NCBI GenBank assembly: GCA_017467805.1
Contig: JAFUKJ010000056.1
Span: 1 to 64,000 of the forward strand
DNA: 64,000 nt
Direction: 5' to 3'
Origin: Lachnospiraceae bacterium
GTDB taxonomy: Bacteria > Bacillota > Clostridia > Lachnospirales > Lachnospiraceae
Every line of letters starts with the position of its first letter. Within the stretch, counting starts at the first letter, position 1. A program made the position numbers and the translations under genes. The notes beneath the pieces are model-generated. The model was not told the origin of the DNA, made no database searches, and saw only the letters and a program-made list of their open reading frames with translations. This document shows, piece by piece, positions 1-64,000 of the stretch.

Positions 1-18
1 CTTATTAAATGGATATAA

Positions 19-75
19 AATACCTAGATTCGAGGTACCACGACAGGATTTTCGTTACCGTACCTCGTAGGTATT
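19..75. repeat. Interrupted inverted repeat
   Basis: Two nested arm pairs face each other. AATACCTA (19-26) pairs with TAGGTATT (68-75), and CGAGGTAC (31-38) pairs with GTACCTCG (60-67), with GATT bulged on the left side. It could be the leader or terminator of a gene lying before the window, or a small repeat. No T-run follows on either strand, so it is not a standard intrinsic terminator. Confidence 0.5.
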
Positions 76-154
76 AGCAATATACAAATATAGGGATAAA
101 ACCAAGAGTTAAAGCACCTGTGTATAGGATAAATATGTACCGCAAGCTTTGCTT

Positions 155-197
155 GGCTGATATGAAAGAACAGGGCAGAATGTCTTTCATATCAGCC
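155..197. repeat. Perfect 15-bp inverted repeat, 13-nt spacer
   Basis: GGCTGATATGAAAGA (155-169) is followed after 13 nt by its exact reverse complement (183-197). There is no T-run on either side. The first 300 bases hold no gene I can support; they contain only this repeat, the dyad at 19-75 and the terminator at 245-284. The function is unknown. Confidence 0.55.
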
Positions 198-244
198 AGT
201 TAAATTCAAATTTAGCTTCCTATTCATCAAATAAAAACATAAAA

Positions 245-284
245 ATGATGTTCAATATTTTCTAAGAAAATACCAAACATCACC
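245..284 (-). terminator. Terminator of the membrane-protein gene at 308-1393
   Basis: On the minus strand, 20-60 nt past the stop codon, a long imperfect stem pairs TGATGTT with AACATCA outside and ATTTTCT with AGAAAAT inside around a 2-nt tip. It is followed by T-rich sequence. This fits the end of the whole microcompartment/ParA transcription unit. Confidence 0.65.
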
Positions 285-307
285 TTTATCACTTCGTCAT
301 ATATTAA

Positions 308-1393
308 TTATTCTGTTTTGTTCATTCTAGCTGATAATATCAGACATACCACTGCTCCCACAAAGTATAGAGCTGCTATCAGCAAAAATCCCGTACCTGT
401 CTTCTGTAGATTAGCCTCTACAAAATTCATAATAATATCCAGCATCGCATCCTGTGCCATACCTGATATACCAACAACACTTACTAAAAAGCTATTTGCA
501 ATGGATGTTACTGCGCCAATTATTGCAAGCATTAAACCTGCAAAGATTGCAGACACACCAATATTCCTAATGCCTCGATTCATTGCTTTCCTGTATACTA
601 CCAATAATTCCAGTACTATCAATAAAAATACTACCAATGTCAACGCAATGATTGCAATCTGTATCGTATCCATAATACTTTCAATCAAACGAACCATCTC
701 TGCAATATGATACTGTTCATTAATCGCCTGCAACTCCTGATTCACAACGATATTTACATCTGCAATATAGACCTCCACCGCATCTTCCAATACAGGCATA
801 ATCTCTTCCTTTAATGCCGTCCTTGCCTCACCCTTAAGTGCCTCCAATTCGTTTGCATCTACTTTAATCGTGGTGTCTCCATATATATCTCTTACATATT
901 CTTCCATCAAAGGAGCTAGCTCCATTCCAAACTGTTCCTCATATGACTGGAAAAGCTTACTCTGTAACAATACATCTAATGAAATCTCTCCGCTAGACGC
1001 AGCCTTGTCAAAAGCCTGGTCAATCACTTCATCTGAAGTACTTTCAAGCATGTTTAAACAGTCCTGTGCAACTCCTGATAAATCCACCTCTCCGTCGTTG
1101 ACAAGTGCCTGTATCACATCTGAGGTAATCTCTGTTAACATATCCTCAGAAAATACAGTCGCTACTATCTCCTGCATCATAGGTTCATCACCCATGGTAG
1201 CTTCTAACTCCGATTCAAAAAGCTCTGACACCATGCCAAAGGCGTCTGCATTCTGCAAAATGTCTACGATATCCGTTCCCTTTAAAATGGTAGTCTTCAA
1301 ACCAATTAATAAAGCATCCGCTATTAACAAACAAATCATCAAAAAAGAAATCAAAAATCCTAGTATTGCTCTTCCTACATTTGGCTTTTCCAT
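308..1393 (-). CDS. Uncharacterised four-helix membrane protein
   Basis: I do not recognise this 361-aa protein. One hydrophobic helix lies near residues 9-32. An acidic, probably extracytoplasmic helical region of about 200 residues follows. Three more membrane helices lie near 241-264, 276-300 and 333-355, so both ends are membrane-anchored. The ATG at 1393 is chosen because GGAGG lies 5 nt upstream; the longer frame would start at a TTG inside that ribosome site. It is the last gene of a same-strand series after the small basic protein and the ParA-type ATPase, but a strong hairpin (1404-1434) sits just before it, so its expression may depend on read-through. A link to the microcompartment is possible from position only. 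Confidence 0.75.
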   Translation of the reverse strand: MEKPNVGRAILGFLISFLMICLLIADALLIGLKTTILKGTDIVDILQNADAFGMVSELFESELEATMGDEPMMQEIVATVFSEDMLTEITSDVIQALVNDGEVDLSGVAQDCLNMLESTSDEVIDQAFDKAASSGEISLDVLLQSKLFQSYEEQFGMELAPLMEEYVRDIYGDTTIKVDANELEALKGEARTALKEEIMPVLEDAVEVYIADVNIVVNQELQAINEQYHIAEMVRLIESIMDTIQIAIIALTLVVFLLIVLELLVVYRKAMNRGIRNIGVSAIFAGLMLAIIGAVTSIANSFLVSVVGISGMAQDAMLDIIMNFVEANLQKTGTGFLLIAALYFVGAVVCLILSARMNKTE

Positions 1394-1403
1394 AATCCCC
1401 TCC

Positions 1404-1434
1404 AAAAAAAGTGTTGCTCACCAGCAACACTTTA
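1404..1434 (-). terminator. Intrinsic terminator abutting the next ribosome site
   Basis: On the minus strand AAAGTGTTGCT, a 4-nt loop and AGCAACACTTT form an 11-bp stem ending in seven Ts. GGAGGGG, the ribosome site of the downstream gene, follows directly. It terminates the ParA/small-protein unit, at least in part. Confidence 0.8.
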
Positions 1435-1466
1435 CAATAATTGTTAATATAATTCTATCACAGAAA

Positions 1467-1721
1467 TCACAATAAATAAATCGGTAATTCTTCTGTAATA
1501 TGGCACACCTGATTTGTTGCAATCTCCTGCTCTTTTACATCTGATGTCTTCTTCGCTGCTGTTACTTTCTTTGCAGGTGCTTTCTTAACTGTAGTTGTTT
1601 TCTTCTCTACAGTCTTCTTCTCTGCAACCTTTGCAACCTCTGCTTCCTTCATTTCCACATTCTTAACCACATCTGCATTTGCCTTTGCTGCTCTTCTGAT
1701 ACTGCCCGCTCCTACTGCCAT
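1467..1721 (-). CDS. Small lysine/alanine-rich protein paired with ParA
   Basis: This 84-aa protein has a central run of Lys, Ala, Val and Thr repeats (residues about 24-64, of the AKKVTAAKK type). It resembles histone-H1 or AlgP-like DNA-binding tails. A non-basic C-terminal stretch with a single Cys follows. Its ATG overlaps the 3' end of the ParA-type gene by 10 nt and AAAGGAG lies about 11 nt upstream, so the two are translationally coupled. ParA-type ATPases commonly work with a small partner encoded next to them that stimulates the ATPase or tethers cargo. That role here is inferred from arrangement, not from homology. I know no named family for it. Confidence 0.7.
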   Translation of the reverse strand: MAVGAGSIRRAAKANADVVKNVEMKEAEVAKVAEKKTVEKKTTTVKKAPAKKVTAAKKTSDVKEQEIATNQVCHITEELPIYLL

Positions 1722-2494
1722 CTTTCATCAATCTCCTTTGCCAATGCCATATATTCGCCCGCGCTTCTGGCACTCTTCTTATGTACTGAAATAGGCTTAC
1801 TATTATCCTGCGCCCATTCCACTTCACTGTCTACTCTGATAATCTGCTCAAATACATGAACACCCTCAGTACCACGCAGAATATCACAGGTTTGCTTGTA
1901 ATAATTCTTTCTGGCATCTACTTTAGTAATTGCAATACCAAGAAGCTGTAAATCCTCATGAATCTTGCGCACATCCTCTAAGAACTCAAACATATTGGCA
2001 ACGCCAAACAATCCCCAAGGACTAGCCTCCACAGGCATAATCACATAATCTGACGCACACAAAATATTCATCACCCAGCCACCTAAGGTAGGCGGTGCAT
2101 CAATCAAAATATAATCATACTCGCCAGATGCCTTTATCTTCTTCAAACCATTCTTAAGAATCATCTCTCTTTGCCACATGGTAAAAAGCTCATACTCCAT
2201 ACCACTCATTAGCATAGAAGATGGAATCAAATCTAGGTTGTCATAAGGTGTTCTGATTATATAATCGGACAAATCCTCCTGCTTCTTAATGCCATGATAA
2301 AGATTCTTCTCTCCTGCTGCAAGCTCTAATACCTTATCCTCATCAAAAAAGGACAGAGATAAATTAAGCTGCATATCTCCGTCAATCAAAAGAACCCTTC
2401 TGCCAAGTGTAGAAAGGGAATATCCTATATTAGCACAGGTGGTAGTCTTTCCACTACCACCCTTATTATTAGCAAATGCAATTACTCTCGTCAT
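1712..2494 (-). CDS. ParA/MinD-family partition ATPase
   Basis: This 260-aa protein is a full-length ParA-type ATPase. The deviant Walker A motif KGGSGKTT lies at residues 11-18, LLIDGDMQ near 35-42, and the Walker B-like YDYILIDAPPTL near 127-138. There is no N-terminal HTH, so it is the short ParA class. Such ATPases bind the nucleoid in the ATP form and position plasmids, chemoreceptors or, in the McdA class, carboxysomes. There is no ParB gene or parS-like repeat cluster nearby. It lies 34 nt after the DeoR gene, at the end of the microcompartment operon, with its own GGAGG 8 nt before the ATG. Positioning of the microcompartment is an attractive inference; an orphan chromosomal ParA is the alternative. 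Confidence 0.9.
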   Translation of the reverse strand: MTRVIAFANNKGGSGKTTTCANIGYSLSTLGRRVLLIDGDMQLNLSLSFFDEDKVLELAAGEKNLYHGIKKQEDLSDYIIRTPYDNLDLIPSSMLMSGMEYELFTMWQREMILKNGLKKIKASGEYDYILIDAPPTLGGWVMNILCASDYVIMPVEASPWGLFGVANMFEFLEDVRKIHEDLQLLGIAITKVDARKNYYKQTCDILRGTEGVHVFEQIIRVDSEVEWAQDNSKPISVHKKSARSAGEYMALAKEIDERWQ

Positions 2495-2528
2495 CTATCG
2501 TGCCTCCAAATCCTGTCCTCGACAAGCT

Positions 2529-3293
2529 TTACTCTCCATACAGACAAGCAATTCCTTTATCCTTAAAATACTCTAACCATGCATCTGCAGGCTTCTTATC
2601 TGTTACCACCATATCCAAATCTGTCACATCGCAAATCTTAGAAAATGCAACCTGTTCAAACTTAGTGCTATCCACTGCAAGTATCTTCTGCTTAGCGGAA
2701 GATAGCATTGCCTTCTTCACCTGTGAAAACATCTCATTGGCATCTGTAATGCCTTTCCCCATATCAATGCCCTTACAAGAAAGAATCACCTTGTCAGAAT
2801 TAAAGGAATGAATCCCCTCTAATGCCTTAGGTCCTACCAATGCAAGATAGTTTTCTTTGAGTGTACCTCCTGTGGAAATCACATCCCAGCCCGATACATC
2901 TGACAGCTCTACTAATACTTCAATCGAATTCGTAACTACTGTCAAATCCTTCTTGTTCTTCAAGGCATTCACGATAAAAACCGCTGTAGTACTAGGATCT
3001 ACTACAATATGGTCTCCATCCTGTATCAATTCTTCTATTATATCTGCAATAATCTTCTTCCCTTGTATGTTCCTTTTCTGACGAACACTAAAGGGCATAT
3101 CTGTATTATTATTCTCAACAAGAACTGCTCCACCATAGGTCTTACTGGCAAAGCCTTCCTTTTCTAACTTATCCAAATCTCGTCTAATTGTCTCTTCCGA
3201 TACATCAAACAGCTCGCTAAGCTCACTTACCACAACTCTCTTCTGCTCCTGCAAGCGCTCCAATATCAGATTTTTTCTTTCAACTGCTAACAT
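2529..3293 (-). CDS. DeoR-family sugar-phosphate-responsive repressor
   Basis: This 254-aa protein has an N-terminal winged HTH (about residues 6-57, with the typical VSEETIRRDLDKLEKEG). A DeoR C-terminal sensor domain follows (about 75-233), including the STGG loop and the KxxxxDxxK-like VTDKKP region. DeoR proteins bind sugar phosphates and usually repress the neighbouring catabolic operon, so fuculose or rhamnulose 1-phosphate, or a downstream metabolite, is the likely effector. The ATG at 3293 is preferred to the upstream in-frame start because AGAAGG precedes it and family members begin close to the HTH. It lies 92 nt after the pduT-like gene on the same strand, consistent with autoregulation of the microcompartment operon. 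Confidence 0.88.
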   Translation of the reverse strand: MLAVERKNLILERLQEQKRVVVSELSELFDVSEETIRRDLDKLEKEGFASKTYGGAVLVENNNTDMPFSVRQKRNIQGKKIIADIIEELIQDGDHIVVDPSTTAVFIVNALKNKKDLTVVTNSIEVLVELSDVSGWDVISTGGTLKENYLALVGPKALEGIHSFNSDKVILSCKGIDMGKGITDANEMFSQVKKAMLSSAKQKILAVDSTKFEQVAFSKICDVTDLDMVVTDKKPADAWLEYFKDKGIACLYGE

Positions 3294-3385
3294 ACCCCTT
3301 AATCCTTCTTCTTGAAATAGCACAGCTCAGTCGCGCCTATATATTCACAAAAGTCGCATCTTCGATATACAACTGAACTGTTAAA

Positions 3386-3934
3386 TTACATGATTGTCTT
3401 ACAAATCTGCGCATCTGGATGTGCAATAACTGAAGAATCCAGATACATACCCTTCTCGCCTACTGATGCCTTAGCCTTTTCTATCGCTGCCTCACAGGCT
3501 GCTACCTCACCTGTAATCAACATATAAGACTTACCACACATTCCCTTTGCAATACGAAGCTCAATCAGCTTTACAATCGCAGTCTTAGCTGCAATATCTG
3601 CCGCCACAATAATAGATGCCGCATCATAGGTCTCCAAGATACCAAGTGCATTGACCTCATCTATCTGACTGCTTCCGTAAATAGCAGGGAAAATAGACTC
3701 GTCAGGATTACCAAGTACAAAGCTGTCAATCAGCTCGTCAGGTCTTGTCAGCTCGGCACGTTCAACCGCAGCCTTTACTGCACTTAAATCACCTGAAATC
3801 AACGCAATATACTTGCCCGGACATACTGTCTGCGCCTCTATAATCTCTACATTTGCAGTTTTTACCATCTGATCTGCTGCAGTAATACCTGCTGCAACTG
3901 TCTTAAATTCAATCATTCCAATGGCTTTGCTCAT
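3386..3934 (-). CDS. pduT: PduT-like trimeric shell protein (BMC-T) with Fe-S cysteine
   Basis: This 182-aa protein has two tandem BMC domains (about residues 3-90 and 95-180) that form a pseudohexameric trimer tile in the shell. The first domain carries TVCPGKY with the cysteine at position 38. This is the residue that in Salmonella PduT binds a [4Fe-4S] cluster at the trimer pore. It therefore probably carries electrons across the shell, with the neighbouring PduS as partner. GAGGA lies 6 nt before the ATG at 3934. It is the last shell gene of the operon. Known PduT systems are B12-dependent, whereas this operon uses a glycyl-radical dehydratase. Confidence 0.9.
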   Translation of the reverse strand: MSKAIGMIEFKTVAAGITAADQMVKTANVEIIEAQTVCPGKYIALISGDLSAVKAAVERAELTRPDELIDSFVLGNPDESIFPAIYGSSQIDEVNALGILETYDAASIIVAADIAAKTAIVKLIELRIAKGMCGKSYMLITGEVAACEAAIEKAKASVGEKGMYLDSSVIAHPDAQICKTIM

Positions 3935-3989
3935 GTCGTTCCTCATTTCCTACTCTATGTTTACATAATCATTATACATGATGATTCCA

Positions 3990-5312
3990 TTATGACACAA
4001 TGATAATATAGTCTTTTGTCACTTCTTTCACAGTTCCTGAAATAGACGCATGAATCGCAACCGATAACCCCTCAGCGGCTGCCCCAACCACGTCTCCCTT
4101 CGCTACTACATCACCTGCTTGTACAACAGCCTTTGCAGGTGCTCCAATATGCTGTGAAAGTAATACCTTAACCTCTGACGCCATGCGAATACTATCATCT
4201 AATAATGCTTCACTCTCATAGCTGCCAAGTCCTAATCTCGCAAGTAATCTACCCTCTGGCACTTTACGATATTCTCTGGATGCCTTGACTGGCTTTGCCT
4301 CTACCACTGGCGGCTTCACACCTGCCTTACGAAGTCCTGCCTTATACTCTGCCATCATGCTTCTAGGCGATAAGCCCTGCGGACAGCTAAACATCTCACA
4401 CAAACCGCATGAACTGCAAAACAAGGTATCTATATATGCCTCGAGATTCGTAAAGTCTCTATTGGCTGCTGCTCTCATAAATAAATGTGGCTGTATCGGA
4501 TGTCCTAAGGCATGTCTTGGACAAAGGTCCGTACAACACTGGCACTGACAACAGCTTGATGCTGCTCTGGCAACTGCCGTAGAGAATTTATTCTGCTTAC
4601 GAAGCACCAGACTATGATTCTGTGGTAGTACAATAATGGCATTGGTAGTCTTCGTTACAGGCTGATATTCCTTACCAAAGCTTCCCATCATAGGACCACC
4701 CAAAAGATATACCGGCTGGTCGCAAGTTACACCGCCTGCCATCTCCACCACATCACGAATACGGGTTCCAATCGGCACTCGCACAGTAATCGGATTCTCA
4801 ACCTCGCCAACGATTGTCACACACTTATCTATGACAGGATGCTGCTCCCATACCGCACGATATACATTGTATACGGTCTCCACATTAAATACCGCTACTC
4901 CGCACTCAATCGGCAATCCACCTGGACGAACCACTCTTCCTGTAGTCTCATAAATCATAATGACTTCATCGCCCATCGGATATACACCTGGCAATCTATG
5001 TATACGAACAATAGGAAACTCTCCAATATATTCTTCAAGAGCTTCTATCGTTTCTTTATATTCTTCTTTAATTCCAATAATGGCTTCCTTGACACCGAGT
5101 GTCTCGGCAATCAATGAAAAAGCCTTTAATATCTCTTTTACATGAGCCTTTAACAGCTGTCTATGCAGCTTCAACAACGGCTCACACTCCGCACAATTTA
5201 AAAGAATGGTATCCGCCTTGTCAGAGAGCTTTCCATAGGTTGGAAAACCTGCTCCTCCAGCACCTACGATACCATTCTCTCTTAAGATTTTGCTTAATGC
5301 AGCAATTTCCAT
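3990..5312 (-). CDS. pduS: PduS/RnfC-like NADH-flavin-iron-sulfur oxidoreductase
   Basis: This 440-aa protein has an RnfC-type NADH/FMN-binding N-terminus (GAGGAGFPTYGKL near residues 18-29), an SLBB region, two ferredoxin motifs and a C-terminal barrel-sandwich domain. The ferredoxin cysteines are C254-x2-C257-x2-C260-x3-C264 and C299-x2-C302-x2-C305-x4-C310. In B12-dependent pdu operons PduS reduces cobalamin. Here the dehydratase needs no B12, so a role in NADH oxidation and electron export through the PduT-like cluster is more likely. The ATG at 5312 is chosen over a TTG two codons earlier. It starts 6 nt after the BMC-P gene, so the two are co-transcribed. Confidence 0.9.
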   Translation of the reverse strand: MEIAALSKILRENGIVGAGGAGFPTYGKLSDKADTILLNCAECEPLLKLHRQLLKAHVKEILKAFSLIAETLGVKEAIIGIKEEYKETIEALEEYIGEFPIVRIHRLPGVYPMGDEVIMIYETTGRVVRPGGLPIECGVAVFNVETVYNVYRAVWEQHPVIDKCVTIVGEVENPITVRVPIGTRIRDVVEMAGGVTCDQPVYLLGGPMMGSFGKEYQPVTKTTNAIIVLPQNHSLVLRKQNKFSTAVARAASSCCQCQCCTDLCPRHALGHPIQPHLFMRAAANRDFTNLEAYIDTLFCSSCGLCEMFSCPQGLSPRSMMAEYKAGLRKAGVKPPVVEAKPVKASREYRKVPEGRLLARLGLGSYESEALLDDSIRMASEVKVLLSQHIGAPAKAVVQAGDVVAKGDVVGAAAEGLSVAIHASISGTVKEVTKDYIIIVS

Positions 5313-5318
5313 AACCAA

Positions 5319-5585
5319 TTACCCCAGCTTTCCGATATCATCAATAATTCCGACAATAGCGGCATCTACAGGAGCATTGGCAAGTCCACAGCCAATACGC
5401 GCTGCACTGCCCTGTGCTACTAACACATATTCACCAATACCTGCTCCAATATTGTCAATAGCAACCAACTGCTTGTGCTCACCATTCATGGCGCTAATTG
5501 GCTCTACCACCATGAACTTATTTCCAATTAAATTCTCTTGTTTGCGAGTTGAAACGATGCTTCCTGTTACTTTTCCAATAATCAT
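5319..5585 (-). CDS. pduN: BMC-P vertex protein (EutN/PduN/CcmL family)
   Basis: This 88-aa protein belongs to the EutN/CcmL family, whose pentamers cap the vertices of icosahedral microcompartments. It shows the N-terminal MIIGKVTGSIVSTRK, the central LVAIDNIGAGIGEYVLVAQGS-like core and the closing DAAIVGIIDDI strand typical of the family, at normal length. The ATG at 5585 has GAGGG 7 nt upstream; the longer frame adds a basic leader not found in the family. It sits between pduL and pduS, and the RNA upstream forms two hairpins (5631-5682). Confidence 0.92.
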   Translation of the reverse strand: MIIGKVTGSIVSTRKQENLIGNKFMVVEPISAMNGEHKQLVAIDNIGAGIGEYVLVAQGSAARIGCGLANAPVDAAIVGIIDDIGKLG

Positions 5586-5630
5586 TTCTATCCCTCGTTT
5601 CTTTCTAAACTTTTTAACTTTGAGTAACCT

Positions 5631-5682
5631 GCAAACTTTGGGCCGCAGGCACAAATTTGCGTGTGAAAATTTATTTTCACAC
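5631..5682 (-). other. Tandem intercistronic RNA hairpins after pduL
   Basis: GTGTGAAAA (5661-5669) pairs with TTTTCACAC (5674-5682) around a 4-nt loop and contains the pduL stop codon. Next to it, GCAAACTTTG...CAAATTTGC (5631-5660) forms a second bulged stem with a GCC/GGC core. No T-run follows. They look like RNA-processing or stabilising hairpins inside the operon rather than terminators. Confidence 0.55.
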
Positions 5683-6321
5683 TAGAATTTCCACCTGATC
5701 ACCCTGTTTGATTTCGCTTGCATTTGCCTCGTCAGTATCAATATGCATTTCCAGAGTGAAGCTATCATCTACACGAATCTTTACATTGTTAAATGTAGTT
5801 CCGCGTTCATTCTCTACTCTAACACTAACGTAATCACCGTCATGAACACCTGCACTTATGGCATCTGCCGGCGACATATGGATATGTCTTGCTGCTACAA
5901 TACAGCCTTCTTCACAATATACAGCACCCTTAGGTCCTACAATTGCAATCGGTGCTGAACCTTTGGTATCACCAGATTCTCTTACAGGCACATTGATTCC
6001 AAGCTTTCTGGCATCTGTGCTGCTAATCTCTACCTGTGTACTCTTACGTGCTGGTCCTAAGACTCTGACATTCTCTATCGCGCGAAGCTTCAAGCCTACG
6101 ATTGTACAGCACTCTTCACATGCATACTGTCCACCCATCAGCTCCTTCTTCTTCGTCAGCTGATGTCCTGGTCCAAACAGTGCCTCTACATGCTCCTGCG
6201 ATAAATGGATATGTCTGTTGCTTACCCCTACAGGTACTAAAAACCCATTTCCTTTTTCCTGCTGATTCTGCATACAGGAAATCACTAATCTGGTTAAAGC
6301 TTCAATATCTTTGTTTTCCAC
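5677..6321 (-). CDS. pduL: PduL phosphate propanoyltransferase
   Basis: This 214-aa enzyme converts propionyl-CoA and phosphate to propionyl phosphate and CoA, recycling CoA inside the shell. Two beta-barrel repeats carry the metal-binding histidine motifs NRHIHLSQEHVEALFG (about residues 31-46) and ARHIHMSPADA (about 143-153). Residues 1-22 form an amphipathic helix separated by a short linker, matching the encapsulation peptides of the aldehyde and alcohol dehydrogenases nearby. The start is a GTG at 6321 with AAGGAAGG about 9 nt upstream. No propionate kinase gene is present in the window, so ATP recovery must use a kinase encoded elsewhere. Confidence 0.92.
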   Translation of the reverse strand: MENKDIEALTRLVISCMQNQQEKGNGFLVPVGVSNRHIHLSQEHVEALFGPGHQLTKKKELMGGQYACEECCTIVGLKLRAIENVRVLGPARKSTQVEISSTDARKLGINVPVRESGDTKGSAPIAIVGPKGAVYCEEGCIVAARHIHMSPADAISAGVHDGDYVSVRVENERGTTFNNVKIRVDDSFTLEMHIDTDEANASEIKQGDQVEILV

Positions 6322-6391
6322 TTTAGTTACCTTCCTTCATGTCTACAGTCACCGAGGCGTTACCACCTCGGTGCTGTCATGTTTGCTCCGA

Positions 6392-6670
6392 TTATTTAAT
6401 TACCGGAAGAATAGCCTCAACATCTGTATGAGGTCTTGGAATTACGTGGCTTGCTACTAACTCACCAAGTCTTTCAGCGTTTGCTGCACCAGCCTCAACT
6501 GCAGACTTAACTGCTCCTACGTCTCCACGTACCATAACTGTTACTAATCCAGAACCAATCTTCTCTGTTCCTACTAAAGTAACATTTGCAGCCTTACACA
6601 TTGTATCAGCTGCCTCGATTGCTGCTGTAAGTCCTCTTGTTTCTACCATTCCTAATGCTTCCTGTGCCAT
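6392..6670 (-). CDS. BMC-H hexameric shell protein (PduA/PduJ-like), copy 1
   Basis: This is a canonical 92-aa BMC-H protein with [19 protein letters not shown] at the N-terminus, the pore loop KIGSGLVTV (about residues 37-45) and the [12 protein letters not shown]-terminal strand. Hexamers of this type form the flat facets of the shell, and the small polar pore passes propanediol-sized metabolites. It has AAAGGAGG upstream of its ATG. It differs only at scattered positions from the copy at 7187-7474, so the two are recent paralogs. A 189-nt structured spacer with a three-way-junction fold separates it from the preceding BMC-H gene. Confidence 0.95.
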
Positions 6671-6733
6671 TTTATGTTCCTCCTTTAAAATGTTTTCAAT
6701 ATTTATTTTTATAAAATAGTTTCCATTATTAGC

Positions 6734-6880
6734 AACTATTCAGAGCCTCCTTCGCAAAATCGCCTCTTCGAGGCTTTCCTTTTGCTCATGTTGCTTCTCG
6801 CCAAAGGAATTTTATCAAAAGCATTCATTTATGCAAGCATAACTCATGCTTTTGAAAAATTACCTTGGCTCTGAATAGTT
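6734..6880 (-). other. Predicted three-way-junction RNA between shell genes
   Basis: A 14-bp perfect stem (6734-6747 with 6867-6880) encloses two hairpins. The first is TCAAAAGCAT with ATGCTTTTGA (6815-6824/6846-6855), topped by TATG/CATA. The second is GCAAAA with TTTTGC (6754-6759/6780-6785), topped by GCCTC/GAGGC with a 3-nt loop. The outer stem overlaps the last codons of the upstream BMC-H gene. No T-run follows it. It explains most of the otherwise gene-free 189 nt here. Confidence 0.6.
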
Positions 6881-7183
6881 ACTGTATTTCTTTTGAATAC
6901 GCTGTGCGCTTAATGCTACGAGCTTGCGTGTCTCCTCACTAGGCGCCGCAATAACGCCCTTAGCTGCTAAAATGTGATTATTCACTCTACAGATGTTCTC
7001 TGCTGCTTCAACAGCTGCCTTTACATCTGACACGCTTCCTTCTACGATAATCGTTACCAGACGACCACCAAGCTTACGTTCCCATGTTACCAGCGAAACC
7101 TCTGCCGCCTTGCACATAGCGTCCAGCGAATCAACTGCAGCAACTACACCGGAAACCTCTATTAATCCGTATGAGCTAGCCAT
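6860..7183 (-). CDS. Divergent BMC-H shell protein, copy 2
   Basis: This 107-aa protein carries one BMC domain (about residues 3-85: YGLIEVSGVVAAVDSLDAM, then RLVTIIVEGSVSDVKAAVEAA). The pore loop is KLGGRL instead of KIGSGL, and the C-terminus is a longer basic tail ending in IQKKYSNYSEPR. It is therefore likely a minor facet tile with a different pore. It starts 3 nt after the stop of the copy-3 gene, and its last codons form part of a 14-bp RNA stem (6867-6880) that closes the structured spacer downstream. Confidence 0.9.
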   Translation of the reverse strand: MASSYGLIEVSGVVAAVDSLDAMCKAAEVSLVTWERKLGGRLVTIIVEGSVSDVKAAVEAAENICRVNNHILAAKGVIAAPSEETRKLVALSAQRIQKKYSNYSEPR

Positions 7184-7186
7184 AGA

Positions 7187-7474
7187 TTATTTCGCCTTTG
7201 GGAATCCTGGAAGGATCTTCTCAACATCTGTGTGAGGTCTTGGAATTACGTGCTGAGCTACTAACTCGCCAAGTCTTGTTGCTGCTGCTGCACCTGACTC
7301 AACTGCTGCCTTAACTGCTCCTACATCACCACGTACCATAACTGTTACTAAACCTGAACCAATCTTCTCTGTTCCTACTAAAGCTACCTCTGCAGACTTT
7401 GTCATTGCATCTTCTGCCTCGATTGCTGCTGTAAGTCCTCTGGGTTCTACCATTCCTAATGCTTCCTGTGCCAT
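7187..7474 (-). CDS. BMC-H hexameric shell protein (PduA/PduJ-like), copy 3
   Basis: This 95-aa canonical BMC-H protein has the KIGSGLVTV pore loop and is very similar along its whole length to the protein at 6392-6670. Differences cluster in the first helix ([13 protein letters not shown]) and the C-terminus (ILPGFPKAK). It is predicted to be a main facet tile. It lies 32 nt after the pore-insertion BMC-H gene in the same transcript. Two near-identical hexamer genes split by a divergent one suggest tandem duplication, with dosage of the major tile as the likely reason. Confidence 0.95.
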
Positions 7475-7506
7475 TTTATATTCCTCGCTTTCTTATCAAT
7501 CATCAT

Positions 7507-7824
7507 TTAATTTGTGTCTAAGCCACATATCGTTAACATTTTATTTGTATCCTCTGTTGGTCTTGGGATGACGTGACTCTGCACCACTCCCGATACCTGC
7601 TCTGCCATTCTAGCGCCTGCTTCAACTGCCGCTGTTACATCCTCCACGCTGCCTCTGAACTTAATGGTTACTAACAGCGGTACAGGTAGGGCATCAGCAT
7701 TTGCAGGCTTGTTCTTATCAAAAGGCTCTAATGTAACATTAGCCGCCTTGCAGCCCGCATCTGCTGCCATGAATGCACATACCAGACCATAAACCTCAAG
7801 GATTCCTACTGCTCTGCTATCCAT
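7507..7824 (-). CDS. BMC-H shell protein with an enlarged pore loop, copy 4
   Basis: This 105-aa BMC-H protein (GILEVYGLVCAFMAADAGCKA at the start, SHVIPRPTED near the end) has an insertion in the pore region. Where paralogs have GTEKIGSGL it has EPFDKNKPANADALPVPLL, about ten residues longer, so the hexamer pore should be shaped differently from the other tiles. The ATG at 7824 is chosen because AGGAG lies 8 nt upstream; a longer in-frame start has no such site. It follows the alcohol dehydrogenase by 10 nt. It may be the tile for bulkier substrates or cofactors, but this is inference. Confidence 0.9.
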   Translation of the reverse strand: MDSRAVGILEVYGLVCAFMAADAGCKAANVTLEPFDKNKPANADALPVPLLVTIKFRGSVEDVTAAVEAGARMAEQVSGVVQSHVIPRPTEDTNKMLTICGLDTN

Positions 7825-7834
7825 ACACTTTCTC

Positions 7835-9034
7835 CTAATCTGGAATGACAGCAATCTTAAGACCTGTCATTGCAAGATTCTTCTTATACGCCTCATTAAT
7901 CTGGCTTAATGGATACTTATCTGTAATCAACTCACTCATCGGAAGTCCAATTGCCTTTGCACTCTTTAAGAAATCAAAGGTTGTTGCATAATCGCGAAGT
8001 GTGTATACCCAGCTACCTACTGTTGTGATTTCCTTTGCGCAAATATCAAAGTGTGGATTGATGGTTGCATCTCCACCATTGATGAAGAAGCCTAATTCAC
8101 AAAGTCCGCCGCCGTTACGGATGAACTTGTAGATATTAGAATGACCTGCTGGTGAACCTGTACACTGGAATGCGAAATCAGCAAGATGTCCGTCAAACTG
8201 CTTTGCTACACCCTCAGCCATTGCCTCTGCTCCATTGTAATCCTTGAAGTTCACTGTACCTGTTGCACCAAGCTTCTTTGCAAACTCAAGTCTTCCTGCA
8301 TTACCATCTACTGCGATAATATTGCAGATACCCATAGTCTTAAGAATTGCAATACAAATCAAACCGATTGGTCCACAGCCCTGTACTACTACGCGGCTGT
8401 TGAATCTAAGGATTCCTGTTGTCTTTGCACGCTCTACTGCATGAATCAATACTGCACAAGGCTCAATCAAGATTCTTGAATCAAGGTCCAAATCACTTAC
8501 ATTGAAGAATGTAGAACCCTTACGGATTAAGATATAATCTGCAAACCATCCATTTAAATGAACCTCATCATCTGGAAGAAGTCCGTATACATCAGCACCG
8601 CCAACGTTCTGCTTATTCAAGTCAAACATTGTAATATCTGGGTTATCCTTGAAAATCATACAGGTTACAACCTTATCTCCAACCTTAACCGCTTTGCCTG
8701 CGCTGTCTAACTTCACATTCTTACCCATCTTCACGATTTCACCAGTACCCTCATGTCCTAATGCAACTGGAATCAATCCGAATGGGTCTCTCTTATACTC
8801 ATGTGCATCTGTACCACAGATACCACATCCCTCTACCTTAACAAGGATATCATCATCACCAACCTCTGGCATTGGATATTCCTTAATTTCGATATTCTCA
8901 AGAGATGTCAGCATCGCAACACGAGCTGTCTTAGGGATTTCCCTACTTCCTGTAGAAGCTGTAGCAGTTGTTCCTGATAACTGATTCAAGACCTGCTTTA
9001 CAATCGCCTCTACCTGAGAATTTGTCATCTCCAT
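7835..9034 (-). CDS. Zinc alcohol dehydrogenase, microcompartment-targeted
   Basis: This 399-aa medium-chain dehydrogenase is predicted to reduce propionaldehyde to 1-propanol and regenerate NAD+. Catalytic zinc ligands are visible as C70 in GCGICGTD, H94-E95 in LGHEG and E191 in LIEPCA. The Rossmann motif GCGPIGL lies at 219-225. The lobe that carries four structural-zinc cysteines in many relatives has only one, so structural zinc is probably absent. Residues 1-20 (MEMTNSQVEAIVKQVLNQL) form an amphipathic helix followed by a Thr/Ser/Ala linker, nearly the same as that of the aldehyde dehydrogenase, and serve as an encapsulation peptide. GGAGG precedes the ATG. Two hairpins fill the spacer to the aldehyde dehydrogenase gene. 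Confidence 0.9.
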   Translation of the reverse strand: MEMTNSQVEAIVKQVLNQLSGTTATASTGSREIPKTARVAMLTSLENIEIKEYPMPEVGDDDILVKVEGCGICGTDAHEYKRDPFGLIPVALGHEGTGEIVKMGKNVKLDSAGKAVKVGDKVVTCMIFKDNPDITMFDLNKQNVGGADVYGLLPDDEVHLNGWFADYILIRKGSTFFNVSDLDLDSRILIEPCAVLIHAVERAKTTGILRFNSRVVVQGCGPIGLICIAILKTMGICNIIAVDGNAGRLEFAKKLGATGTVNFKDYNGAEAMAEGVAKQFDGHLADFAFQCTGSPAGHSNIYKFIRNGGGLCELGFFINGGDATINPHFDICAKEITTVGSWVYTLRDYATTFDFLKSAKAIGLPMSELITDKYPLSQINEAYKKNLAMTGLKIAVIPD

Positions 9035-9066
9035 TACTCAACAACCTCCATATTTCTAATTTCAAT

Positions 9067-9131
9067 ACGAAAAAACTTCGATATAAGGTTTTTTCGTGGC
9101 ATAAAAATCTTCCGTATATGGATTTTTATGC
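9067..9131 (-). repeat. Two hairpins with matched 11-nt loops
   Basis: ACGAAAAAAC/GTTTTTTCGT (9067-9076/9088-9097) and GCATAAAAATC/GATTTTTATGC (9099-9109/9121-9131) each enclose an 11-nt loop of the form TTCNRTATANG. The same loop recurs at 10589-10599. They fill the 99-nt spacer between the two dehydrogenase genes. Confidence 0.6.
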
Positions 9132-9133
9132 TG

Positions 9134-10525
9134 TTAGCGAATACATAATGAGTCGGACATTGTACAGCGTCTTCTCTTTGTAAAGGTTGCTGCGCTTGTC
9201 AGTCCCTCGCCCGTACGGCTTGCAATGGTGAAGGTCGGGAATCCCTCTCCTCCAAAACCTAATGCCGCATAGGACGGGCCGTTCTTTACAACGATTGCTG
9301 TATCCAACGCTCTTGCATATTCTGTAATTCTATCTACATTCTTAGAATGGATATGTGCTGAGTGGCGATTGCCATGCTCTAGCCATATTGCCTTCTCTAA
9401 TGCATCTTTAAAATCTAACGCTCTTACGATACCAAGAATTGGCATCATCAGCTCCTCTGCAATTAATGGATGCTCCTTAGGTCCTTCAAAGATAATACAG
9501 CGTATATTATCAGGAACCTCCACACCTACCATGCTAAGTAAAACCTTTGCACTTCTACCTACACACTTACGATTCAGAGCGCCCTTCTCTGTCAGAACTG
9601 TCTTTACTAACTTATCCTGTACTTCCTTTGAAGCTAAGTAACAGCCCTGCTCCTCTACCATGTACTTCATCAGTTCATCACAGATTGCATCTACCGCTAC
9701 AACTTCCTTTTCGGCAATACATGGAAGATTGTTATCAAAGGTACAGCCATTTACGATGTCCTGTGCTGCCTTTCTGATATCTGCTGTCTCATCTACAAGT
9801 GCCGGTGGATTACCTGCTCCTGCTCCGATACCACGCTTTCCACTGGAAAGTACTGCGGTTACTACACCCGGACCACCTGTCGCTACCAAAAGCGGAATAT
9901 CCTTATGCTTCATCATGATTGCGCTGGAATCCAAGGTTGGCTTCTCAACGGTACATGCAATATTATCTGGTCCGCCAGCTTCCAAAGAAGCTTCGTTTAA
10001 TAGATTTACTGCAAAAATAGAAGTCTTAATTGCCTGTGGGTGTGGATTAAATACTACTGTATTACCACCAGCAAGCATTCCCATTGTATTACAAAGAACT
10101 GTCTCACTTGGGTTCGTACATGGTGTAATCGCTCCGATAACACCAAATGGCCCCATCTCTACCAAGGTCAAGCCTCTGTCGCCAGACCATGCAGTTGTCT
10201 TAATATCCTCTGTTCCAGGAGTCTTCTCCGCTACCAGAAGATGCTTTAATATCTTATCACCAACATTTCCCATTCCTGTCTCATTGACACCCATTCTGGC
10301 AAATGTCTCGGCATTTTCTTTGATCTTGATACGTATTCTGGAAATAATCTTCTCACGCTGGTCCATTGACATCATACGTACCACTTTTTGTGCTTCCTTC
10401 ACCTTTTCGATTGCAGTATTCATATCAGCGTAGACACCATGCATACCTGAAACACTGTTGTTCAGCTGCATCTTTGCCATGACTTCGCCGACGATACTTT
10501 TAATCTGGCTTTCTGTCATTTCCAT
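9134..10525 (-). CDS. pduP: CoA-acylating propionaldehyde dehydrogenase (PduP-like)
   Basis: This 463-aa enzyme oxidises propionaldehyde with CoA and NAD+ to propionyl-CoA. It has the family core with the nucleophile C269 in NNLPCIAEKE, the GAGAGNPP loop (about 234-241), the conserved GFGGEGFPTFTIA stretch and the KRRRC segment near the C-terminus. The first 20 residues (MEMTESQIKSIVGEVMAKMQ) are an amphipathic helix joined by a linker, the classical PduP-type encapsulation signal, close in sequence to that of the alcohol dehydrogenase downstream. GAGGG lies 8 nt before the ATG. It is co-transcribed between the aldolase and alcohol dehydrogenase genes. Confidence 0.94.
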   Translation of the reverse strand: MEMTESQIKSIVGEVMAKMQLNNSVSGMHGVYADMNTAIEKVKEAQKVVRMMSMDQREKIISRIRIKIKENAETFARMGVNETGMGNVGDKILKHLLVAEKTPGTEDIKTTAWSGDRGLTLVEMGPFGVIGAITPCTNPSETVLCNTMGMLAGGNTVVFNPHPQAIKTSIFAVNLLNEASLEAGGPDNIACTVEKPTLDSSAIMMKHKDIPLLVATGGPGVVTAVLSSGKRGIGAGAGNPPALVDETADIRKAAQDIVNGCTFDNNLPCIAEKEVVAVDAICDELMKYMVEEQGCYLASKEVQDKLVKTVLTEKGALNRKCVGRSAKVLLSMVGVEVPDNIRCIIFEGPKEHPLIAEELMMPILGIVRALDFKDALEKAIWLEHGNRHSAHIHSKNVDRITEYARALDTAIVVKNGPSYAALGFGGEGFPTFTIASRTGEGLTSAATFTKRRRCTMSDSLCIR

Positions 10526-10550
10526 TTTCTATGCCCTCTTTCATTTACAT

Positions 10551-10611
10551 GTGAATTTGTTTTAAACAAATTCACCAATTAAAAAATCTTCAGTATATGG
10601 ATTTTTTAATT
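10551..10611 (-). repeat. Paired hairpins between aldolase and aldehyde dehydrogenase genes
   Basis: GTGAATTTGT/ACAAATTCAC (10551-10560/10566-10575) is followed by a 12-bp stem AATTAAAAAATC/GATTTTTTAATT (10577-10588/10600-10611). The 11-nt loop of the second stem, TTCAGTATATG, matches the loops at 9077-9087 and 9110-9120. The second stem overlaps the 3' end of the aldolase gene. Confidence 0.6.
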
Positions 10612-11457
10612 TTTCATCTGAGAGATAACTCTCTTAACGATTTCAGCGATTGCTGCTTCATCAATGTTGCTGTTAGAGCTTGTGCTATTGCAATCACATC
10701 CAAAGTTATACTCGTAACCTGGCATATTTGCGTAATCTCCACAGCTTCCACCACAGTTATGGCAGTTGTCCTCACCCTTATTTAAGCAAACATTTGCAGG
10801 ATGCTTACCTGGCATACCAAACTTACGACGAATCTCATAAAGCTTCTTGATGTTCTCCTTATCGAACTCCTTTGGTCCGCCAAGCATCTTTGACTTGTAT
10901 AAAAGCTCTGCGTAGAACTCTAAGCTCTCCATCTTGTGATATGCAGCAAGAAGGTCTGTACTCCATGATAATGCACCATGATTCTCAAGTAATACTGCAT
11001 CAAAGTATGGAAGATACTTCTCAAGATTATCAGGAATCTCCATTGTAGAAGGTGTACCGTACTCAGCGATAGGTACGCAGCCAAGTGAAATAACTGCCTC
11101 TGGCATGATTGGCTGTGTTAATGGAATACCTGCGATAGCGAAAGCTGTAGCAAATGTAGGATGTGCATGTACAACTGCTCCTACATCAGGTCTCTTCTGA
11201 TATACACGCATATGCATCTTAATCTCTGAAGATGGCTTGAAGCCCTTGTTTGCCTGAATCACATTACCATCTCTATCAACCTTACAAATGTACTCTGGTG
11301 TCATAAATCCCTTAGATACACCTGTTGGTGTGCAAAGGAATTCATTGTCGCTAATCTTTACGGAAATATTTCCGTCGTTTGCAGCTACCATGTTACGGTT
11401 GTAAATTCTCTTACCGATTTCACAAATTTGTTTCTTAATCTCCATTTCGTTAATCAT
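10606..11457 (-). CDS. fucA: Class II L-fuculose-phosphate aldolase with encapsulation tail
   Basis: This 283-aa enzyme cleaves L-fuculose 1-phosphate (or rhamnulose 1-phosphate) to DHAP and lactaldehyde, the precursor of 1,2-propanediol. The zinc/base residues of the class II aldolase/AraD family are seen as E78 (SSEIKMH), H97 and H99 (HAHPTFA) and H160 (LLENHG). The catalytic domain ends near residue 220. A cysteine-rich linker follows (C224, C232, C235, C239, C254, C256), and then an amphipathic helix from 263 to 283 (AAIAEIVKRVISQMKN) that acts as a C-terminal encapsulation peptide. The aldolase inside the gene set marks this as a fucose/rhamnose (GRM5-type) microcompartment. AAAGGAGG lies upstream of the ATG. 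Confidence 0.93.
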   Translation of the reverse strand: MINEMEIKKQICEIGKRIYNRNMVAANDGNISVKISDNEFLCTPTGVSKGFMTPEYICKVDRDGNVIQANKGFKPSSEIKMHMRVYQKRPDVGAVVHAHPTFATAFAIAGIPLTQPIMPEAVISLGCVPIAEYGTPSTMEIPDNLEKYLPYFDAVLLENHGALSWSTDLLAAYHKMESLEFYAELLYKSKMLGGPKEFDKENIKKLYEIRRKFGMPGKHPANVCLNKGEDNCHNCGGSCGDYANMPGYEYNFGCDCNSTSSNSNIDEAAIAEIVKRVISQMKN

Positions 11458-11503
11458 TGAATGGTTCCTCCTTTAATATATAAAACTTATTGTGCTTACT
11501 TAT

Positions 11504-11929
11504 TTATTCCTTGAGATAATCTAATATCTCTGCTACGCCTTCTCCCTTAATGGAGTTGACGTGGAAAATCTTCTTACAGCCTGCATTCTCAAGCCATCTG
11601 TCTGCTAACTCTATATTGGCATTGGGCAGGTCTATCTTTGTTACGATTCCAATACATTCGCGATTCGCCTGGCAGGTAACATTGGGCGGAAATATGCAAT
11701 ACGGCTCATTTGCCGCCACCAGAATTCCCACGATGTCTGCCTCATAGGTATACAAGGCAAGTGCCTTTCCAAGTCGTCTGCTCTGCGCATACTCACCTGG
11801 GGTATCAATCACACTCTCATAGTTCGTCACATACTGTGTCTTATAGTAATGAATCTCTTCTCCCTTGAGTGCCTGCGTCAGTGTTGTCTTCCCTGCCTCG
11901 CTTCGCCCCATTAATATCAGCTTTTTCAA
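11504..11929 (-). CDS. eutP: EutP/PduV-family small GTPase
   Basis: This 141-aa P-loop protein has the Walker A motif GRSEAGKTT (about residues 8-16), the G3-like IDTPGEY and the TKID G4 motif. EutP/PduV proteins accompany microcompartments; PduV has been linked to their movement or positioning, and EutP to acetate-kinase activity. The start is a TTG at 11929 that overlaps the TGA of the PduU-like gene as TTGA, so translation is coupled and no strong ribosome site is needed. The family normally begins MKK-, as here. With the ParA-type ATPase downstream, the operon may hold two factors affecting placement. Confidence 0.88.
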   Translation of the reverse strand: MKKLILMGRSEAGKTTLTQALKGEEIHYYKTQYVTNYESVIDTPGEYAQSRRLGKALALYTYEADIVGILVAANEPYCIFPPNVTCQANRECIGIVTKIDLPNANIELADRWLENAGCKKIFHVNSIKGEGVAEILDYLKE

Positions 11930-12297
11930 GTCTTCGTAACTGGGCAGACAGTATAATTTAATTTATCCTTTACATAGTCAAGTATGGCTTCCATACCTGC
12001 CTGTACTTCGCTTACCGAACCAGTGAAAATCAGTGAACCACTAAATCGGTCTACAAAGCCTAAGTTAATTCCGCTTGCTTTCATCGCAATGTCTGCCATG
12101 ATAATCGCGGTTTCCGAAGGAGTAACCGTTGTAATGCCGATTGCCGCCTTCTCATAATCTATCTTCGGGTCAAGTCCGAGCTTCTGATACAGAACCTTAT
12201 CCGGGCTTGCAATAATGTGTGCCAGTGTTACCTGACAACCCGGTACGCATTCCTGTACGATTCTCGCCAGACCATCGTTAAACATATTGTTATTCAT
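11926..12297 (-). CDS. PduU/EutS-like circularly permuted shell protein
   Basis: This 123-aa protein matches the PduU/EutS group of BMC-H proteins, which have a permuted fold and form hexamers capped by a small beta-barrel. It shows ARIVQECVPGCQVTLAHIIASP near the start and IMADIAMKASGINLGFVDRFSGSLIFTG in the core. The ATG at 12297 is preceded by GGAGG 9 nt upstream; the longer frame would begin at a TTG inside that site. It starts 4 nt after the activase gene and overlaps the GTPase gene by 4 nt, and EutS-EutP and PduU-PduV are known neighbours in other operons. Confidence 0.9.
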   Translation of the reverse strand: MNNNMFNDGLARIVQECVPGCQVTLAHIIASPDKVLYQKLGLDPKIDYEKAAIGITTVTPSETAIIMADIAMKASGINLGFVDRFSGSLIFTGSVSEVQAGMEAILDYVKDKLNYTVCPVTKT

Positions 12298-12301
12298 TTC
12301 T

Positions 12302-13096
12302 CTAGCCTCCAATTTGACAGGTCAAACTTGATGTATTCTCCACTACCTTTTTGAGCATCTCCATGTGCTCATTCTCTGGTGGCAGAATATCCTTCATCTG
12401 ATATTCTCTTCCAAGTCCATCATACTTATCCTGTCCAAGCCTGTGATACGGAAGAAGATGTATCTTCTCTACTCCCGGAAGCTTATCTGCAAACTGTGCA
12501 ATCGCTGCAATCTCCTCCGGTGTATCGTTAAAGGTTGGAATCACTGGAACTCGGATTACTAACCTTGTCTTACCTGATGCAGCAATTCTTCTTGCATTCT
12601 CAAGCATCAACTCATTGCTCTTTCCTGTAAAGGCCTTATGCTTATCAGGATTAGTATGCTTAATATCCATCAGATAGGTATCAAGATAAGGAAGTATGCT
12701 GTCTATTACCTCATAGGCTGCACAACCCATACTCTCCATTGCGGTATTGATGCCTTTGCTCTTGGCGACTTGTAAAAGTGCCTTTGCAAACTCCGGCTGA
12801 CACAGGCTTTCGCCACCTGAAAGAGTCAATCCACCGCCACTTCTGCGATAATAGCCTCTATCCTTTTCCACTGTCTCCATAACCTCTTCTACAGTGATAT
12901 CTCTACCAATGGTCTTTGACTTACCATCTACCATCATAGTCTGAATCGCATATTCCTGCGACTCAGGATTACAGCACCATTTGCATCGAAGTACACAGCC
13001 CTTTAGAAATACTATGGTTCTTATCCCTGGGCCATCATGGATGGAATATCTCTGAATATCAAAGATTCGTCCTTTTGTTTGTAATAAATTCTCCAT
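12302..13096 (-). CDS. Glycyl-radical dehydratase activating enzyme (radical SAM)
   Basis: This 264-aa radical-SAM enzyme abstracts the hydrogen from the dehydratase glycine to make the active radical. The [4Fe-4S] ligands are C34, C38 and C41 (CVLRCKWC), preceded by SIHDGPGIRT and followed by the SAM-binding SGGE motif. Many activases of this class carry an extra ferredoxin-like insert with CxxC pairs after the SAM motif. Here that insert is missing, giving a compact protein closer in size to pyruvate-formate-lyase activase. It begins 3 nt after the dehydratase stop codon, so the pair is co-translated. Confidence 0.93.
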   Translation of the reverse strand: MENLLQTKGRIFDIQRYSIHDGPGIRTIVFLKGCVLRCKWCCNPESQEYAIQTMMVDGKSKTIGRDITVEEVMETVEKDRGYYRRSGGGLTLSGGESLCQPEFAKALLQVAKSKGINTAMESMGCAAYEVIDSILPYLDTYLMDIKHTNPDKHKAFTGKSNELMLENARRIAASGKTRLVIRVPVIPTFNDTPEEIAAIAQFADKLPGVEKIHLLPYHRLGQDKYDGLGREYQMKDILPPENEHMEMLKKVVENTSSLTCQIGG

Positions 13097-13099
13097 AGG

Positions 13100-15625
13100 C
13101 TAGAACCCCTGCTCTGTTCTTCGGATAATATCATCCTGCAAGCTCTTTGAAAGTGTTGTAAACAATGCGCTGTAGCCTGCTACTCGCACTACAAGATGCT
13201 TATAATTCTCCGGGTGCTTCTGTGCATCTAATAAGGTATCTCTTGATACAACATTAAACTGCACGTGGCTTCCCTTTCTGTCAAAATAGCTTCGAATTAG
13301 ATTTACAAAGTTCTCAAGTCCAGCCTCGCCACTCAAGGCTGATGGATGGAACTTCTGATTATAGAGAGTACCATTTGATGCAATGCCGTGATCTAGCATG
13401 GATACGGAATTGGCCGCCGCTGTCGGACCATTTACATCCTTACCTGCCGACGGTGATACACCATCCGCAATCGGTTTACCTGCAAGCCTTCCATCTGGTG
13501 TTGCACCTGTCTGTGCTCCCATCGGAACATTTGCCGATACCGGATAAAGTCCTGCTTGGTACTGACCACCTCTTGGATTCCGATACTTCAGTAAAGGCTT
13601 GGTATAATAGTACGCTGTCTCTCTTGCCAGTAAATCTACCTCTTCTATGTCATTTCCAAACTTTGGAAGTTCATCTATCATTTCCAAAATCTGTTCAAAC
13701 TTACGCTTATCTTCTGCTGTTACTGACTGCCTTATGATTTCCTGTGAAGCTCTTGCAACTACATCTGCATTTGGCTGCATACCCTTTGCTGTCATTTCTC
13801 TTGCTACGCCACCCGCAACCTGCGCTACAATGATAGGACTGACTTCCTGTCCATAGTTAAACATTAGCGCTTTCTTTAGGTCAGCCATAGAAACCTTCTT
13901 CTCCTCGAATACCAGCTTCTTAATGGCATATAAGGAATCAGCAACATTAGCAATACCAAAGCCCTGCGGTCCTGTAAAGTTATATACACATCCGCCCTGT
14001 TCACAGGTCTTTCCTCTCTTCAAACAGTCATCTACCATACTTGCAAGGTAAGGAAGCGGCATTCTCTCTGCATGAGCCTGGTCGATTGCATTATCCGCAT
14101 TTACCAGAAGTGCAATAAAATATTCCATCTGCTCCTTATAAGCATCGCAGAACTCTTCAAAACTAGTCATCTGCTCCACAGGCTTCGTCTTTGGACCAAG
14201 CTGTTCTCCACAATCCATACCACTAGAGAACACCAGCTCCAATGGACGACACATATTATAAAATGCTGCATCGTGCCACCCCATCGTTTTACCTGCTATC
14301 TGCGGCTCCACACAACCGATGATGTCGTAGCATCTTGCCTCTTCTAAGGTCAAACCTCTACTCATCAGTGATGGAATAATCACTTCGTCATTATAATAAG
14401 CTGGAAGTCCGATACCTGTTCTTGTCAGCTCCGCTGCCCTAATTAACAAATCATGCGGTGAACCATTCCATACTCTGATAGAAAGCGATGGCATTGGGAG
14501 GAATACATGGAAAGAAGCCTCAATACACATGAATGACAAGTCATTTGTCACATCCTGTCCGTATTCATTCTGTCCGCCTACGATGAGATTCTGGAACAAG
14601 CTATAGCCTGCAAAGCCCTTAGCACTCTCCGCATCTCTACATTTATTCAAATCATTTAACTTAACCCAGATACAGTCAATTAACTCCTGCGCCTGCTCTC
14701 TGGTAATCTTACCCTCATCCATATCCTTCTTATAATAAGGATACATATACTGGTCAAAGCGTCCTGGTGAAATGGAATGTCCCGAAGACTCCATCTGAAT
14801 CAGCTGCTGTACAAACCAAAAGCTCTGACAAGCCTCATAGAAGCCTGTTGCTCCCTTTGCTGGAACTCGTCTGCAGTTTGCTGCTATCTGCAAAAGCTCT
14901 GCCTTTCTTGTGGCATCACTGCACTTTCCTGCCATCTCCTCTGCCAAATCAGCATATCGATTAGCATATGTAATAACCGCCTCGCAGCTCATAATCACTG
15001 CCTCTAAGAAACGGCTCTTAGTCGCATAATCTGCGTCACCCACATGACATTTACTAAGCTCTGCTCTTGCTTCTGCAATAATACCCTCATATCCGATTGC
15101 AAGCACCTTATCATACTGCACTGTGATATGTCCGACACCATTGTAGAAATAATTGCCCGGTGTAAAGATATTATGCTCCATCGCCTTTAGTGTCTCAGGT
15201 GCCATATAGCACAAAGCCAGCTCACTGGTAGTCTTTCCCTTCCAGTACTGATTCGCTTCCTTAATCTCTACCTTTGCTCTATCAGAAATACAGAATGGGT
15301 CTGCCTCTCTGGTCTCTACTGTCTCAAACTCCTGCTCCAGCCACTCATAAGAAAACTCTGGGAAGGTCTGACAACCTCTTGGTGCTATCGTCGAGCTTCC
15401 AACTATCAGCTCATCCTCACGAATGATAATCGGAATATTCTTCAATATATGGGTAAAAGCCTTCGCACGTCTGATAATAAGCGGTTCGCCCTCTGTCTGT
15501 CTGTAACTCTCGGTTACAAGCACCGCTCTTGCTGACTCAATCTCGGGCATCTTCGCATACAGATGCTCTACCAGTCGTGTAATTCGTTCAGTTTTCGGTA
15601 TTCTTGAGCTGTTATACTTCTTCAT
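13100..15625 (-). CDS. Glycyl-radical 1,2-propanediol dehydratase
   Basis: This 841-aa glycyl-radical enzyme dehydrates 1,2-propanediol to propionaldehyde without B12. Counting from the ATG at 15625, the catalytic residues fall at H166 (NGVGHITV), C438 and E440 (IIGCVEPQ), and the radical glycine is G817 in RVAGYSA. To my knowledge these match the numbering of the Roseburia propanediol dehydratase. The CVEP motif excludes pyruvate formate-lyase. Choline lyase shares it, but the aldolase and PduL/PduP neighbours argue for propanediol. The ATG at 15625 is preferred over one 14 codons upstream, which lacks a ribosome site. It is the first gene of the operon, behind the promoter at 15751-15779. 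No separate N-terminal encapsulation helix is obvious. Confidence 0.95.
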   Translation of the reverse strand: MKKYNSSRIPKTERITRLVEHLYAKMPEIESARAVLVTESYRQTEGEPLIIRRAKAFTHILKNIPIIIREDELIVGSSTIAPRGCQTFPEFSYEWLEQEFETVETREADPFCISDRAKVEIKEANQYWKGKTTSELALCYMAPETLKAMEHNIFTPGNYFYNGVGHITVQYDKVLAIGYEGIIAEARAELSKCHVGDADYATKSRFLEAVIMSCEAVITYANRYADLAEEMAGKCSDATRKAELLQIAANCRRVPAKGATGFYEACQSFWFVQQLIQMESSGHSISPGRFDQYMYPYYKKDMDEGKITREQAQELIDCIWVKLNDLNKCRDAESAKGFAGYSLFQNLIVGGQNEYGQDVTNDLSFMCIEASFHVFLPMPSLSIRVWNGSPHDLLIRAAELTRTGIGLPAYYNDEVIIPSLMSRGLTLEEARCYDIIGCVEPQIAGKTMGWHDAAFYNMCRPLELVFSSGMDCGEQLGPKTKPVEQMTSFEEFCDAYKEQMEYFIALLVNADNAIDQAHAERMPLPYLASMVDDCLKRGKTCEQGGCVYNFTGPQGFGIANVADSLYAIKKLVFEEKKVSMADLKKALMFNYGQEVSPIIVAQVAGGVAREMTAKGMQPNADVVARASQEIIRQSVTAEDKRKFEQILEMIDELPKFGNDIEEVDLLARETAYYYTKPLLKYRNPRGGQYQAGLYPVSANVPMGAQTGATPDGRLAGKPIADGVSPSAGKDVNGPTAAANSVSMLDHGIASNGTLYNQKFHPSALSGEAGLENFVNLIRSYFDRKGSHVQFNVVSRDTLLDAQKHPENYKHLVVRVAGYSALFTTLSKSLQDDIIRRTEQGF

Positions 15626-15750
15626 TACCTTGCTACCTCTACGTTTGATTCTATCTCTATCAACCATTTTCTTTGGTTTTATCTTTATTCTATCTCAATT
15701 TTGTGGTTTTTGTTTTTCAAATCCAACACAATCCCACATTTTCATTTCCT

Positions 15751-15779
15751 ATTATATGCCCGATTATGTGGTTTGTCAA
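15751..15779 (-). promoter_or_regulatory. Consensus sigma-A promoter of the microcompartment operon
   Basis: On the minus strand TTGACA (15779-15774) and TATAAT (15756-15751) are separated by exactly 17 nt, a perfect vegetative promoter about 125 nt before the dehydratase ATG. Such a strong promoter in front of a sugar-specific operon implies tight repression, for example by the DeoR protein. Copies of TGTGGTTT lie at 15702-15709, 15767-15774 (within the spacer and -35) and, inverted, at 15834-15841, and may be operator half-sites. Confidence 0.85.
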
Positions 15780-15891
15780 CGTATTGGCAGTTTGTTTTAT
15801 GTTGGTTTCTCCTTATGTTTACCACTCCGCAGAAAACCACAGAAACTTCTCTAATTCCACCTGCTTGGCTCCTCTACAGGAGGTACTAACA

Positions 15892-16185
15892 ATGAAATTT
15901 GAAGAAAAGTTAGTCAGACTAAGAAAATCCAATGGAATGTCGCAGGAAGAGTTAGCAGAAAAATTAGGTGTATCAAGACAAGCAGTTTCTCGTTGGGAAC
16001 TTGGCAGTACTCTACCAGATATACCAAACCTTACACAGCTTAGTGAATTATTTGGAGTTTCAGCCGACTACCTAATTCATGATGATTACGAAAGTGATAA
16101 CGATATTCCTAAAGTAAAAGAATCATCTGAAATTATACATGAGAAAAACAAAGCTCACTGCATCATATTCCTACGAATGCAATGA
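15892..16185 (+). CDS. Small Xre/Cro-type HTH regulator
   Basis: This is the only plus-strand gene in the window. The 97-aa product has an N-terminal Xre HTH (residues about 3-62, with SQEELAEKLGVSRQAVSRWE). A 35-residue polar tail follows and ends in HCIIFLRMQ, encoded by the terminator hairpin itself. Related proteins often continue into a membrane or sensor domain, so this may be a shortened relative. AGGAGG lies 8 nt before the ATG. It is divergent from the microcompartment operon and shares its upstream region, which makes it a second candidate regulator of that operon; the effector is unknown. Confidence 0.8.
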   Translation: MKFEEKLVRLRKSNGMSQEELAEKLGVSRQAVSRWELGSTLPDIPNLTQLSELFGVSADYLIHDDYESDNDIPKVKESSEIIHEKNKAHCIIFLRMQ

Positions 16186-16196
16186 GCTTTTTATTC
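16144..16196. terminator. Bidirectional terminator between Xre gene and lacZ-type gene
   Basis: AAAGCTCA-C-TGCAT (16150-16163) pairs with ATGCA-A-TGAGCTTT (16177-16190) with one mismatch. T-runs flank it on both strands (TTTTT after it on the plus strand, TTTGTTTTT on the minus strand). It serves both converging genes and overlaps the last codons of the Xre gene. Confidence 0.8.
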
Positions 16197-19268
<3,072 letters not shown>

Positions 19269-19277
19269 CTACCTTTC

Positions 19278-21896
19278 CTACTCGTTCCAAACAATACGCA
19301 TCTCGTGAAGCATGGTCGCATTACCCCCTGCTGTACCTGTATGCATCACACCGCTTCCACCAAATTCATTCATCTCTACATCTGCTGTCAAATCAACTAC
19401 ATGAACAAGCCCCGCATCCTTCTGTTCCTGATTCTGCTCCTTGGTAGTCTCTACATGAGCTGTAAGCTTACCATCCACTACCGCAAGCTGAATCGTACAG
19501 GTAGAATTGTAGCAGGATGCTGATATAGACTCAGAAATTGCACTTGTCTCCCCATTATCGTACTCCATAAGAGTAAAGTCCACACCATTAGAGAACTTGT
19601 TGGTTCTCTCGATTCTAAGTGCATATCCCGTCAAAGTCGTGGTATCAAACTTAATATAGACATCCATATACTGTGCGGTTGCACTACCAAAGCCCTGTCC
19701 TGCTGACTTACAGGTATCTACAATAAGCTCAACATTCATATCTCCGTAAATACCCTTAACAGGAGTATACAACATTCTGGCACCTCTTGTACTCTGTAAT
19801 AATCCAGTACCTGTTGCACCACCTTCGCCCTCGCCGTAGGTCCATGCTGAGCCAGTTGGCACTTCCCAGTCATACTCCGCCGTATCCAGAGGCTTATAAC
19901 CATCTAATGTAAAGAAGCCTTCCTTAATCTCACTCTGTAAAGTAGTTGGCATATTCTGGAAATCTGTCACAATCTCCTTACACAGATTATCATCTGCAGA
20001 AATGGCTCTTTCTGACACCAAGGTCACAGCCTCTCCATACTCAGAGCCTTCCTCCTTTGGCTTAATCTCTGCAATCAGATAATATCCTGCATCGCCGCTT
20101 GTCAGCTTATACTCATACTCAGGCTCATTTAACCGTGACACAGCCACAGGAATCTTGTCCGTACCATCTGCATCACTGCTTCGATACCATGTAATGGAAG
20201 ACCAGTCCTCACCTTCTCCATCTAACTCATAGGAAAGCTTCACCACATCCGTGTCAAACTCCTCTGATGCCATAATTTCCATAGTCGGATTCAATACAGA
20301 AGGTGCAGGTAATGTCTCAGGAGTTACCGTAATATAAGTACCTGTACGAAGTCCCTTTTCTCCTGTCGCATAAATCATTCCTGCCACAGAACGTCTTCCT
20401 GTGTTTACCACACTATAAGTACAGGTTCCATCGGCATTAGGAGTCAATGTCACATAGTCCTTAAGCTTATCCTCTACTTCCCATGTAACAGCGTCTGCCA
20501 TGCCATCTCCCGAAACGCCTCTAAAGTAAGAAAAGCCATAGGAAATCGTATCGCTTGTTCCTGTTTTTGCCGTTACTCTAAGGGGCTTTACTGTCATGGT
20601 AATTGGATAATGCAAGGCCTCTGCATCAATCGCCTCGACCTCTGCCTTATTATTCAGAGGGTCCCAGCCATCTGTTCCCTTTAAAAGATTATACGTATTA
20701 TAAACCACCTTACCATCACTCTCAAGCTTATATGCCTTCAACGCCTCTGTTCCTGCGATGTCCACTGTATTGTATGGATTCTCAGCCGCCACAGTAATCT
20801 GCTCTCCATTCACCGTAACATTTGCCTGATTACATCTAAGGGCATTGTTCGGCTCTGGTGTCCACTCTACCGTAAAATTCTCAGACTCGGCCTTAAACTC
20901 ACAATCAATCAGCGCAACTGTTCCGCCAGCCTTTGTCAGATACTGTGTCCCCTCTACCTTAGAATCAAACTCACAGTTTAAGAATACCGCACCAGTTCCT
21001 GAGGTATTATAAAATGGCTTAGAGCTGTAGAAGCCGAAAGTACAGTCTAAAAATACCGCCGTACCAGGTAATGCATCATCTGTACACTCAATATGACAGT
21101 CCTTGAACAAAATTCTGCCATTCGTTCCCACAAAAGGACAAGCGTTTAATCGACTCAAAAAATTGCAATTTTGAGCCACAATCTTATCTCCGTTGGTAAT
21201 GGCAAGCTGTGCCTGTGTTATTGCGTCTGCTCTCTTTGCTCTTCCAAGCTCAGGCTTTAAAGGATATTTCAAATCAATATTGCAGTAATTACCCATAGTA
21301 AGATTCTCTGTTCTTGTTCCCTTACCATCAAAGTAGAACATGGTGTAATTTCCCTTTGCACCCTGCGTCTGACCTCTGTTCACCGCTAATACTACATTGG
21401 ATGGATTGCTGTTTAATCCAATCAAATGAAGGTTATCACAATCAATGACTAATCCATAAGGAACATCTCCGCTTGTGGCAACTCGGATTCCCTCATCATC
21501 AGGGTCATCAATCCAATATACGAATGGCGCTATATACACCTTCATTGGTTCTTCCTCTGTACCATCTGTAAAGGCTGCTGCCGCCTCCACAAAATCATTG
21601 TACACATACTCATACTTATCTGCGACTTCATCACTTAGTGTTCCGTCTACATAGATTACCTTCTCACCTAATGTAATCTGCTCTCCATGAAACGATATAC
21701 TGTCTCCTCCGAAAATAATCGGCTCATTCTGGTCTAACGAAACATATCCATCCACATTTGTCATCCCCTCTTCCTTATGCTCCAACTCCACTACTGTTGC
21801 AGGCTCTTCCTGCATCACAGCCTCCTCCTGGCTGCAGGCACACAACAGCAACGAAACTGTTGTCGCAAGCATACCTAACTTCACTCTCTTTCTCAA
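19278..21896 (-). CDS. Large secreted lipoprotein with pectin-lyase-like beta-helix
   Basis: From a TTG at 21896, with AGGAGG 8 nt upstream, this 872-aa protein begins with a short basic stretch, a hydrophobic core and the lipobox LCAC. It is therefore a surface lipoprotein; an ATG six codons earlier would place the ribosome site inside the gene. Residues about 80-400 form a parallel beta-helix of the pectin lyase/esterase fold (repeats such as FLDCTFG, FLNCEFD and LIDCEF). Ig-like segments (about 450-650) and a C-terminal lectin-like beta-sandwich (about 690-872) follow. I cannot identify the CE8 catalytic set, so the activity is open: polysaccharide lyase, esterase or binding protein. It is followed by the lacZ-type gene. 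Confidence 0.75.
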   Translation of the reverse strand: MRKRVKLGMLATTVSLLLCACSQEEAVMQEEPATVVELEHKEEGMTNVDGYVSLDQNEPIIFGGDSISFHGEQITLGEKVIYVDGTLSDEVADKYEYVYNDFVEAAAAFTDGTEEEPMKVYIAPFVYWIDDPDDEGIRVATSGDVPYGLVIDCDNLHLIGLNSNPSNVVLAVNRGQTQGAKGNYTMFYFDGKGTRTENLTMGNYCNIDLKYPLKPELGRAKRADAITQAQLAITNGDKIVAQNCNFLSRLNACPFVGTNGRILFKDCHIECTDDALPGTAVFLDCTFGFYSSKPFYNTSGTGAVFLNCEFDSKVEGTQYLTKAGGTVALIDCEFKAESENFTVEWTPEPNNALRCNQANVTVNGEQITVAAENPYNTVDIAGTEALKAYKLESDGKVVYNTYNLLKGTDGWDPLNNKAEVEAIDAEALHYPITMTVKPLRVTAKTGTSDTISYGFSYFRGVSGDGMADAVTWEVEDKLKDYVTLTPNADGTCTYSVVNTGRRSVAGMIYATGEKGLRTGTYITVTPETLPAPSVLNPTMEIMASEEFDTDVVKLSYELDGEGEDWSSITWYRSSDADGTDKIPVAVSRLNEPEYEYKLTSGDAGYYLIAEIKPKEEGSEYGEAVTLVSERAISADDNLCKEIVTDFQNMPTTLQSEIKEGFFTLDGYKPLDTAEYDWEVPTGSAWTYGEGEGGATGTGLLQSTRGARMLYTPVKGIYGDMNVELIVDTCKSAGQGFGSATAQYMDVYIKFDTTTLTGYALRIERTNKFSNGVDFTLMEYDNGETSAISESISASCYNSTCTIQLAVVDGKLTAHVETTKEQNQEQKDAGLVHVVDLTADVEMNEFGGSGVMHTGTAGGNATMLHEMRIVWNE

Positions 21897-21987
21897 TAAC
21901 TTTTCCTCCTTCATAAATACTGCCCACATTCCCATTCCTCCCCTTGGAAGTGAACACCCTCTCTCAACATAAAAGTTTACATAAATC

Positions 21988-21993
21988 ATTATA
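21988..21993 (-). promoter_or_regulatory. Possible -10 box of the lipoprotein-lacZ operon
   Basis: TATAAT reads on the minus strand about 90 nt before the chosen TTG start, but the hexamer 17 nt upstream (TAGCTA) is a poor -35. It is a weak call, possibly activator-dependent. Confidence 0.35.
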
Positions 21994-22025
21994 CGCCATT
22001 TTTAATCATTTAGCTACGGGGAATA

Positions 22026-22056
22026 GAAAAAGCAGGTATTTGACTACCTGCTTTCT
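22026..22056 (-). terminator. Terminator after nadA
   Basis: AAGCAGGTA (22030-22038) and TACCTGCTT (22045-22053) form a 9-bp stem with a 6-nt loop, followed on the minus strand by TTTTC. It closes the long sulfur operon that begins near 32,100. Confidence 0.85.
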
Positions 22057-22060
22057 GCGT

Positions 22061-22969
22061 CTACGATAATTCTAGCATTCTTTGTAATGGCTTTCTTGCT
22101 TCCTCTATCAGCTTCTCTGATAGTACAATCTCTGAATCCATATTAAGAAGAGCCTGCTCCACCTTATCCAAGGTTACCTTTTTCATATTAGGACAAAACT
22201 GTCTGTGACCAACTGAATAAAACTTCTTATTTGGATTCTTCTCCTGTAATTCAAAGAAAACTCCCATTTCCGTGCAAATAATAAATCTCTCACAATCTGA
22301 ATTTGTTGCATAATCTATAATTTCTGACGTGCTTCCAACAAAATCTGACACTGCAATGACATCCTCTGTACACTCAGGATGTGTTAACACCAAAGCATCA
22401 GGGCAAACTTCCTTTGCTTTCATAACATTCTCTACTGAGATACTCTTATGAACATGGCAAAATCCATCATTAAAAATAAAATTCTTCTGTGGCAGCTTCT
22501 TTGCTACATATCTTCCAAGATTCTCATCAGGAACAAAGAATATATTCTTCTGAGGTAATTTTTCTACAACTCTCAATGCATTTGATGAGGTAACACATAC
22601 ATCTGACACCGCCTTAATCTCTGCTGTCGAATTCACATAGCATACAACTGCAAGGTCGTCATACTGCGCTCGTACTTCGGCAATCTTCTCTACAGTTACC
22701 ATATGAGCCATTGGACAATCTGCAAGGTCATCTGCCATAACCACCTTTTTCTCAGGATTTAACAGCTTAGCACTTTCTCCCATGAACTTTACTCCACAGA
22801 ATAAAATATTCTTCTGTTCTAATCCTGTTGCAACCTTACTTAAGAAATAAGAATCTCCTACATAATCTGCAATTCTCTGCACTTCGCCATCCACATAGTA
22901 ATGCGCTAGGATTACAACATCCTTTTCCTGTTTTAATTTATGTATTTTATCATTTCTACACTCACTCAT
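22061..22969 (-). CDS. nadA: Quinolinate synthase NadA
   Basis: This 302-aa enzyme condenses iminoaspartate with DHAP to quinolinate in NAD synthesis and holds a [4Fe-4S] cluster. The three expected cysteine ligands are present at C85 (LADCPMA), C171 (GFCHVH) and C259 (QFCPNMK). The substrate motifs AHYYVDGEVQ, GDSYFLSK and GVKFMGESAK, plus CYVNSTAEIKA, are intact. There is no nadB or nadC beside it, which is unusual. Instead its ATG overlaps the 3' end of the LolD-like ATPase gene by 8 nt, so it is translated as the last gene of an 11-gene sulfur/transport operon. Ordinary NAD synthesis is the default function. A more specific role tied to the operon is possible but unproven. Confidence 0.92.
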   Translation of the reverse strand: MSECRNDKIHKLKQEKDVVILAHYYVDGEVQRIADYVGDSYFLSKVATGLEQKNILFCGVKFMGESAKLLNPEKKVVMADDLADCPMAHMVTVEKIAEVRAQYDDLAVVCYVNSTAEIKAVSDVCVTSSNALRVVEKLPQKNIFFVPDENLGRYVAKKLPQKNFIFNDGFCHVHKSISVENVMKAKEVCPDALVLTHPECTEDVIAVSDFVGSTSEIIDYATNSDCERFIICTEMGVFFELQEKNPNKKFYSVGHRQFCPNMKKVTLDKVEQALLNMDSEIVLSEKLIEEARKPLQRMLELS

Positions 22970-23624
22970 TGATTTGTCCTCTATTCATTGTTATAACCCT
23001 ATCCGCATAATCCTGATACAAATCATCATGGCTACTGATGATTACACCAATTCCTGCTTCGCTAATCTGCTTCAAAAATTCCATAATATAGATTGCATTT
23101 TCTTTATCAAGATTACTTGTAGGTTCATCTGCAATAATCAGCTTGGGATTGTTGATTAACGCTCGGGCAATCGCAACTCGTCGCATTTCACCACCTGATA
23201 ATTGGTCCGGATATGAATTAGCGTATTGCTCCATGCCAACCTTTTTCAATAATTCCAACGCCCTGTTATGAATGTCGTTTGCATGATTTGACATATAAAA
23301 CGGCATACAGATATTTTCCATTACCGTAAAGTTTTTAAGCACACTTTGACCTTGGAGAACATATCCGATTTCAGCATTTCTATACTGTGCCATCTCCAAT
23401 TCATTCTTATTTGCTATATCCTGATTTTGAAAGTTAATGCATCCACTATCCGGCTTTAGCAATCCGGAAATCATGTGAAATAATGTACTTTTTCCGCTAC
23501 CGGAGGGTCCACAGATTGCAATGAATTCACCGTTGTCTACTGTTAGGTTCATATCCTTTACAGCAAAAAAATCCATATCCTTATGCTTATATCTTTTACT
23601 TACATTTTGTACCGCAAGCAGCAT
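22962..23624 (-). CDS. LolD/MacB-type ABC transporter ATPase
   Basis: This 220-aa ATPase has Walker A GPSGSGKST (about residues 39-47), a Q-loop (YVLQGQSV), the signature LSGGEMRRVAIARAL (about 142-156), Walker B LIIADEPTSNLD and the H-loop. It belongs to the MacB/LolD/FtsE group that pairs with FtsX-type permeases and moves lipids, peptides or proteins rather than importing solutes. It overlaps its permease gene by a single nucleotide and nadA by 8 nt. The substrate is unknown. Confidence 0.92.
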   Translation of the reverse strand: MLLAVQNVSKRYKHKDMDFFAVKDMNLTVDNGEFIAICGPSGSGKSTLFHMISGLLKPDSGCINFQNQDIANKNELEMAQYRNAEIGYVLQGQSVLKNFTVMENICMPFYMSNHANDIHNRALELLKKVGMEQYANSYPDQLSGGEMRRVAIARALINNPKLIIADEPTSNLDKENAIYIMEFLKQISEAGIGVIISSHDDLYQDYADRVITMNRGQINE

Positions 23625-24832
23625 TATTCTCCCTCCTTAAGCAAATCTACACCATTACTTCGTCCCAGATTAATCAATGAGTATATGGTTGATACACATC
23701 CCATTCCAAGAGTAATCAGTATACATTTCAAAAGAATTACTAGCATTCCTACAAAATCTAATTCCAAATATGGAATTGCCATATTGGCTGATATTAGGTT
23801 CTGGAAGAAAAGCATCACAGCACCTGAAGCAAATATCCCTGCAAGCGTACCAATAACTGTTATAATAGCCGCCTCTATTACAATAATTTCTATCAGCTGC
23901 TTTTTACTCGTTCCAAATAAAATAAAAATACCAAATTCACGCTTTCTCTCATTAATTGTAATGGAAAAAATACTCACTACCGCAATTGTACTCAGCAGAA
24001 CAAGAATGACTGATAGTATCTTGCAATATGTTGAAAAGCCCTTCATATCTTTTTCTACGTTGCCCAGCATCTTGCTTGTGATATATACCGCAATATCTTC
24101 ATACTTCGTAGCGATTGCATTACTAACCGCCTCTATATCATATCCATCCTTCACCTTCAGATTAACCATTGAAATAAAGTCATCATTCTGAATGGTAAGA
24201 AAATTCTTTGCACTCTCTGACTGAATAATTCTTCTGGCACCATCAAGGTTTACAAACACTGTATGGTCATATCCCATTCCACTTTGCTCAAGGACACCTG
24301 CTACAGTAAAGTCGACGCCGTAATAAGTAACTTCTTCGCCCTCATGTAAGCCAAGGTCACATCCTACTACAACTTCACTATCCGTCATACTTTTAGCTGT
24401 ATTTTCTTTAATCCACGGACTGACAACAAAATCATCTGCCTCGTCAAAGGCAATCAGCTGAGTCAAAGACTCACAGCATTCAGCGCCCAAGGTTGCTAAA
24501 AAAAGCTGTGAGGAGGTTGATTCCACTCCCTCAACCTCCTCTAGGCGCTCTACCCACGATTTATCAAAATATACCGTACAAGGTTCTCCGGTAAATAAAG
24601 CATTCTCTATAGAACTGTAATATCTCGCCGGAACCACCACAATATCCGCACCTAAGCGTTTGGATGTACTCTCGATTCCATTTTCCATACTGGTAAGCAT
24701 TACCATACATGTAAATAAGGTTGCAGCTAATACAAATATGAAAAGTGTCATCACTCCGGTTCGATATGCTCTGCTTTTCACATTCTTCCAAGCAATATCA
24801 AACACTGTTAATTTATTTTTCATCCTATTCAT
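23624..24832 (-). CDS. FtsX/MacB-like ABC permease
   Basis: This 402-aa protein has one N-terminal membrane helix (about residues 23-46) and a large extracytoplasmic MacB_PCD-like domain (about 50-265) with paired cysteines (ECCES). A C-terminal FtsX domain with three helices follows (about 275-390), with the SITINERKREFGIFILFGTSKKQ-type coupling loop. It forms an exporter or mechanotransmission complex with the LolD-like ATPase. Its start overlaps the DUF4418 gene by 8 nt; a second ATG three codons on is an alternative start. Confidence 0.88.
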   Translation of the reverse strand: MNRMKNKLTVFDIAWKNVKSRAYRTGVMTLFIFVLAATLFTCMVMLTSMENGIESTSKRLGADIVVVPARYYSSIENALFTGEPCTVYFDKSWVERLEEVEGVESTSSQLFLATLGAECCESLTQLIAFDEADDFVVSPWIKENTAKSMTDSEVVVGCDLGLHEGEEVTYYGVDFTVAGVLEQSGMGYDHTVFVNLDGARRIIQSESAKNFLTIQNDDFISMVNLKVKDGYDIEAVSNAIATKYEDIAVYITSKMLGNVEKDMKGFSTYCKILSVILVLLSTIAVVSIFSITINERKREFGIFILFGTSKKQLIEIIVIEAAIITVIGTLAGIFASGAVMLFFQNLISANMAIPYLELDFVGMLVILLKCILITLGMGCVSTIYSLINLGRSNGVDLLKEGE

Positions 24833-25226
24833 TTCCTATTCTTTTTCTCAAATAAATCAAATTTCCAATATTGAAAAGAATAATCACCATTGAAATGATA
24901 TATATAGCCGGAAAGGTTAAGCTTCTGCAAAGCATTGTTTCTTTGGCGCAGCCACCTATCAACCAGCTTGGAATAAGGATTGCTACGATACCTGTCGCTA
25001 TATTATTTAAGTTAAGAGCCAATCTTGCTTCTTTATTCTTTAATATCCAGCTAAGGATTCCTGTAAACACAATTAATATACCAATTCCTGTTTCAGCTCT
25101 GACCGACCACCAGCACTTCATAATCTTCTCTGATGTGTCACATACCTGAAATAATGTATACGGTCCAATTGCAAGCAACACTCCCGTTAAAATATGAAAA
25201 AGAGCATTTATAATTCTATTCTTCAT
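24825..25226 (-). CDS. DUF4418-like four-helix membrane protein
   Basis: This 133-aa protein has four hydrophobic helices (about 8-25, 45-62, 70-90 and 102-125) and a KCWWSVRAE segment between helices 1 and 2. I recall that segment from the DUF4418 family, which often sits next to MacB-like ABC genes in Clostridia. Cysteines (VCDTSEKIMKCWW, GGCAKETMLC) face the loops and could form disulfides or bind metal. It overlaps the FtsX-like gene and follows the DUF1847 gene by 12 nt, so it is probably an accessory subunit of the exporter. The function is unknown. Confidence 0.72.
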   Translation of the reverse strand: MKNRIINALFHILTGVLLAIGPYTLFQVCDTSEKIMKCWWSVRAETGIGILIVFTGILSWILKNKEARLALNLNNIATGIVAILIPSWLIGGCAKETMLCRSLTFPAIYIISMVIILFNIGNLIYLRKRIGNE

Positions 25227-25238
25227 CTATATCATTCC

Positions 25239-25880
25239 TTACTTAAATCTTGAGTACATTCCTGTGCTGGCATATAATGCACCAACAGGGTTATGACAAA
25301 GCACTCTGTCCTTTACAATCAGAACAGTTGTAGGCGCTTCTACATGCTTCAGAAACAGAGAATCATGACCTACACAAAGACCTATCATAATATTAAAATC
25401 GGTCTTTTGCTCATTCAAAAGCTTTGCCTGCAAAATCGGATTACACATGGATTCATGTCCACAGCCTCTGTTAAGCTTCTGCTGATCCGGAATACCAATT
25501 CTTGACTTATCAACAGCACCAACCTTACAGCCTACTGTATAGTAATCGATACCCTCTTTATCCAGAATCTTTGTAAATAAGCGAGCTTCAGGTATTAAAC
25601 CAACACAGGTCGCAATACCTACCTTTTTCGCACCGGTTCTTTTGATAAATTCAATGGTTTCTTCCACTCTTGTCTTCTGACCGTAGAAATCACCTTCAAT
25701 TCCTGCCGAAACCCTCGCTATATTTCCAAGTGTTTCATCATTATCATAGATATCCAATGTTTCCTGTAACAAATCCTGATCAAGAGACTTTGTTAAGCAA
25801 AACGGTGGATATTTTCCATCATCATTTTTGCAGCTCAGTGCTCCACATGCTGAGCAAGTAAGACATTTATTCTGTTCCAT
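25239..25880 (-). CDS. DUF1847-like cysteine-rich protein
   Basis: This 213-aa soluble protein begins with CLTCSACGALSCKND, a cysteine cluster that probably binds a metal or Fe-S centre. Further conserved-looking cysteines follow in GIATCVGLIPEA, YTVGCKVG, NRGCGHESMCNP, GLCVGHDS and VLCHNPVGA. I match it to the DUF1847 family from this pattern. Its function is not established. The ATG at 25880 has AAAGGTGG upstream; a TTG seven codons earlier would lie before that site. It lies between the NitT/TauT-type binding protein and DUF4418 genes in one transcript, which suggests a sulfur or metal handling role. Confidence 0.75.
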   Translation of the reverse strand: MEQNKCLTCSACGALSCKNDDGKYPPFCLTKSLDQDLLQETLDIYDNDETLGNIARVSAGIEGDFYGQKTRVEETIEFIKRTGAKKVGIATCVGLIPEARLFTKILDKEGIDYYTVGCKVGAVDKSRIGIPDQQKLNRGCGHESMCNPILQAKLLNEQKTDFNIMIGLCVGHDSLFLKHVEAPTTVLIVKDRVLCHNPVGALYASTGMYSRFK

Positions 25881-25913
25881 ATCACAACCACCTTTAATCA
25901 ATATTAATAAATT

Positions 25914-26921
25914 TTAATAAGTATCCTCTACGCCATCTAATCTAACAAAAGAGTTATCAATCAATGCCTGTGCATCTGTCTCTTTTCTGATGATTCCGAT
26001 AGCCTGTAATTCCTCTACACTCTTCGCCAATGCATCATAACCACCGCTTACTGATGGAATATAATTATAGCTTTCAAGAATAGCTGCATTGAAATCAAGC
26101 TCACCTGTAACATAATTATTATCTAACTGAATCTTAGCTGCCTCTTCTGAGTTTTCTTCAATCCATTTTGCAGCCTTCATGACAGCTCTGGTATACTTAG
26201 CCGCCAAATCAGGATAGTTCTCTGCCAAGTTAGTAGTTACAAAGCTTAAGCAGCAGTATTCATCCTTATAGTCATCATCAGTTGTTGTATCAATAATTGC
26301 TCTAAGATTATATTCCTCCTGAGCCTTTGAAACAGCCGGGTCTGCTGCACAATATGCATCGATTGCACCATTTTGTAATGCCATTGGTAAATCTGTATTA
26401 CTATAGACTACAAACTCTACCTCCATATTCTCAGCAGTTACGCCTACACCAGCCTTTGCCAGAGAACGCTTCGCTGTTAAGCATGGAGAATCCGCCAAGC
26501 TTGCCACGCCTATTCTTTTTCCCTTTAAATCTGCAACAGTCTGAATATCTGAATCGTTAGGAACTACAAGCTTCGTACATCCTGTATGAATTCCTGCTGT
26601 TAGCTTCATAGGCAAACCATTTTCCAATGGCTGTACGAATTTACCTACAAGTCCAAAGCCTGCGTCTACCTGACCTGTACCAACTGCCTCTGATATTACT
26701 GCACTCTCTACAGTGATTGCTTCAAACTTTAAGCCTTCTTCCTCAAAATATCCATTTTCAATTGCAATATGTATAGGCGCATGACATAAGCCTGTGCTAT
26801 ATCCAATCTTTACGACATATTCATCACTACTTACATTCGCCTGTTCTGCTGCTCCACAGCCTGCAAGCAGTGTCATAACTGTTGCTGCTGATACTAAAAT
26901 TCCAATCAGTTTCTTTTTCAT
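25914..26921 (-). CDS. NitT/TauT-family substrate-binding lipoprotein, cysteine-rich
   Basis: This 335-aa protein has a signal peptide ending in the lipobox LLAGC (Cys 22), so the mature protein is membrane-anchored outside the cell. The body is a SsuA/NMT1-like periplasmic-binding fold (IGYSTGLCHAPIHIAIENGYF, VADLKGKRIGVASL). Unlike most of the family it has several cysteines and a His in or near the expected ligand cleft (GLCHAP, HTGCTK, DSPCLTA, DAYCAAD, EYCCLSF), so the ligand may be a thiol or a metal complex. It is followed downstream by DUF1847 and preceded by its ATPase and permease. Confidence 0.88.
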   Translation of the reverse strand: MKKKLIGILVSAATVMTLLAGCGAAEQANVSSDEYVVKIGYSTGLCHAPIHIAIENGYFEEEGLKFEAITVESAVISEAVGTGQVDAGFGLVGKFVQPLENGLPMKLTAGIHTGCTKLVVPNDSDIQTVADLKGKRIGVASLADSPCLTAKRSLAKAGVGVTAENMEVEFVVYSNTDLPMALQNGAIDAYCAADPAVSKAQEEYNLRAIIDTTTDDDYKDEYCCLSFVTTNLAENYPDLAAKYTRAVMKAAKWIEENSEEAAKIQLDNNYVTGELDFNAAILESYNYIPSVSGGYDALAKSVEELQAIGIIRKETDAQALIDNSFVRLDGVEDTY

Positions 26922-26941
26922 AAATCCTCCATTACAAGATG

Positions 26942-27721
26942 TTATAAATAATATTCCACTTCTCGGATTTCTCCGCCGTAATTTAACATCTTTAGCACCT
27001 CTGCACGATATCTTAAAAATTCCGGATTACTTCTTGCTCTCGGTCTTGGCAATTCAATATCGACTATTTTCTCTATCTTTGCCGGGCGAGCTGACATTAC
27101 AACAACTCTATCCGATAAGTAAATCGCTTCATCAACATCGTGTGTAACCATAATCATGGTCATGTTATGTTCTTCTCTGATTCTCAATATTTCATCCTGA
27201 ATATTCATTCTGGTAAATGCATCAAGTGCACCAAGAGGTTCATCCAGCAATAATACCTTTGGATGACCAACTAATGCTCTTGCCAAGGATGCTCTTTGAC
27301 ACATACCGCCTGATAGCTGATGCGGATAGGACTTCTCAAAGCCTTTTAAGCCGACAAGCTCTATGTATTCGTCCACTTCATTCTTTTTCTCTTTGTAAAT
27401 CTTTCTTGCCTTTAAACCAAATGCGATATTGTCGTAAATATTAAGCCATGGTAAAAGGGTATGATTCTGAAACATAAAGCCTCTTTCGCAATCAGGCTTT
27501 TTAATCTGTTTTCCATCTAAAGTTAACACACCGCTATTTGGGAAATCCAAGCCTGCAATCAATCTTAATAATGTAGATTTTCCACAGCCCGATGGTCCGA
27601 TTAGGGAAATAAATTCCCCTGGCCTGATATCAAGATTGATACCATTTAATGCTACAATTTCTTCCCCGTCCACAGAAGTAAATTTCTTCACGGCGTTGTC
27701 TATACTGATTTGACCTACCAT
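26942..27721 (-). CDS. NitT/TauT-family ABC importer ATPase
   Basis: This 259-aa SsuB/TauB-like ATPase energises import by the adjacent permease. It has Walker [10 protein letters not shown] (about residues 42-50), the Q-loop FMFQNHTLLPW, the signature LSGGMCQRASLARAL, Walker B VLLLDEPLGALD and the MVTHDVDEA H-loop typical of the sulfonate/nitrate/taurine family. GGGGG lies upstream and the gene overlaps the permease gene by 7 nt. The substrate class (sulfonate, sulfur amine or related) is inferred from the sulfur operon context only. Confidence 0.92.
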   Translation of the reverse strand: MVGQISIDNAVKKFTSVDGEEIVALNGINLDIRPGEFISLIGPSGCGKSTLLRLIAGLDFPNSGVLTLDGKQIKKPDCERGFMFQNHTLLPWLNIYDNIAFGLKARKIYKEKKNEVDEYIELVGLKGFEKSYPHQLSGGMCQRASLARALVGHPKVLLLDEPLGALDAFTRMNIQDEILRIREEHNMTMIMVTHDVDEAIYLSDRVVVMSARPAKIEKIVDIELPRPRARSNPEFLRYRAEVLKMLNYGGEIREVEYYL

Positions 27722-28659
27722 TTAATTACCCCCTTCTGCCAGATAAGAACCTTATCTCTTACTCTAAATAAAAGTGTTACAATAACGGAAAAGAATAGCG
27801 CTATAATAATCAATCCTGCATATACATTTGCATAAGAAAGCATTTCCTTCTGCCAGTTGATATACCATCCTATTCCATACTTTGCACCTATCATCTCGGC
27901 CGTAACAAGTGTAACAAAGGATGAGCAAATTCCATTGAAAAGTCCAAGAAACATATTTGGCATTGCTGCCGGTATTCCAACCTTAAATACCTGATAGAAT
28001 CTTCTTGCTCCAAGGGTACTTGCAACCTCAAAATACGAATTCTGAACATTTGAGATTCCACTGCTAGTCATAATAGTGGTTGGAAACCACACCGATAAAC
28101 CAATCAAGAATGCACTTGCCGATACAGCTGTTGGAAAGCTAATCAGAACCAAAGGAATCCATGCAGTTGATGGTATTGGTCCTAACACTCTGATTACCGG
28201 ACTAACCCAGTAGGAAAAGGTCTTAGAAAACCCAATGCAAATTCCAGTGGCTATTCCTACCAGAGCACCAAACAATACTCCATATCCTAATAAACGGGTA
28301 GAGTATAAAACACACTTTACCAAAACTTCCCTTTGCTCTACCATCACACCAAACACCCTATCTAATGCTGGAAAATACAATACTGGTAATATGGCAAGCT
28401 TCGCAGTTACCAGATTCAAAATATTAAAGAACAATACTGCTCCTGCAATAAAATATGCCTTATAGCTAATCTTTTCATCCAATCCCTTATGGAAAAAGGT
28501 AAGGATAAATAAAATGGAATAAATAATTAATATTCCTAATAATACATATGTAAAATACGGTTTTGTCTGCGGATGCAGATTGGAATTTTTCAATCCAATC
28601 TGCACCGCAATTGCAAGCAGTATTGACAAAACAGGAAGTATTTTTTTAATTACATTCAT
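27715..28659 (-). CDS. NitT/TauT-family ABC importer permease
   Basis: This 314-aa membrane protein has about eight hydrophobic helices. Two N-terminal helices extend the usual SsuC core. The core carries the binding-protein-dependent transport signature with the EAA-like loop (VASTLGARRFYQVFKVGIPA). It forms the channel with the neighbouring ATPase and lipoprotein. The gene follows cysK copy 1 by 34 nt with its own ribosome site (AAAGGAG), in the same transcript. Confidence 0.9.
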   Translation of the reverse strand: MNVIKKILPVLSILLAIAVQIGLKNSNLHPQTKPYFTYVLLGILIIYSILFILTFFHKGLDEKISYKAYFIAGAVLFFNILNLVTAKLAILPVLYFPALDRVFGVMVEQREVLVKCVLYSTRLLGYGVLFGALVGIATGICIGFSKTFSYWVSPVIRVLGPIPSTAWIPLVLISFPTAVSASAFLIGLSVWFPTTIMTSSGISNVQNSYFEVASTLGARRFYQVFKVGIPAAMPNMFLGLFNGICSSFVTLVTAEMIGAKYGIGWYINWQKEMLSYANVYAGLIIIALFFSVIVTLLFRVRDKVLIWQKGVIKW

Positions 28660-28693
28660 CTTGTCAAACTCCTTTCATTTCCAAGCTTTTACT

Positions 28694-29632
28694 TTAATTA
28701 TCGCTAAACAAAGGAGTTGATAAATATCTGTCACCTGAATCAGGAAGTAAAGCAACAATTGTCTTTCCCTTATTCTCTGGACGAGCTGCTAAGATAGATG
28801 CTGCCTTTAGGGCTGCTCCTGAAGAGATACCTACAAGAATACCCTCACTTACAGCAAAGTTTCTTCCCTCTGCAAATGCATCTTCATTCTCAATTGTAAT
28901 AACTTCATCATAAACACTTGTATTCAAGGTAGCTGGAACAAAGCCTGCGCCAATTCCCTGAATCTTATGTGGTCCAGGCGTTCCTGTAGATAATACAGGG
29001 CTTCCTGCCGGCTCTACTGCAACAACCTTAACATTTGGATTCTGCTCCTTTAAGTATTCTCCAACACCTGAAATTGTTCCGCCTGTACCAACACCAGCAA
29101 CAAAAATATCTACCTTTCCATCTGTCTGCTCCCAGATTTCTGGTCCTGTTGTTGCCTTATGCACTGCAGGATTAGCAGGATTTACAAACTGTCCTAAGAT
29201 TACAGCACCTGGAATTGCTTCTTTGAGTTCTTCTGCCTTAGCAATGGCTCCCTTCATACCCTTTGCTCCCTCTGTCAGGTATAGCTCTGCGCCGTATGCC
29301 TTTAAGAGATTTCTTCTTTCTACACTCATCGTGTCAGGTAATGTAAGAATCGCTCTATATCCCTTTGCTGCTGCAACTGCTGCCAAACCAATACCTGTAT
29401 TTCCTGAGGTTGGCTCAATGATTGTTGCTCCCGGCTTTATGATTCCCTTCTTCTCTGCATCTTCAATCATTGCCTGTGCAATTCTATCCTTTACAGAGCC
29501 TGCAGGGTTCAAATATTCAAGCTTTGCAAGAATGGTAGCCTCTGTTGCTCCAACCTTCTTTGAATACTGATTCAGCTTTAAAATTGGTGTACCTCCGATT
29601 AATTCTAATGAACTTTCCTTAATTTTACTCAT
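28694..29632 (-). CDS. cysK: Cysteine synthase, copy 1
   Basis: This 312-aa PLP enzyme makes cysteine from O-acetylserine and sulfide. The PLP lysine lies in [11 protein letters not shown], the phosphate-binding [10 protein letters not shown] and [14 protein letters not shown] loops are intact, and the length is normal. It is about 95% identical to the second cysK at 36315-37256, so one is a recent duplicate; the main differences are AIPG/EIEG near residue 140 and the C-terminal three to four residues. It is the third gene of the operon that begins with the cystathionine enzyme. AGGAGG precedes the ATG. Confidence 0.95.
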
Positions 29633-29666
29633 AATAATATCCTCCTAATAATTAGTAATTTTTTAT

Positions 29667-30851
29667 TTACAGACCTTTCACTGCTTGTTCAAGTCTTGTT
29701 AACGCTTCAACTAATGTCTTCCTTGGGCAAGCTACATTGATTCTCTGGAATCCTTTCCCTGCTGTTCCAAATATCCTGCCACTATCCAGCCACAGCTTTG
29801 CTTTTTTGATAATCAAATCCTCCAATTCATGCTCTGAAAGCTTTAAAGCTTTGAAATCCAACCACAAGAGATAGGTTCCTTCATTCTCTATTAGTTTTAC
29901 CTTCTGTAACCTTTCCTGCACAAATTGTTTTGTATAAGCAATATTGTCACTTACATATTGGTGCATCGCCTGATACCATTCTTCGCCATGCTCGTATGCT
30001 GCCTTTGCTGCCACCAATCCAAGTACATTCAGCTGACTGTAACCCGAAGCTGCAATCTGCTGAGAAAACTTACTTCGCAATTTCTGATTCGGAATAAGAA
30101 TATTAGAAACCTGTAAACCTGCTATATTAAAGGTCTTACTCGGTGATGTGGCAATAACACTTATTTCCTCATATTCCTTCTTCAGATTTGCAAATACCTG
30201 ATGCTTACCACTAAATACGAAATCTGCGTGAATCTCATCGCATACAACAATTACCTGATGCCTGTAACAGATATCTCCCAAACGTATAAGTTCTTCCTTA
30301 CTCCACACTCTTCCAACGGGATTATGCGGGTTGCAAAGGATAAACAGTTTAATCTTTTCGCTTATGACTTTTTCCTCGAAATCCTCAAAATCAATTTGAT
30401 ATCTACCAGAATCATCCTGCACCAATGTGTTACTGACAAGTTTCCTTTCATTATCAATGATTACCTCACTGAATGGATAATATACTGGCTGCTGAATTAG
30501 TACTGCATCTCCCTTTTCGGTAAATGCCTTAACTGCCATCGCTATTGCATATACAATGCCTGGCGTTTTTACCAACCACTTGCTCTCAACTTCCCAGTCA
30601 TGATGCTGTTTCATCCACCGTCTTAGTGCTTCAAAATACTCCTCCTGTACTTCGCTGTATCCGAATATTCCGTGTTCTGTCTGTTGCAAAATTGCTTCCT
30701 GAATATAAGAGGATACCTTAAAATCCATATCTGCTACCCAAAGTGGAAGTAGGTCTTCTGGCATATTTCTCTTTTTTGCAAAATCATATTTTAGACTATA
30801 TGTATTTCTACGATCTATCACAGTGTCAAAATCAAGATTTTTCTCCGCCAT
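29667..30851 (-). CDS. MalY/PatB-type cystathionine beta-lyase (C-S lyase)
   Basis: This 394-aa class I/II aminotransferase-fold enzyme matches MalY/PatB proteins, which cleave cystathionine or other cysteine S-conjugates to homocysteine or thiols, pyruvate and ammonia. Visible motifs are PLWVADMDF near the N-terminus, NPHNPVGRVW, CDEIHADFVF and the PLP lysine in SPSKTFNIAGLQ. The ATG at 30851 with AAGGAGG upstream is preferred to an earlier in-frame start. It overlaps the 3' end of the cystathionine gene by 20 nt, so the two enzymes are coupled for transsulfuration. Confidence 0.92.
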   Translation of the reverse strand: MAEKNLDFDTVIDRRNTYSLKYDFAKKRNMPEDLLPLWVADMDFKVSSYIQEAILQQTEHGIFGYSEVQEEYFEALRRWMKQHHDWEVESKWLVKTPGIVYAIAMAVKAFTEKGDAVLIQQPVYYPFSEVIIDNERKLVSNTLVQDDSGRYQIDFEDFEEKVISEKIKLFILCNPHNPVGRVWSKEELIRLGDICYRHQVIVVCDEIHADFVFSGKHQVFANLKKEYEEISVIATSPSKTFNIAGLQVSNILIPNQKLRSKFSQQIAASGYSQLNVLGLVAAKAAYEHGEEWYQAMHQYVSDNIAYTKQFVQERLQKVKLIENEGTYLLWLDFKALKLSEHELEDLIIKKAKLWLDSGRIFGTAGKGFQRINVACPRKTLVEALTRLEQAVKGL

Positions 30852-32007
30852 AACACTCCCTCCTTGCTTCTTCAAACACTCTCTCAAATTCAGCAATCAA
30901 ATCCCTGTCTGATTCAATTCCAACCGACAGTCTCAGTACTCTGTCATTGATTCCGTTCTTTTCTAATAAATCCTTTGGAACATCTGCATGTGTCTGTGTA
31001 ATCGGATAAGTAATCAATGTTTCTACACCTCCGAGACTTTCAGCAAACTGTATCAACCGAACATTCTTCAAAATACTTTGTGCAAACTCTTTATCCTGAA
31101 CCTCAAAGGTTACCATTGCTCCGAAGCCTCTGCTTTGCAACTTCATCGTCTCGTATCCCGGATGTGTCTCAAGTCCTGGATATACAGTTCTCTTCACCTC
31201 CTTTTGCTGTTCAAGCCAATGAACAATTTCAAATGCATTTTCCTGAGCCTTCTCCATTCTCACGCCCAATGTCTTAATACCTCGTAAGATTAACCAACTA
31301 TCAAAAGGAGGAATACCGGCTCCCGTTGTCTTAATGACAAATCGTAGTTTTTCACTAATCTCCACATCCGAAGTAACCAGGAAACCTGCCAGTGTGTCAT
31401 TGTGACCACCAAGATATTTTGTACCGCTATGTACCACGATATCTGCTCCCAAATCCAGCGGATTCTGAAAATACGGTGATAAGAATGTATTATCTACAAT
31501 CAACCAAATTCCATTTTTCTTAGCAATCTCACCAAGTTTTCGAATATCAATTACATTCATCATAGGATTCGTTGGTGTTTCGATATAGATTGCTTTTGTA
31601 TTTGTTTTAATCTCTTTCTCAACATTTTCAACCGTACAATCTGTTTTTGTAACCTCAATTCCATTTTTCTCGCTAATGTTATCAAATAATCTGACTGTTC
31701 CTCCGTATAAATCCGAATCCACAATCAGATGATCTCCTGGGTGAAACAACTCCATCAAGGTTGCTATGGCAGCCATTCCGCTGGTAAATGCCAGTGCATC
31801 GATTCCGTTTTCCAAAGCCGCAACCACTTTTTCTAATTGCTCTCTCGTCGGATTCTGAAGTCTACTATAATCATACCCAGTGCTATTTCCTACACTAGGA
31901 TGTGCAAAAGTTGCTGTCTGAAAAATCGGAAAGCTGACTGCTCCATATAATTTATCTCTTGATTCATTTTCTAAATGAATACATCGTGTTAATATATCAA
32001 TACTCAT
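30832..32007 (-). CDS. Cystathionine gamma-synthase/gamma-lyase family enzyme
   Basis: This 391-aa PLP enzyme belongs to the Cys/Met metabolism family. It has YDYSRLQNPT, LAFTSGMAAI, DSDLYGGTVRLF, YIETPTNP, VDNTFLSPYFQNP, the PLP lysine in VHSGTKYLGGH and SLGGVETLITYP near the C-terminus. The family includes gamma-synthase (MetB), beta-lyase (MetC) and gamma-lyase, which sequence alone does not separate safely. Next to a PatB-type beta-lyase and cysK, either forward (MetB) or reverse transsulfuration fits. It is the first gene behind promoter A at 32040-32136, with GAGG before the ATG. Confidence 0.92.
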   Translation of the reverse strand: MSIDILTRCIHLENESRDKLYGAVSFPIFQTATFAHPSVGNSTGYDYSRLQNPTREQLEKVVAALENGIDALAFTSGMAAIATLMELFHPGDHLIVDSDLYGGTVRLFDNISEKNGIEVTKTDCTVENVEKEIKTNTKAIYIETPTNPMMNVIDIRKLGEIAKKNGIWLIVDNTFLSPYFQNPLDLGADIVVHSGTKYLGGHNDTLAGFLVTSDVEISEKLRFVIKTTGAGIPPFDSWLILRGIKTLGVRMEKAQENAFEIVHWLEQQKEVKRTVYPGLETHPGYETMKLQSRGFGAMVTFEVQDKEFAQSILKNVRLIQFAESLGGVETLITYPITQTHADVPKDLLEKNGINDRVLRLSVGIESDRDLIAEFERVFEEARRECYGGEKS

Positions 32008-32039
32008 TTACTATTCACCTCATCCATCTGTCATTACCA

Positions 32040-32136
32040 CTTTTCCTATCTGTTTGGTATGAATTAAGAATAACATAACATTTTTCATCTGTATAATATT
32101 GGTATCCTTTTAATAGTTATAGGCATTACCTATAAC
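32040..32136 (-). promoter_or_regulatory. Sulfur-regulon promoter A (palindrome, -10, leader motif)
   Basis: On the minus strand, GTTATAGG-N5-CCTATAAC (32136-32116) ends in TATAAC, which lies where the -35 should be. After a 17-nt spacer comes TATTAT (32098-32093). The leader holds TCATACCAAACAGATAGGAAA (32062-32042). Copies B (37304-37400) and C (40520-40616) have the same order and the same 17-nt spacing. The palindrome resembles LysR-type boxes of methionine/cysteine regulators, and the leader motif may be a second operator. The 181-nt spacer holds no gene. Confidence 0.75.
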
Positions 32137-32141
32137 AGCAA

Positions 32142-32178
32142 CAAAAAGGCAGGTACACTATTATATGTACCTGCCGAC
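32142..32178 (-). terminator. Terminator after the enolase-superfamily gene
   Basis: GGCAGGTAC (32148-32156) pairs with GTACCTGCC (32167-32175), followed on the minus strand by TTTTT. It separates the importer operon at 32,189-36,031 from promoter A just downstream. Confidence 0.88.
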
Positions 32179-32188
32179 TAATACTCAA

Positions 32189-33367
32189 TCACAAGGTAAT
32201 CTCAAATCGATCCGAATGTTCATATACATATGGCGTAATGTCCACACCGACACCTGGCACCTCCAATGGTTTATAACGACCATTGACTGGTTGGAAATCA
32301 ACTGTCACCAGCTCTCTGTATTCATCCAAAAGTGCTTTCTGATGATGCTCATGAATGATGAAATTCGGAATTGCAATTTCGCAGTTTACAGCCACTGCCT
32401 CTGCAATCGCAGTTCCTGCGACATGAGCCTGAATACCTACATCATAAATGAATGCCATATCACTAATTTTCTTGAATTCAGACACACCACCGCAGCTTCC
32501 GATGTCTGGCTGTAACAAATCAAGTGAACGATCCTCCAGAAATGGAAGATAACCATATCTGGTATAAATTCTTTCACCTGCTGCTAGCGGTATATTAATC
32601 TTCTCCTTTGCCTGCTTGGTCAGCTTCGGATTTAATGGAGAATTTAACTCTTCATAATATAGGATACGATATTCCTCGATTGCCTTAGCAAACTCAATAC
32701 CTGTTGCAGTATCGGTATTACCATGGTTCTCCACAATAATATCTGCCTCGTCACCAATTGCCTCACGAATGGCTTTGACACGTTCTGCACCAAGCTGAAT
32801 CACAGAATAAGGTAGTGATCCTCTAGTCGATTCAATCGTATTTCCTTCCTTATCTACAGTAAGTACATCTACTTTGATACAATCATAGCCTTCTTTAACT
32901 GCTTTCAACGCCTGTGCTGCATAATCCTCTGTCTTGGTCAACAATCTTCGCTCAGGCTCATTCCATGTAAACTGTATCTGTGAAGCATAAACACGAAGAG
33001 TATCCTGCACCTTACCTCCCAATAACTTATACAACGGAACTCCTAATGCCTTTGCTTTAATATCCCAAAGAGCAATATCAATTGCGCTGATACCTGAAAA
33101 AATAACCGTTCCTCCGCCTTGTCCCCAGAAGGTTTTAGTGAGAATATCATTCCATATCTTTTCTGTGTCAAAAGGATCTCTTCCCAACACATATTTTGCA
33201 TAATCCTTAATGATTGCTGCTCCCGCATGCCCAGCTGCGCCATATGCAAGACCTACCTCACCAAGTCCGTAAATACCTTCATCGGTATCCACTTTTATAA
33301 TGATTGGTCTCTGTCCAGTACTCTTTCTTGTATGTACATGAAATACTTCTATCTTTGTAACCTTCAT
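32189..33367 (-). CDS. Mandelate-racemase/enolase-superfamily dehydratase
   Basis: This 392-aa protein is a full-length member of the mandelate racemase/muconate cycloisomerase group, closest in look to the sugar-acid dehydratases (galactonate/RspA type). Metal ligands appear in order as IKVD, IIVENHG (Glu), YYEELN (Glu) and AAGERIYTR (Glu), with the general-base His in IQAHVAGTAI. These enzymes remove a proton alpha to a carboxylate. It is the last gene of a NitT/TauT-type ABC importer operon, which is unexpected for a sugar-acid dehydratase, so the imported compound may be its substrate, for example a sulfonated or aminated acid. That is inference. Confidence 0.85.
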   Translation of the reverse strand: MKVTKIEVFHVHTRKSTGQRPIIIKVDTDEGIYGLGEVGLAYGAAGHAGAAIIKDYAKYVLGRDPFDTEKIWNDILTKTFWGQGGGTVIFSGISAIDIALWDIKAKALGVPLYKLLGGKVQDTLRVYASQIQFTWNEPERRLLTKTEDYAAQALKAVKEGYDCIKVDVLTVDKEGNTIESTRGSLPYSVIQLGAERVKAIREAIGDEADIIVENHGNTDTATGIEFAKAIEEYRILYYEELNSPLNPKLTKQAKEKINIPLAAGERIYTRYGYLPFLEDRSLDLLQPDIGSCGGVSEFKKISDMAFIYDVGIQAHVAGTAIAEAVAVNCEIAIPNFIIHEHHQKALLDEYRELVTVDFQPVNGRYKPLEVPGVGVDITPYVYEHSDRFEITL

Positions 33368-33378
33368 CTTACTCCTCC

Positions 33379-34131
33379 TTATATGTTAAAGCTGTCCGCA
33401 CCTTCCAAACTCTCATTCTGCTCCAACAGTCTGCTTAAAATCTTATTCTCAAAGTAGGCAAAGCTGGAATCACGCTTTCTCGGACGTGCTAAAGCTATGC
33501 GCTCATCCATTGTAATCTCGCCATTTTCAATCAGAATAACCCTATCAGCCAAATAGATTGCCTCACTTACGTCATGGGTAACAAGAATTGCAGTAAACCT
33601 CTTTTCCTTCCATAAATTTTCAATCAACACTTGCATTTCAATTCTGGTTAATGCATCCAATGCACCTAATGGTTCATCCAATAGCAGAACCTTTGGATCT
33701 GAAGATAATGCTCTTGCCAAAGATACTCTCTGCTTCTGACCACCCGAAAGAGTCCCAGGCCACTCATCCGCCTTATCTTCCAGTTTTACAGACTTCAGAG
33801 CTTCAATTGCTACTTCTTTACTCTTTTTCTCAGATACCAGAGCTATATTCTTCCATACTCTTTGCCATGGCAATAATCTTGCCTCTTGAAAGAGAAACTT
33901 TACGCCTGCTTGTTCCGCCGGATTTTGCTCATCTATAATATCAATAGCTCCTCCTGTAACAGTATCCAGTCCGCATATCAGTCGTAACAGAGTACTCTTT
34001 CCACAACCACTCTTACCAACAATGGCTACAAATTCGCCCTCTTTAATCTCTATATTAATATCCTTCAGTACTTTCGTAGTTCCGAAGCTTTTTTCTACAT
34101 TTTTTACACTAATTGCATATCCCTGTGACAT
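33379..34131 (-). CDS. SsuB/TauB-like ABC importer ATPase
   Basis: This 250-aa ATPase has Walker A GKSGCGKST (about residues 38-46), a Q-loop (FLFQEARLLPWQ), the signature [15 protein letters not shown], Walker B VLLLDEPLGALD and the LVTHDVSEA H-loop. The FLFQE/LLPW form is typical of alkanesulfonate ATPases (SsuB). Its ATG overlaps the permease stop codon by 1 nt (TGATG). The importer most likely takes up an organosulfonate as a sulfur source, which fits the surrounding cysteine genes, but the ligand is not proven. Confidence 0.92.
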   Translation of the reverse strand: MSQGYAISVKNVEKSFGTTKVLKDINIEIKEGEFVAIVGKSGCGKSTLLRLICGLDTVTGGAIDIIDEQNPAEQAGVKFLFQEARLLPWQRVWKNIALVSEKKSKEVAIEALKSVKLEDKADEWPGTLSGGQKQRVSLARALSSDPKVLLLDEPLGALDALTRIEMQVLIENLWKEKRFTAILVTHDVSEAIYLADRVILIENGEITMDERIALARPRKRDSSFAYFENKILSRLLEQNESLEGADSFNI

Positions 34132-34919
34132 CAGCTTCTCCTTTCCGTACTATAACGCCATTTCAACAGCTTTCTTTCCAAAAATGTCGTAACGATATCT
34201 GACAGCGAACCTAGAATTGCATATAGAATTAATCCCAAAACAATGATATCCATCAGCATAAATTCTCTTGCATTGGTTACCATATAACCAATTCCAGACT
34301 TGGCTGCCACCTGCTCTGCCACAATCAGAATGACCCACATTCTACCCAACGACTGCTTTAAACCAATCATAATGGAAGGTAAAGCTCCCGGAAAAATAAC
34401 GTGTAAATACAAATCCTTATTCTTGATTCCATACACTTTTGACATTTCAATCAAGCCGCTATCAATATAACGAATACCTGAATAGGTATTCAGATAAATT
34501 GGAAAGAAGGTACCAATCGCAATCAGAATCGTCTTGGTCGTTTCTCCAATGCCAAACCATACTAGAATCAAAGGCATCATTGCCAGATATGGCACATTAC
34601 GCACCATCTGAATGGGGTTATTCAGCAAATGATCTATCTTCCTAGAAATCCCATTGATTACTCCCAAGGTAAAGCCAATAGCTCCACCCCAGAATAATCC
34701 TTTAAAGGCTCTAAATGTACTTATTTTAATATTTTCCCAAAGTGTACCATCCTTCAACAAGCGAAGGAATCCCTTCCATACCTGCTCAATGGTTGGCAAC
34801 AAACTGTTCGAACTACTTTGTGTTGTTCCCCATATAGCCCATAGGATGACTACTACTACCGGAATAATCCAGGCTGCCAGTTTATTGCTCCACACGGGAA
34901 GCTTCCTTGTTTTCTCCAT
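34131..34919 (-). CDS. SsuC/TauC-like ABC importer permease
   Basis: This 262-aa inner-membrane protein has six predicted helices and the importer coupling loop (EMSKVYGIKNKDLYLHVIFPGA). The conserved MVRNVPYLAMMPLILVWFGI stretch is typical of the sulfonate/taurine/nitrate permease family. It lies between the binding-protein gene (23 nt upstream) and the ATPase gene (1-nt overlap), so the three subunits are made together. Confidence 0.92.
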   Translation of the reverse strand: MEKTRKLPVWSNKLAAWIIPVVVVILWAIWGTTQSSSNSLLPTIEQVWKGFLRLLKDGTLWENIKISTFRAFKGLFWGGAIGFTLGVINGISRKIDHLLNNPIQMVRNVPYLAMMPLILVWFGIGETTKTILIAIGTFFPIYLNTYSGIRYIDSGLIEMSKVYGIKNKDLYLHVIFPGALPSIMIGLKQSLGRMWVILIVAEQVAAKSGIGYMVTNAREFMLMDIIVLGLILYAILGSLSDIVTTFLERKLLKWRYSTERRS

Positions 34920-34942
34920 AACTACTCCTCATCTATCATTAC

Positions 34943-36031
34943 TTAATCATATTGTGTAAATGCACTTACCGCATCAACAAAGGAAAGATCAAAGAATTCC
35001 TCTGTATTCACATGCTGCTCTAAAAGTCCAAGACCTTCAAAGGTGTCTGCAATATCCTGTTCATCAGCAATTACTGCATCTGTAATAGGCTTGCACGCAT
35101 AAATCTTATCTGTGTTCTCTTCCTCAAACTGCTTCAAATAATCTGCAACCTCCATGTTAATCGTTGGTGCATAATACGCAGCCCACTCCTCTGGGTTCTG
35201 CCTAGCCCACTCATGTGCCTCATGCCATCTTTCTAACCAATCCTCAATTGCTGCATGATAAGCCTCATTTTCAATTGCTGCCGGAGTGGCATAGAAGAGA
35301 TAGTTTCCTGATAAAATATCCTGTGCACTCTCTAAAGTAGTTGCTCCCTTTTCCTTAGCTGAAGTGATAGAATTACCATAGCTTGCAAAAGCCTCAACCT
35401 CGCCGGTAAGCACTGCTGTCAGACCATCTGAAGTAGTCAGTGGTTGCGCATCGACATCACTCCATTCCAAACCAGCCTCTGTTAACATTTTAGATAGAAA
35501 ATAATTAGCTGTAGTATTCTTCACATAACCAACCTTCTTACCCTTAAGGTCTGCTACTGTTTGAATCTCTGAGCCAGGTCCTACAATCAGCTCCTGATTC
35601 AGTGTAGAACCATATCTAACTGCAATAACCTTAAAATTACCACCATTATTGGCTAAGGATGCTGATAATGGGGGAATCTGACTACCTGCTCCCAAGTCAA
35701 TCTGGTTTGCAGCCAAAGCCTCCATTACCAAGTTTCCACCCTGCATAATCGTGAATTCCACGTTATAAGGCGTATCATCCAATCCTGCTGCTTCAACTAC
35801 AACATGACCATTTAATCCACTCGCAGCTGCAATTCGTAATGTCACTCCTGATACATCTACTGTCTTTCCATCATGTGTTGTAACTGTTTTTCCTGCATCC
35901 TCCGTTGCTACCTGTGTGCGTTCTCCTGCTTTAACTTGTGCTGTAGCATCCTGTGATGCGACTGACGCACAACCTACCAATCCCATAACAGATATTAATG
36001 CTACACTAATTACCAATCTAAATTTTTTCAT
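34943..36031 (-). CDS. SsuA-like substrate-binding lipoprotein
   Basis: This 362-aa lipoprotein has a signal peptide with lipobox GLVGC (Cys 21), a 40-residue polar linker, and a SsuA-type binding fold (LRIAAASGLNGHVVVEAAG, QTVADLKGKKVGYVKNTTA, LTGEVEAFASY). It captures the ligand for the SsuB/SsuC-like importer. It contains the extended C-terminal helical lobe (WLERWHEAHEWARQNPEEWA) of sulfonate-binding proteins. It starts 122 nt after the YezD-like gene. I see no clear sigma-A promoter in that gap, so it may be reached by read-through from the cysK copy 2 promoter. Confidence 0.9.
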   Translation of the reverse strand: MKKFRLVISVALISVMGLVGCASVASQDATAQVKAGERTQVATEDAGKTVTTHDGKTVDVSGVTLRIAAASGLNGHVVVEAAGLDDTPYNVEFTIMQGGNLVMEALAANQIDLGAGSQIPPLSASLANNGGNFKVIAVRYGSTLNQELIVGPGSEIQTVADLKGKKVGYVKNTTANYFLSKMLTEAGLEWSDVDAQPLTTSDGLTAVLTGEVEAFASYGNSITSAKEKGATTLESAQDILSGNYLFYATPAAIENEAYHAAIEDWLERWHEAHEWARQNPEEWAAYYAPTINMEVADYLKQFEEENTDKIYACKPITDAVIADEQDIADTFEGLGLLEQHVNTEEFFDLSFVDAVSAFTQYD

Positions 36032-36095
36032 TTTCTTCTCCTCTTTATTTCATCCTCTAATATTTTCTACATATCCCTATCTTGTAATATCCCAA

Positions 36096-36150
36096 AGCAA
36101 AAACCAGAGGTTCTGCAAAATTTTTCATTCTACAAAACCTCTGGTTTTCC
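36096..36150 (-). terminator. Terminator or attenuator after the YezD-like gene
   Basis: AAAACCAGAGGTT (36100-36112) pairs with AACCTCTGGTTTT (36136-36148), followed on the minus strand by a T-rich run. It separates cysK-yezD from the SsuA-like gene and could set the ratio between them. Confidence 0.8.
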
Positions 36151-36152
36151 AG

Positions 36153-36296
36153 TCAGTTTTTTATTCTATATTTCTCATTTTTCTCTATTTGAATTACTTT
36201 ACCATCCTGAACTACAATGGATATGGTTCCAAATTTTATCTCATCAACAAATTGCTTTATGATATTAAGATAGTCGTCCTCTTTCTTGTCTCCCAC
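36153..36296 (-). CDS. YezD-like (DUF2292) 47-residue protein
   Basis: This small gene reads from a GTG at 36296, with GAGGG 7 nt upstream, to a TGA at 36153. The product has FGTISIVVQDGKVIQIEKNEK, close to the FGSVxIxxQDGKVVQIxxxEK signature I recall for YezD/DUF2292, small proteins found next to cysteine and sulfur genes in Firmicutes. It begins about 18 nt after the cysK copy 2 stop codon and ends at a strong terminator, so it is the last gene of that unit. The function is unknown; a regulatory or accessory role in sulfur assimilation is inferred. Its length and non-ATG start make it easy to miss. Confidence 0.78.
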   Translation of the reverse strand: MGDKKEDDYLNIIKQFVDEIKFGTISIVVQDGKVIQIEKNEKYRIKN

Positions 36297-36314
36297 CAGT
36301 AATCCCTCACTTTA

Positions 36315-37256
36315 TTACACTTCACTATTAAATAGTGCTGTCGAAAGATATCTATCACCTGAATCAGGAAGCAATGCAACAATTGTCTTTCCCTTATTCT
36401 CTGGACGAGCTGCTAAGATAGATGCTGCCTTTAGCGCTGCTCCTGAAGAGATACCTACAAGAATACCCTCACTTACAGCAAAGTTTCTTCCCTCTGCAAA
36501 TGCATCTTCATTCTCAATTGTGATAATTTCATCATAGATATTTGTATTTAAAGTAGCTGGAACAAAGCCTGCACCGATTCCCTGAATCTTATGTGGTCCA
36601 GGTGTTCCTGTTGATAATACAGGGCTTCCTGCTGGTTCTACTGCAACAATCTTTACATTTGGATTCTTTTCCTTAAGATATTCGCCAACACCTGAAATTG
36701 TTCCACCTGTACCAACACCTGCTACAAAGATATCTACCTTTCCATCTGTCTGATCCCAAATCTCTGGACCTGTTGTTGCCTTATGTACTGCAGGGTTGGC
36801 AGGATTTACAAACTGTCCTAGGATAACTGCACCTTCAATTTCTTCCTTTAATTCCTCAGCCTTGGCAATGGCACCCTTCATACCCTTTGCACCCTCTGTT
36901 AAGTACAGCTCTGCGCCATATGCCTTTAAAAGATTTCTTCTTTCAACACTCATGGTATCTGGTAATGTAAGGATTGCTCTATATCCCTTTGCTGCTGCTA
37001 CTGCTGCCAAACCAATACCTGTATTTCCTGATGTAGGCTCAATGATTGTTGCTCCCGGCTTTAAGATTCCCTTCTTCTCTGCATCTTCAATCATTGCCTG
37101 TGCAATTCTGTCCTTAACTGATCCTGCTGGATTTAAATACTCAAGCTTTGCAAGAATTGTAGCCTCTGTTGCTCCAACCTTCTTTGAATACTGATTAAGC
37201 TTTAAAATCGGTGTACCTCCGATTAACTCTAATGCACTTTCCTTAATTTTACTCAT
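36315..37256 (-). CDS. cysK: Cysteine synthase, copy 2
   Basis: This 313-aa enzyme carries the same active-site motifs as the cysK at 28694-29632 (GSVKDRIA lysine, [17 protein letters not shown]) and is about 95% identical to it. The start at 37256 has AAGGAGG 8 nt upstream and matches the other copy; a longer in-frame leader is not coding. It is transcribed from promoter B and followed by the YezD-like gene. The two copies are direct repeats about 7.6 kb apart, and their promoters are also near-identical, so the promoter and gene may have duplicated together. Confidence 0.95.
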
Positions 37257-37303
37257 AATGATATCCTCCTTAAAATAATATATTTCGTTGTTTTTTATTA
37301 CCG

Positions 37304-37400
37304 CTTTTCCTATCTGTTTGGTATGAATTAAGAGTATCATAACTTTTCCATTCTGTATAATACAGGTATCCTTTTAATAGTTATAGGCATTCTCTATAAC
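37304..37400 (-). promoter_or_regulatory. Sulfur-regulon promoter B (cysK copy 2)
   Basis: This is the same module as promoter A: palindrome GTTATAGG-N5-TCTATAAC (37400-37380 on the minus strand), 17-nt spacer, -10 TATTAT (37362-37357), and the leader motif TCATACCAAACAGATAGGAA (37326-37307). About 110 nt are nearly identical to copy A. One base of the palindrome differs (TCTATAAC instead of CCTATAAC). Confidence 0.75.
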
Positions 37401-37407
37401 AGCCAGA

Positions 37408-37450
37408 CATAAAAAAATGGACTATTCTATATTGCAGAATAGTCCATCTT
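37408..37450 (-). terminator. Terminator after the amino-acid binding-protein gene
   Basis: ATGGACTATTCT (37417-37428) pairs with AGAATAGTCCAT (37436-37447) around a 7-nt loop, followed on the minus strand by seven Ts. Promoter B lies immediately beyond it. Confidence 0.9.
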
Positions 37451-37472
37451 ATCACTTCATATTTAATTTTAA

Positions 37473-38351
37473 TTAGTTTAACTTTCCACCCTCTACTACA
37501 AGGTTCTCAGGGTCTACGCTTGCTCCATATACTGGTGCTAATGTCGCTTCAAAGTCTGCATGGAAGAACTGCTCATCAGCTAAGGACTCAATCTCTGTGT
37601 TAATCCAGTTAAGTAACTCTGTGTTGCCCTTCTGTACTGCAGGTGCAATAGAATCAAGATTACCGATAGATTCAATACCTACACTAAAGCCCTCGTTCTG
37701 CAATGCCCATGCTAATACCTCAGTGTTATCTGTTGAGAAAGCATCGCCTCTTCCATCAGCTAATGCATCATAAGCCTCCTGATACTCATCAAACTTTAAT
37801 AAGTTAACATTAGGATGGTTCTCTGTAAAATAAGTTTCTGCTGTTGTTCCCTTTACAACGATTAATGTTTTACCATCTAACTGTGCTACGTCTGTGATTA
37901 ATGCTGCATCTGGTGAAACAACACCTAAAGCTACCTTCATGTATGGAAGTGCGAAATCAACCTTTTGTGCTCTCTCTTCTGTCACTGTGAAGTTGGCAAG
38001 AATAATATCTACCTTTCCTGACTCCAGATACTCTACACGATTGGCTGCTTCTACGAATACAAACTCAACCTTGTCTTCACTTCCTAACAAATCCTTTGCA
38101 ATTCTCTTTGCAAAATAAACATCATAACCCTGTACCTCACCATTAGAATCCACATAACCAAATGGGTTCTTGTCACTGAATACACCGATCTTTACTGTAC
38201 CATCAGCCTGAATTTCTTCCAAAGTTCTTGCCTGTGTTGTACTTCCTGCATCTGATGCTGCTGACGCTGTCTTGTCACTTGCACCGCATCCTGTCAATGC
38301 TCCGATTAATAATGTTGCTGCTAAAACTACTCCTAAAATTTTCTTTTTCAT
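37473..38351 (-). CDS. Polar amino-acid (probably cystine) binding lipoprotein
   Basis: This 292-aa lipoprotein has lipobox ALTGC (Cys 22) and a type II binding fold of the FliY/GlnH family (TVKIGVFSDKNPFGYVD, GYDVYFAKRIAKDL, VDIILANFTVTEERAQKVDF, IVVKGTTAETYF). It supplies the ATPase and two permeases upstream. Because the operon begins at a promoter shared with cysK and the cystathionine genes, cystine or another sulfur amino acid is the most likely ligand. Sequence alone does not fix it. The ATG at 38351 has AGGAGG upstream. Confidence 0.9.
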   Translation of the reverse strand: MKKKILGVVLAATLLIGALTGCGASDKTASAASDAGSTTQARTLEEIQADGTVKIGVFSDKNPFGYVDSNGEVQGYDVYFAKRIAKDLLGSEDKVEFVFVEAANRVEYLESGKVDIILANFTVTEERAQKVDFALPYMKVALGVVSPDAALITDVAQLDGKTLIVVKGTTAETYFTENHPNVNLLKFDEYQEAYDALADGRGDAFSTDNTEVLAWALQNEGFSVGIESIGNLDSIAPAVQKGNTELLNWINTEIESLADEQFFHADFEATLAPVYGASVDPENLVVEGGKLN

Positions 38352-38406
38352 AATAAATTCCTCCTGTTTTCTCATATATGATGCAGCTATGCTGCGAATC
38401 AACTTG

Positions 38407-39162
38407 TTATATTTCTAATGCTTCAAAATGAAATGTATTTAAAAACTTCTTTGCTCTTTCTGTCTTAGGATATCTAAAGAACTCTCCCGGCTTCTCTTCC
38501 TCAACGATTGCTCCCTGATCCATGAAAATCACTCTGTCTGCAACAGCTCTTGCAAACTCCATCTCATGTGTCACGATTACCATGGTTCTTCCTTCCTTAG
38601 CCAGCTCCAGCACTACCTGTAGGACTTCACGCACCATCTCAGGGTCCAAAGATGCCGTAATCTCATCCAGCAGCAGAACCTCTGGGTTCATCAAGAGAGC
38701 TCTTACTATTGCAACTCTCTGCTTCTGTCCTCCTGATAATTGTCTTGGAAAAGCATCCTTCTTTTCCCATAAGCCAACTCTCTTTAAAAGCTGCTCTGCC
38801 TGTGCCTGCGTCTCCTGCTTATCTCTTTTTTGAACAAGCTTAGGCGCAAGCAGGATATTCTTCCAAATGGTCATATGCGGAAACAAATCATAGCTTTGGA
38901 ATACCATTCCTATCTTTTCTCTAATCTTTGAGACATTCTTATCCTTCCTATTAATAACCGTGCCATTTAGATAAATATTTCCTTCATCAATCGGTTCCAA
39001 CATATTTAAACATCGTAGAAATGTACTCTTTCCACAGCCTGATGGCCCTACAATAACTACCACTTCGCCTTTCTTTACGGAAAAGGAAACGTCTTGTAAT
39101 ACTGCCTTACCCTTTTCAAAGGATTTTGACAGGTGCTCTACCTGTAACACATATTCACTCAT
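38407..39162 (-). CDS. Polar amino-acid ABC importer ATPase
   Basis: This 251-aa GlnQ/TcyC-like ATPase has Walker [10 protein letters not shown], the Q-loop [12 protein letters not shown], the signature [15 protein letters not shown], Walker [16 protein letters not shown] and the [11 protein letters not shown]-loop typical of polar amino-acid importers. The ATG at 39162 with AAAGGAGG upstream is chosen; the longer frame overlaps the permease gene. It works with the two permeases and the lipoprotein of this operon. Confidence 0.93.
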
Positions 39163-39176
39163 ATCGTTTTCCTCCT

Positions 39177-39854
39177 TTATACCTGCAAACGCTTTTCCAA
39201 TACCGCTGATAGCTTTGAAATTGGAAAGCAAACCACAAAATACATCATAAAGATTGCTCCATATATCCAAAGTGCAGCTGTAGGTATTTCAAATCTGGAT
39301 GCGTCAATAATCTGTTTACCAACCTTTACAACCTCTACTACTCCAATTAGTACTACCAGAGATGTAGTCTTTATCATTCTTGTCAGCAGATTGATTGCAG
39401 CTGGAATTAAGCTTCGTATCGTCTGTGGTAGAATGATGTATACAAATGTCTGCCCCCTCTTCATTCCAAGCCCGTAAGAGCTTTCATACTGGTGCTTTGG
39501 AATGGATTCTAATGCGCCTCTTACAATATCTCCCATCTCTGCCGTACCCCAAAAGGTAAAAACAATGACTGCCGATAACTCTCCTGATATATCAATTCCC
39601 AGATGCTTTGCTGCTCCGAAATATACCAGAAAGAGAAGCACCAGCTGTGGCATAATACGAACGGTTTCAAGGTAGAGTCTACATATTGCTTTTACCAGCC
39701 AATTCTTGCTTGTCATTATCATTCCCATGATAATTCCCAAGAGAATGGATAAAGCCATTGATATTGCTGCTAATTTCAGAGAAACAAACATTCCCTGCCA
39801 TAATCGCCAGGCGTTAATCCCCTGAAACAGCACTTCTATTCCCGAATCCTGCAT
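39177..39854 (-). CDS. Polar amino-acid ABC permease, subunit 2
   Basis: This 225-aa HisM-type permease has about five helices and the coupling loop [24 protein letters not shown]. Two different permease genes in tandem imply a heterodimeric channel, as in several cystine and glutamine importers. AAAGGAG lies before its ATG. The start overlaps the 3' end of the subunit 1 gene by 41 nt. Confidence 0.92.
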
Positions 39855-40494
39855 ATCGCACTCTCCTTTCTATCCACGAACCAATCACTGATATTGGTAA
39901 TAAAATAACCAAGTAAGCTACAACCAACATAAGTAATGCTTCATCCGTCTTATAGGAAATACCTATCAAATCCTTAGCAACATACATCAGGTCTGCCAAA
40001 GCCACTACACTGAATACCGATGTTTCCTTTATCAGGAAAATTACATTCGCGATAAATGCCGGCATCGCTGTTGCAACTGCCTGCGGAAGAATGATATGTA
40101 TGAAAGTCTGCTGTCTTGTCATTCCCAGGCTGTATGAGGATTCCCTCTGACTTTGCGCTACATTATCAATTCCTGCTCTAAACGCTTCCGCCATATAGCT
40201 TCCACCTAAGAATGTTAATCCGGTAATTGCACAAGCCTCTGAGCTTAGCAATATTCCGACCTTAGGTAATCCAAAATACAAAAAGAACAATTGAATCAAA
40301 AGCGGTGTATTCCTTGATAATTCGATATAGAACTGAACTATATTTCTCAAAACCGGTATCCTTAATTCCTTTATCATGCTACACAGTAAACCAATTATGA
40401 TGGAACCAAGAATTCCCCATGCTGCTATGCTGATTGTCAGCTTTGCCGCTTCCATATAGAGAGGAATATTCTCATATATAAATTCAAAATCCAA
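39814..40494 (-). CDS. Polar amino-acid ABC permease, subunit 1
   Basis: This 226-aa HisM-type permease is paralogous to the one downstream, with the coupling loop RESSYSLGMTRQQTFIHIILPQAV and the FYIELSRNTPLLIQLFFLYF helix typical of the family. It starts at a TTG (40494) with AGAGGAAG 8 nt upstream. It is the first gene of the operon, directly behind promoter C. Confidence 0.9.
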   Translation of the reverse strand: MDFEFIYENIPLYMEAAKLTISIAAWGILGSIIIGLLCSMIKELRIPVLRNIVQFYIELSRNTPLLIQLFFLYFGLPKVGILLSSEACAITGLTFLGGSYMAEAFRAGIDNVAQSQRESSYSLGMTRQQTFIHIILPQAVATAMPAFIANVIFLIKETSVFSVVALADLMYVAKDLIGISYKTDEALLMLVVAYLVILLPISVIGSWIERRVRYAGFGNRSAVSGD

Positions 40495-40519
40495 AGTTTC
40501 TCACTTCCTCTTATCACTA

Positions 40520-40616
40520 CTTTTCCTACCTGTTTGGTATGATATGATAATAGCATGCTTTTTGTTCCCTGTATAATACCTATAGACTCTAGGGTGTTAT
40601 AGGCATTTCCTATAGC
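40520..40616 (-). promoter_or_regulatory. Sulfur-regulon promoter C (amino-acid importer)
   Basis: Third copy of the module: palindrome GCTATAGG-N5-CCTATAAC (40616-40596 on the minus strand), 17-nt spacer, -10 TATTAT (40578-40573) and leader motif TCATACCAAACAGGTAGGAA (40542-40523). Flanking bases have diverged more than between A and B, so the conserved blocks stand out. Confidence 0.72.
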
Positions 40617-40621
40617 AGCAA

Positions 40622-40660
40622 CAAAAAAGTAGATACACTTTTATATGTACCTACCTTTTT
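40622..40660 (-). terminator. Terminator after the aminotransferase gene
   Basis: GTAGATACA (40629-40637) pairs with TGTACCTAC (40646-40654) with one mismatch, followed on the minus strand by TTTTTTG. Confidence 0.8.
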
Positions 40661-40669
40661 TTCACTACT

Positions 40670-41797
40670 TTATACTAATTTTCTAAATTCTTCTTTCATA
40701 CTACATGCCAACTTTACTCCCAGCTCTGCAAAGGTCTTATCCATTGCATCTAATGTCAGAAGCATATCCTCCACATTGGCATTCTCTCCCATATGTCCGA
40801 TACGGATTACCTTTCCTGCCAACACGTCAAAGCAGCCTGAAATCATGATATTATATTTATCACACATTGTGGCAAGAATCTGGTCGGCAGTTGTTCCCTG
40901 TGGCACTTCGATAACCGTAACCGTATTAGAATAGCCATCTCGCAGGTATAGCTTTAAGCCTGCATTCTGCACCGCCTGCCTTGTCGCCTTGGCAATCCTT
41001 GCATGGCGCTCCAGCATATCCTTATCTGCCTTTACGTTTACCAGTGCTACATGTAAGCCATTGATATCACTGATTGGCATCGTGTATGGGAACCACTTAT
41101 CTATATAATAATTGCGGAAGGTCAGAATATTTGCATAGAACGATGCAATTGGTGTCTTTCTGTCTTCCATTGCCTTCATTGCCTTATCGCTTACCCACAA
41201 CATCGTCAATCCTGGAGGTGCTGAAAGTGCCTTCTGAGAACCGCCACATAGTATATCAATCTGACTTTCATCCACATTCACATACTCACCAAACATACCT
41301 GCTACAGAATCCACAACGGACAAGATTCCATACTCTGCTAACAATGGACAAAGCTTAGAAATATCATTCAGTACACCGCTTGGTGTATCACAATGTACTA
41401 CAGTTGCATATTTAAAGTCTGAATCCTTTTCCAAAAATGCTCTTAAGTCATCAGGGTTAATCGGGCATTGATAGTCAGAGGTGAAAAGCACTGCCTCACC
41501 ACCGTACATTGTTACAAAGTCAGCAAAGCCCTTACCGAAGATTCCGTTATCCAGTACTAAAACTCTGTCTCCAGGCTCCGTAAGTGAAGCACACGCTGCC
41601 TCTAATCCCAAGATTCCCTCGCCGCCTAATATATAAGCTGTACCTGTTGAGTGGAGCATTTCCTGCAGCATATCACAGGTTTCCTTATAAAACTCACAGA
41701 AATCCACATCCAAATCAGGATTGGTCGTTTCCAAACTTCTTGCCATACGCACATTTTCTCTGACCTGCGTAGGACCTGCCGTCATAATCTTATACAT
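40670..41797 (-). CDS. Class V aminotransferase (alanine-glyoxylate type)
   Basis: This 375-aa PLP enzyme belongs to the alanine/serine-glyoxylate aminotransferase family. It has MTAGPTQVRENV at the start, HCDTPSGVLND, VVDSVAGMFGEY and the PLP lysine in CGGSQKALSAPPGL. Relatives include serine-glyoxylate, 2-aminoethylphosphonate-pyruvate and ureidoglycine aminotransferases; I cannot assign the substrate. The ATG at 41797 has AGGAGG upstream. It follows the ECF S-component gene by 16 nt, so the two form a transcript. The ECF module might import the cofactor (vitamin B6) or a precursor. Confidence 0.88.
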   Translation of the reverse strand: MYKIMTAGPTQVRENVRMARSLETTNPDLDVDFCEFYKETCDMLQEMLHSTGTAYILGGEGILGLEAACASLTEPGDRVLVLDNGIFGKGFADFVTMYGGEAVLFTSDYQCPINPDDLRAFLEKDSDFKYATVVHCDTPSGVLNDISKLCPLLAEYGILSVVDSVAGMFGEYVNVDESQIDILCGGSQKALSAPPGLTMLWVSDKAMKAMEDRKTPIASFYANILTFRNYYIDKWFPYTMPISDINGLHVALVNVKADKDMLERHARIAKATRQAVQNAGLKLYLRDGYSNTVTVIEVPQGTTADQILATMCDKYNIMISGCFDVLAGKVIRIGHMGENANVEDMLLTLDAMDKTFAELGVKLACSMKEEFRKLV

Positions 41798-41813
41798 AGC
41801 AATTTTCCTCCTA

Positions 41814-42323
41814 CTAATATTTCTTAGCAAGCTTCTTTAATCTATCTGCAATCGGAAGTACAATGATTGCGGCAACCACAACCTGTGTCACATTGCCAGG
41901 TATCGAACCTAAAGGTGCAACCCAGTTCTGGTATAGGCATACTTCTGCAAAATAGTAACCAACTACTTTAATTATCAATGCCGTAAACATAGCTACTGAA
42001 TATGTAATAACTGGTTTTGCCTTTAGCTTGTCTGCAATGAGACCTGTAACGAACCCCATCGCTCCTACTATCACAAAGGTAAAAGGCGCCCATGCTGTCC
42101 AGCCTGAAATCAAATCAAACAGCCCCATTCCGAATGCACCAGCAAGCGCACCTGTTCTCTTTCCAAAAATAATTGCCGCCAGAAAAAGTGGAACGTTTCC
42201 TAAGTGAATTAATCCTCCATTTCCAACTAATGGTAATCTGATGTTAATAAACATCGTTGCCACAAGGGTTAATGCAATAAATAAAGCATCTGTTACTAAA
42301 TTTTTGGTTGTATACTTTTTCAT
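41814..42323 (-). CDS. ECF transporter S component
   Basis: This 169-aa protein has five or six helices and the N-terminal features of the RibU/HmpT-type S components (LVTDALFIALTLVATMFINIRLP, then GNGGLIHLGNVPLFLAAIIFGKRTGALAGAFG). S components bind a vitamin and share an energising module encoded elsewhere; none is present here. The substrate cannot be read directly. Linkage to a PLP-dependent aminotransferase makes pyridoxine or a thiazole/pyrimidine precursor a reasonable guess. Confidence 0.85.
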   Translation of the reverse strand: MKKYTTKNLVTDALFIALTLVATMFINIRLPLVGNGGLIHLGNVPLFLAAIIFGKRTGALAGAFGMGLFDLISGWTAWAPFTFVIVGAMGFVTGLIADKLKAKPVITYSVAMFTALIIKVVGYYFAEVCLYQNWVAPLGSIPGNVTQVVVAAIIVLPIADRLKKLAKKY

Positions 42324-42431
42324 TTTACACTCCTCCGTACTGTCTTTCCTTCAATATGGATATCAGTATATTACTAAAGTGACCTTTTATAAATGCATAA
42401 TTTCACTTATTTTTTAAGGGTCAGTTTTGAG

Positions 42432-42470
42432 ATAAAATAACCCCGCAGATGCAATACATCTGCGGGGTAA
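42432..42470. terminator. Strong terminator after the pectate lyase gene
   Basis: ACCCCGCAGATG (42440-42451) pairs perfectly with CATCTGCGGGGT (42457-42468), a 12-bp GC-rich stem. On the minus strand it is followed by TATTTTATC. The remaining spacer up to the ECF gene has no recognisable gene. Confidence 0.88.
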
Positions 42471-42490
42471 ATCTGTTTTATTATTATCTT

Positions 42491-45400
42491 CTATGAAGCC
42501 TCTAGAACAAATCTCTGGTTATTTCCGCCAGAATAGGTCCACTGAGCAATATTTCCACCAGCTTCGCTACTCCATCCGTATACGTCAAGAGAAGAAGCAT
42601 TTCCTGAAACCTTAGTCAGGAAGGATACTGTTCCATCGCCATTATCCACAATCTTGAACAACTGCATGTCTCCTCCCCAGTACTCCCACTGGTTAATATT
42701 TGCTCCATCAGCTGCACTGCCGTTATAAACATCTAAACAGCTCTTATAGCCTGAAGCACCTGTAAGAATTGCATAGTATCCATCACCTACACCCTTTATC
42801 TGGAATTTCTGTGCGTCATATCCATTATAATACCACTGCTGTATATTGGTTCCATTGTCAGAAAGCCCATTATATACATCAAGATAAAGGCCACTAGAAA
42901 CCGACTTAATATAGTAGGTTCCGTTATAAGTAGTATCTGTACTTGAAGCTGTACTGCTTGAACTGCTTGTGTTTGCTGACGCTGTAGTCTCATTTACATA
43001 CCAGTCCTGACAAGCATGTCCATTCATCTCCCACTGCTGTACATTCGCACCGCTTGAAGTACTTGCATTCGCAATCTCTACCACACAATCCTCCATAGAG
43101 GCTCTTGTCTTAATCGTGTATGTACCATCTAAGTTCTTGCAGAACTTGAACAACATAGCACTGTCCTTTGTAGAGTATGGTCTGATTGCAATATTTCCAC
43201 CGTTGGAAGTACTCTCTGCACGCAACACATAAGTGCCATCCTGCTGTGAGCGAATATAATAATAATTTCCACTTCCAAATGATTTTAAATACCACTTCTG
43301 TGTATCATAGCCGCCATCTCCCCACTGCTGTACATTGGTTCCATCTGCCATGGAACCACCTTGAATCTCCATCAGCTGACCGCTATTTACATTTTTAAAC
43401 GTATATACCTTATCCGTGCTCATGGATACACCTAGATCATATACTTCCTCAAGTATCCAATTCTGGCAGGCATGTCCGTTTGTTTCCCACTGCTGTACAT
43501 TTGCACCACTGGTTGTATAAGCATTGACAATCTCTACACCCTTAGAATCTCCGCTGACACGTGTAAGAATCTTGTAAGAACCATCTGAGTTCTTTACAAA
43601 TTTGAACTGCTGATTGGTTCCACCATTATAGGTGTAGATATCCATATTTGCTCCATTCGTATTCTTTCTTCCTTCAACATCCAGCACATATGTCGCTGTA
43701 TCACCCAAAGCTGATACAATGTAGTAATAGCCATCACCTGCTGAGAATAGTCTCCATGTGTTATGTGATGCTGAACCACTTGCCCCCCACTGCTGCACGT
43801 TGGTATTATTCGCTGCAACGCCGCCTTCTACCTCCATATAAAGACCACTATTTGCATTCTTAATCATAACTGCTGTACCGTCTACAAAGGTTGCGTAGCT
43901 GCTTGATGTCGAGCTACTTGATGAGCTTGAAGAGCCCGATGAACTACTGCTTGATGTAAATGCTGATGAAAAGCTGTTAGATACGAATGGCGATGCATAT
44001 TTTGTAACTACCCAGCCTGACATATCACTGTCTGTAATGTACTTAAAGTAGCCAGAACTTGTCTTAGCACCTGCATAGGTTGTACAGAAGCCCTTGGTAT
44101 CAATTCCATTTGAAAGATAACCTGAAAGGAGTGAATATCCGTAATTTGAGCTTGGTGCCCAGCTTGTTGTTGAATATTTTGGAGAATAATTCAACTTTGA
44201 TGGTGTAGAAGAACTACTCTTTGCTGTATAGGAATTCGAATCCCTGTAATTGCTATCGCCCACAATTTCATAACCATAATATGACTGGAAACGGCAGTTC
44301 TCACTTACCATTGTCGAACCATCGCCACCGATAATCTGTGCGCAGCCATCAGGAATACCTGAATCTGTTCCCACAAAATAGTTATTATAAATATGTCCTG
44401 AGCCATTTCCTATCTGAGGACAACGACGAACATTCTGATCCCATGTATTGTACATAAGCGATGTACGACATCTTGTTGTCTCACTGTTCTGTGTACCATA
44501 AGCTACAGTCCAATAACGATTCTTAAACGTACAGTATGAAATCGTTACATAGTCAGGACTTCTATTAATATCCTTTGCATCGTAATAATTATCATAAGGA
44601 GTGTTAATCCAGATAAACTTACCTACCTCATCTTTATTACGATTTAAGCTGCTTGTAAAGGAACAATGATCAATCCAAATCTGGCGTGAAGACCAAACAT
44701 TGATAAGGATTCTATCCTCTACATTTACTGCCTTAAAATTGATATTACGGAAAACAATATTATCCGATGGGCTATCATTTGTTGCGCCATAAGCATCATT
44801 GGTTCTCAACTGACAATCCTGAATTGTACCACCGCTGTAAGCACCTATGATTGTCTTATAATCACGGATACGAGTATTGGAATAACTCTTCATATCAATC
44901 GTTCCGCTCACAACGATTGTAAGTGGTGATGTAGAATCAAGATAACCAGCTAATGTACTTGCGTCTGATGCATATACTGTCTTACCCAATACTCCACCAA
45001 TATTGGCTGCCTTCTCACCTGATGAAGTTACACAGTTTGCAGAAAATCCCTGCTGTCCATACAGATTCAGCTTCCAAAGCTGTGCACCATCACCTGTATA
45101 AGAAGCAACGCCTACCGCATTCGAACCCTGATAATAGGTTAATGCTGTACCTGTATATACATTTGTAAGCTTATAATACAAATAATATCCATCATAATCC
45201 TTCTTTACCCCTGTAATCTGCCAGCGTTGTGGTGAATTACCTGAGTACGATGCCGCCGATACAGTACCATCTGAAGCTGCTGTCAAATATTTGCCATCAT
45301 TCATGCTGACAATATTATAGACGCCATCTGAAACGTATACGATTTCCCAGTTTTCTGCTGTCGTTCCTGCCGCTGTCAGCCCGATAATTGATGAACCTGA

Positions 45401-45574
45401 CTCCGCAAGATTCTTATCCGTAGTATATGCAGTGAAATTAACTGCCTGCTTCGGATAACTTACTGCCGCCTCAACCGTTGCCATATTACCAGACATAGGT
45501 TGTACAGAGCTAAATATGGTTGTTACTGCAACTACGGCTGCCAACAACAAATTTTTTAGTTTGTGTTTCCTCAT
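42491..45574 (-). CDS. Secreted family-1 pectate lyase with ricin-type modules
   Basis: This 1027-aa exoenzyme cleaves polygalacturonate by beta-elimination. A signal peptide (about 1-37) precedes a ricin-B-type trefoil (about 40-170, QRWQ and QLWK motifs), a PL1 parallel beta-helix (about 180-490) and a serine-rich linker (about 535-555). Three more ricin-type modules follow (about 560-695, 710-850 and 880-1027, each with repeated NVQQW or NINQW motifs). The PL1 core shows NIVFRNINF, IWIDHCSF and RRCPQIGNGSGHIYNNYF. The modules probably bind cell-wall polysaccharide. AGGAGG precedes the ATG. No anchor motif is seen at the C-terminus, so it is likely released. Confidence 0.95.
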   Translation of the reverse strand: MRKHKLKNLLLAAVVAVTTIFSSVQPMSGNMATVEAAVSYPKQAVNFTAYTTDKNLAESGSSIIGLTAAGTTAENWEIVYVSDGVYNIVSMNDGKYLTAASDGTVSAASYSGNSPQRWQITGVKKDYDGYYLYYKLTNVYTGTALTYYQGSNAVGVASYTGDGAQLWKLNLYGQQGFSANCVTSSGEKAANIGGVLGKTVYASDASTLAGYLDSTSPLTIVVSGTIDMKSYSNTRIRDYKTIIGAYSGGTIQDCQLRTNDAYGATNDSPSDNIVFRNINFKAVNVEDRILINVWSSRQIWIDHCSFTSSLNRNKDEVGKFIWINTPYDNYYDAKDINRSPDYVTISYCTFKNRYWTVAYGTQNSETTRCRTSLMYNTWDQNVRRCPQIGNGSGHIYNNYFVGTDSGIPDGCAQIIGGDGSTMVSENCRFQSYYGYEIVGDSNYRDSNSYTAKSSSSTPSKLNYSPKYSTTSWAPSSNYGYSLLSGYLSNGIDTKGFCTTYAGAKTSSGYFKYITDSDMSGWVVTKYASPFVSNSFSSAFTSSSSSSGSSSSSSSSTSSSYATFVDGTAVMIKNANSGLYMEVEGGVAANNTNVQQWGASGSASHNTWRLFSAGDGYYYIVSALGDTATYVLDVEGRKNTNGANMDIYTYNGGTNQQFKFVKNSDGSYKILTRVSGDSKGVEIVNAYTTSGANVQQWETNGHACQNWILEEVYDLGVSMSTDKVYTFKNVNSGQLMEIQGGSMADGTNVQQWGDGGYDTQKWYLKSFGSGNYYYIRSQQDGTYVLRAESTSNGGNIAIRPYSTKDSAMLFKFCKNLDGTYTIKTRASMEDCVVEIANASTSSGANVQQWEMNGHACQDWYVNETTASANTSSSSSTASSTDTTYNGTYYIKSVSSGLYLDVYNGLSDNGTNIQQWYYNGYDAQKFQIKGVGDGYYAILTGASGYKSCLDVYNGSAADGANINQWEYWGGDMQLFKIVDNGDGTVSFLTKVSGNASSLDVYGWSSEAGGNIAQWTYSGGNNQRFVLEAS

Positions 45575-45667
45575 AAGTCTTATTACCTCCTATTTTTCAC
45601 CTTCCCTCCCTTTTACACCTTTTTCATCATTATCTCGTCAATTATTTAACATACACTGACATAATTT

Positions 45668-45679
45668 TTTGCGCGCAAA
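45668..45679. promoter_or_regulatory. 12-bp palindrome upstream of the pectate lyase gene
   Basis: TTTGCGCGCAAA is a perfect palindrome 94 nt before the lyase ATG. It is the most GC-rich spot of an otherwise very AT-rich 427-nt spacer (45575-46002), so it is a candidate operator. The rest of the spacer holds no gene I can support, only the glmS terminator at its far end and a hydrophobic frame that I rejected. Confidence 0.45.
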
Positions 45680-45949
45680 TTAGTGTGACTATTAAATAAA
45701 TATCCCCTTGAATATTAACATAAATGATTTACATAGGAGAATTCAATATCTTTTTGAGTGTTCTAGCTCTTTTCGTGAAATGTATCCTATTTGTATTTAT
45801 AATTTTTGTGCAATTTGTTAATTTTCTAACAATCGTGCCATTTTCTTTGTTTTTTGTGTCATATATTGCTTGGTTTCTCAAAAACCTTTTATTTTCAGCT
45901 ATTATAACACTCGCTTTTCATCACAGTTTCCACACATGTCCCACTAGCA

Positions 45950-45992
45950 AATAAAGGACATTATTCTAGCATTCCTTAGAATAATGTCCTCT
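45950..45992 (-). terminator. Terminator after glmS
   Basis: GGACATTATTCTA (45956-45968) pairs perfectly with TAGAATAATGTCC (45977-45989), followed on the minus strand by TTTATTTG. Confidence 0.9.
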
Positions 45993-46002
45993 AGCTTTTT
46001 CA

Positions 46003-47832
46003 CTACTCCACTGTAACAGACTTTGCAAGATTTCTAGGCTGGTCCACATCCAATCCTCTGTAGGAAGATGTGTAATATGCCAGCAACTGTAAAATAATCG
46101 CAGCCGTAAACGGCGCAAATATATCATCACTTGCAGGAACTACCAAATGTTCATCACAGATACCATTCTCAATTGCGGCAGTATTTCCTTCCTTCGTAAT
46201 CAGAATTACCATAGCGCCCCTCGCACGTACTTCCTTCACATTAGAAATCATCTTTGCAAATACATCCGCCTGAGTAGCAAGCGCGATTACAGGTACTCCG
46301 CCTGTGATTAAAGATAATGTACCATGCTTTAACTCTCCTGCCGCATAGGCTTCTGAATGAATATAGGTAATCTCCTTCAGCTTAATGGAACCCTCACAGG
46401 ACAATGCATAGTCCAGACTTCTTCCAATAAAGAACAAGTCCTGTGCAGGTGTCAGACGTTTACTGAGTTCTTTCATCTTATCCTTTTGCTCTAACACCTT
46501 CTCCATCAATTCTCCAACGCCATCCAGTCCCTTCATATATTCGGACACCTCTTGGGCACTTAATTTACCAGCCACGTAGGCGAAGCGAAATGCCAATAAA
46601 TAAAATGCAGTCAACTGCGCAGTATATGCCTTTGTACTAGCTACTGCTATTTCGGGTCCCGCATGGGTATACAAAACATAATCCGATTCTCTGGCAATGG
46701 ACGAGCCTTTTACATTGACAATCGAAAGCGTCTTTGCTCCTTTCTCCTTTGCAAGACGCAATGCAGCCAGCGTATCTGCTGTCTCTCCAGACTGAGAAAC
46801 CAATATTACCAATGATTTCTCATCCAAAATCGGGTCCTCATAGCGAAACTCTGAAGCAACCTCTACACTTACGGGAATACGCAGCAGTCTTTCCATTAGA
46901 ATCCTTCCCATCATTCCAGCGTGCATTGCTGTACCACATGCCGTGATAACAACACGATTTGTATCCCAAAATAACTCATCCGAAATTCCATCCTCAGAAA
47001 AATCAGGCAGAAGCTGCTCGCCCTTCTTCATTCGTGGAGCAAGTGTTCTACGAATTGCTTCTGGCTGTTCATGAATTTCTTTCAACATATAATGCTTAAA
47101 ACCATTTTTCTGAGCTGCTGACATATCCCAATGAATACTTAACATGACAGGACTCACCACAGTACCATCCAGCTCCATTACTGTAATGGTATTTTTCGTA
47201 ACCTTGGCTACCTGATACTCAGGAAGCACAAAATATTCCTTGGAATAACGAAGCAATGCAACCATATCTGAAGCCACTACAGAGCCTTCCTCAGAAGAGC
47301 AGCATACCAACGGGCTTCCCTTACGAATGCAATAAATAACATCCTTTTGGTCTGCAAACATAATACAGAAAGCATACGCACCTTCCAGTCTGTCCACCGC
47401 TCCACGCAATGCCGCTAAAGCATCTCCATGATATAAAGAATCCAACAGCATAGCCGCAATCTCTGTATCCGTCTGAGATGACGGCACTCTACCTGTTTCC
47501 TCCAGTTCCTTTGCTAACTCATGATAATTCTCAATAATTCCATTATGAATCAAGGTCACATTACCACACTGGTGAGGATGTGCATTTACCTCCGACACAC
47601 CGCCATGTGTTGCCCATCTGGTATGACCGATACCACAGCCAGACTCCATTCTTGACGGTAACTTATTCTCAAGTCCTGCTACCTTGCCTACAGACTTCAC
47701 TACTTCGATGCCACGCTCTGTAAAACAGGCAATTCCTGCACTATCATAGCCGCGATATTCCAGCTCTGCCAGTCCCTTAATCAACTCCTGCTTTGCATCC
47801 AAATAACCACAAAAACCTATAATTCCACACAT
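46003..47832 (-). CDS. glmS: Glucosamine-6-phosphate synthase
   Basis: This 609-aa enzyme makes glucosamine 6-phosphate from fructose 6-phosphate and glutamine. The N-terminal nucleophile Cys2 (MCGIIGFCG), the glutaminase loops (RWATHGG, HNGIIENY) and two SIS domains (SQSGETADT; GRSLDYA) are complete, as is the C-terminal AKSVTVE. The 83-nt gap upstream has no room or motif for a glmS ribozyme. It is the last gene of a unit that includes nagB, the opposing catabolic enzyme, with a hairpin between them. Confidence 0.96.
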   Translation of the reverse strand: MCGIIGFCGYLDAKQELIKGLAELEYRGYDSAGIACFTERGIEVVKSVGKVAGLENKLPSRMESGCGIGHTRWATHGGVSEVNAHPHQCGNVTLIHNGIIENYHELAKELEETGRVPSSQTDTEIAAMLLDSLYHGDALAALRGAVDRLEGAYAFCIMFADQKDVIYCIRKGSPLVCCSSEEGSVVASDMVALLRYSKEYFVLPEYQVAKVTKNTITVMELDGTVVSPVMLSIHWDMSAAQKNGFKHYMLKEIHEQPEAIRRTLAPRMKKGEQLLPDFSEDGISDELFWDTNRVVITACGTAMHAGMMGRILMERLLRIPVSVEVASEFRYEDPILDEKSLVILVSQSGETADTLAALRLAKEKGAKTLSIVNVKGSSIARESDYVLYTHAGPEIAVASTKAYTAQLTAFYLLAFRFAYVAGKLSAQEVSEYMKGLDGVGELMEKVLEQKDKMKELSKRLTPAQDLFFIGRSLDYALSCEGSIKLKEITYIHSEAYAAGELKHGTLSLITGGVPVIALATQADVFAKMISNVKEVRARGAMVILITKEGNTAAIENGICDEHLVVPASDDIFAPFTAAIILQLLAYYTSSYRGLDVDQPRNLAKSVTVE

Positions 47833-47849
47833 AATTATTCTCTCCTTAT

Positions 47850-47895
47850 TCGCACAAAGAGGTTGACTTGAGCCCTCTCAAGCCAACCTCTTCGT
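47850..47895 (-). terminator. Hairpin between nagB and glmS
   Basis: AAGAGGTTGACTTGAG (47857-47872) pairs with CTCAAGCCAACCTCTT (47877-47892), a 16-bp stem with a single G-T wobble and a 4-nt loop. The T-run on the minus strand is short (TTTG), so termination may be partial, letting glmS be read from upstream. Confidence 0.65.
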
Positions 47896-47915
47896 TGGTA
47901 AAATTTTATTCTATT

Positions 47916-48626
47916 TTAGTTCTCACTATAAATTACTGTTAAATCAGGGTGAAGCTGTAAGATAGAAGCTGGAACCTCTGGAGTAATAGGACCAAAGAAT
48001 GCCTTCTCCACGATATCCTTCTTATTCTTACCATTCGCAATTAAAAGTACCTTCTTAGCACTCATAATACCGCCCATACCCATTGTAACTGCCTTTCTTG
48101 GCACATCTGCTTCAGATGCAAAGAAACGTGCATTTGCTTCGATTGTTGAAGGGTCAAGCTCTACTACATGAGTAGCCTTCTCAAAATAAGTATCAGGCTC
48201 GTTGAAACCGATATGTCCATCAAGACCAATACCAAGTAACTGAAGGTCAATACCACCTGACTGCTGAATCAATGCATCATATGCTTCACATTCCTTCTGA
48301 AGGTCTGCTGCACAGCCGTTAGGAACGTTAGTCTTAGTAATATCAATATTAATCTTTGTAAAAAGGTTCGTGTTCATAAAGTAACGATAGCTCTGGTCAT
48401 TGCTTCCATCCAAGCCAACATACTCATCCAAGTTAATAGATGAAACCTTAGAAAAATCAACCTCGCCCTTTGCACACTTCTCTACAATCTTCTCATATGT
48501 TCCAAGTGGTGAAGAACCTGTTGCCAAGCCCAATACACTATTAGGCTTTAATACTACCTGTGCACAAATCATTGCAGCTGCCTTGCAGCTAAGCTCATCG
48601 TAATTGTTTACCTTAATAAAATTCAT
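47916..48626 (-). CDS. nagB: Glucosamine-6-phosphate deaminase
   Basis: This 236-aa enzyme converts glucosamine 6-phosphate to fructose 6-phosphate and ammonia. It shows the family motifs LGLATGSSPLGTYE, NLDEYVGL (catalytic Asp), GIGLDGHIGFNEP and AVTMGMGGIMSAKKVLLIANG. AAGGAGG precedes the ATG. It sits upstream of glmS, which runs the opposite reaction; separate control through the hairpins on either side would prevent a futile cycle. No nagA is present in the window. Confidence 0.95.
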   Translation of the reverse strand: MNFIKVNNYDELSCKAAAMICAQVVLKPNSVLGLATGSSPLGTYEKIVEKCAKGEVDFSKVSSINLDEYVGLDGSNDQSYRYFMNTNLFTKINIDITKTNVPNGCAADLQKECEAYDALIQQSGGIDLQLLGIGLDGHIGFNEPDTYFEKATHVVELDPSTIEANARFFASEADVPRKAVTMGMGGIMSAKKVLLIANGKNKKDIVEKAFFGPITPEVPASILQLHPDLTVIYSEN

Positions 48627-48647
48627 ATTAATTCCTCCTTGTTTTTC

Positions 48648-48680
48648 GAAGAAAAATGCCTGCCCGCTTATGCAGGCAGA
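48648..48680 (-). terminator. Hairpin between the GlmU-like gene and nagB
   Basis: GCCTGC (48658-48663) pairs with GCAGGC (48672-48677) around an 8-nt loop, followed on the minus strand by ATTTTTC. It is a likely terminator or attenuator ahead of nagB. Confidence 0.65.
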
Positions 48681-48730
48681 GGAATTTTTTCTCCTTGTAT
48701 TTTAAAATTTTCTTTTGTTCTCAAGTATTA

Positions 48731-49393
48731 TTATACTCTCTCTACTACTGTCTTGGCATCCTTCACAATGCAGTTTGCAGGATATACACCGCGAAGTGCA
48801 GTTAACGGATATACAGAAGTATTCTTACCAATCACTGTACCTGGATTAATAACAGAGCCACATCCAACATCTGCACCATCTGCTAAAATACCGCCAATCT
48901 TTCTAAGTCCTGTCTCATAATCCTCATCACCGTGAATTACTACTGGCTTACCATCAGACTTTAAATTAGAGCAGATAGTACCAGCACCCGTATGCGCCTT
49001 GTTACCTAATACAGAATCACCAACATAGTTATAATGAGGAATCTGTACCTTATCCAGTAATACGCAATTCTTCAACTCAGAGGAATTACCAATCACGCAG
49101 CCCTCTCCTGTAATTACACTACCACGAATAAATGCACCAGGACGCACCTCTGTATTAGAACCAATAATGGCAGGTGCCTCAATCGTAGCAGTAGGATAAA
49201 TCTTTACATTCTCACCTACCAATACACCGTCTGCAATCAAAGTATAGCCAGGTATTCCCTTTTCAATCAAATCTAAAATATAGCCCTTAATCTTTGGAAG
49301 CATTTCCCATGGATACTCACTCTCTTCAAACAATGCCACAAGATACTCAGGCTGTGACGCATAAAGCTCCTTTGTCTTTACTAACTTATTCAA
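48731..49393 (-). CDS. GlmU-like left-handed beta-helix acyltransferase
   Basis: This 220-aa protein lacks the GlmU nucleotidyltransferase domain. It has a short helical N-terminus and a left-handed beta-helix with hexapeptide repeats (VLVGENVKIYPTATIEAPAII, IRGSVITGEGCVIGNSSE, SVLGNKAHTGAGTICSN). Such proteins are acetyltransferases or sugar-nucleotide enzymes; N-acetylation of a glucosamine phosphate is likely from context. The TTG at 49393 with AAGGAGG 8 nt upstream is the probable start and overlaps the glmM stop by 8 nt; a GTG seven codons earlier lies before that site. No separate pyrophosphorylase gene is adjacent. Confidence 0.82.
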   Translation of the reverse strand: MNKLVKTKELYASQPEYLVALFEESEYPWEMLPKIKGYILDLIEKGIPGYTLIADGVLVGENVKIYPTATIEAPAIIGSNTEVRPGAFIRGSVITGEGCVIGNSSELKNCVLLDKVQIPHYNYVGDSVLGNKAHTGAGTICSNLKSDGKPVVIHGDEDYETGLRKIGGILADGADVGCGSVINPGTVIGKNTSVYPLTALRGVYPANCIVKDAKTVVERV

Positions 49394-51008
49394 CGCAATG
49401 TCCTCCTTCCACAATCGCTTTCACTATCATTTCTACATATTCCATACACTTTTCCTGTGTTTCACTTTCTACCATAACGCGAATCACTGGCTCTGTACCA
49501 CTCTGTCTAAGAAGTGCTCTACCCTTCTTATTAATGAGCTTCTCTACCTCATCCTTTGCCTTCAATACATTCGCATCTGCCAATACTGCTGCCTTATCCT
49601 TAACTCTTACATTCTGTAAATACTGAGGATAAAGCTTAATCGGCTCGGCAAGCTTTGCCAAAGAGGTCTTAGAATCGCAAATCTCCTCTGCAAGCATAAT
49701 CGCTGTTAAAATACCGTCTCCAGTAGTTGCATACTTTCTCATAATAATATGGCCTGACTGCTCACCACCGATAGCATAGTTATTATTCTGCATGCACTCA
49801 TAAACAAAACGGTCACCAACCTTCGTCTGAACGCATTTGATACCTATCTCCTCAAGACTTGCAACAAAGCCACTGTTGGACATAATCGTAGTTACTACTG
49901 TGTTATCCTCCAATGTACCTCTCATCTTCAATCTCTTACCGAGAATGTAAATCATAGCATCACCGTCTACCTCATTACCATTCTCATCTACAGCGATACA
50001 ACGGTCTGCATCACCATCAAAAGCAAAGCCAAGGTCTAGATGCTTCTCTTTTACAAGCTTCTTCAATGGTTCAATATGAGTAGAACCGCAGCCCTCATTG
50101 CAGTTCAGTCCATCAGGCTCATCACCAATCACATAAATCTGAGCACCAAGCGCACTGAATACCGCTCCCGCAATATTCCATGAAGCACCATTTGCACAAT
50201 CAAGACCAATTCTCAAATTCTTATAGGAATTAGAAGCCAAAGAAATCAAATATCCGATATAGCGGTTTCTTCCTGCTGAGTAATCATGGATGCAGCCAAT
50301 CTTAGACTTCTGAGCTAACGGTAAATCATCTCCCGTAACACCAAGTGTCTTCAAATCGCCATCAATATATGCCTCAATCAGGGCAGTTGTCTCGTCATCC
50401 AGCTTCTCACCGTATGCATTGATTACCTTAATACCGTTATCGTAATAAGGATTGTGAGATGCTGTAATCATGATACCACAGTCAAACTCATCCTTACGGG
50501 TTACATAGGAAACACCTGGGGTAGTAATAACATGAAGCATATAAGCATCTGCACCACTGGCTGTAATACCTGCAACGATAGAGTACTCTAACATATAGCT
50601 GGAACGTCTAGTATCCTTACCTATGACAATACGCGGACGGTAGCCTGGCTTTGTACAGCCTGAAAGCTTAGAAGAATAATACCAGCCAAGGAATCTTCCT
50701 ACACGATACGCCTGCATAGAGGTCAGAGTAACATTTGCCTCTCCACGGAAGCCATCTGTGCCAAAGTACTTATTCACTCTCGGTTCATTCGCCGATGTAC
50801 GGTTAATCTCTATCTTATCCAGTAAAAGTTCATCTGTTGATACACTAAAAATCTCTGCAAGCTGTAACACCTTATCAATCTGCGGAAGTGCCTGATCCAT
50901 CTCCCACTTAGAAATGGACTGTCTGGAAACACCAAGTGTCTCTGCCAGCTGCTCCTGAGAAATGTCAGCGGCATTTCTTAACTGTATGATTTTCTGTCCG
51001 ATTGTCAT
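49386..51008 (-). CDS. glmM: Xre HTH-phosphoglucosamine mutase fusion
   Basis: This 540-aa protein joins an Xre-type DNA-binding domain (residues about 4-64; SQEQLAETLGVSRQSISKWE) to a complete phosphoglucosamine mutase (about 79-540). The mutase has the phosphoserine loop ITASHNP (S184), the metal loop DGDADR (331-336), GGEQSGH and the RQSGTEP phosphate loop. It converts glucosamine 6-phosphate to glucosamine 1-phosphate for cell-wall synthesis. Normal GlmM is about 450 aa and has no HTH. One open frame runs through the junction (TSANEPRVNKYFGTDG), with no strong internal ribosome site. It is the first gene of the amino-sugar unit, so enzyme and operon repressor may be one protein. Promoter and dyads lie directly upstream. 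Confidence 0.93.
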   Translation of the reverse strand: MTIGQKIIQLRNAADISQEQLAETLGVSRQSISKWEMDQALPQIDKVLQLAEIFSVSTDELLLDKIEINRTSANEPRVNKYFGTDGFRGEANVTLTSMQAYRVGRFLGWYYSSKLSGCTKPGYRPRIVIGKDTRRSSYMLEYSIVAGITASGADAYMLHVITTPGVSYVTRKDEFDCGIMITASHNPYYDNGIKVINAYGEKLDDETTALIEAYIDGDLKTLGVTGDDLPLAQKSKIGCIHDYSAGRNRYIGYLISLASNSYKNLRIGLDCANGASWNIAGAVFSALGAQIYVIGDEPDGLNCNEGCGSTHIEPLKKLVKEKHLDLGFAFDGDADRCIAVDENGNEVDGDAMIYILGKRLKMRGTLEDNTVVTTIMSNSGFVASLEEIGIKCVQTKVGDRFVYECMQNNNYAIGGEQSGHIIMRKYATTGDGILTAIMLAEEICDSKTSLAKLAEPIKLYPQYLQNVRVKDKAAVLADANVLKAKDEVEKLINKKGRALLRQSGTEPVIRVMVESETQEKCMEYVEMIVKAIVEGGHCVE

Positions 51009-51028
51009 ATGCGCTCTCCTTCATTTAC

Positions 51029-51119
51029 AATATACTACTGTATTATGTAATTAATTATAACAACACACATATACCCTTTCAAGCAACTTTACTCCTCTTT
51101 TTTCGCAACTGCAAGTTGC
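51029..51119 (-). promoter_or_regulatory. Promoter and dyads of the glmM-HTH operon
   Basis: On the minus strand TTGAAA (51082-51077) and TATAAT (51059-51054) are 17 nt apart, about 45 nt before the ATG. Just downstream, AATATACTACTGTATTAT (51029-51046) has an ATAC/GTAT dyad near the start of transcription. Upstream, GCAACT-TGC-AGTTGC (51119-51105) is a perfect dyad. Either could bind the HTH of the mutase; this is inference. Confidence 0.7.
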
Positions 51120-51199
51120 ATTTTTCGTTTTTTTAGTCATTTTGCGCTGTTGAAAACTTGATTTTTTAAAAAAATAGGCTTTTTTTGTAAAGTTCAATT

Positions 51200-51246
51200 T
51201 ACAAAAAGCTCGTATTTTATGTTTCATAAAATACGAGCTTTTTATC
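51200..51246 (-). terminator. Strong terminator after the cytidylate-kinase-like gene
   Basis: AAAAAGCTCGTATTTTATG (51203-51221) pairs with its reverse complement (51225-51243), a 19-bp perfect stem with a 3-nt loop and T-runs. A second stem, TTTTTGTAAA with TTTACAAAAA, partly overlaps it. Confidence 0.9.
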
Positions 51247-51254
51247 TCATCGAT

Positions 51255-51857
51255 TTACTTCTTCATCATTCCCGCAAGTACATCTACACAACAATCCAAT
51301 CCCAAACTACCACTATCCAGACATATATCAAAGTGCTCAATATCGCCCCATTTCCAGCCTGTATGTGTGTTATAGAAATCACTACGTCTCTTATCAGCCT
51401 TACGCAGGAAATAATCAGCATCATCTTTTGCAATTTTCTCTGTTTCAATCGCACGATTTAAACGATACTGCTTGTCCGCACGCACAAATACCTTTAAGCA
51501 GTCAGGTCTGTCTCGCAAAATATAAGATGCACATCTTCCAACGATAACACAATCCTGCTTTTCCACAATCTCTTCTATAATCTTTTTCTCTTCGAGAAAG
51601 ATTCTCTCTGCCAATGAAAGATTGGTCTTTCCCTTCTGACTTCCGCCAAGTACTGTCTGAGAAAGATTGAAAATGCTGCTTCCAGGTGCTGTCTCTTCAA
51701 GCTGCTCCACATAGATTGCAGGAATTTCAAGCCTTTTTGCTACTTCTACCAGAAGGCTTCTGTCATACAAGGCAATCCCCAGCTTCTTAGCTACACGTTT
51801 ACCGATTTCATTACCACCACTTGCAAACTCTCGTTCCATTGTAATAATCTTATACAT
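51255..51857 (-). CDS. Cytidylate-kinase-like family protein
   Basis: This 200-aa protein matches the cytidylate kinase-like group common in Clostridia. It begins KIITMEREFASGGNEIGKRVAKKLG, where a glycine-rich loop replaces the canonical Walker lysine sequence. It continues with a VIVGRCASYILRDRP strand and an ADKQYRLNRAI helix. True Cmk is about 220 aa with GPSGAGKS; this group has an unknown substrate. It is a single-gene unit ending in a very strong terminator. Confidence 0.8.
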   Translation of the reverse strand: MYKIITMEREFASGGNEIGKRVAKKLGIALYDRSLLVEVAKRLEIPAIYVEQLEETAPGSSIFNLSQTVLGGSQKGKTNLSLAERIFLEEKKIIEEIVEKQDCVIVGRCASYILRDRPDCLKVFVRADKQYRLNRAIETEKIAKDDADYFLRKADKRRSDFYNTHTGWKWGDIEHFDICLDSGSLGLDCCVDVLAGMMKK

Positions 51858-52003
51858 ACTGCTCTCTCCTTTCCATAACCATGCTTAAATATCTATTTGT
51901 ATGCGTCGTTTATTTTCCGACTATTTATTATATTTTAGCACAATTATGTTTTGAAGTATATATTCTGAATTCACAAAGAATGTTTCATCAAGTAGAGGCT
52001 CTC

Positions 52004-53350
52004 TTATGCATTGAGACTCTGCATCCATATTCTCTTTTTAAATACAATCACTGCAATTAACAGTCTTACTGCTTCCTCTAAAGACAGAATAAAATAAACG
52101 TAATATATTGGCAATTCAAACACAAAGGCTGAAAGCAGACCTAACGGTACTCCTAATCCCCATGTTCCAATCATATCTATCCACATTACAAGCTTGGTCT
52201 TTCCTCCGCTTCGAATAACTCCACCTGCAAGTATCATATTTAACACCTTTACAGGCGAAATAACTGCAAAAGCAATCAGAACATTCGCCGCCATTTCTTT
52301 CACGGTATCCTCTACTACATAGATATCAACATAGGCATAGCGCAAGGCTATTAGGCAAACCGATAAGCAAAGGGAACCTAAAAGACCATATTTTACAAGC
52401 TTCTTTGCATTCTGGTATGCTTCCTCATATTCTTCTTTACCTAATGACTTTCCTATCAAAATTCCTGCTGCCTGAGAAAGTCCACTTAATGCGCCAATCA
52501 TCAGACCTTGAATCGGATTCGTTAATGTCATTGCAGCACAGGCCTGTGTTCCCATATGTCCATATATAGATGCGTATACATTTTCTCCAAGGCTCCACAG
52601 GAATTCATTAATCAAAATCGGAAGCAGCATTACAAAAAACTGACCATATCCTGCCTTACCAAGCTTTAAGGAGAATGTAAAAGCTCTATTCTTTGCTCTA
52701 CATAAGTAAATAAACGCAATTAGCATAATTGCCAGATTGACTATCTGGGAAATAGCAGTTGCAATCGCTGCTCCTTCTACTCCCATCGCCTCGTAACCTA
52801 ATTTCCCAAAAATAAGTATGTAGTTTAAAACCGTGTTCACAACAGCCGCCGCAATGCTTGCATATAGAGGTAGTGATGCCTTTTCCATGCAACGAAGCAT
52901 AGTAGACAGTAAGGTTGCTAATGCCACTGGAATAAAGGTTACTGCTAAAATTCTCAAATAAACAGCTGCCACCTGACAGGTTCCCGCATCTTTTGAATAA
53001 ATCCTCATTATACTTTCAGGAAACAGGCTGCATAATAATGTAAAAATCACTGCCAAAATCAATGCCACAACTGTATTTACAGAAAAGCTCCTATCTACTC
53101 CCTTATTATCCTGTTTTCCCATATACTGCGCAATCATAATACCTGCTACCGTCGCAATCGCTGATACCAGCACCGAGAAAATGGAAAAAAACTTTCCTGC
53201 CAATCCAATTGCCGCAATGCTTTCACTACCTAATTGTCCTATCATAATCTGGTCTATCATGCTAAAGGATGACTGTAGCATACATTGAAGCATGACAGGA
53301 ATTGCTATATTACAAACTGATTTTAAAAATGTATTCTTTTCTTTTCTCAT
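52004..53350 (-). CDS. MATE-family multidrug/Na+ antiporter
   Basis: This 448-aa protein has twelve predicted helices in two homologous bundles. MATE hallmarks are VMLQCMLQSSFSMIDQIMIGQLG near the start, FFSIFSVLVSAIATVAGIMIAQYMGK in the first bundle, and GALSGLSQAAGILIGKSLGK in the second. It probably exports a toxic or signalling compound using a cation gradient; the substrate is unknown. Its ATG follows the LacI-type gene by 4 nt with GGGGAG upstream, so it is the likely target of that regulator. Confidence 0.92.
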   Translation of the reverse strand: MRKEKNTFLKSVCNIAIPVMLQCMLQSSFSMIDQIMIGQLGSESIAAIGLAGKFFSIFSVLVSAIATVAGIMIAQYMGKQDNKGVDRSFSVNTVVALILAVIFTLLCSLFPESIMRIYSKDAGTCQVAAVYLRILAVTFIPVALATLLSTMLRCMEKASLPLYASIAAAVVNTVLNYILIFGKLGYEAMGVEGAAIATAISQIVNLAIMLIAFIYLCRAKNRAFTFSLKLGKAGYGQFFVMLLPILINEFLWSLGENVYASIYGHMGTQACAAMTLTNPIQGLMIGALSGLSQAAGILIGKSLGKEEYEEAYQNAKKLVKYGLLGSLCLSVCLIALRYAYVDIYVVEDTVKEMAANVLIAFAVISPVKVLNMILAGGVIRSGGKTKLVMWIDMIGTWGLGVPLGLLSAFVFELPIYYVYFILSLEEAVRLLIAVIVFKKRIWMQSLNA

Positions 53351-53354
53351 ATAT

Positions 53355-54371
53355 TTATTTCTCCCCGTTATATTCTGCTGTACTGTTTCTTTTTACCAGC
53401 ACAACTGATAATTTTTTTTGAAGCACCACTACTTCTTTCTGCTTTAGAGCCTTTAACATAGCTATTGCCTCCCTTGCCCGCTCCTTTCCGTCCTGATGGA
53501 CGGATGTCAGGCTTGGAACCACCTGCTCACATATCGGATTGTCATCAAATCCAGCAATAGAAATGTCCTCTGGCACTCGGATTCCCCGTTCCATAAGAAA
53601 CTGCATGAAATCTATTGCATAATAATCAGATGCCGCAAAAGCTACAGAATATCTGGATATTTGGTCAAATCGTTCTTCATAAAAGCGATATCTATCCTGC
53701 TTTTGCATCGGAATTATCCATATATCTGTACCCTCTTTGCCAAAGCCTTCACAAAACCCCTGATAACGTTCTAAATCCACACATATCGCATTGTCTGAAA
53801 GATATAGTGCCTTCTGATGACCAAGCTCTTTCATATACCTGCCAACCTGCAATCCGCCATCAAAATTATCAATAATCAGATTGCAAATCCGACCTTCATT
53901 TTCAAAATATCCATCATATACTACAAACGGGACTCGCATATGGTTTCGCAAATCATCATATTCATCTTCACAAAATCCGATAATAACCATTCCCTCTAAG
54001 TTCCACATAGACGCAAACTTGACAATATCATTCAGCTTGGTCGTCGTCTTTACCATCATGAAGTAACCTGCCTGCTCAATCTCTATCGACAAGTGATTCA
54101 GTGCCGAAGCAATGTATGGGTCCTCGAGTACATGACCTTCATATTTTTCGTGATTATTTATTACAACACCTATGATTCTTGAGTCATTCTGCGCCAGCAG
54201 GATTCCTGCCATGCTCGGAATATATTGCTTTTCCTCTAACAGCTTTTGTACTCTTTTTACTGTTTCATCCGAAATCTTCTTCGTCTTTCCGTGAATTACA
54301 TTGGATACAGTAGCCGTACTAACCCCTAACTCCTCTGCGATGTCTACTATTCGAACTCTCTGATTTTCCAT
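53355..54371 (-). CDS. LacI-family transcriptional regulator
   Basis: This 338-aa protein has an N-terminal LacI HTH and hinge (residues about 3-60; VRIVDIAEELGVSTATVSNVIHGK). A periplasmic-binding-like sensor follows (VINNHEKYEGHVLEDPYI, then DISIAGFDDNPICEQVVPSLTSV). The ATG at 54371 with GGAGG 8 nt upstream is preferred to an upstream in-frame start. It is encoded directly ahead of the MATE exporter, behind a promoter with a palindrome (54399-54446), so it probably controls itself and the exporter in response to a small ligand. LacI regulators usually sense sugars, so pairing with an exporter is slightly unusual. Confidence 0.92.
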   Translation of the reverse strand: MENQRVRIVDIAEELGVSTATVSNVIHGKTKKISDETVKRVQKLLEEKQYIPSMAGILLAQNDSRIIGVVINNHEKYEGHVLEDPYIASALNHLSIEIEQAGYFMMVKTTTKLNDIVKFASMWNLEGMVIIGFCEDEYDDLRNHMRVPFVVYDGYFENEGRICNLIIDNFDGGLQVGRYMKELGHQKALYLSDNAICVDLERYQGFCEGFGKEGTDIWIIPMQKQDRYRFYEERFDQISRYSVAFAASDYYAIDFMQFLMERGIRVPEDISIAGFDDNPICEQVVPSLTSVHQDGKERAREAIAMLKALKQKEVVVLQKKLSVVLVKRNSTAEYNGEK

Positions 54372-54398
54372 CTTTTCATCCTCCTCCATCACGAGTTC

Positions 54399-54446
54399 AG
54401 TATAGTTCCGCAACCCACATTTTACAATAGGTTAAACGCGTAACCT
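54399..54446 (-). promoter_or_regulatory. Promoter and operator of the LacI-MATE operon
   Basis: On the minus strand TTGTAA (54427-54422) and TATACT (54404-54399) have a 17-nt spacer. Just upstream lies AGGTTACGCGTTTAACCT (54446-54429), an AGGTTA/TAACCT palindrome with a central CG, the form typical of LacI-family operators. Confidence 0.7.
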
Positions 54447-54500
54447 CAGACAAAAAAAGAAAGCAGATATTGGGCAGATTTACTAATGTTAGGAGGATAA

Positions 54501-54570
54501 AAAAGGCTTTCCGATTATGATCGGAAAGAAGGGGGCTGTGAAAAATGATTTCTCATTTTTCACAGCCCCC
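54501..54570 (-). terminator. Double terminator after the AbiE pair
   Basis: Reading on the minus strand, a 17-bp perfect stem (54531-54547 with 54554-54570, GGGGGCTGTG...CACAGCCCCC) is followed by a 9-bp stem (54507-54515 with 54520-54528) ending in CCTTTTTT. The two fill the gap between the AbiE toxin and the LacI-type gene. Confidence 0.85.
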
Positions 54571-54585
54571 TGATATTTGTATTAT

Positions 54586-55221
54586 TTAGCTTAAGCTTTT
54601 CATCACGTTTTCTACATAATCTATCACAATTTTCCACTCCAAGTCTCCAACATAAAAATTATTTTTTCGAAACTGGACCCAAAGTTCTTCCATATGCAAA
54701 TCACTGGATATCATATGTAATACTTCTTCTATGTCATTCGAAGCAAAAATAGTTTTTCTCTTTTCACATGTAGCAGAGAATGCTTCATATAAAACTTGCT
54801 GGTCTATCTGCTCTCCATAGAAATTCATTATACTATATATATCATAAAAATCTCTTAATCTGGTATTCGCTAGACCTCTATTTATTATTGTCTGCATCTT
54901 CTCAGCGAGCAATGTTTCTCTATTATATGTAAGAACTGAAATCGTTCTATCCTCAAACATTAACTTATAATCATATTCTACCGCTTTTGGTGTTATCACA
55001 TCATCTGTAGAAATGTCTATTTTGATTGGCTGACGCACCCTGTCTAGCGTAGCTTCCAGCATTCCGCCTTTAAGTATAAAATTGTCTCTATACGAAGATA
55101 TAGATACTCTTTCTAAAAACCTTTCCATCATAAAATTTCGAATTAACATAGTTGCTTTATTACTGTTTCCACATGAAATATTTCTCACTTTATCTTTTAA
55201 CTGTTTTGACGAACTAATCAC
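54586..55221 (-). pseudogene. abiEii: AbiEii-type nucleotidyltransferase toxin, internally deleted
   Basis: This 211-aa protein matches AbiEii toxins at both ends: FILKGGMLEA (the GG nucleotidyltransferase motif, about 48-57) and RQPIKIDISTDDVITP, YKLMFEDRTISVLTYNRETLLAEK and RLRDFYDIYSIM. Known members are about 280-300 aa and have a DxD metal motif and about 75 residues between the GG motif and the R-x-P-x-KIDIS segment. Here they are joined directly at about residue 57 (near position 55050), in frame. The catalytic aspartates are therefore missing and the toxin is probably inactive, though made. It overlaps the antitoxin gene by 4 nt, as in intact pairs. Confidence 0.75.
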
Positions 55222-55817
55222 ACTAACACCTCCACATACTTCATCACTTCATCCCGAATTCCCATCTTGTCCGCATAAACCATCAAATGCGATAACTTTT
55301 TATCCTTTGATGACATATATTCTTTTACAGCTGTTTGAAATATCTGTACTTCGTACTTATTGCGATTCATAATCAAGTCACAAATACAACGCTCTTTATC
55401 ATAAACCTTAACCATATTTCCGCTACTGGATGGAATCTCACAAATTCCAGTTTTATAAGAATCTGGTCTTACATATCTCACAGAAACTGTAACATCATTA
55501 TTCTTTAAGTGACTTGCATTATATCCTTGTGGCACTGTGATACAAATTGATGAATATTCCCTATCTGTCAAACCATGCAAATAAAGAGCTGTTTCCCCTG
55601 AATAAATAATTGCACTGTTTCTTTGCTGTAGTATAAATAATTCATCTGGCCACACATCATCCGTAATGTAAACCCCTCTGGTAACCTTCTCCATTCCATG
55701 TTCTTTAATATATTTAGCAAGATACGTCTTGGAAATATCTTCATTACACACCAAGGAAGTAATAAGATAACCATTATATTTTTCAATAAAATTTTCAATT
55801 TTTTCTTTTTTAGTCAT
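55218..55817 (-). CDS. abiEi: AbiEi-type antitoxin (type IV)
   Basis: This 199-aa protein has the N-terminal winged-HTH of AbiEi (residues about 1-50, with EDISKTYLAKYIKEHGMEKVTRGVYI) and a C-terminal domain (about 60-190, SAIIYSGETALYLHGLTDR, DKERCICDLIMNR). AbiEi represses its own operon by binding inverted repeats at the promoter and neutralises the AbiEii toxin without direct contact. An 18-bp perfect palindrome covers the promoter, as expected. The ATG at 55817 has AGAGGTGG upstream. It appears intact, while its partner toxin is deleted. Confidence 0.88.
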   Translation of the reverse strand: MTKKEKIENFIEKYNGYLITSLVCNEDISKTYLAKYIKEHGMEKVTRGVYITDDVWPDELFILQQRNSAIIYSGETALYLHGLTDREYSSICITVPQGYNASHLKNNDVTVSVRYVRPDSYKTGICEIPSSSGNMVKVYDKERCICDLIMNRNKYEVQIFQTAVKEYMSSKDKKLSHLMVYADKMGIRDEVMKYVEVLV

Positions 55818-55834
55818 AGTTCCCACCTCTGCAG

Positions 55835-55880
55835 TTTACTTTCTCGCTTTAATTATATAGTTTTAAAGCGAGAAAGTAAA
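55835..55880 (-). promoter_or_regulatory. AbiE promoter embedded in an 18-bp palindrome
   Basis: TTTACTTTCTCGCTTTAA (55835-55852) is repeated exactly as its reverse complement at 55863-55880 with a 10-nt centre. On the minus strand the promoter elements TTTACT (-35) and TATAAT (-10, 55857-55852), 17 nt apart, lie inside it. This is a strong autorepression operator for AbiEi. The remaining spacer up to the lysS terminator holds nothing else recognisable. Confidence 0.85.
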
Positions 55881-56020
55881 TATTTTTTTCAAATTTACAA
55901 TCTCGATACAACATGCTTTCTTTTTGTACTAATATTGTAATTCAAATTAGCACTAAAAAAGATGTTCTTATGAAATTTCTTCCTCATTGGAATGCATTTT
56001 AATTTGCAGTAAAAACCATC

Positions 56021-56054
56021 AAAAAAGGCGTCTTCCATTACTGGAAAACGCCCA
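56021..56054 (-). terminator. Terminator after lysS
   Basis: GGCGTCTTCCA (56027-56037) pairs with TGGAAAACGCC (56042-56052) with one mismatch, followed on the minus strand by TTTTTTG. Confidence 0.88.
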
Positions 56055-56067
56055 TTTTATCATATTT

Positions 56068-57687
56068 TTATTTATCCAAACTCTTCATCGTTGGGAAGAG
56101 CAATACATCCCTAATCGCCTGAGAATCTGTTAACAGCATAACAAGTCTATCGATACCGTAACCAATACCACCTGTTGGAGGCATACCAATGCTAAGTGCA
56201 TTCAGGAAGTCCTCATCTGTGTGGTTCGCTTCCTCATCACCAGCCGCGAAAGCTGCATCCTGTGCTGCGAAACGCTCTCTCTGGTCGATAGGATCGTTTA
56301 ACTCTGAGTATGCGTTACACATCTCCCATGTATTGATAAATAACTCGAAACGCTCTACCTTAGTTGGATCGCTTGGCTTCTTCTTAGTAAGTGGAGAAAT
56401 CGCAAGTGGATGATCCATAACGAATGTAGGCTGAATTAAGTTCTTCTCACAGAACTCTTCAAAGAAGAGATTAACAATATCTCCCTTTGTATGGCGTGTC
56501 TCGAACTCAACATGATGTTCCTTCGCCAAAGCCTTAGCCTCTTCGTCTGTCTCTACTGTATCGAAATCAATACCTGTGTACTTCTTGATACAGTCAATCA
56601 TAGTAATACGCTCAAATGGCTTACCGAAATCAATCTCGATACCATTGTACATAATCTTTGATGTACCACAAACCTTCTCAGCAAGGTACTTGAACATAGA
56701 CTCTGTTAACTCCATCATACCTTCATAGTCTGTGTATGCCTGGTATAACTCCATCAATGTAAACTCAGGATTGTGTCTTGTATCTACACCCTCGTTACGG
56801 AATACTCGTCCAATCTCATATACACGCTCTAAACCGCCAACGATTAATCTCTTTAAGTAAAGCTCTAAAGAAATACGAAGCTTAACATCCTCATCAAGTG
56901 CATTGTAATGTGTATCGAATGGTCTTGCAGCAGCACCACCTGCATTAGATACCAGCATAGGAGTCTCTACTTCCATAAAGTCACGCTCTGCAAGGAACTT
57001 ACGAATCTCCTGGATAATCTTAGAACGCTTAATGAAGACATCTCTGCTCTCATCATTCATAATAAGGTCAACGTATCTCTGACGATAACGTGTATCTGTA
57101 TCTGTCAATCCGTGGAACTTCTCAGGAAGAATCTGTAAGCTCTTTGTCAACATGGTCATCTCTACTGCATGAACAGAGATTTCACCAGTCTTAGTTCTGA
57201 ATACATAGCCCTTGATACCATAGATATCACCAATATCTGACTTCTTGAAATCAGCATAGGCTTCCTCACCGATAGCATCTCTTGCTACATATACCTGAAT
57301 CTTACCCTTCAAATCCTGAATATTACAGAAAGAAGCTTTTCCCATGACACGCTTAAACATCATACGACCTGCAATTGATACTTCAATCGGACTTGCGTCC
57401 ATAATTGCTCTTCTCTCATTATAATCAGCATTAAGTACTTCCTTTGCCTCTGCCTCATCTAATCCCTCAACATTTGGCTCAGGTCTTCCTGCTAAAATCT
57501 TCTCCTCATGAGCAAGATACTGTTCCTTTGCTTCTATAGTATGATGTGTCTGGTCATATTTAGTAATCTGGAACGGATCCTTACCTGCCTCCTGCAATGC
57601 AGCAAGCTTCTCTCTACGAACCTTCAAAAGCTGGTTCAAATCCTGTTCCTGACCCTGGTTCTTTCCGTTGTTCTGTTCCTGTGACAT
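56068..57687 (-). CDS. lysS: Lysyl-tRNA synthetase (class II)
   Basis: This 539-aa class II enzyme charges tRNA-Lys. The OB-fold anticodon domain ([21 protein letters not shown]) and the class II motifs are present: motif 1 around [15 protein letters not shown], motif 2 [22 protein letters not shown], and motif 3 [13 protein letters not shown] near the C-terminus. It is about 40 residues longer than most LysS. The extra length lies in a Gln/Asn-rich N-terminus (about 1-20) and an acidic insert around residues 60-95 before the OB fold. AAAGGAG lies before the ATG. It is co-transcribed with greA, 55 nt upstream. Confidence 0.96.
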
Positions 57688-57742
57688 AATAAAACTCCTT
57701 TCAAAAGTGACTGCGAATCACAATCACCAGTCCAATCAAAGC

Positions 57743-58228
57743 TTATTCAGGCTTTGTAATATCCAAAATAGTATACTCAATTACACCAATAGGTGCCTCT
57801 ACTGTTACAACATCACCCTTCTTAGCACCAATCAATGCTCTTCCAAGTGGTGACTCGTTAGAAATCTTACCCTTCAAACTGTTAGCCTCTGTAGCACCAA
57901 CAATCTTGAACTCCATCTCATCGCCGAACTCATTATCCTTAACTTTAACAACAAGACCAAAAGTTACCTTATCTCCTGTAACATCCTCTTCCATACCAAC
58001 AACTTCAACATTCTTCAAAATTGTCTCTAACTCTTCAATACGAGCCTCAATATCACGCTGCTCGTCCTTCGCTGCATCGTACTCAGCGTTCTCTGATAAG
58101 TCGCCCTGCTCTCTGGCTTCCTTAATCTTCTGTGCAACTTCTCTTCTCTTAACAACCTTCAAATCATGTAATTCATCCTCATACTTCTTGAGGCCTTCTC
58201 GTGTTAATAAATTCTTCTTTGCTTCCAT
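57743..58228 (-). CDS. greA: Transcription elongation factor GreA
   Basis: This 161-aa protein rescues backtracked RNA polymerase. It has the N-terminal coiled coil with the acidic tip (EGLKKYEDELHDLKVVKRREVAQKI; GDLSENAEYDAAKDEQ) and the C-terminal FKBP-like domain ending SPLGRALIGAKKGDVV. The ATG at 58228 has AAAGGG about 9 nt upstream and begins with the family-typical M-E-A-K; the start three codons earlier lacks this. It is transcribed from a consensus promoter (58316-58344), with lysS downstream. Confidence 0.95.
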   Translation of the reverse strand: MEAKKNLLTREGLKKYEDELHDLKVVKRREVAQKIKEAREQGDLSENAEYDAAKDEQRDIEARIEELETILKNVEVVGMEEDVTGDKVTFGLVVKVKDNEFGDEMEFKIVGATEANSLKGKISNESPLGRALIGAKKGDVVTVEAPIGVIEYTILDITKPE

Positions 58229-58315
58229 GAGACACATCCCTTTCTAATTGCATTATATTATAAAATCAAATTTCTTTTACTACCTGATGCTCATAAATAC
58301 CCTACAAGCTACAAT

Positions 58316-58344
58316 ATTATAGCCTTTTTTCCAAGTCATGTCAA
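58316..58344 (-). promoter_or_regulatory. Consensus promoter of greA-lysS
   Basis: On the minus strand TTGACA (58344-58339) and TATAAT (58321-58316) are separated by 17 nt, about 90 nt before greA. Confidence 0.88.
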
Positions 58345-58350
58345 TAAGAT

Positions 58351-58384
58351 AACGCTAGCGTTTCCTCTCCGAAACCCTAGCGCT
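58351..58384 (-). terminator. Terminator-like hairpin after dusB
   Basis: AACGCTAGCGTTTC (58351-58364) pairs with GAAACCCTAGCGCT (58371-58384) with two mismatches. The T-run is weak (TTATCTTATT), and the greA promoter starts within 10 nt. Confidence 0.65.
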
Positions 58385-58391
58385 CTTATCA

Positions 58392-59366
58392 TTACTCTGT
58401 TATATTTGCAAACGCCTTGCGTACCCCTGCCACAAGCTCCTCATAGGTCTCCATCTCATTGACCTTCTGACGAAGCTTTGCAGAATGTGGATAGCCTGTG
58501 GTATACCACGAAACATGCTTACGCATCTCACGGACTGCCGTATACTCACCCTTATACTGTAGCTGCAATGCCGCATGACGTAAAATCACATCACAAACCT
58601 CTTCGGCGCTTGGTCTTGCAGGTACAATCCCCGTATCCAGATACTGTGTAATCTCTCTGAAAATCCAAGGATTCCCCTGGCACGCACGTCCAACCATAAT
58701 ACCATCACAGCCTGTCTCATCCAGCATCTGCTTGGCACTTAACGCTCCTGTTACATCACCGTTTCCAATGACTGGAATACTTACCGCTTCCTTGACCTGA
58801 CGAATAATGTCCCAATCTGCCTTGCCTGAATAATATTGCTCTCTCGTCCTTCCATGCACCGCAATGGCTGCTGCACCACTATCCTCGATAATCTTGGCAA
58901 TCTCCACTGCATTCACATGGTCGTCATCAAAGCCCTTACGAATCTTCACCGTCACAGGCTTATCAATCGCCTTCACCAAAGCTGTCACAATCTCTCTTAC
59001 AAGCTTCGGCTCCTTCATCAGCGCACTTCCCTCACGGTTATTTACCACCTTCGGCACAGGACAGCCCATATTAACATCCAAAAAGGCAAATGGTCTCTCC
59101 TCAATACGCTTTGCTGTCTCAGCCATAATATCAGGCTCTGAGCCAAATAGCTGCAAAGATACAGGCATCTCCTCTGGATGAATCTCCATCAACGCATCTG
59201 TATTCTTATTGTTATAATGCACCGCCTTAGCACTTACCATCTCCATACATAAAAGACCTGCTCCCTGTTCCTTGCATAACAGTCTAAATGGCAGGTCTGT
59301 TACTCCTGCCATCGGCGCCAATATTACATTGTTATCTAATGTTACATTTCCAATCGTTAATTTCAT
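58392..59366 (-). CDS. dusB: tRNA-dihydrouridine synthase
   Basis: This 324-aa FMN enzyme reduces uridines in the tRNA D-loop. The TIM barrel shows [15 protein letters not shown] at the N-terminus, [20 protein letters not shown], the catalytic-cysteine motif of this family, [22 protein letters not shown] and GNGDV. A helical C-terminal domain follows ([22 protein letters not shown]). Its ATG overlaps the coaX stop codon by 4 nt. It is the last gene of the argF-birA-coaX series. Confidence 0.94.
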
Positions 59367-60136
59367 TTCTTACAATTCTTCTCATAAATCAGACGTAAGC
59401 CTTCTAAAGTAAGTGAGCTGTTGTATTCCTGAATCGTATCAGTCTCACCTGCAATGATTCTTCCCAATCCGCCGGTTGCTACTACCTTCAGATTGTCATA
59501 GCCTGATTCCTTCTTTACCTGATTAATAATATATTCTGTTTGTCCTATCTGACCAAATACCAGTCCTGCCTGCATACTGGAAATTGTCTCCTGCGCAAGA
59601 ATAGATGCTGGCTTTTTAATCTCAATCTCTGGAAGCTTTGCGGTATCCTCCCAAAGAGCTTTCGCTGAAATCCTAATACCAGGAGCTGTAATACCTGCCG
59701 TGAAGCAACCATCTTCTGTAATCAAGTCATAGGTTGTTGCTGTTCCAAAATCAAGCACCAGCACGGGACCTCCATATAACTCATACGCCGCTACTGCATC
59801 TACAATTCTATCTGGTCCGATTTCTCTTGGATTCTCTGTCACGATACGAATCCCTGTCTTTACTCCAGGACCAACAATAATCAGATTCTCATGGATATAT
59901 CTTCTTAATGCGCCTGTCAAGGCATGCATCACATTCGGTACAACACTTGCCACAATAATACCTGATATCTTCTCTTTTATAATCTGATTACGATATAACA
60001 AATCTGCTATCAATACACCAAATTCATCAGAAGTTCTCGACATCTTTGTTGTCACTCTAAAAGTAGTTAACAACTTCTCCTTCTGATAGACACCAAAAGT
60101 AATATTGGTATTTCCAACATCAACAACTAATAACAT
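59363..60136 (-). CDS. coaX: Type III pantothenate kinase
   Basis: This 257-aa kinase phosphorylates pantothenate, the first step of CoA synthesis, and is insensitive to CoA feedback. It shows the ASKHA phosphate-binding loop [10 protein letters not shown] (6-15), [25 protein letters not shown] and the C-terminal [15 protein letters not shown] precedes its ATG. It shares a transcript with the biotin ligase and dusB, a common arrangement in Clostridia. Confidence 0.95.
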
Positions 60137-60155
60137 CTATACCCATGCCTCCTGA

Positions 60156-60506
60156 CTATTCAATAATATCATCCAACTTCTCATGCAAAATAAATACTCT
60201 GTAATAAAGACTTAAGGACTCTAAAAGCTCCTGTCTCTTCATCTTAATCTCATGCACCAGAAGTCCACTGCTAATCTCATCGTATAAAATATCCTCTTCA
60301 TAGCACTCTGTATCAAAGCTGACGCTTCCATCCTCTTCAAATACAATGGTAAATACACCGCCTACCTCTTCTGTAAAAAGAACACAGATTACATGAAGCT
60401 CCTCCTGAATCGACTGAGGAATCCCCTTAAACTGTTCATTGAAATAATATTTCTTCTCATATGCATTTGCACCGCATAGTACAATACGCTTACTTGTATC
60501 TTCCAT
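60156..60506 (-). CDS. Conserved small protein, DUF6145-like
   Basis: This 116-aa protein has no recognised catalytic motif. The core IVLCGANAYEKKYYFNEQF and ICVLFTEEVGGVFTIVF recall a family of unknown function found between birA and coaX in Lachnospiraceae. It is probably soluble with an alpha/beta fold. I prefer the ATG at 60506, which gives the family-like beginning and a 22-nt gap from birA. An ATG 22 codons earlier has a good ribosome site but would overlap birA by 44 nt. The conserved placement in a CoA/biotin series suggests a cofactor-related role, unproven. Confidence 0.75.
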   Translation of the reverse strand: MEDTSKRIVLCGANAYEKKYYFNEQFKGIPQSIQEELHVICVLFTEEVGGVFTIVFEEDGSVSFDTECYEEDILYDEISSGLLVHEIKMKRQELLESLSLYYRVFILHEKLDDIIE

Positions 60507-60528
60507 TCTGATAATCAATCCTCTTTCA

Positions 60529-61281
60529 TCATATATATCCGTATATGCCCCTGACAGATACTTCACCCGCATATACTTCCTCTATTGTATCATCTTGTTT
60601 TCGAACAAGCAATTCTCCACGCAAATTAATCCCAAGAGCAATACCTTCATATTCACCCTTAGGATCTAATACTCTGACTTCATGATTACGATTTGCAAGA
60701 AATGCATGATAATCCTCCCGCAGATTTGTCATGTCATATGTCTTCTGGTAAATACTATAATTCTGCGCAAAGGCTGAAATAACTGCATCTATCAGAACAT
60801 CTTTATCAATCCGTCTTCCCGTCTCTACATAAATCGATGTGGCAGTCGACGCTATCTCAGATATAAAGCACTCCTGATTTACATTAATCCCAACACCGAT
60901 TATCACATCACTGACTTTTCCGTTTTCCATATGAAGCTCTGTTAAGATTCCACATAGCTTCTTACGATTCATAACAATATCATTGGGCCATTTAATCTGG
61001 CATCCGCTCAGTCCAAGCTTCTCTAAAGCCTGTACTACTGCCAGTGCCATTACCAGTGTAAGTCCCGATACTCTCTCTGGCTCAGCCTCAGGTCTAAGTA
61101 TCAGTGACATATAAATAGCAGCACCCTGTGGCGACTCCCACTGTCTGCCCCTTCTTCCACGTCCTGCAGTCTGCGCATCTGCAACTACTAAAGTTCCCTC
61201 CGCCGCTCCGCCTGTTGCCAGGCGGGCAGCTTCAAGATTTGTGGAATCAATCTCTTTATAATCAATTCTTTTAATATTCAT
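60529..61281 (-). CDS. birA: Biotin-protein ligase, without regulatory HTH
   Basis: This 250-aa enzyme attaches biotin to carboxylase subunits via biotinyl-AMP. It has ADAQTAGRGRRGRQWESP, the adenylate loop, IKWPNDIVMNRKKLCGILTE and the GVGINVN motif, with a short C-terminal SH3-like domain. The N-terminal HTH of E. coli-type BirA is absent, so it is a group I ligase with no repressor function. Its ATG overlaps the argF stop codon (TAATG). Confidence 0.95.
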   Translation of the reverse strand: MNIKRIDYKEIDSTNLEAARLATGGAAEGTLVVADAQTAGRGRRGRQWESPQGAAIYMSLILRPEAEPERVSGLTLVMALAVVQALEKLGLSGCQIKWPNDIVMNRKKLCGILTELHMENGKVSDVIIGVGINVNQECFISEIASTATSIYVETGRRIDKDVLIDAVISAFAQNYSIYQKTYDMTNLREDYHAFLANRNHEVRVLDPKGEYEGIALGINLRGELLVRKQDDTIEEVYAGEVSVRGIYGYI

Positions 61282-62270
61282 TATGCTCCCAAAGTAGCTG
61301 CCATAACAGCCTTAAGTGTATGCATACGATTCTCAGCTTCTTCAAATACCAATGAACGCCATGACTCAAATACCTCATCTGTTACTTCAAGCTCAGTAAA
61401 GCCATACTTCTCGCCCTGCTCTTTACCTACCTTAGTCTTCAAATCATGGAATGCTGGTAAGCAATGGAAGAATACTGCCTGGTCTCCTGCATTCTCCATT
61501 AATTCCATAGTTACCTTGTATGGTGAAAGTGCTTTGATTCTCTCCTCCCATATGTCTGCAGGCTCACCCATAGATACCCATACATCTGTATAGATAACAT
61601 CTGCGCCCTTTGTACCAGCCATAGCATCCTCAGTTAATGTGATAGAGCCACCTGATTCTGCTGCATACTGCTCACAAAGCTTTACAAGCTCAGCATCTGG
61701 GAAATAATCCTTTGTGGTACAAGCTGTAAAATGCATACCAAGCTTCGCACATACAATCATAAGTGAATTACCCATGTTATAACGGGCATCTCCCATATAT
61801 GCCAGCTTAATACCCTTGATTCTACCAAAATGCTCTTTAATCGTTAATACATCTGCAAGCATCTGTGTTGGATGATATTCATTAGTCAAACCATTCCATA
61901 CAGGTACACCTGCATACTCTGCAAGCTCCTCAACGATAGCCTGCTCAAAGCCTCTATATTCAATTCCTTCAAACATTCTTCCTAATACTCTTGCACTGTC
62001 AGCTACGCTTTCCTTCGTACCAAACTGTGAGCTTGACGGGTCAAGATATGTAGCCCCGAGTCCCAAATCACGGGCAGCTACTTCAAATGCACATCTGGTT
62101 CTGGTACTTGTCTTTTCAAATATCAGTGCAACGTTCTTGCCACGCAAAGTATCATGCATAATACCCTTTTTCTTCTTCATCTTATACTCTGCTGCCAAAT
62201 CTACCAAATACAAAATCTCTTCAGGTGTAAAGTCCTTCAATGTCAGAAAATGACGTCCTCTTAAATCCAT
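61281..62270 (-). CDS. argF: Ornithine carbamoyltransferase
   Basis: This 329-aa enzyme condenses ornithine with carbamoyl phosphate to citrulline, in arginine synthesis or, in reverse, in arginine breakdown. Visible motifs are the carbamoyl-phosphate loop STRTRCAFE, the [16 protein letters not shown] segment, [19 protein letters not shown] and the HCLPAFHD active-site cysteine. The length is normal. AGGAGG precedes the ATG and a promoter lies at 62316-62344. No other arginine gene is near; birA follows directly. Confidence 0.95.
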
Positions 62271-62315
62271 AATGTGCCTCCTCGAATACTTGTATATTTA
62301 TACCGATATATTTAA

Positions 62316-62344
62316 ATAATACTCCTTATTCTACTACGTTTCAA
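62316..62344 (-). promoter_or_regulatory. Promoter of the argF-birA-coaX-dusB series
   Basis: On the minus strand TTGAAA (62344-62339) and TATTAT (62321-62316) are 17 nt apart, about 45 nt before argF. I see no clear ARG box. Confidence 0.7.
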
Positions 62345-62391
62345 GAATTTGGGCAATATCCGATATGCATAAATAGTCACATTCCTATTAT

Positions 62392-62423
62392 TCAAAAAGA
62401 GTGTGCCATATGACACACTCTCT
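62392..62423 (-). terminator. Terminator after the cell-wall hydrolase gene
   Basis: AGAGTGTG (62398-62405) pairs with CACACTCT (62414-62421) around an 8-nt loop, followed on the minus strand by TTTTG. Confidence 0.85.
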
Positions 62424-62426
62424 ATA

Positions 62427-63455
62427 TTACCAAAATACATGATTACCGATTACAATACCTGTCTTAGTACCAACACGTCTAAAATTCAAAGCATCACCAA
62501 CATTCGTTACTCCACTCATCGCTTCTAATGCTGCCTGTTGGCATGACTGCTTAATGCTACCTGTCAAAATCAAGTTATTCATCTTGCTTGATGTTGCTGG
62601 CGAAAACTGCTTTTTCTGGTAAATAACCTCTTTAATTGTGTTAGGATATGCAGTACTCTTCACTCGATTCATTACTACCGCGCCTACTGCTACCTGACCC
62701 TCGTAAGGTTCTCCACCCGCTTCACACTGAATCAATGCAGCAAGAACAATAAACTCATTCGCATTCTCCATAATCAGCTGTCTCTCAGCGGCTTTCTTTG
62801 CCTCTAATGCAGCTGCCGCTGCTGCTGCCTCTGCTTCCTCACGTGCCTTAATCTCTTCTATAGACTCCGCTGTACCAAGGGTATTCGTTATCTCAACATA
62901 CTCTTCCGATACATATGCTACTTCTTCTCCGTAGTATATGCTTATCCACTTACCCTCCTCGTCAGCATCATCAACCTCGTCCTCAATTACCTCATACTTC
63001 TCTCCCTTTGATAATTTACCAAAGATGTGAGAGTCTGTATTCGGCTCTTCTCGAACATTTACTCTGTTCGCCATAATCGTTGCTGTAGGCTTCATAGCTT
63101 CCTCAGCTAAAGCTGCTGCCTCTTTACCAAAGTAAAGATACTGATTATCAACCCAGCCAATTACGCTACCAGACTCAATCTTGGTCCAGCCGTCCTTCTG
63201 TTCCAGAATCGTACCCCCACAATCCTTGTACAAAACTCCCAGCTTCGCTGAATCCTGCGTAGCCTCTTCACGAATGTTGACATACTGCTTAACCTTAGCC
63301 ATAACAATCTTTGACTCATCAAAGCTGCTACTGCTTGTCTTAGCTGTGCCTGTACTGGTCTGCGCCTGTACCTGCATCGGTGCCAATGCACTGACAAATA
63401 CTACAGCACCCAACATAAGCGCCAAAAGCTTCCCTATTCTGTTTTTCTCCTTCAT
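62427..63455 (-). CDS. Secreted SH3-domain cell-wall hydrolase
   Basis: This 342-aa exported protein has a signal peptide (about 1-31, ending MQVQAQ) and two bacterial SH3 domains with RVNVREEPNTDSH- and YVNIREEATQDS-type motifs (about 55-115 and 127-182). An alanine/glutamate-rich helical linker follows (about 190-215), then a SleB/Hydrolase_2 domain (about 225-342; IQCEAGGEPYEGQVAVGAVVMNRV). Such proteins cleave peptidoglycan, in sporulating species often the spore cortex. The vegetative-type SH3 domains suggest a role in wall turnover. The ATG at 63455 has AAGGGAG upstream; a longer frame is not coding. Confidence 0.92.
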   Translation of the reverse strand: MKEKNRIGKLLALMLGAVVFVSALAPMQVQAQTSTGTAKTSSSSFDESKIVMAKVKQYVNIREEATQDSAKLGVLYKDCGGTILEQKDGWTKIESGSVIGWVDNQYLYFGKEAAALAEEAMKPTATIMANRVNVREEPNTDSHIFGKLSKGEKYEVIEDEVDDADEEGKWISIYYGEEVAYVSEEYVEITNTLGTAESIEEIKAREEAEAAAAAAALEAKKAAERQLIMENANEFIVLAALIQCEAGGEPYEGQVAVGAVVMNRVKSTAYPNTIKEVIYQKKQFSPATSSKMNNLILTGSIKQSCQQAALEAMSGVTNVGDALNFRRVGTKTGIVIGNHVFW

Positions 63456-63589
63456 TGTTTTCTCCCTTAAGAAATAATACCTGTTCGTATAATATCTAAT
63501 GATAGTATACCCACTATTGTTACAATTATTATACATTCCCGCAACAAATGTTACATTTTTGTTAACACTCGTTACAGTTCAATATCATA

Positions 63590-63622
63590 ACAAAGGACCT
63601 GTAACTTGTCAAGCTACAGGCC
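63590..63622 (-). terminator. Terminator after proC
   Basis: CCTGTAACTT (63598-63607) pairs with AAGCTACAGG (63611-63620) with one mismatch and a 3-nt loop, followed on the minus strand by TCCTTTG. The T-run is short. Confidence 0.6.
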
Positions 63623-63648
63623 TTTTCAGGGAATTTTCAGTTTTTATT

Positions 63649-64000
63649 TTACAGATTTTTTGACTTTTCTATGCATGCCGCCATAGCATCCATAACAGCC
63701 GCTCTAAATCCTTTTTCTTCTAATACCTTTACCGCATCAATGGTTGTACCGCCTGGTGAACATACCATATCCTTAAGCTCAGCAGGATGTGTGCCTGTCT
63801 CTAATACAAGCTTTGCACTTCCCATAACTGCCTGTGCAGCGAACTCGTATGCCAGCTTTCTTGGCATTCCTGCTGCCACTGCTGCATCTGCCATAGCTTC
63901 AATAAAGATAAATACGTACGCAGGTGAGCTTCCGCTTACACCTACCACTGCATCCATCATATGCTCAGGTACTATATGAGCTGTACCAAAGCTTCCAAGT
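63649..64000 (-). CDS. proC: Pyrroline-5-carboxylate reductase, 3' part
   Basis: The frame is open to the end of the window, so only the C-terminal 116 or so residues are seen. VPEHMMDAVVGVSGSSPAYVFIF, AGMPRKLAYEFAAQAVMGSAKL and the closing CSPGGTTIDAVKVLEEKGFR are the conserved dimerisation and substrate-binding parts of ProC, which makes proline with NAD(P)H. The N-terminal Rossmann domain lies beyond position 64000. The internal ATG near 63960 is not the start, because the frame continues upstream as LGSFGTAHIVPEH. Confidence 0.93.
   Translation of the reverse strand, partial: LGSFGTAHIVPEHMMDAVVGVSGSSPAYVFIFIEAMADAAVAAGMPRKLAYEFAAQAVMGSAKLVLETGTHPAELKDMVCSPGGTTIDAVKVLEEKGFRAAVMDAMAACIEKSKNL

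Follow-up and report, generated by a model that had tools for sequence, protein, structure and literature searches.

The window, which is the whole stretch of 64,000 nucleotides (64 kb) analysed here, carries on its minus strand a single reading frame in which an Xre-type helix-turn-helix (HTH) domain is joined to a complete phosphoglucosamine mutase (GlmM). We refer to the product as HTH-GlmM. The gene is followed by a series of genes read in the same direction:

49386..51008, minus strand: HTH-GlmM fusion gene, 540 aa (single ORF from ATG; Pfam and NCBIfam matches)
50823..50999, minus strand: Xre HTH domain, residues 4-62 (HTH_3 on residues 7-61, HTH_19 on 4-62)
49413..50771, minus strand: GlmM part, residues 80-532 (TIGR01455 on 82-532; PGM_PMM I-IV)
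48731..49393, minus strand: GlmU-C-like hexapeptide acyltransferase (overlaps the glmM stop; TTG start taken from alignment with relatives)
48659..48680, minus strand: terminator-like hairpin in the acyltransferase/nagB gap (not conserved)
47916..48626, minus strand: nagB (TIGR00502, 263.0 bits, cut-off 236.9)
46003..47832, minus strand: glmS (Pfam SIS and GATase domains)

The initial annotation had read one frame with an Xre HTH and a whole GlmM, and the profile searches bear this out. The HTH_3 match reaches 55.0 bits (cut-off 23; E 8.6e-15), the TIGR01455 glmM model gives 504.1 bits (cut-off 447.55) and is covered from position 1 to 440 of 442, and the four Pfam PGM_PMM domains occupy residues 80-530. 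GlmM enzymes are marked by an active-site serine, a DGDADR metal loop, a GE-x-[ST]-GH sugar loop and an R-x-SGTE phosphate loop. S184, DGDADR (331-336) and RQSGTEP (501-507) lie exactly where they had been placed, and S184, D331, D333, D335, R336, E416, G419, H420, R501 and S503-E506 are invariant in 22 aligned fused proteins. The same holds for the recognition residues S28, R29, Q30, S33, K34, W35 and E36 of the HTH. About 15 linker residues lie between this domain and GlmM domain 1. Both parts look to be under purifying selection, as judged from dN/dS values of 0-0.08 for the HTH and 0.017-0.054 for GlmM in nine pairs, several of which have dS above 1 and are unreliable.

Residues 79-532 align with nearly the whole chain of solved bacterial GlmM structures and share their motifs (best: 7ojr, 9g69, 3pdk and 6gyz), while HTH residues 1-62 align with the ICEBs1 Xre protein 7t8i. 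None of the 33 distinct PDB sequences among the matches listed covers both the HTH and GlmM; the matches begin at residue 77 or later, with the exception of one small Xre protein. An artefact of sequencing at the junction is ruled out by the identical type of fusion in many separate assemblies. Nor is there a conserved internal start that would split the HTH from GlmM: in-frame start codons occur in the linker at 23 of 34 loci, and a full Shine-Dalgarno sequence precedes one at a single locus, L120.

The expected gene order of glmM, a GlmU-like gene, nagB and glmS is correct, but as a series it is interrupted before nagB by the hairpin at 48680-48659. The acyltransferase gene lies directly 3' of the fused glmM in 20 of 23 loci (exceptions: L040, L046 and L054), and nagB comes next in 12 of the 23, several loci ending too early to judge. 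In L039, L043, L044, L045 and L049, nagB starts about 15 nt or less past the acyltransferase stop. A search for terminators in this gap gave a weak one in L009 and none in L010, L011, L038, L039, L043, L044, L045 and L049. The window's hairpin carries a T run and may thus partly uncouple nagB and glmS in this genome, although the two genes could still share the glmM transcript. Two further features of the downstream region were noted. A 14-bp hairpin with one wobble pair and no T run, GAGGTTGGCTTGAG-AGGG-CTCAAGTCAACCTC, can be drawn at 47890-47859 (minus strand), just 5' of the glmS ribosome-binding site. In L053, a frame of 359 aa, 2386-3465 nt past the start of the fused glmM, lies between the acyltransferase gene and nagB and resembles a small-molecule kinase, perhaps an N-acetylhexosamine kinase.

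Distribution of the fusion and its HTH-less relatives

A search of GlmM homologs for N-terminal HTH fusions, as the initial annotation had proposed, returned many. Besides the window's gene there are at least 34 distinct full-length fused genes, 65-97% identical, and two incomplete ones, namely L047, cut at residue 9 by a contig end, and G171, split over two contigs. They span eight family codes of Clostridia (f1, f8, f29, f33, f34, f42, f43 and f74) plus named records. The loci from the genome collection are the best 80 of 576 matches, of which 15 align from the first residue onward and L047 from residue 9. Within the window's genus, 4 of 37 genomes (in a set of 61) carry the fusion: the window's own and three with 97, 96 and 96% identity. 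An order sample of 392 genomes added three full fusions (G120, G187 and G210) as well as G171 in two pieces. In a class sample of 391 genomes, the 17 matches at 1e-200 comprise the window, 14 fused genes and two genes without an HTH; one class locus, L166, is identical to L052 and was counted once among the distinct genes. A phylum sample of 398 genomes yielded no fusion besides the window's at 1e-200, a threshold that more distant fusions would escape.

The fused gene is the sole match over the GlmM cut-off in all 14 fused genomes of the class sample, several of them incomplete, and likewise in G120, G187 and G210; the two pieces in G171 fall below the cut-off. The completeness of the genomes with a sole fused GlmM ranges from 65 to 98%. 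In the window's genus, the fused genomes G011, G014 and G024 also have an ordinary GlmM that passes the cut-off, and in G000 only the beginning of one is seen before the contig ends. This beginning stands behind a frame that we read as YbbR/CdaR-like.

The nearest relatives lacking the HTH are L051, L172 and L173, whose GlmM is 71-76% identical. L172 begins with MTLGKK, which resembles the start of the fused form, and then continues straight into GlmM, as it would after an in-frame loss of the HTH. In the best tree (67 rows), the three branch from three separate positions within the fused clade, and the clade that includes them has 100/100 support. Identical L166 and the repeat loci L149-L157 were left out of this tree and 28 randomly chosen unfused rows were kept; it was rooted at the midpoint without ordinary GlmM, the intended outgroup (L013, L016, L029 and L030) having been dropped when the start motif was not found. 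An approximately unbiased (AU) test does not reject all fused genes as one clade (p 0.162), nor does excluding L172, L051 or L173 singly from that clade give rejection (p 0.269, 0.494 and 0.593, respectively). Joint loss of HTH and operator is therefore the account given by the best tree, not a proven history, and some of the three relatives may predate the fusion. A candidate 'split' form, in which an Xre gene follows an unfused glmM in the related genomes of L059, L061, L065 and L076, was set aside, as these are separate genes with a hydrophobic tail.

Promoter, predicted operators and their specificity

The region upstream of the fused gene contains the following elements:

51187..51202, minus strand: upstream dyad O3, GTAAATTGAACTTTAC (83 nt from O1; 10/10 letters)
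51105..51119, minus strand: predicted operator O1, GCAACTTGCAGTTGC (kept at fused genes; sole exact copy in the window)
51083..51097, minus strand: predicted operator O2 (GTTGC at 51087-51083 is the right half; the left half is degenerate in the window)
51077..51082, minus strand: -35 element TTGAAA (promoter scoring; abuts O2)
51054..51059, minus strand: -10 element TATAAT with preceding TG (promoter scoring)
51014..51021, minus strand: ribosome-binding site AAGGAGAG (read directly from the sequence)

The sigma-A promoter recognised earlier is indeed a clear one, TTGAAA-17-TATAAT with an extended TG (51082-51054), scoring 11/12. Two dyads had also been described upstream of the gene. The one at 51105-51119 (O1) is kept in relatives; the other, ATAC-agta-GTAT (about 51043-51032), was not seen by eye in their upstream regions. 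Two other conserved elements were found, the half-site at 51087-51083, which belongs to O2, and the dyad at 51202-51187 (O3).

The O1 motif, GCAAC-N5-GTTGC, was recognised by reading 22 upstream regions, and it has one exact copy in the window (0.04 expected). An exact copy lies within 400 nt upstream at 20 of the first 23 fused loci; the exceptions are L047, which has only 3 nt of upstream sequence, and L046 and L042, in which the left half is changed. No copy, even with one mismatch allowed, was found within 400 nt upstream of 90 unfused relatives (L051, 75% identical, among them) or of 27 ordinary glmM genes, and the site is missing from all three of the nearest HTH-less relatives, L051, L172 and L173. 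Among fused class loci fetched after the motif had been recognised, 13 of 14 (12 of 13 without the duplicate L166) have an exact O1, and L161 has one with a single mismatch. The initial annotation had suggested asking whether the dyads occur only upstream of fused forms. For O1 this holds: it heads the fused operon in all 36 loci with readable upstream sequence, three having a changed left half, versus none of 117 unfused glmM genes and two later HTH-less relatives. We also considered O1 as a transcription terminator, since it is terminator-like on the plus strand, and rejected this reading because the site lies upstream of the -10 element and the T run is not common to the relatives.

For letter counts we used 35 loci: the first set contributed 21, L047 and L050 being excluded, another 13 came from the later loci, and the last, L157, had been retrieved with the motif pattern itself. 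The right half of O1, GTTGC, is present in 35/35 and the left half, GCAAC, in 32/35. O2 is a weaker element 22 bp downstream of O1, about two helical turns away; its GTTG is found in 34/35 loci, 16-19 nt past O1, and in most of the 35 a TTG that begins the -35 element follows. In many species TCAA-like letters ten bases ahead of the GTTG complete a dyad, a half that is missing in the window's lineage. The best -10 element stands 17 bp past the O2-abutting -35 in 25/35 loci.

Three loci deserve separate mention here. In L050, an exact O1 lies at the head of the operon, 90 nt ahead of the ATG of a glmS remnant, and the right half of O2 is degenerate; the remnant, a frame of about 80 codons located 275-30 nt before the fused glmM, starts and finishes like GlmS and lacks the middle, through either a real deletion or an assembly effect. 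L011 has about 150 nt extra between O2 and the fused gene compared with its close relative L010 (O2 at -234 versus -80), perhaps a small inserted element. As a lead only, since the comparison was chosen post hoc, L046, L162 and L167 carry the substitution S31A in their recognition helix, and 2 of these 3 have a deviating operator letter versus 2 of 32 others (p 0.029).

The O3 pattern, G[TC]AA[AC]-N6-[TG]TT[AG]C, is matched at 9 or 10 of its 10 letters in 22 of 35 loci, as compared with 3.7 from block shuffles, and falls below 9/10 letters in the other 13. Two classes of distance from O1 stand out, 71-76 and 82-85 nt, which correspond to about seven and eight helical turns. In the first 21 loci, 14 matches fall in these ten positions versus 3 in the remaining 170, and in the 14 other loci 8 fall in the favoured positions versus 3 elsewhere; the letters had been chosen from the first set, where the pattern was seen by eye, and the distance classes were set only after all 35 loci had been viewed. 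L050, which is outside both counts, has O3 74 nt further upstream of its O1.

We scanned 24 genomes, 22 with the fusion, for the combined site. At the fused gene it is present in 8/8 and then in 12/14 fused genomes, with G637 and G718 having one-letter variants at that place. G171, G575 and G574, the last of which lacks the HTH, each contain one additional match, in every case inside a long reading frame, and the reversed control pattern gave one match across the 24 genomes. The combined site is thus practically unique in each genome searched. A wider regulon was considered and set aside: no second intergenic combined site occurs in the 22 fused genomes, for an exact pattern that would miss sites with a changed half.

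HTH-GlmM as a predicted regulator of its own operon

Taken together, the comparison lends strong support to the proposal of the initial annotation that HTH-GlmM would act on its own operon, as O1 accompanies fused genes only and the combined site is practically unique. Repression and the sensing of amino-sugar flux via phosphorylation or occupancy of the enzyme, which were part of the same proposal, are more conjectural. Our preferred reading, to which we assign a probability of about 0.72, is that of a self-regulating enzyme that binds O1 and O2 at its own operon and most likely lowers transcription. According to an excerpt of PMC8573169, GlmM is a dimer joined via domain 1; with a linker of about 15 residues, two HTH domains can plausibly meet at one dyad. 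The dimer, besides making glucosamine-1-phosphate, would occupy O1 and O2 ahead of the operon, and the spacing of two turns suits cooperative binding, which is probable. In many species O3 may be joined by a DNA loop, a fair inference from its phased distances. Binding beside the -35 element most likely lowers transcription, so that the amount of enzyme would limit its own synthesis. We infer each of these steps (binding, cooperativity, looping and the negative sign) from the arrangement of the sites.

The sign of the effect is the step on which an alternative weighs most. Activators also use a position near -43 next to the -35 element, an example being lambda CI, which acts at PRM from OR1/OR2. 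By our arithmetic O2 is centred near -43 and abuts the -35, so that activation is a live rival: HTH-GlmM on O1 and O2 could aid RNA polymerase at its own promoter, much as lambda CI does. The position of O2 next to the -35, rather than over the -10 or the start, agrees with this, as do the separation of O1 and O2 by about two helical turns and three g129 promoters with a poor -10 (L118, TAGTAT; L119, TATAGT; L120, TAGGGT). Help is hardly needed, however, at the window's promoter, which is near consensus (11/12, extended -10), and the -10 stands at the ideal 17 bp in 25/35 loci. Given the near-consensus promoter of the window, we judge repression likelier, by about two to one over activation, and regard positive autoregulation as unlikely. 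Far less probable is that O1 and O2 serve another transcription factor, the HTH of GlmM having a different function or none. There are many other Xre genes in these genomes, and HTH-GlmM is linked to O1 by sequence comparison; but such a factor would hardly explain why the site is missing before 117 unfused glmM genes and two later HTH-less relatives, why it is practically unique per genome, or why the HTH and its recognition residues are conserved.

A separate question is whether the predicted control would respond to anything other than the amount of protein. The promoter could simply be bound in proportion to dose, with no effect of substrate or phospho-state, which is our preferred reading of a self-regulating enzyme minus the sensing. 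This is the simplest reading of the anatomy, and the sequence reveals no coupling between active site and HTH; we give it a little under even odds. Against it, the related PutA and BirA respond to substrate or ligand, and domain 4 of GlmM is described as flexible in the excerpt of PMC8573169, which makes coupling possible. That DNA binding depends on substrate or on whether S184 is phosphorylated may be held with the same reserve, at slightly less than an even chance. In its fullest and more tentative form, which we rate somewhat below even, the sole GlmM of many gut Clostridia would be its own and only dedicated transcription factor. The catalytic state of the enzyme (free, phospho-S184 or sugar-bound) would be relayed to helically phased tandem operators at its promoter, and the protein would be a counterpart of the glmS ribozyme in the control of amino sugars.

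The glmS ribozyme exerts feedback control on the amino-sugar pathway that it shares with GlmM; it is an RNA, whereas HTH-GlmM is a protein. The ribozyme family RF00234 was not found in the window, and it occurs in 0/8 fused versus 6/16 unfused genomes. As a hint that the fusion replaced the ribozyme, these counts are suggestive only; 10 of the 16 unfused genomes also lack it. We dropped the idea.

To our knowledge, enzymes that control a promoter and have a DNA-binding domain of their own are few. The nearest known kind are the trigger enzymes: an excerpt of PMC8249747 lists five, GlmM not being one of them, and includes BirA, PutA and NadR of E. coli, which have a DNA-binding domain. HTH-GlmM resembles these in its anatomy, a metabolic enzyme and a DNA-binding domain in one polypeptide. 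Its predicted site is at the gene's own promoter, as for PutA, which according to the same excerpt binds only the putA-putP spacer. It differs from all three as a phosphohexomutase on the way to UDP-GlcNAc, with another pairing of domains. Lambda CI and the Xre regulators of mobile elements likewise have tandem operators at their own promoters, spaced by about two helical turns as the predicted ones are here, but the remainder of HTH-GlmM is a housekeeping enzyme. No account of a GlmM with a DNA-binding domain was found in the titles and abstract openings of the open-licence PMC papers among the matches listed. The conserved promoter architecture at fused glmM genes (O1, O2 and often O3) is a new result.

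In many gut Clostridia no GlmM other than HTH-GlmM was found, and the enzyme would thus itself determine the dose of a step required for peptidoglycan. With one protein, one promoter and two or three short sites, the system is small; it has natural HTH-less relatives without the operator, and it could be rebuilt in B. subtilis or E. coli to ask whether transcription reads the catalytic state. In L120, a GTG six codons 5' of FGTD in the linker is preceded by a full AGGAGG and could yield a second, HTH-less GlmM in that species alone.
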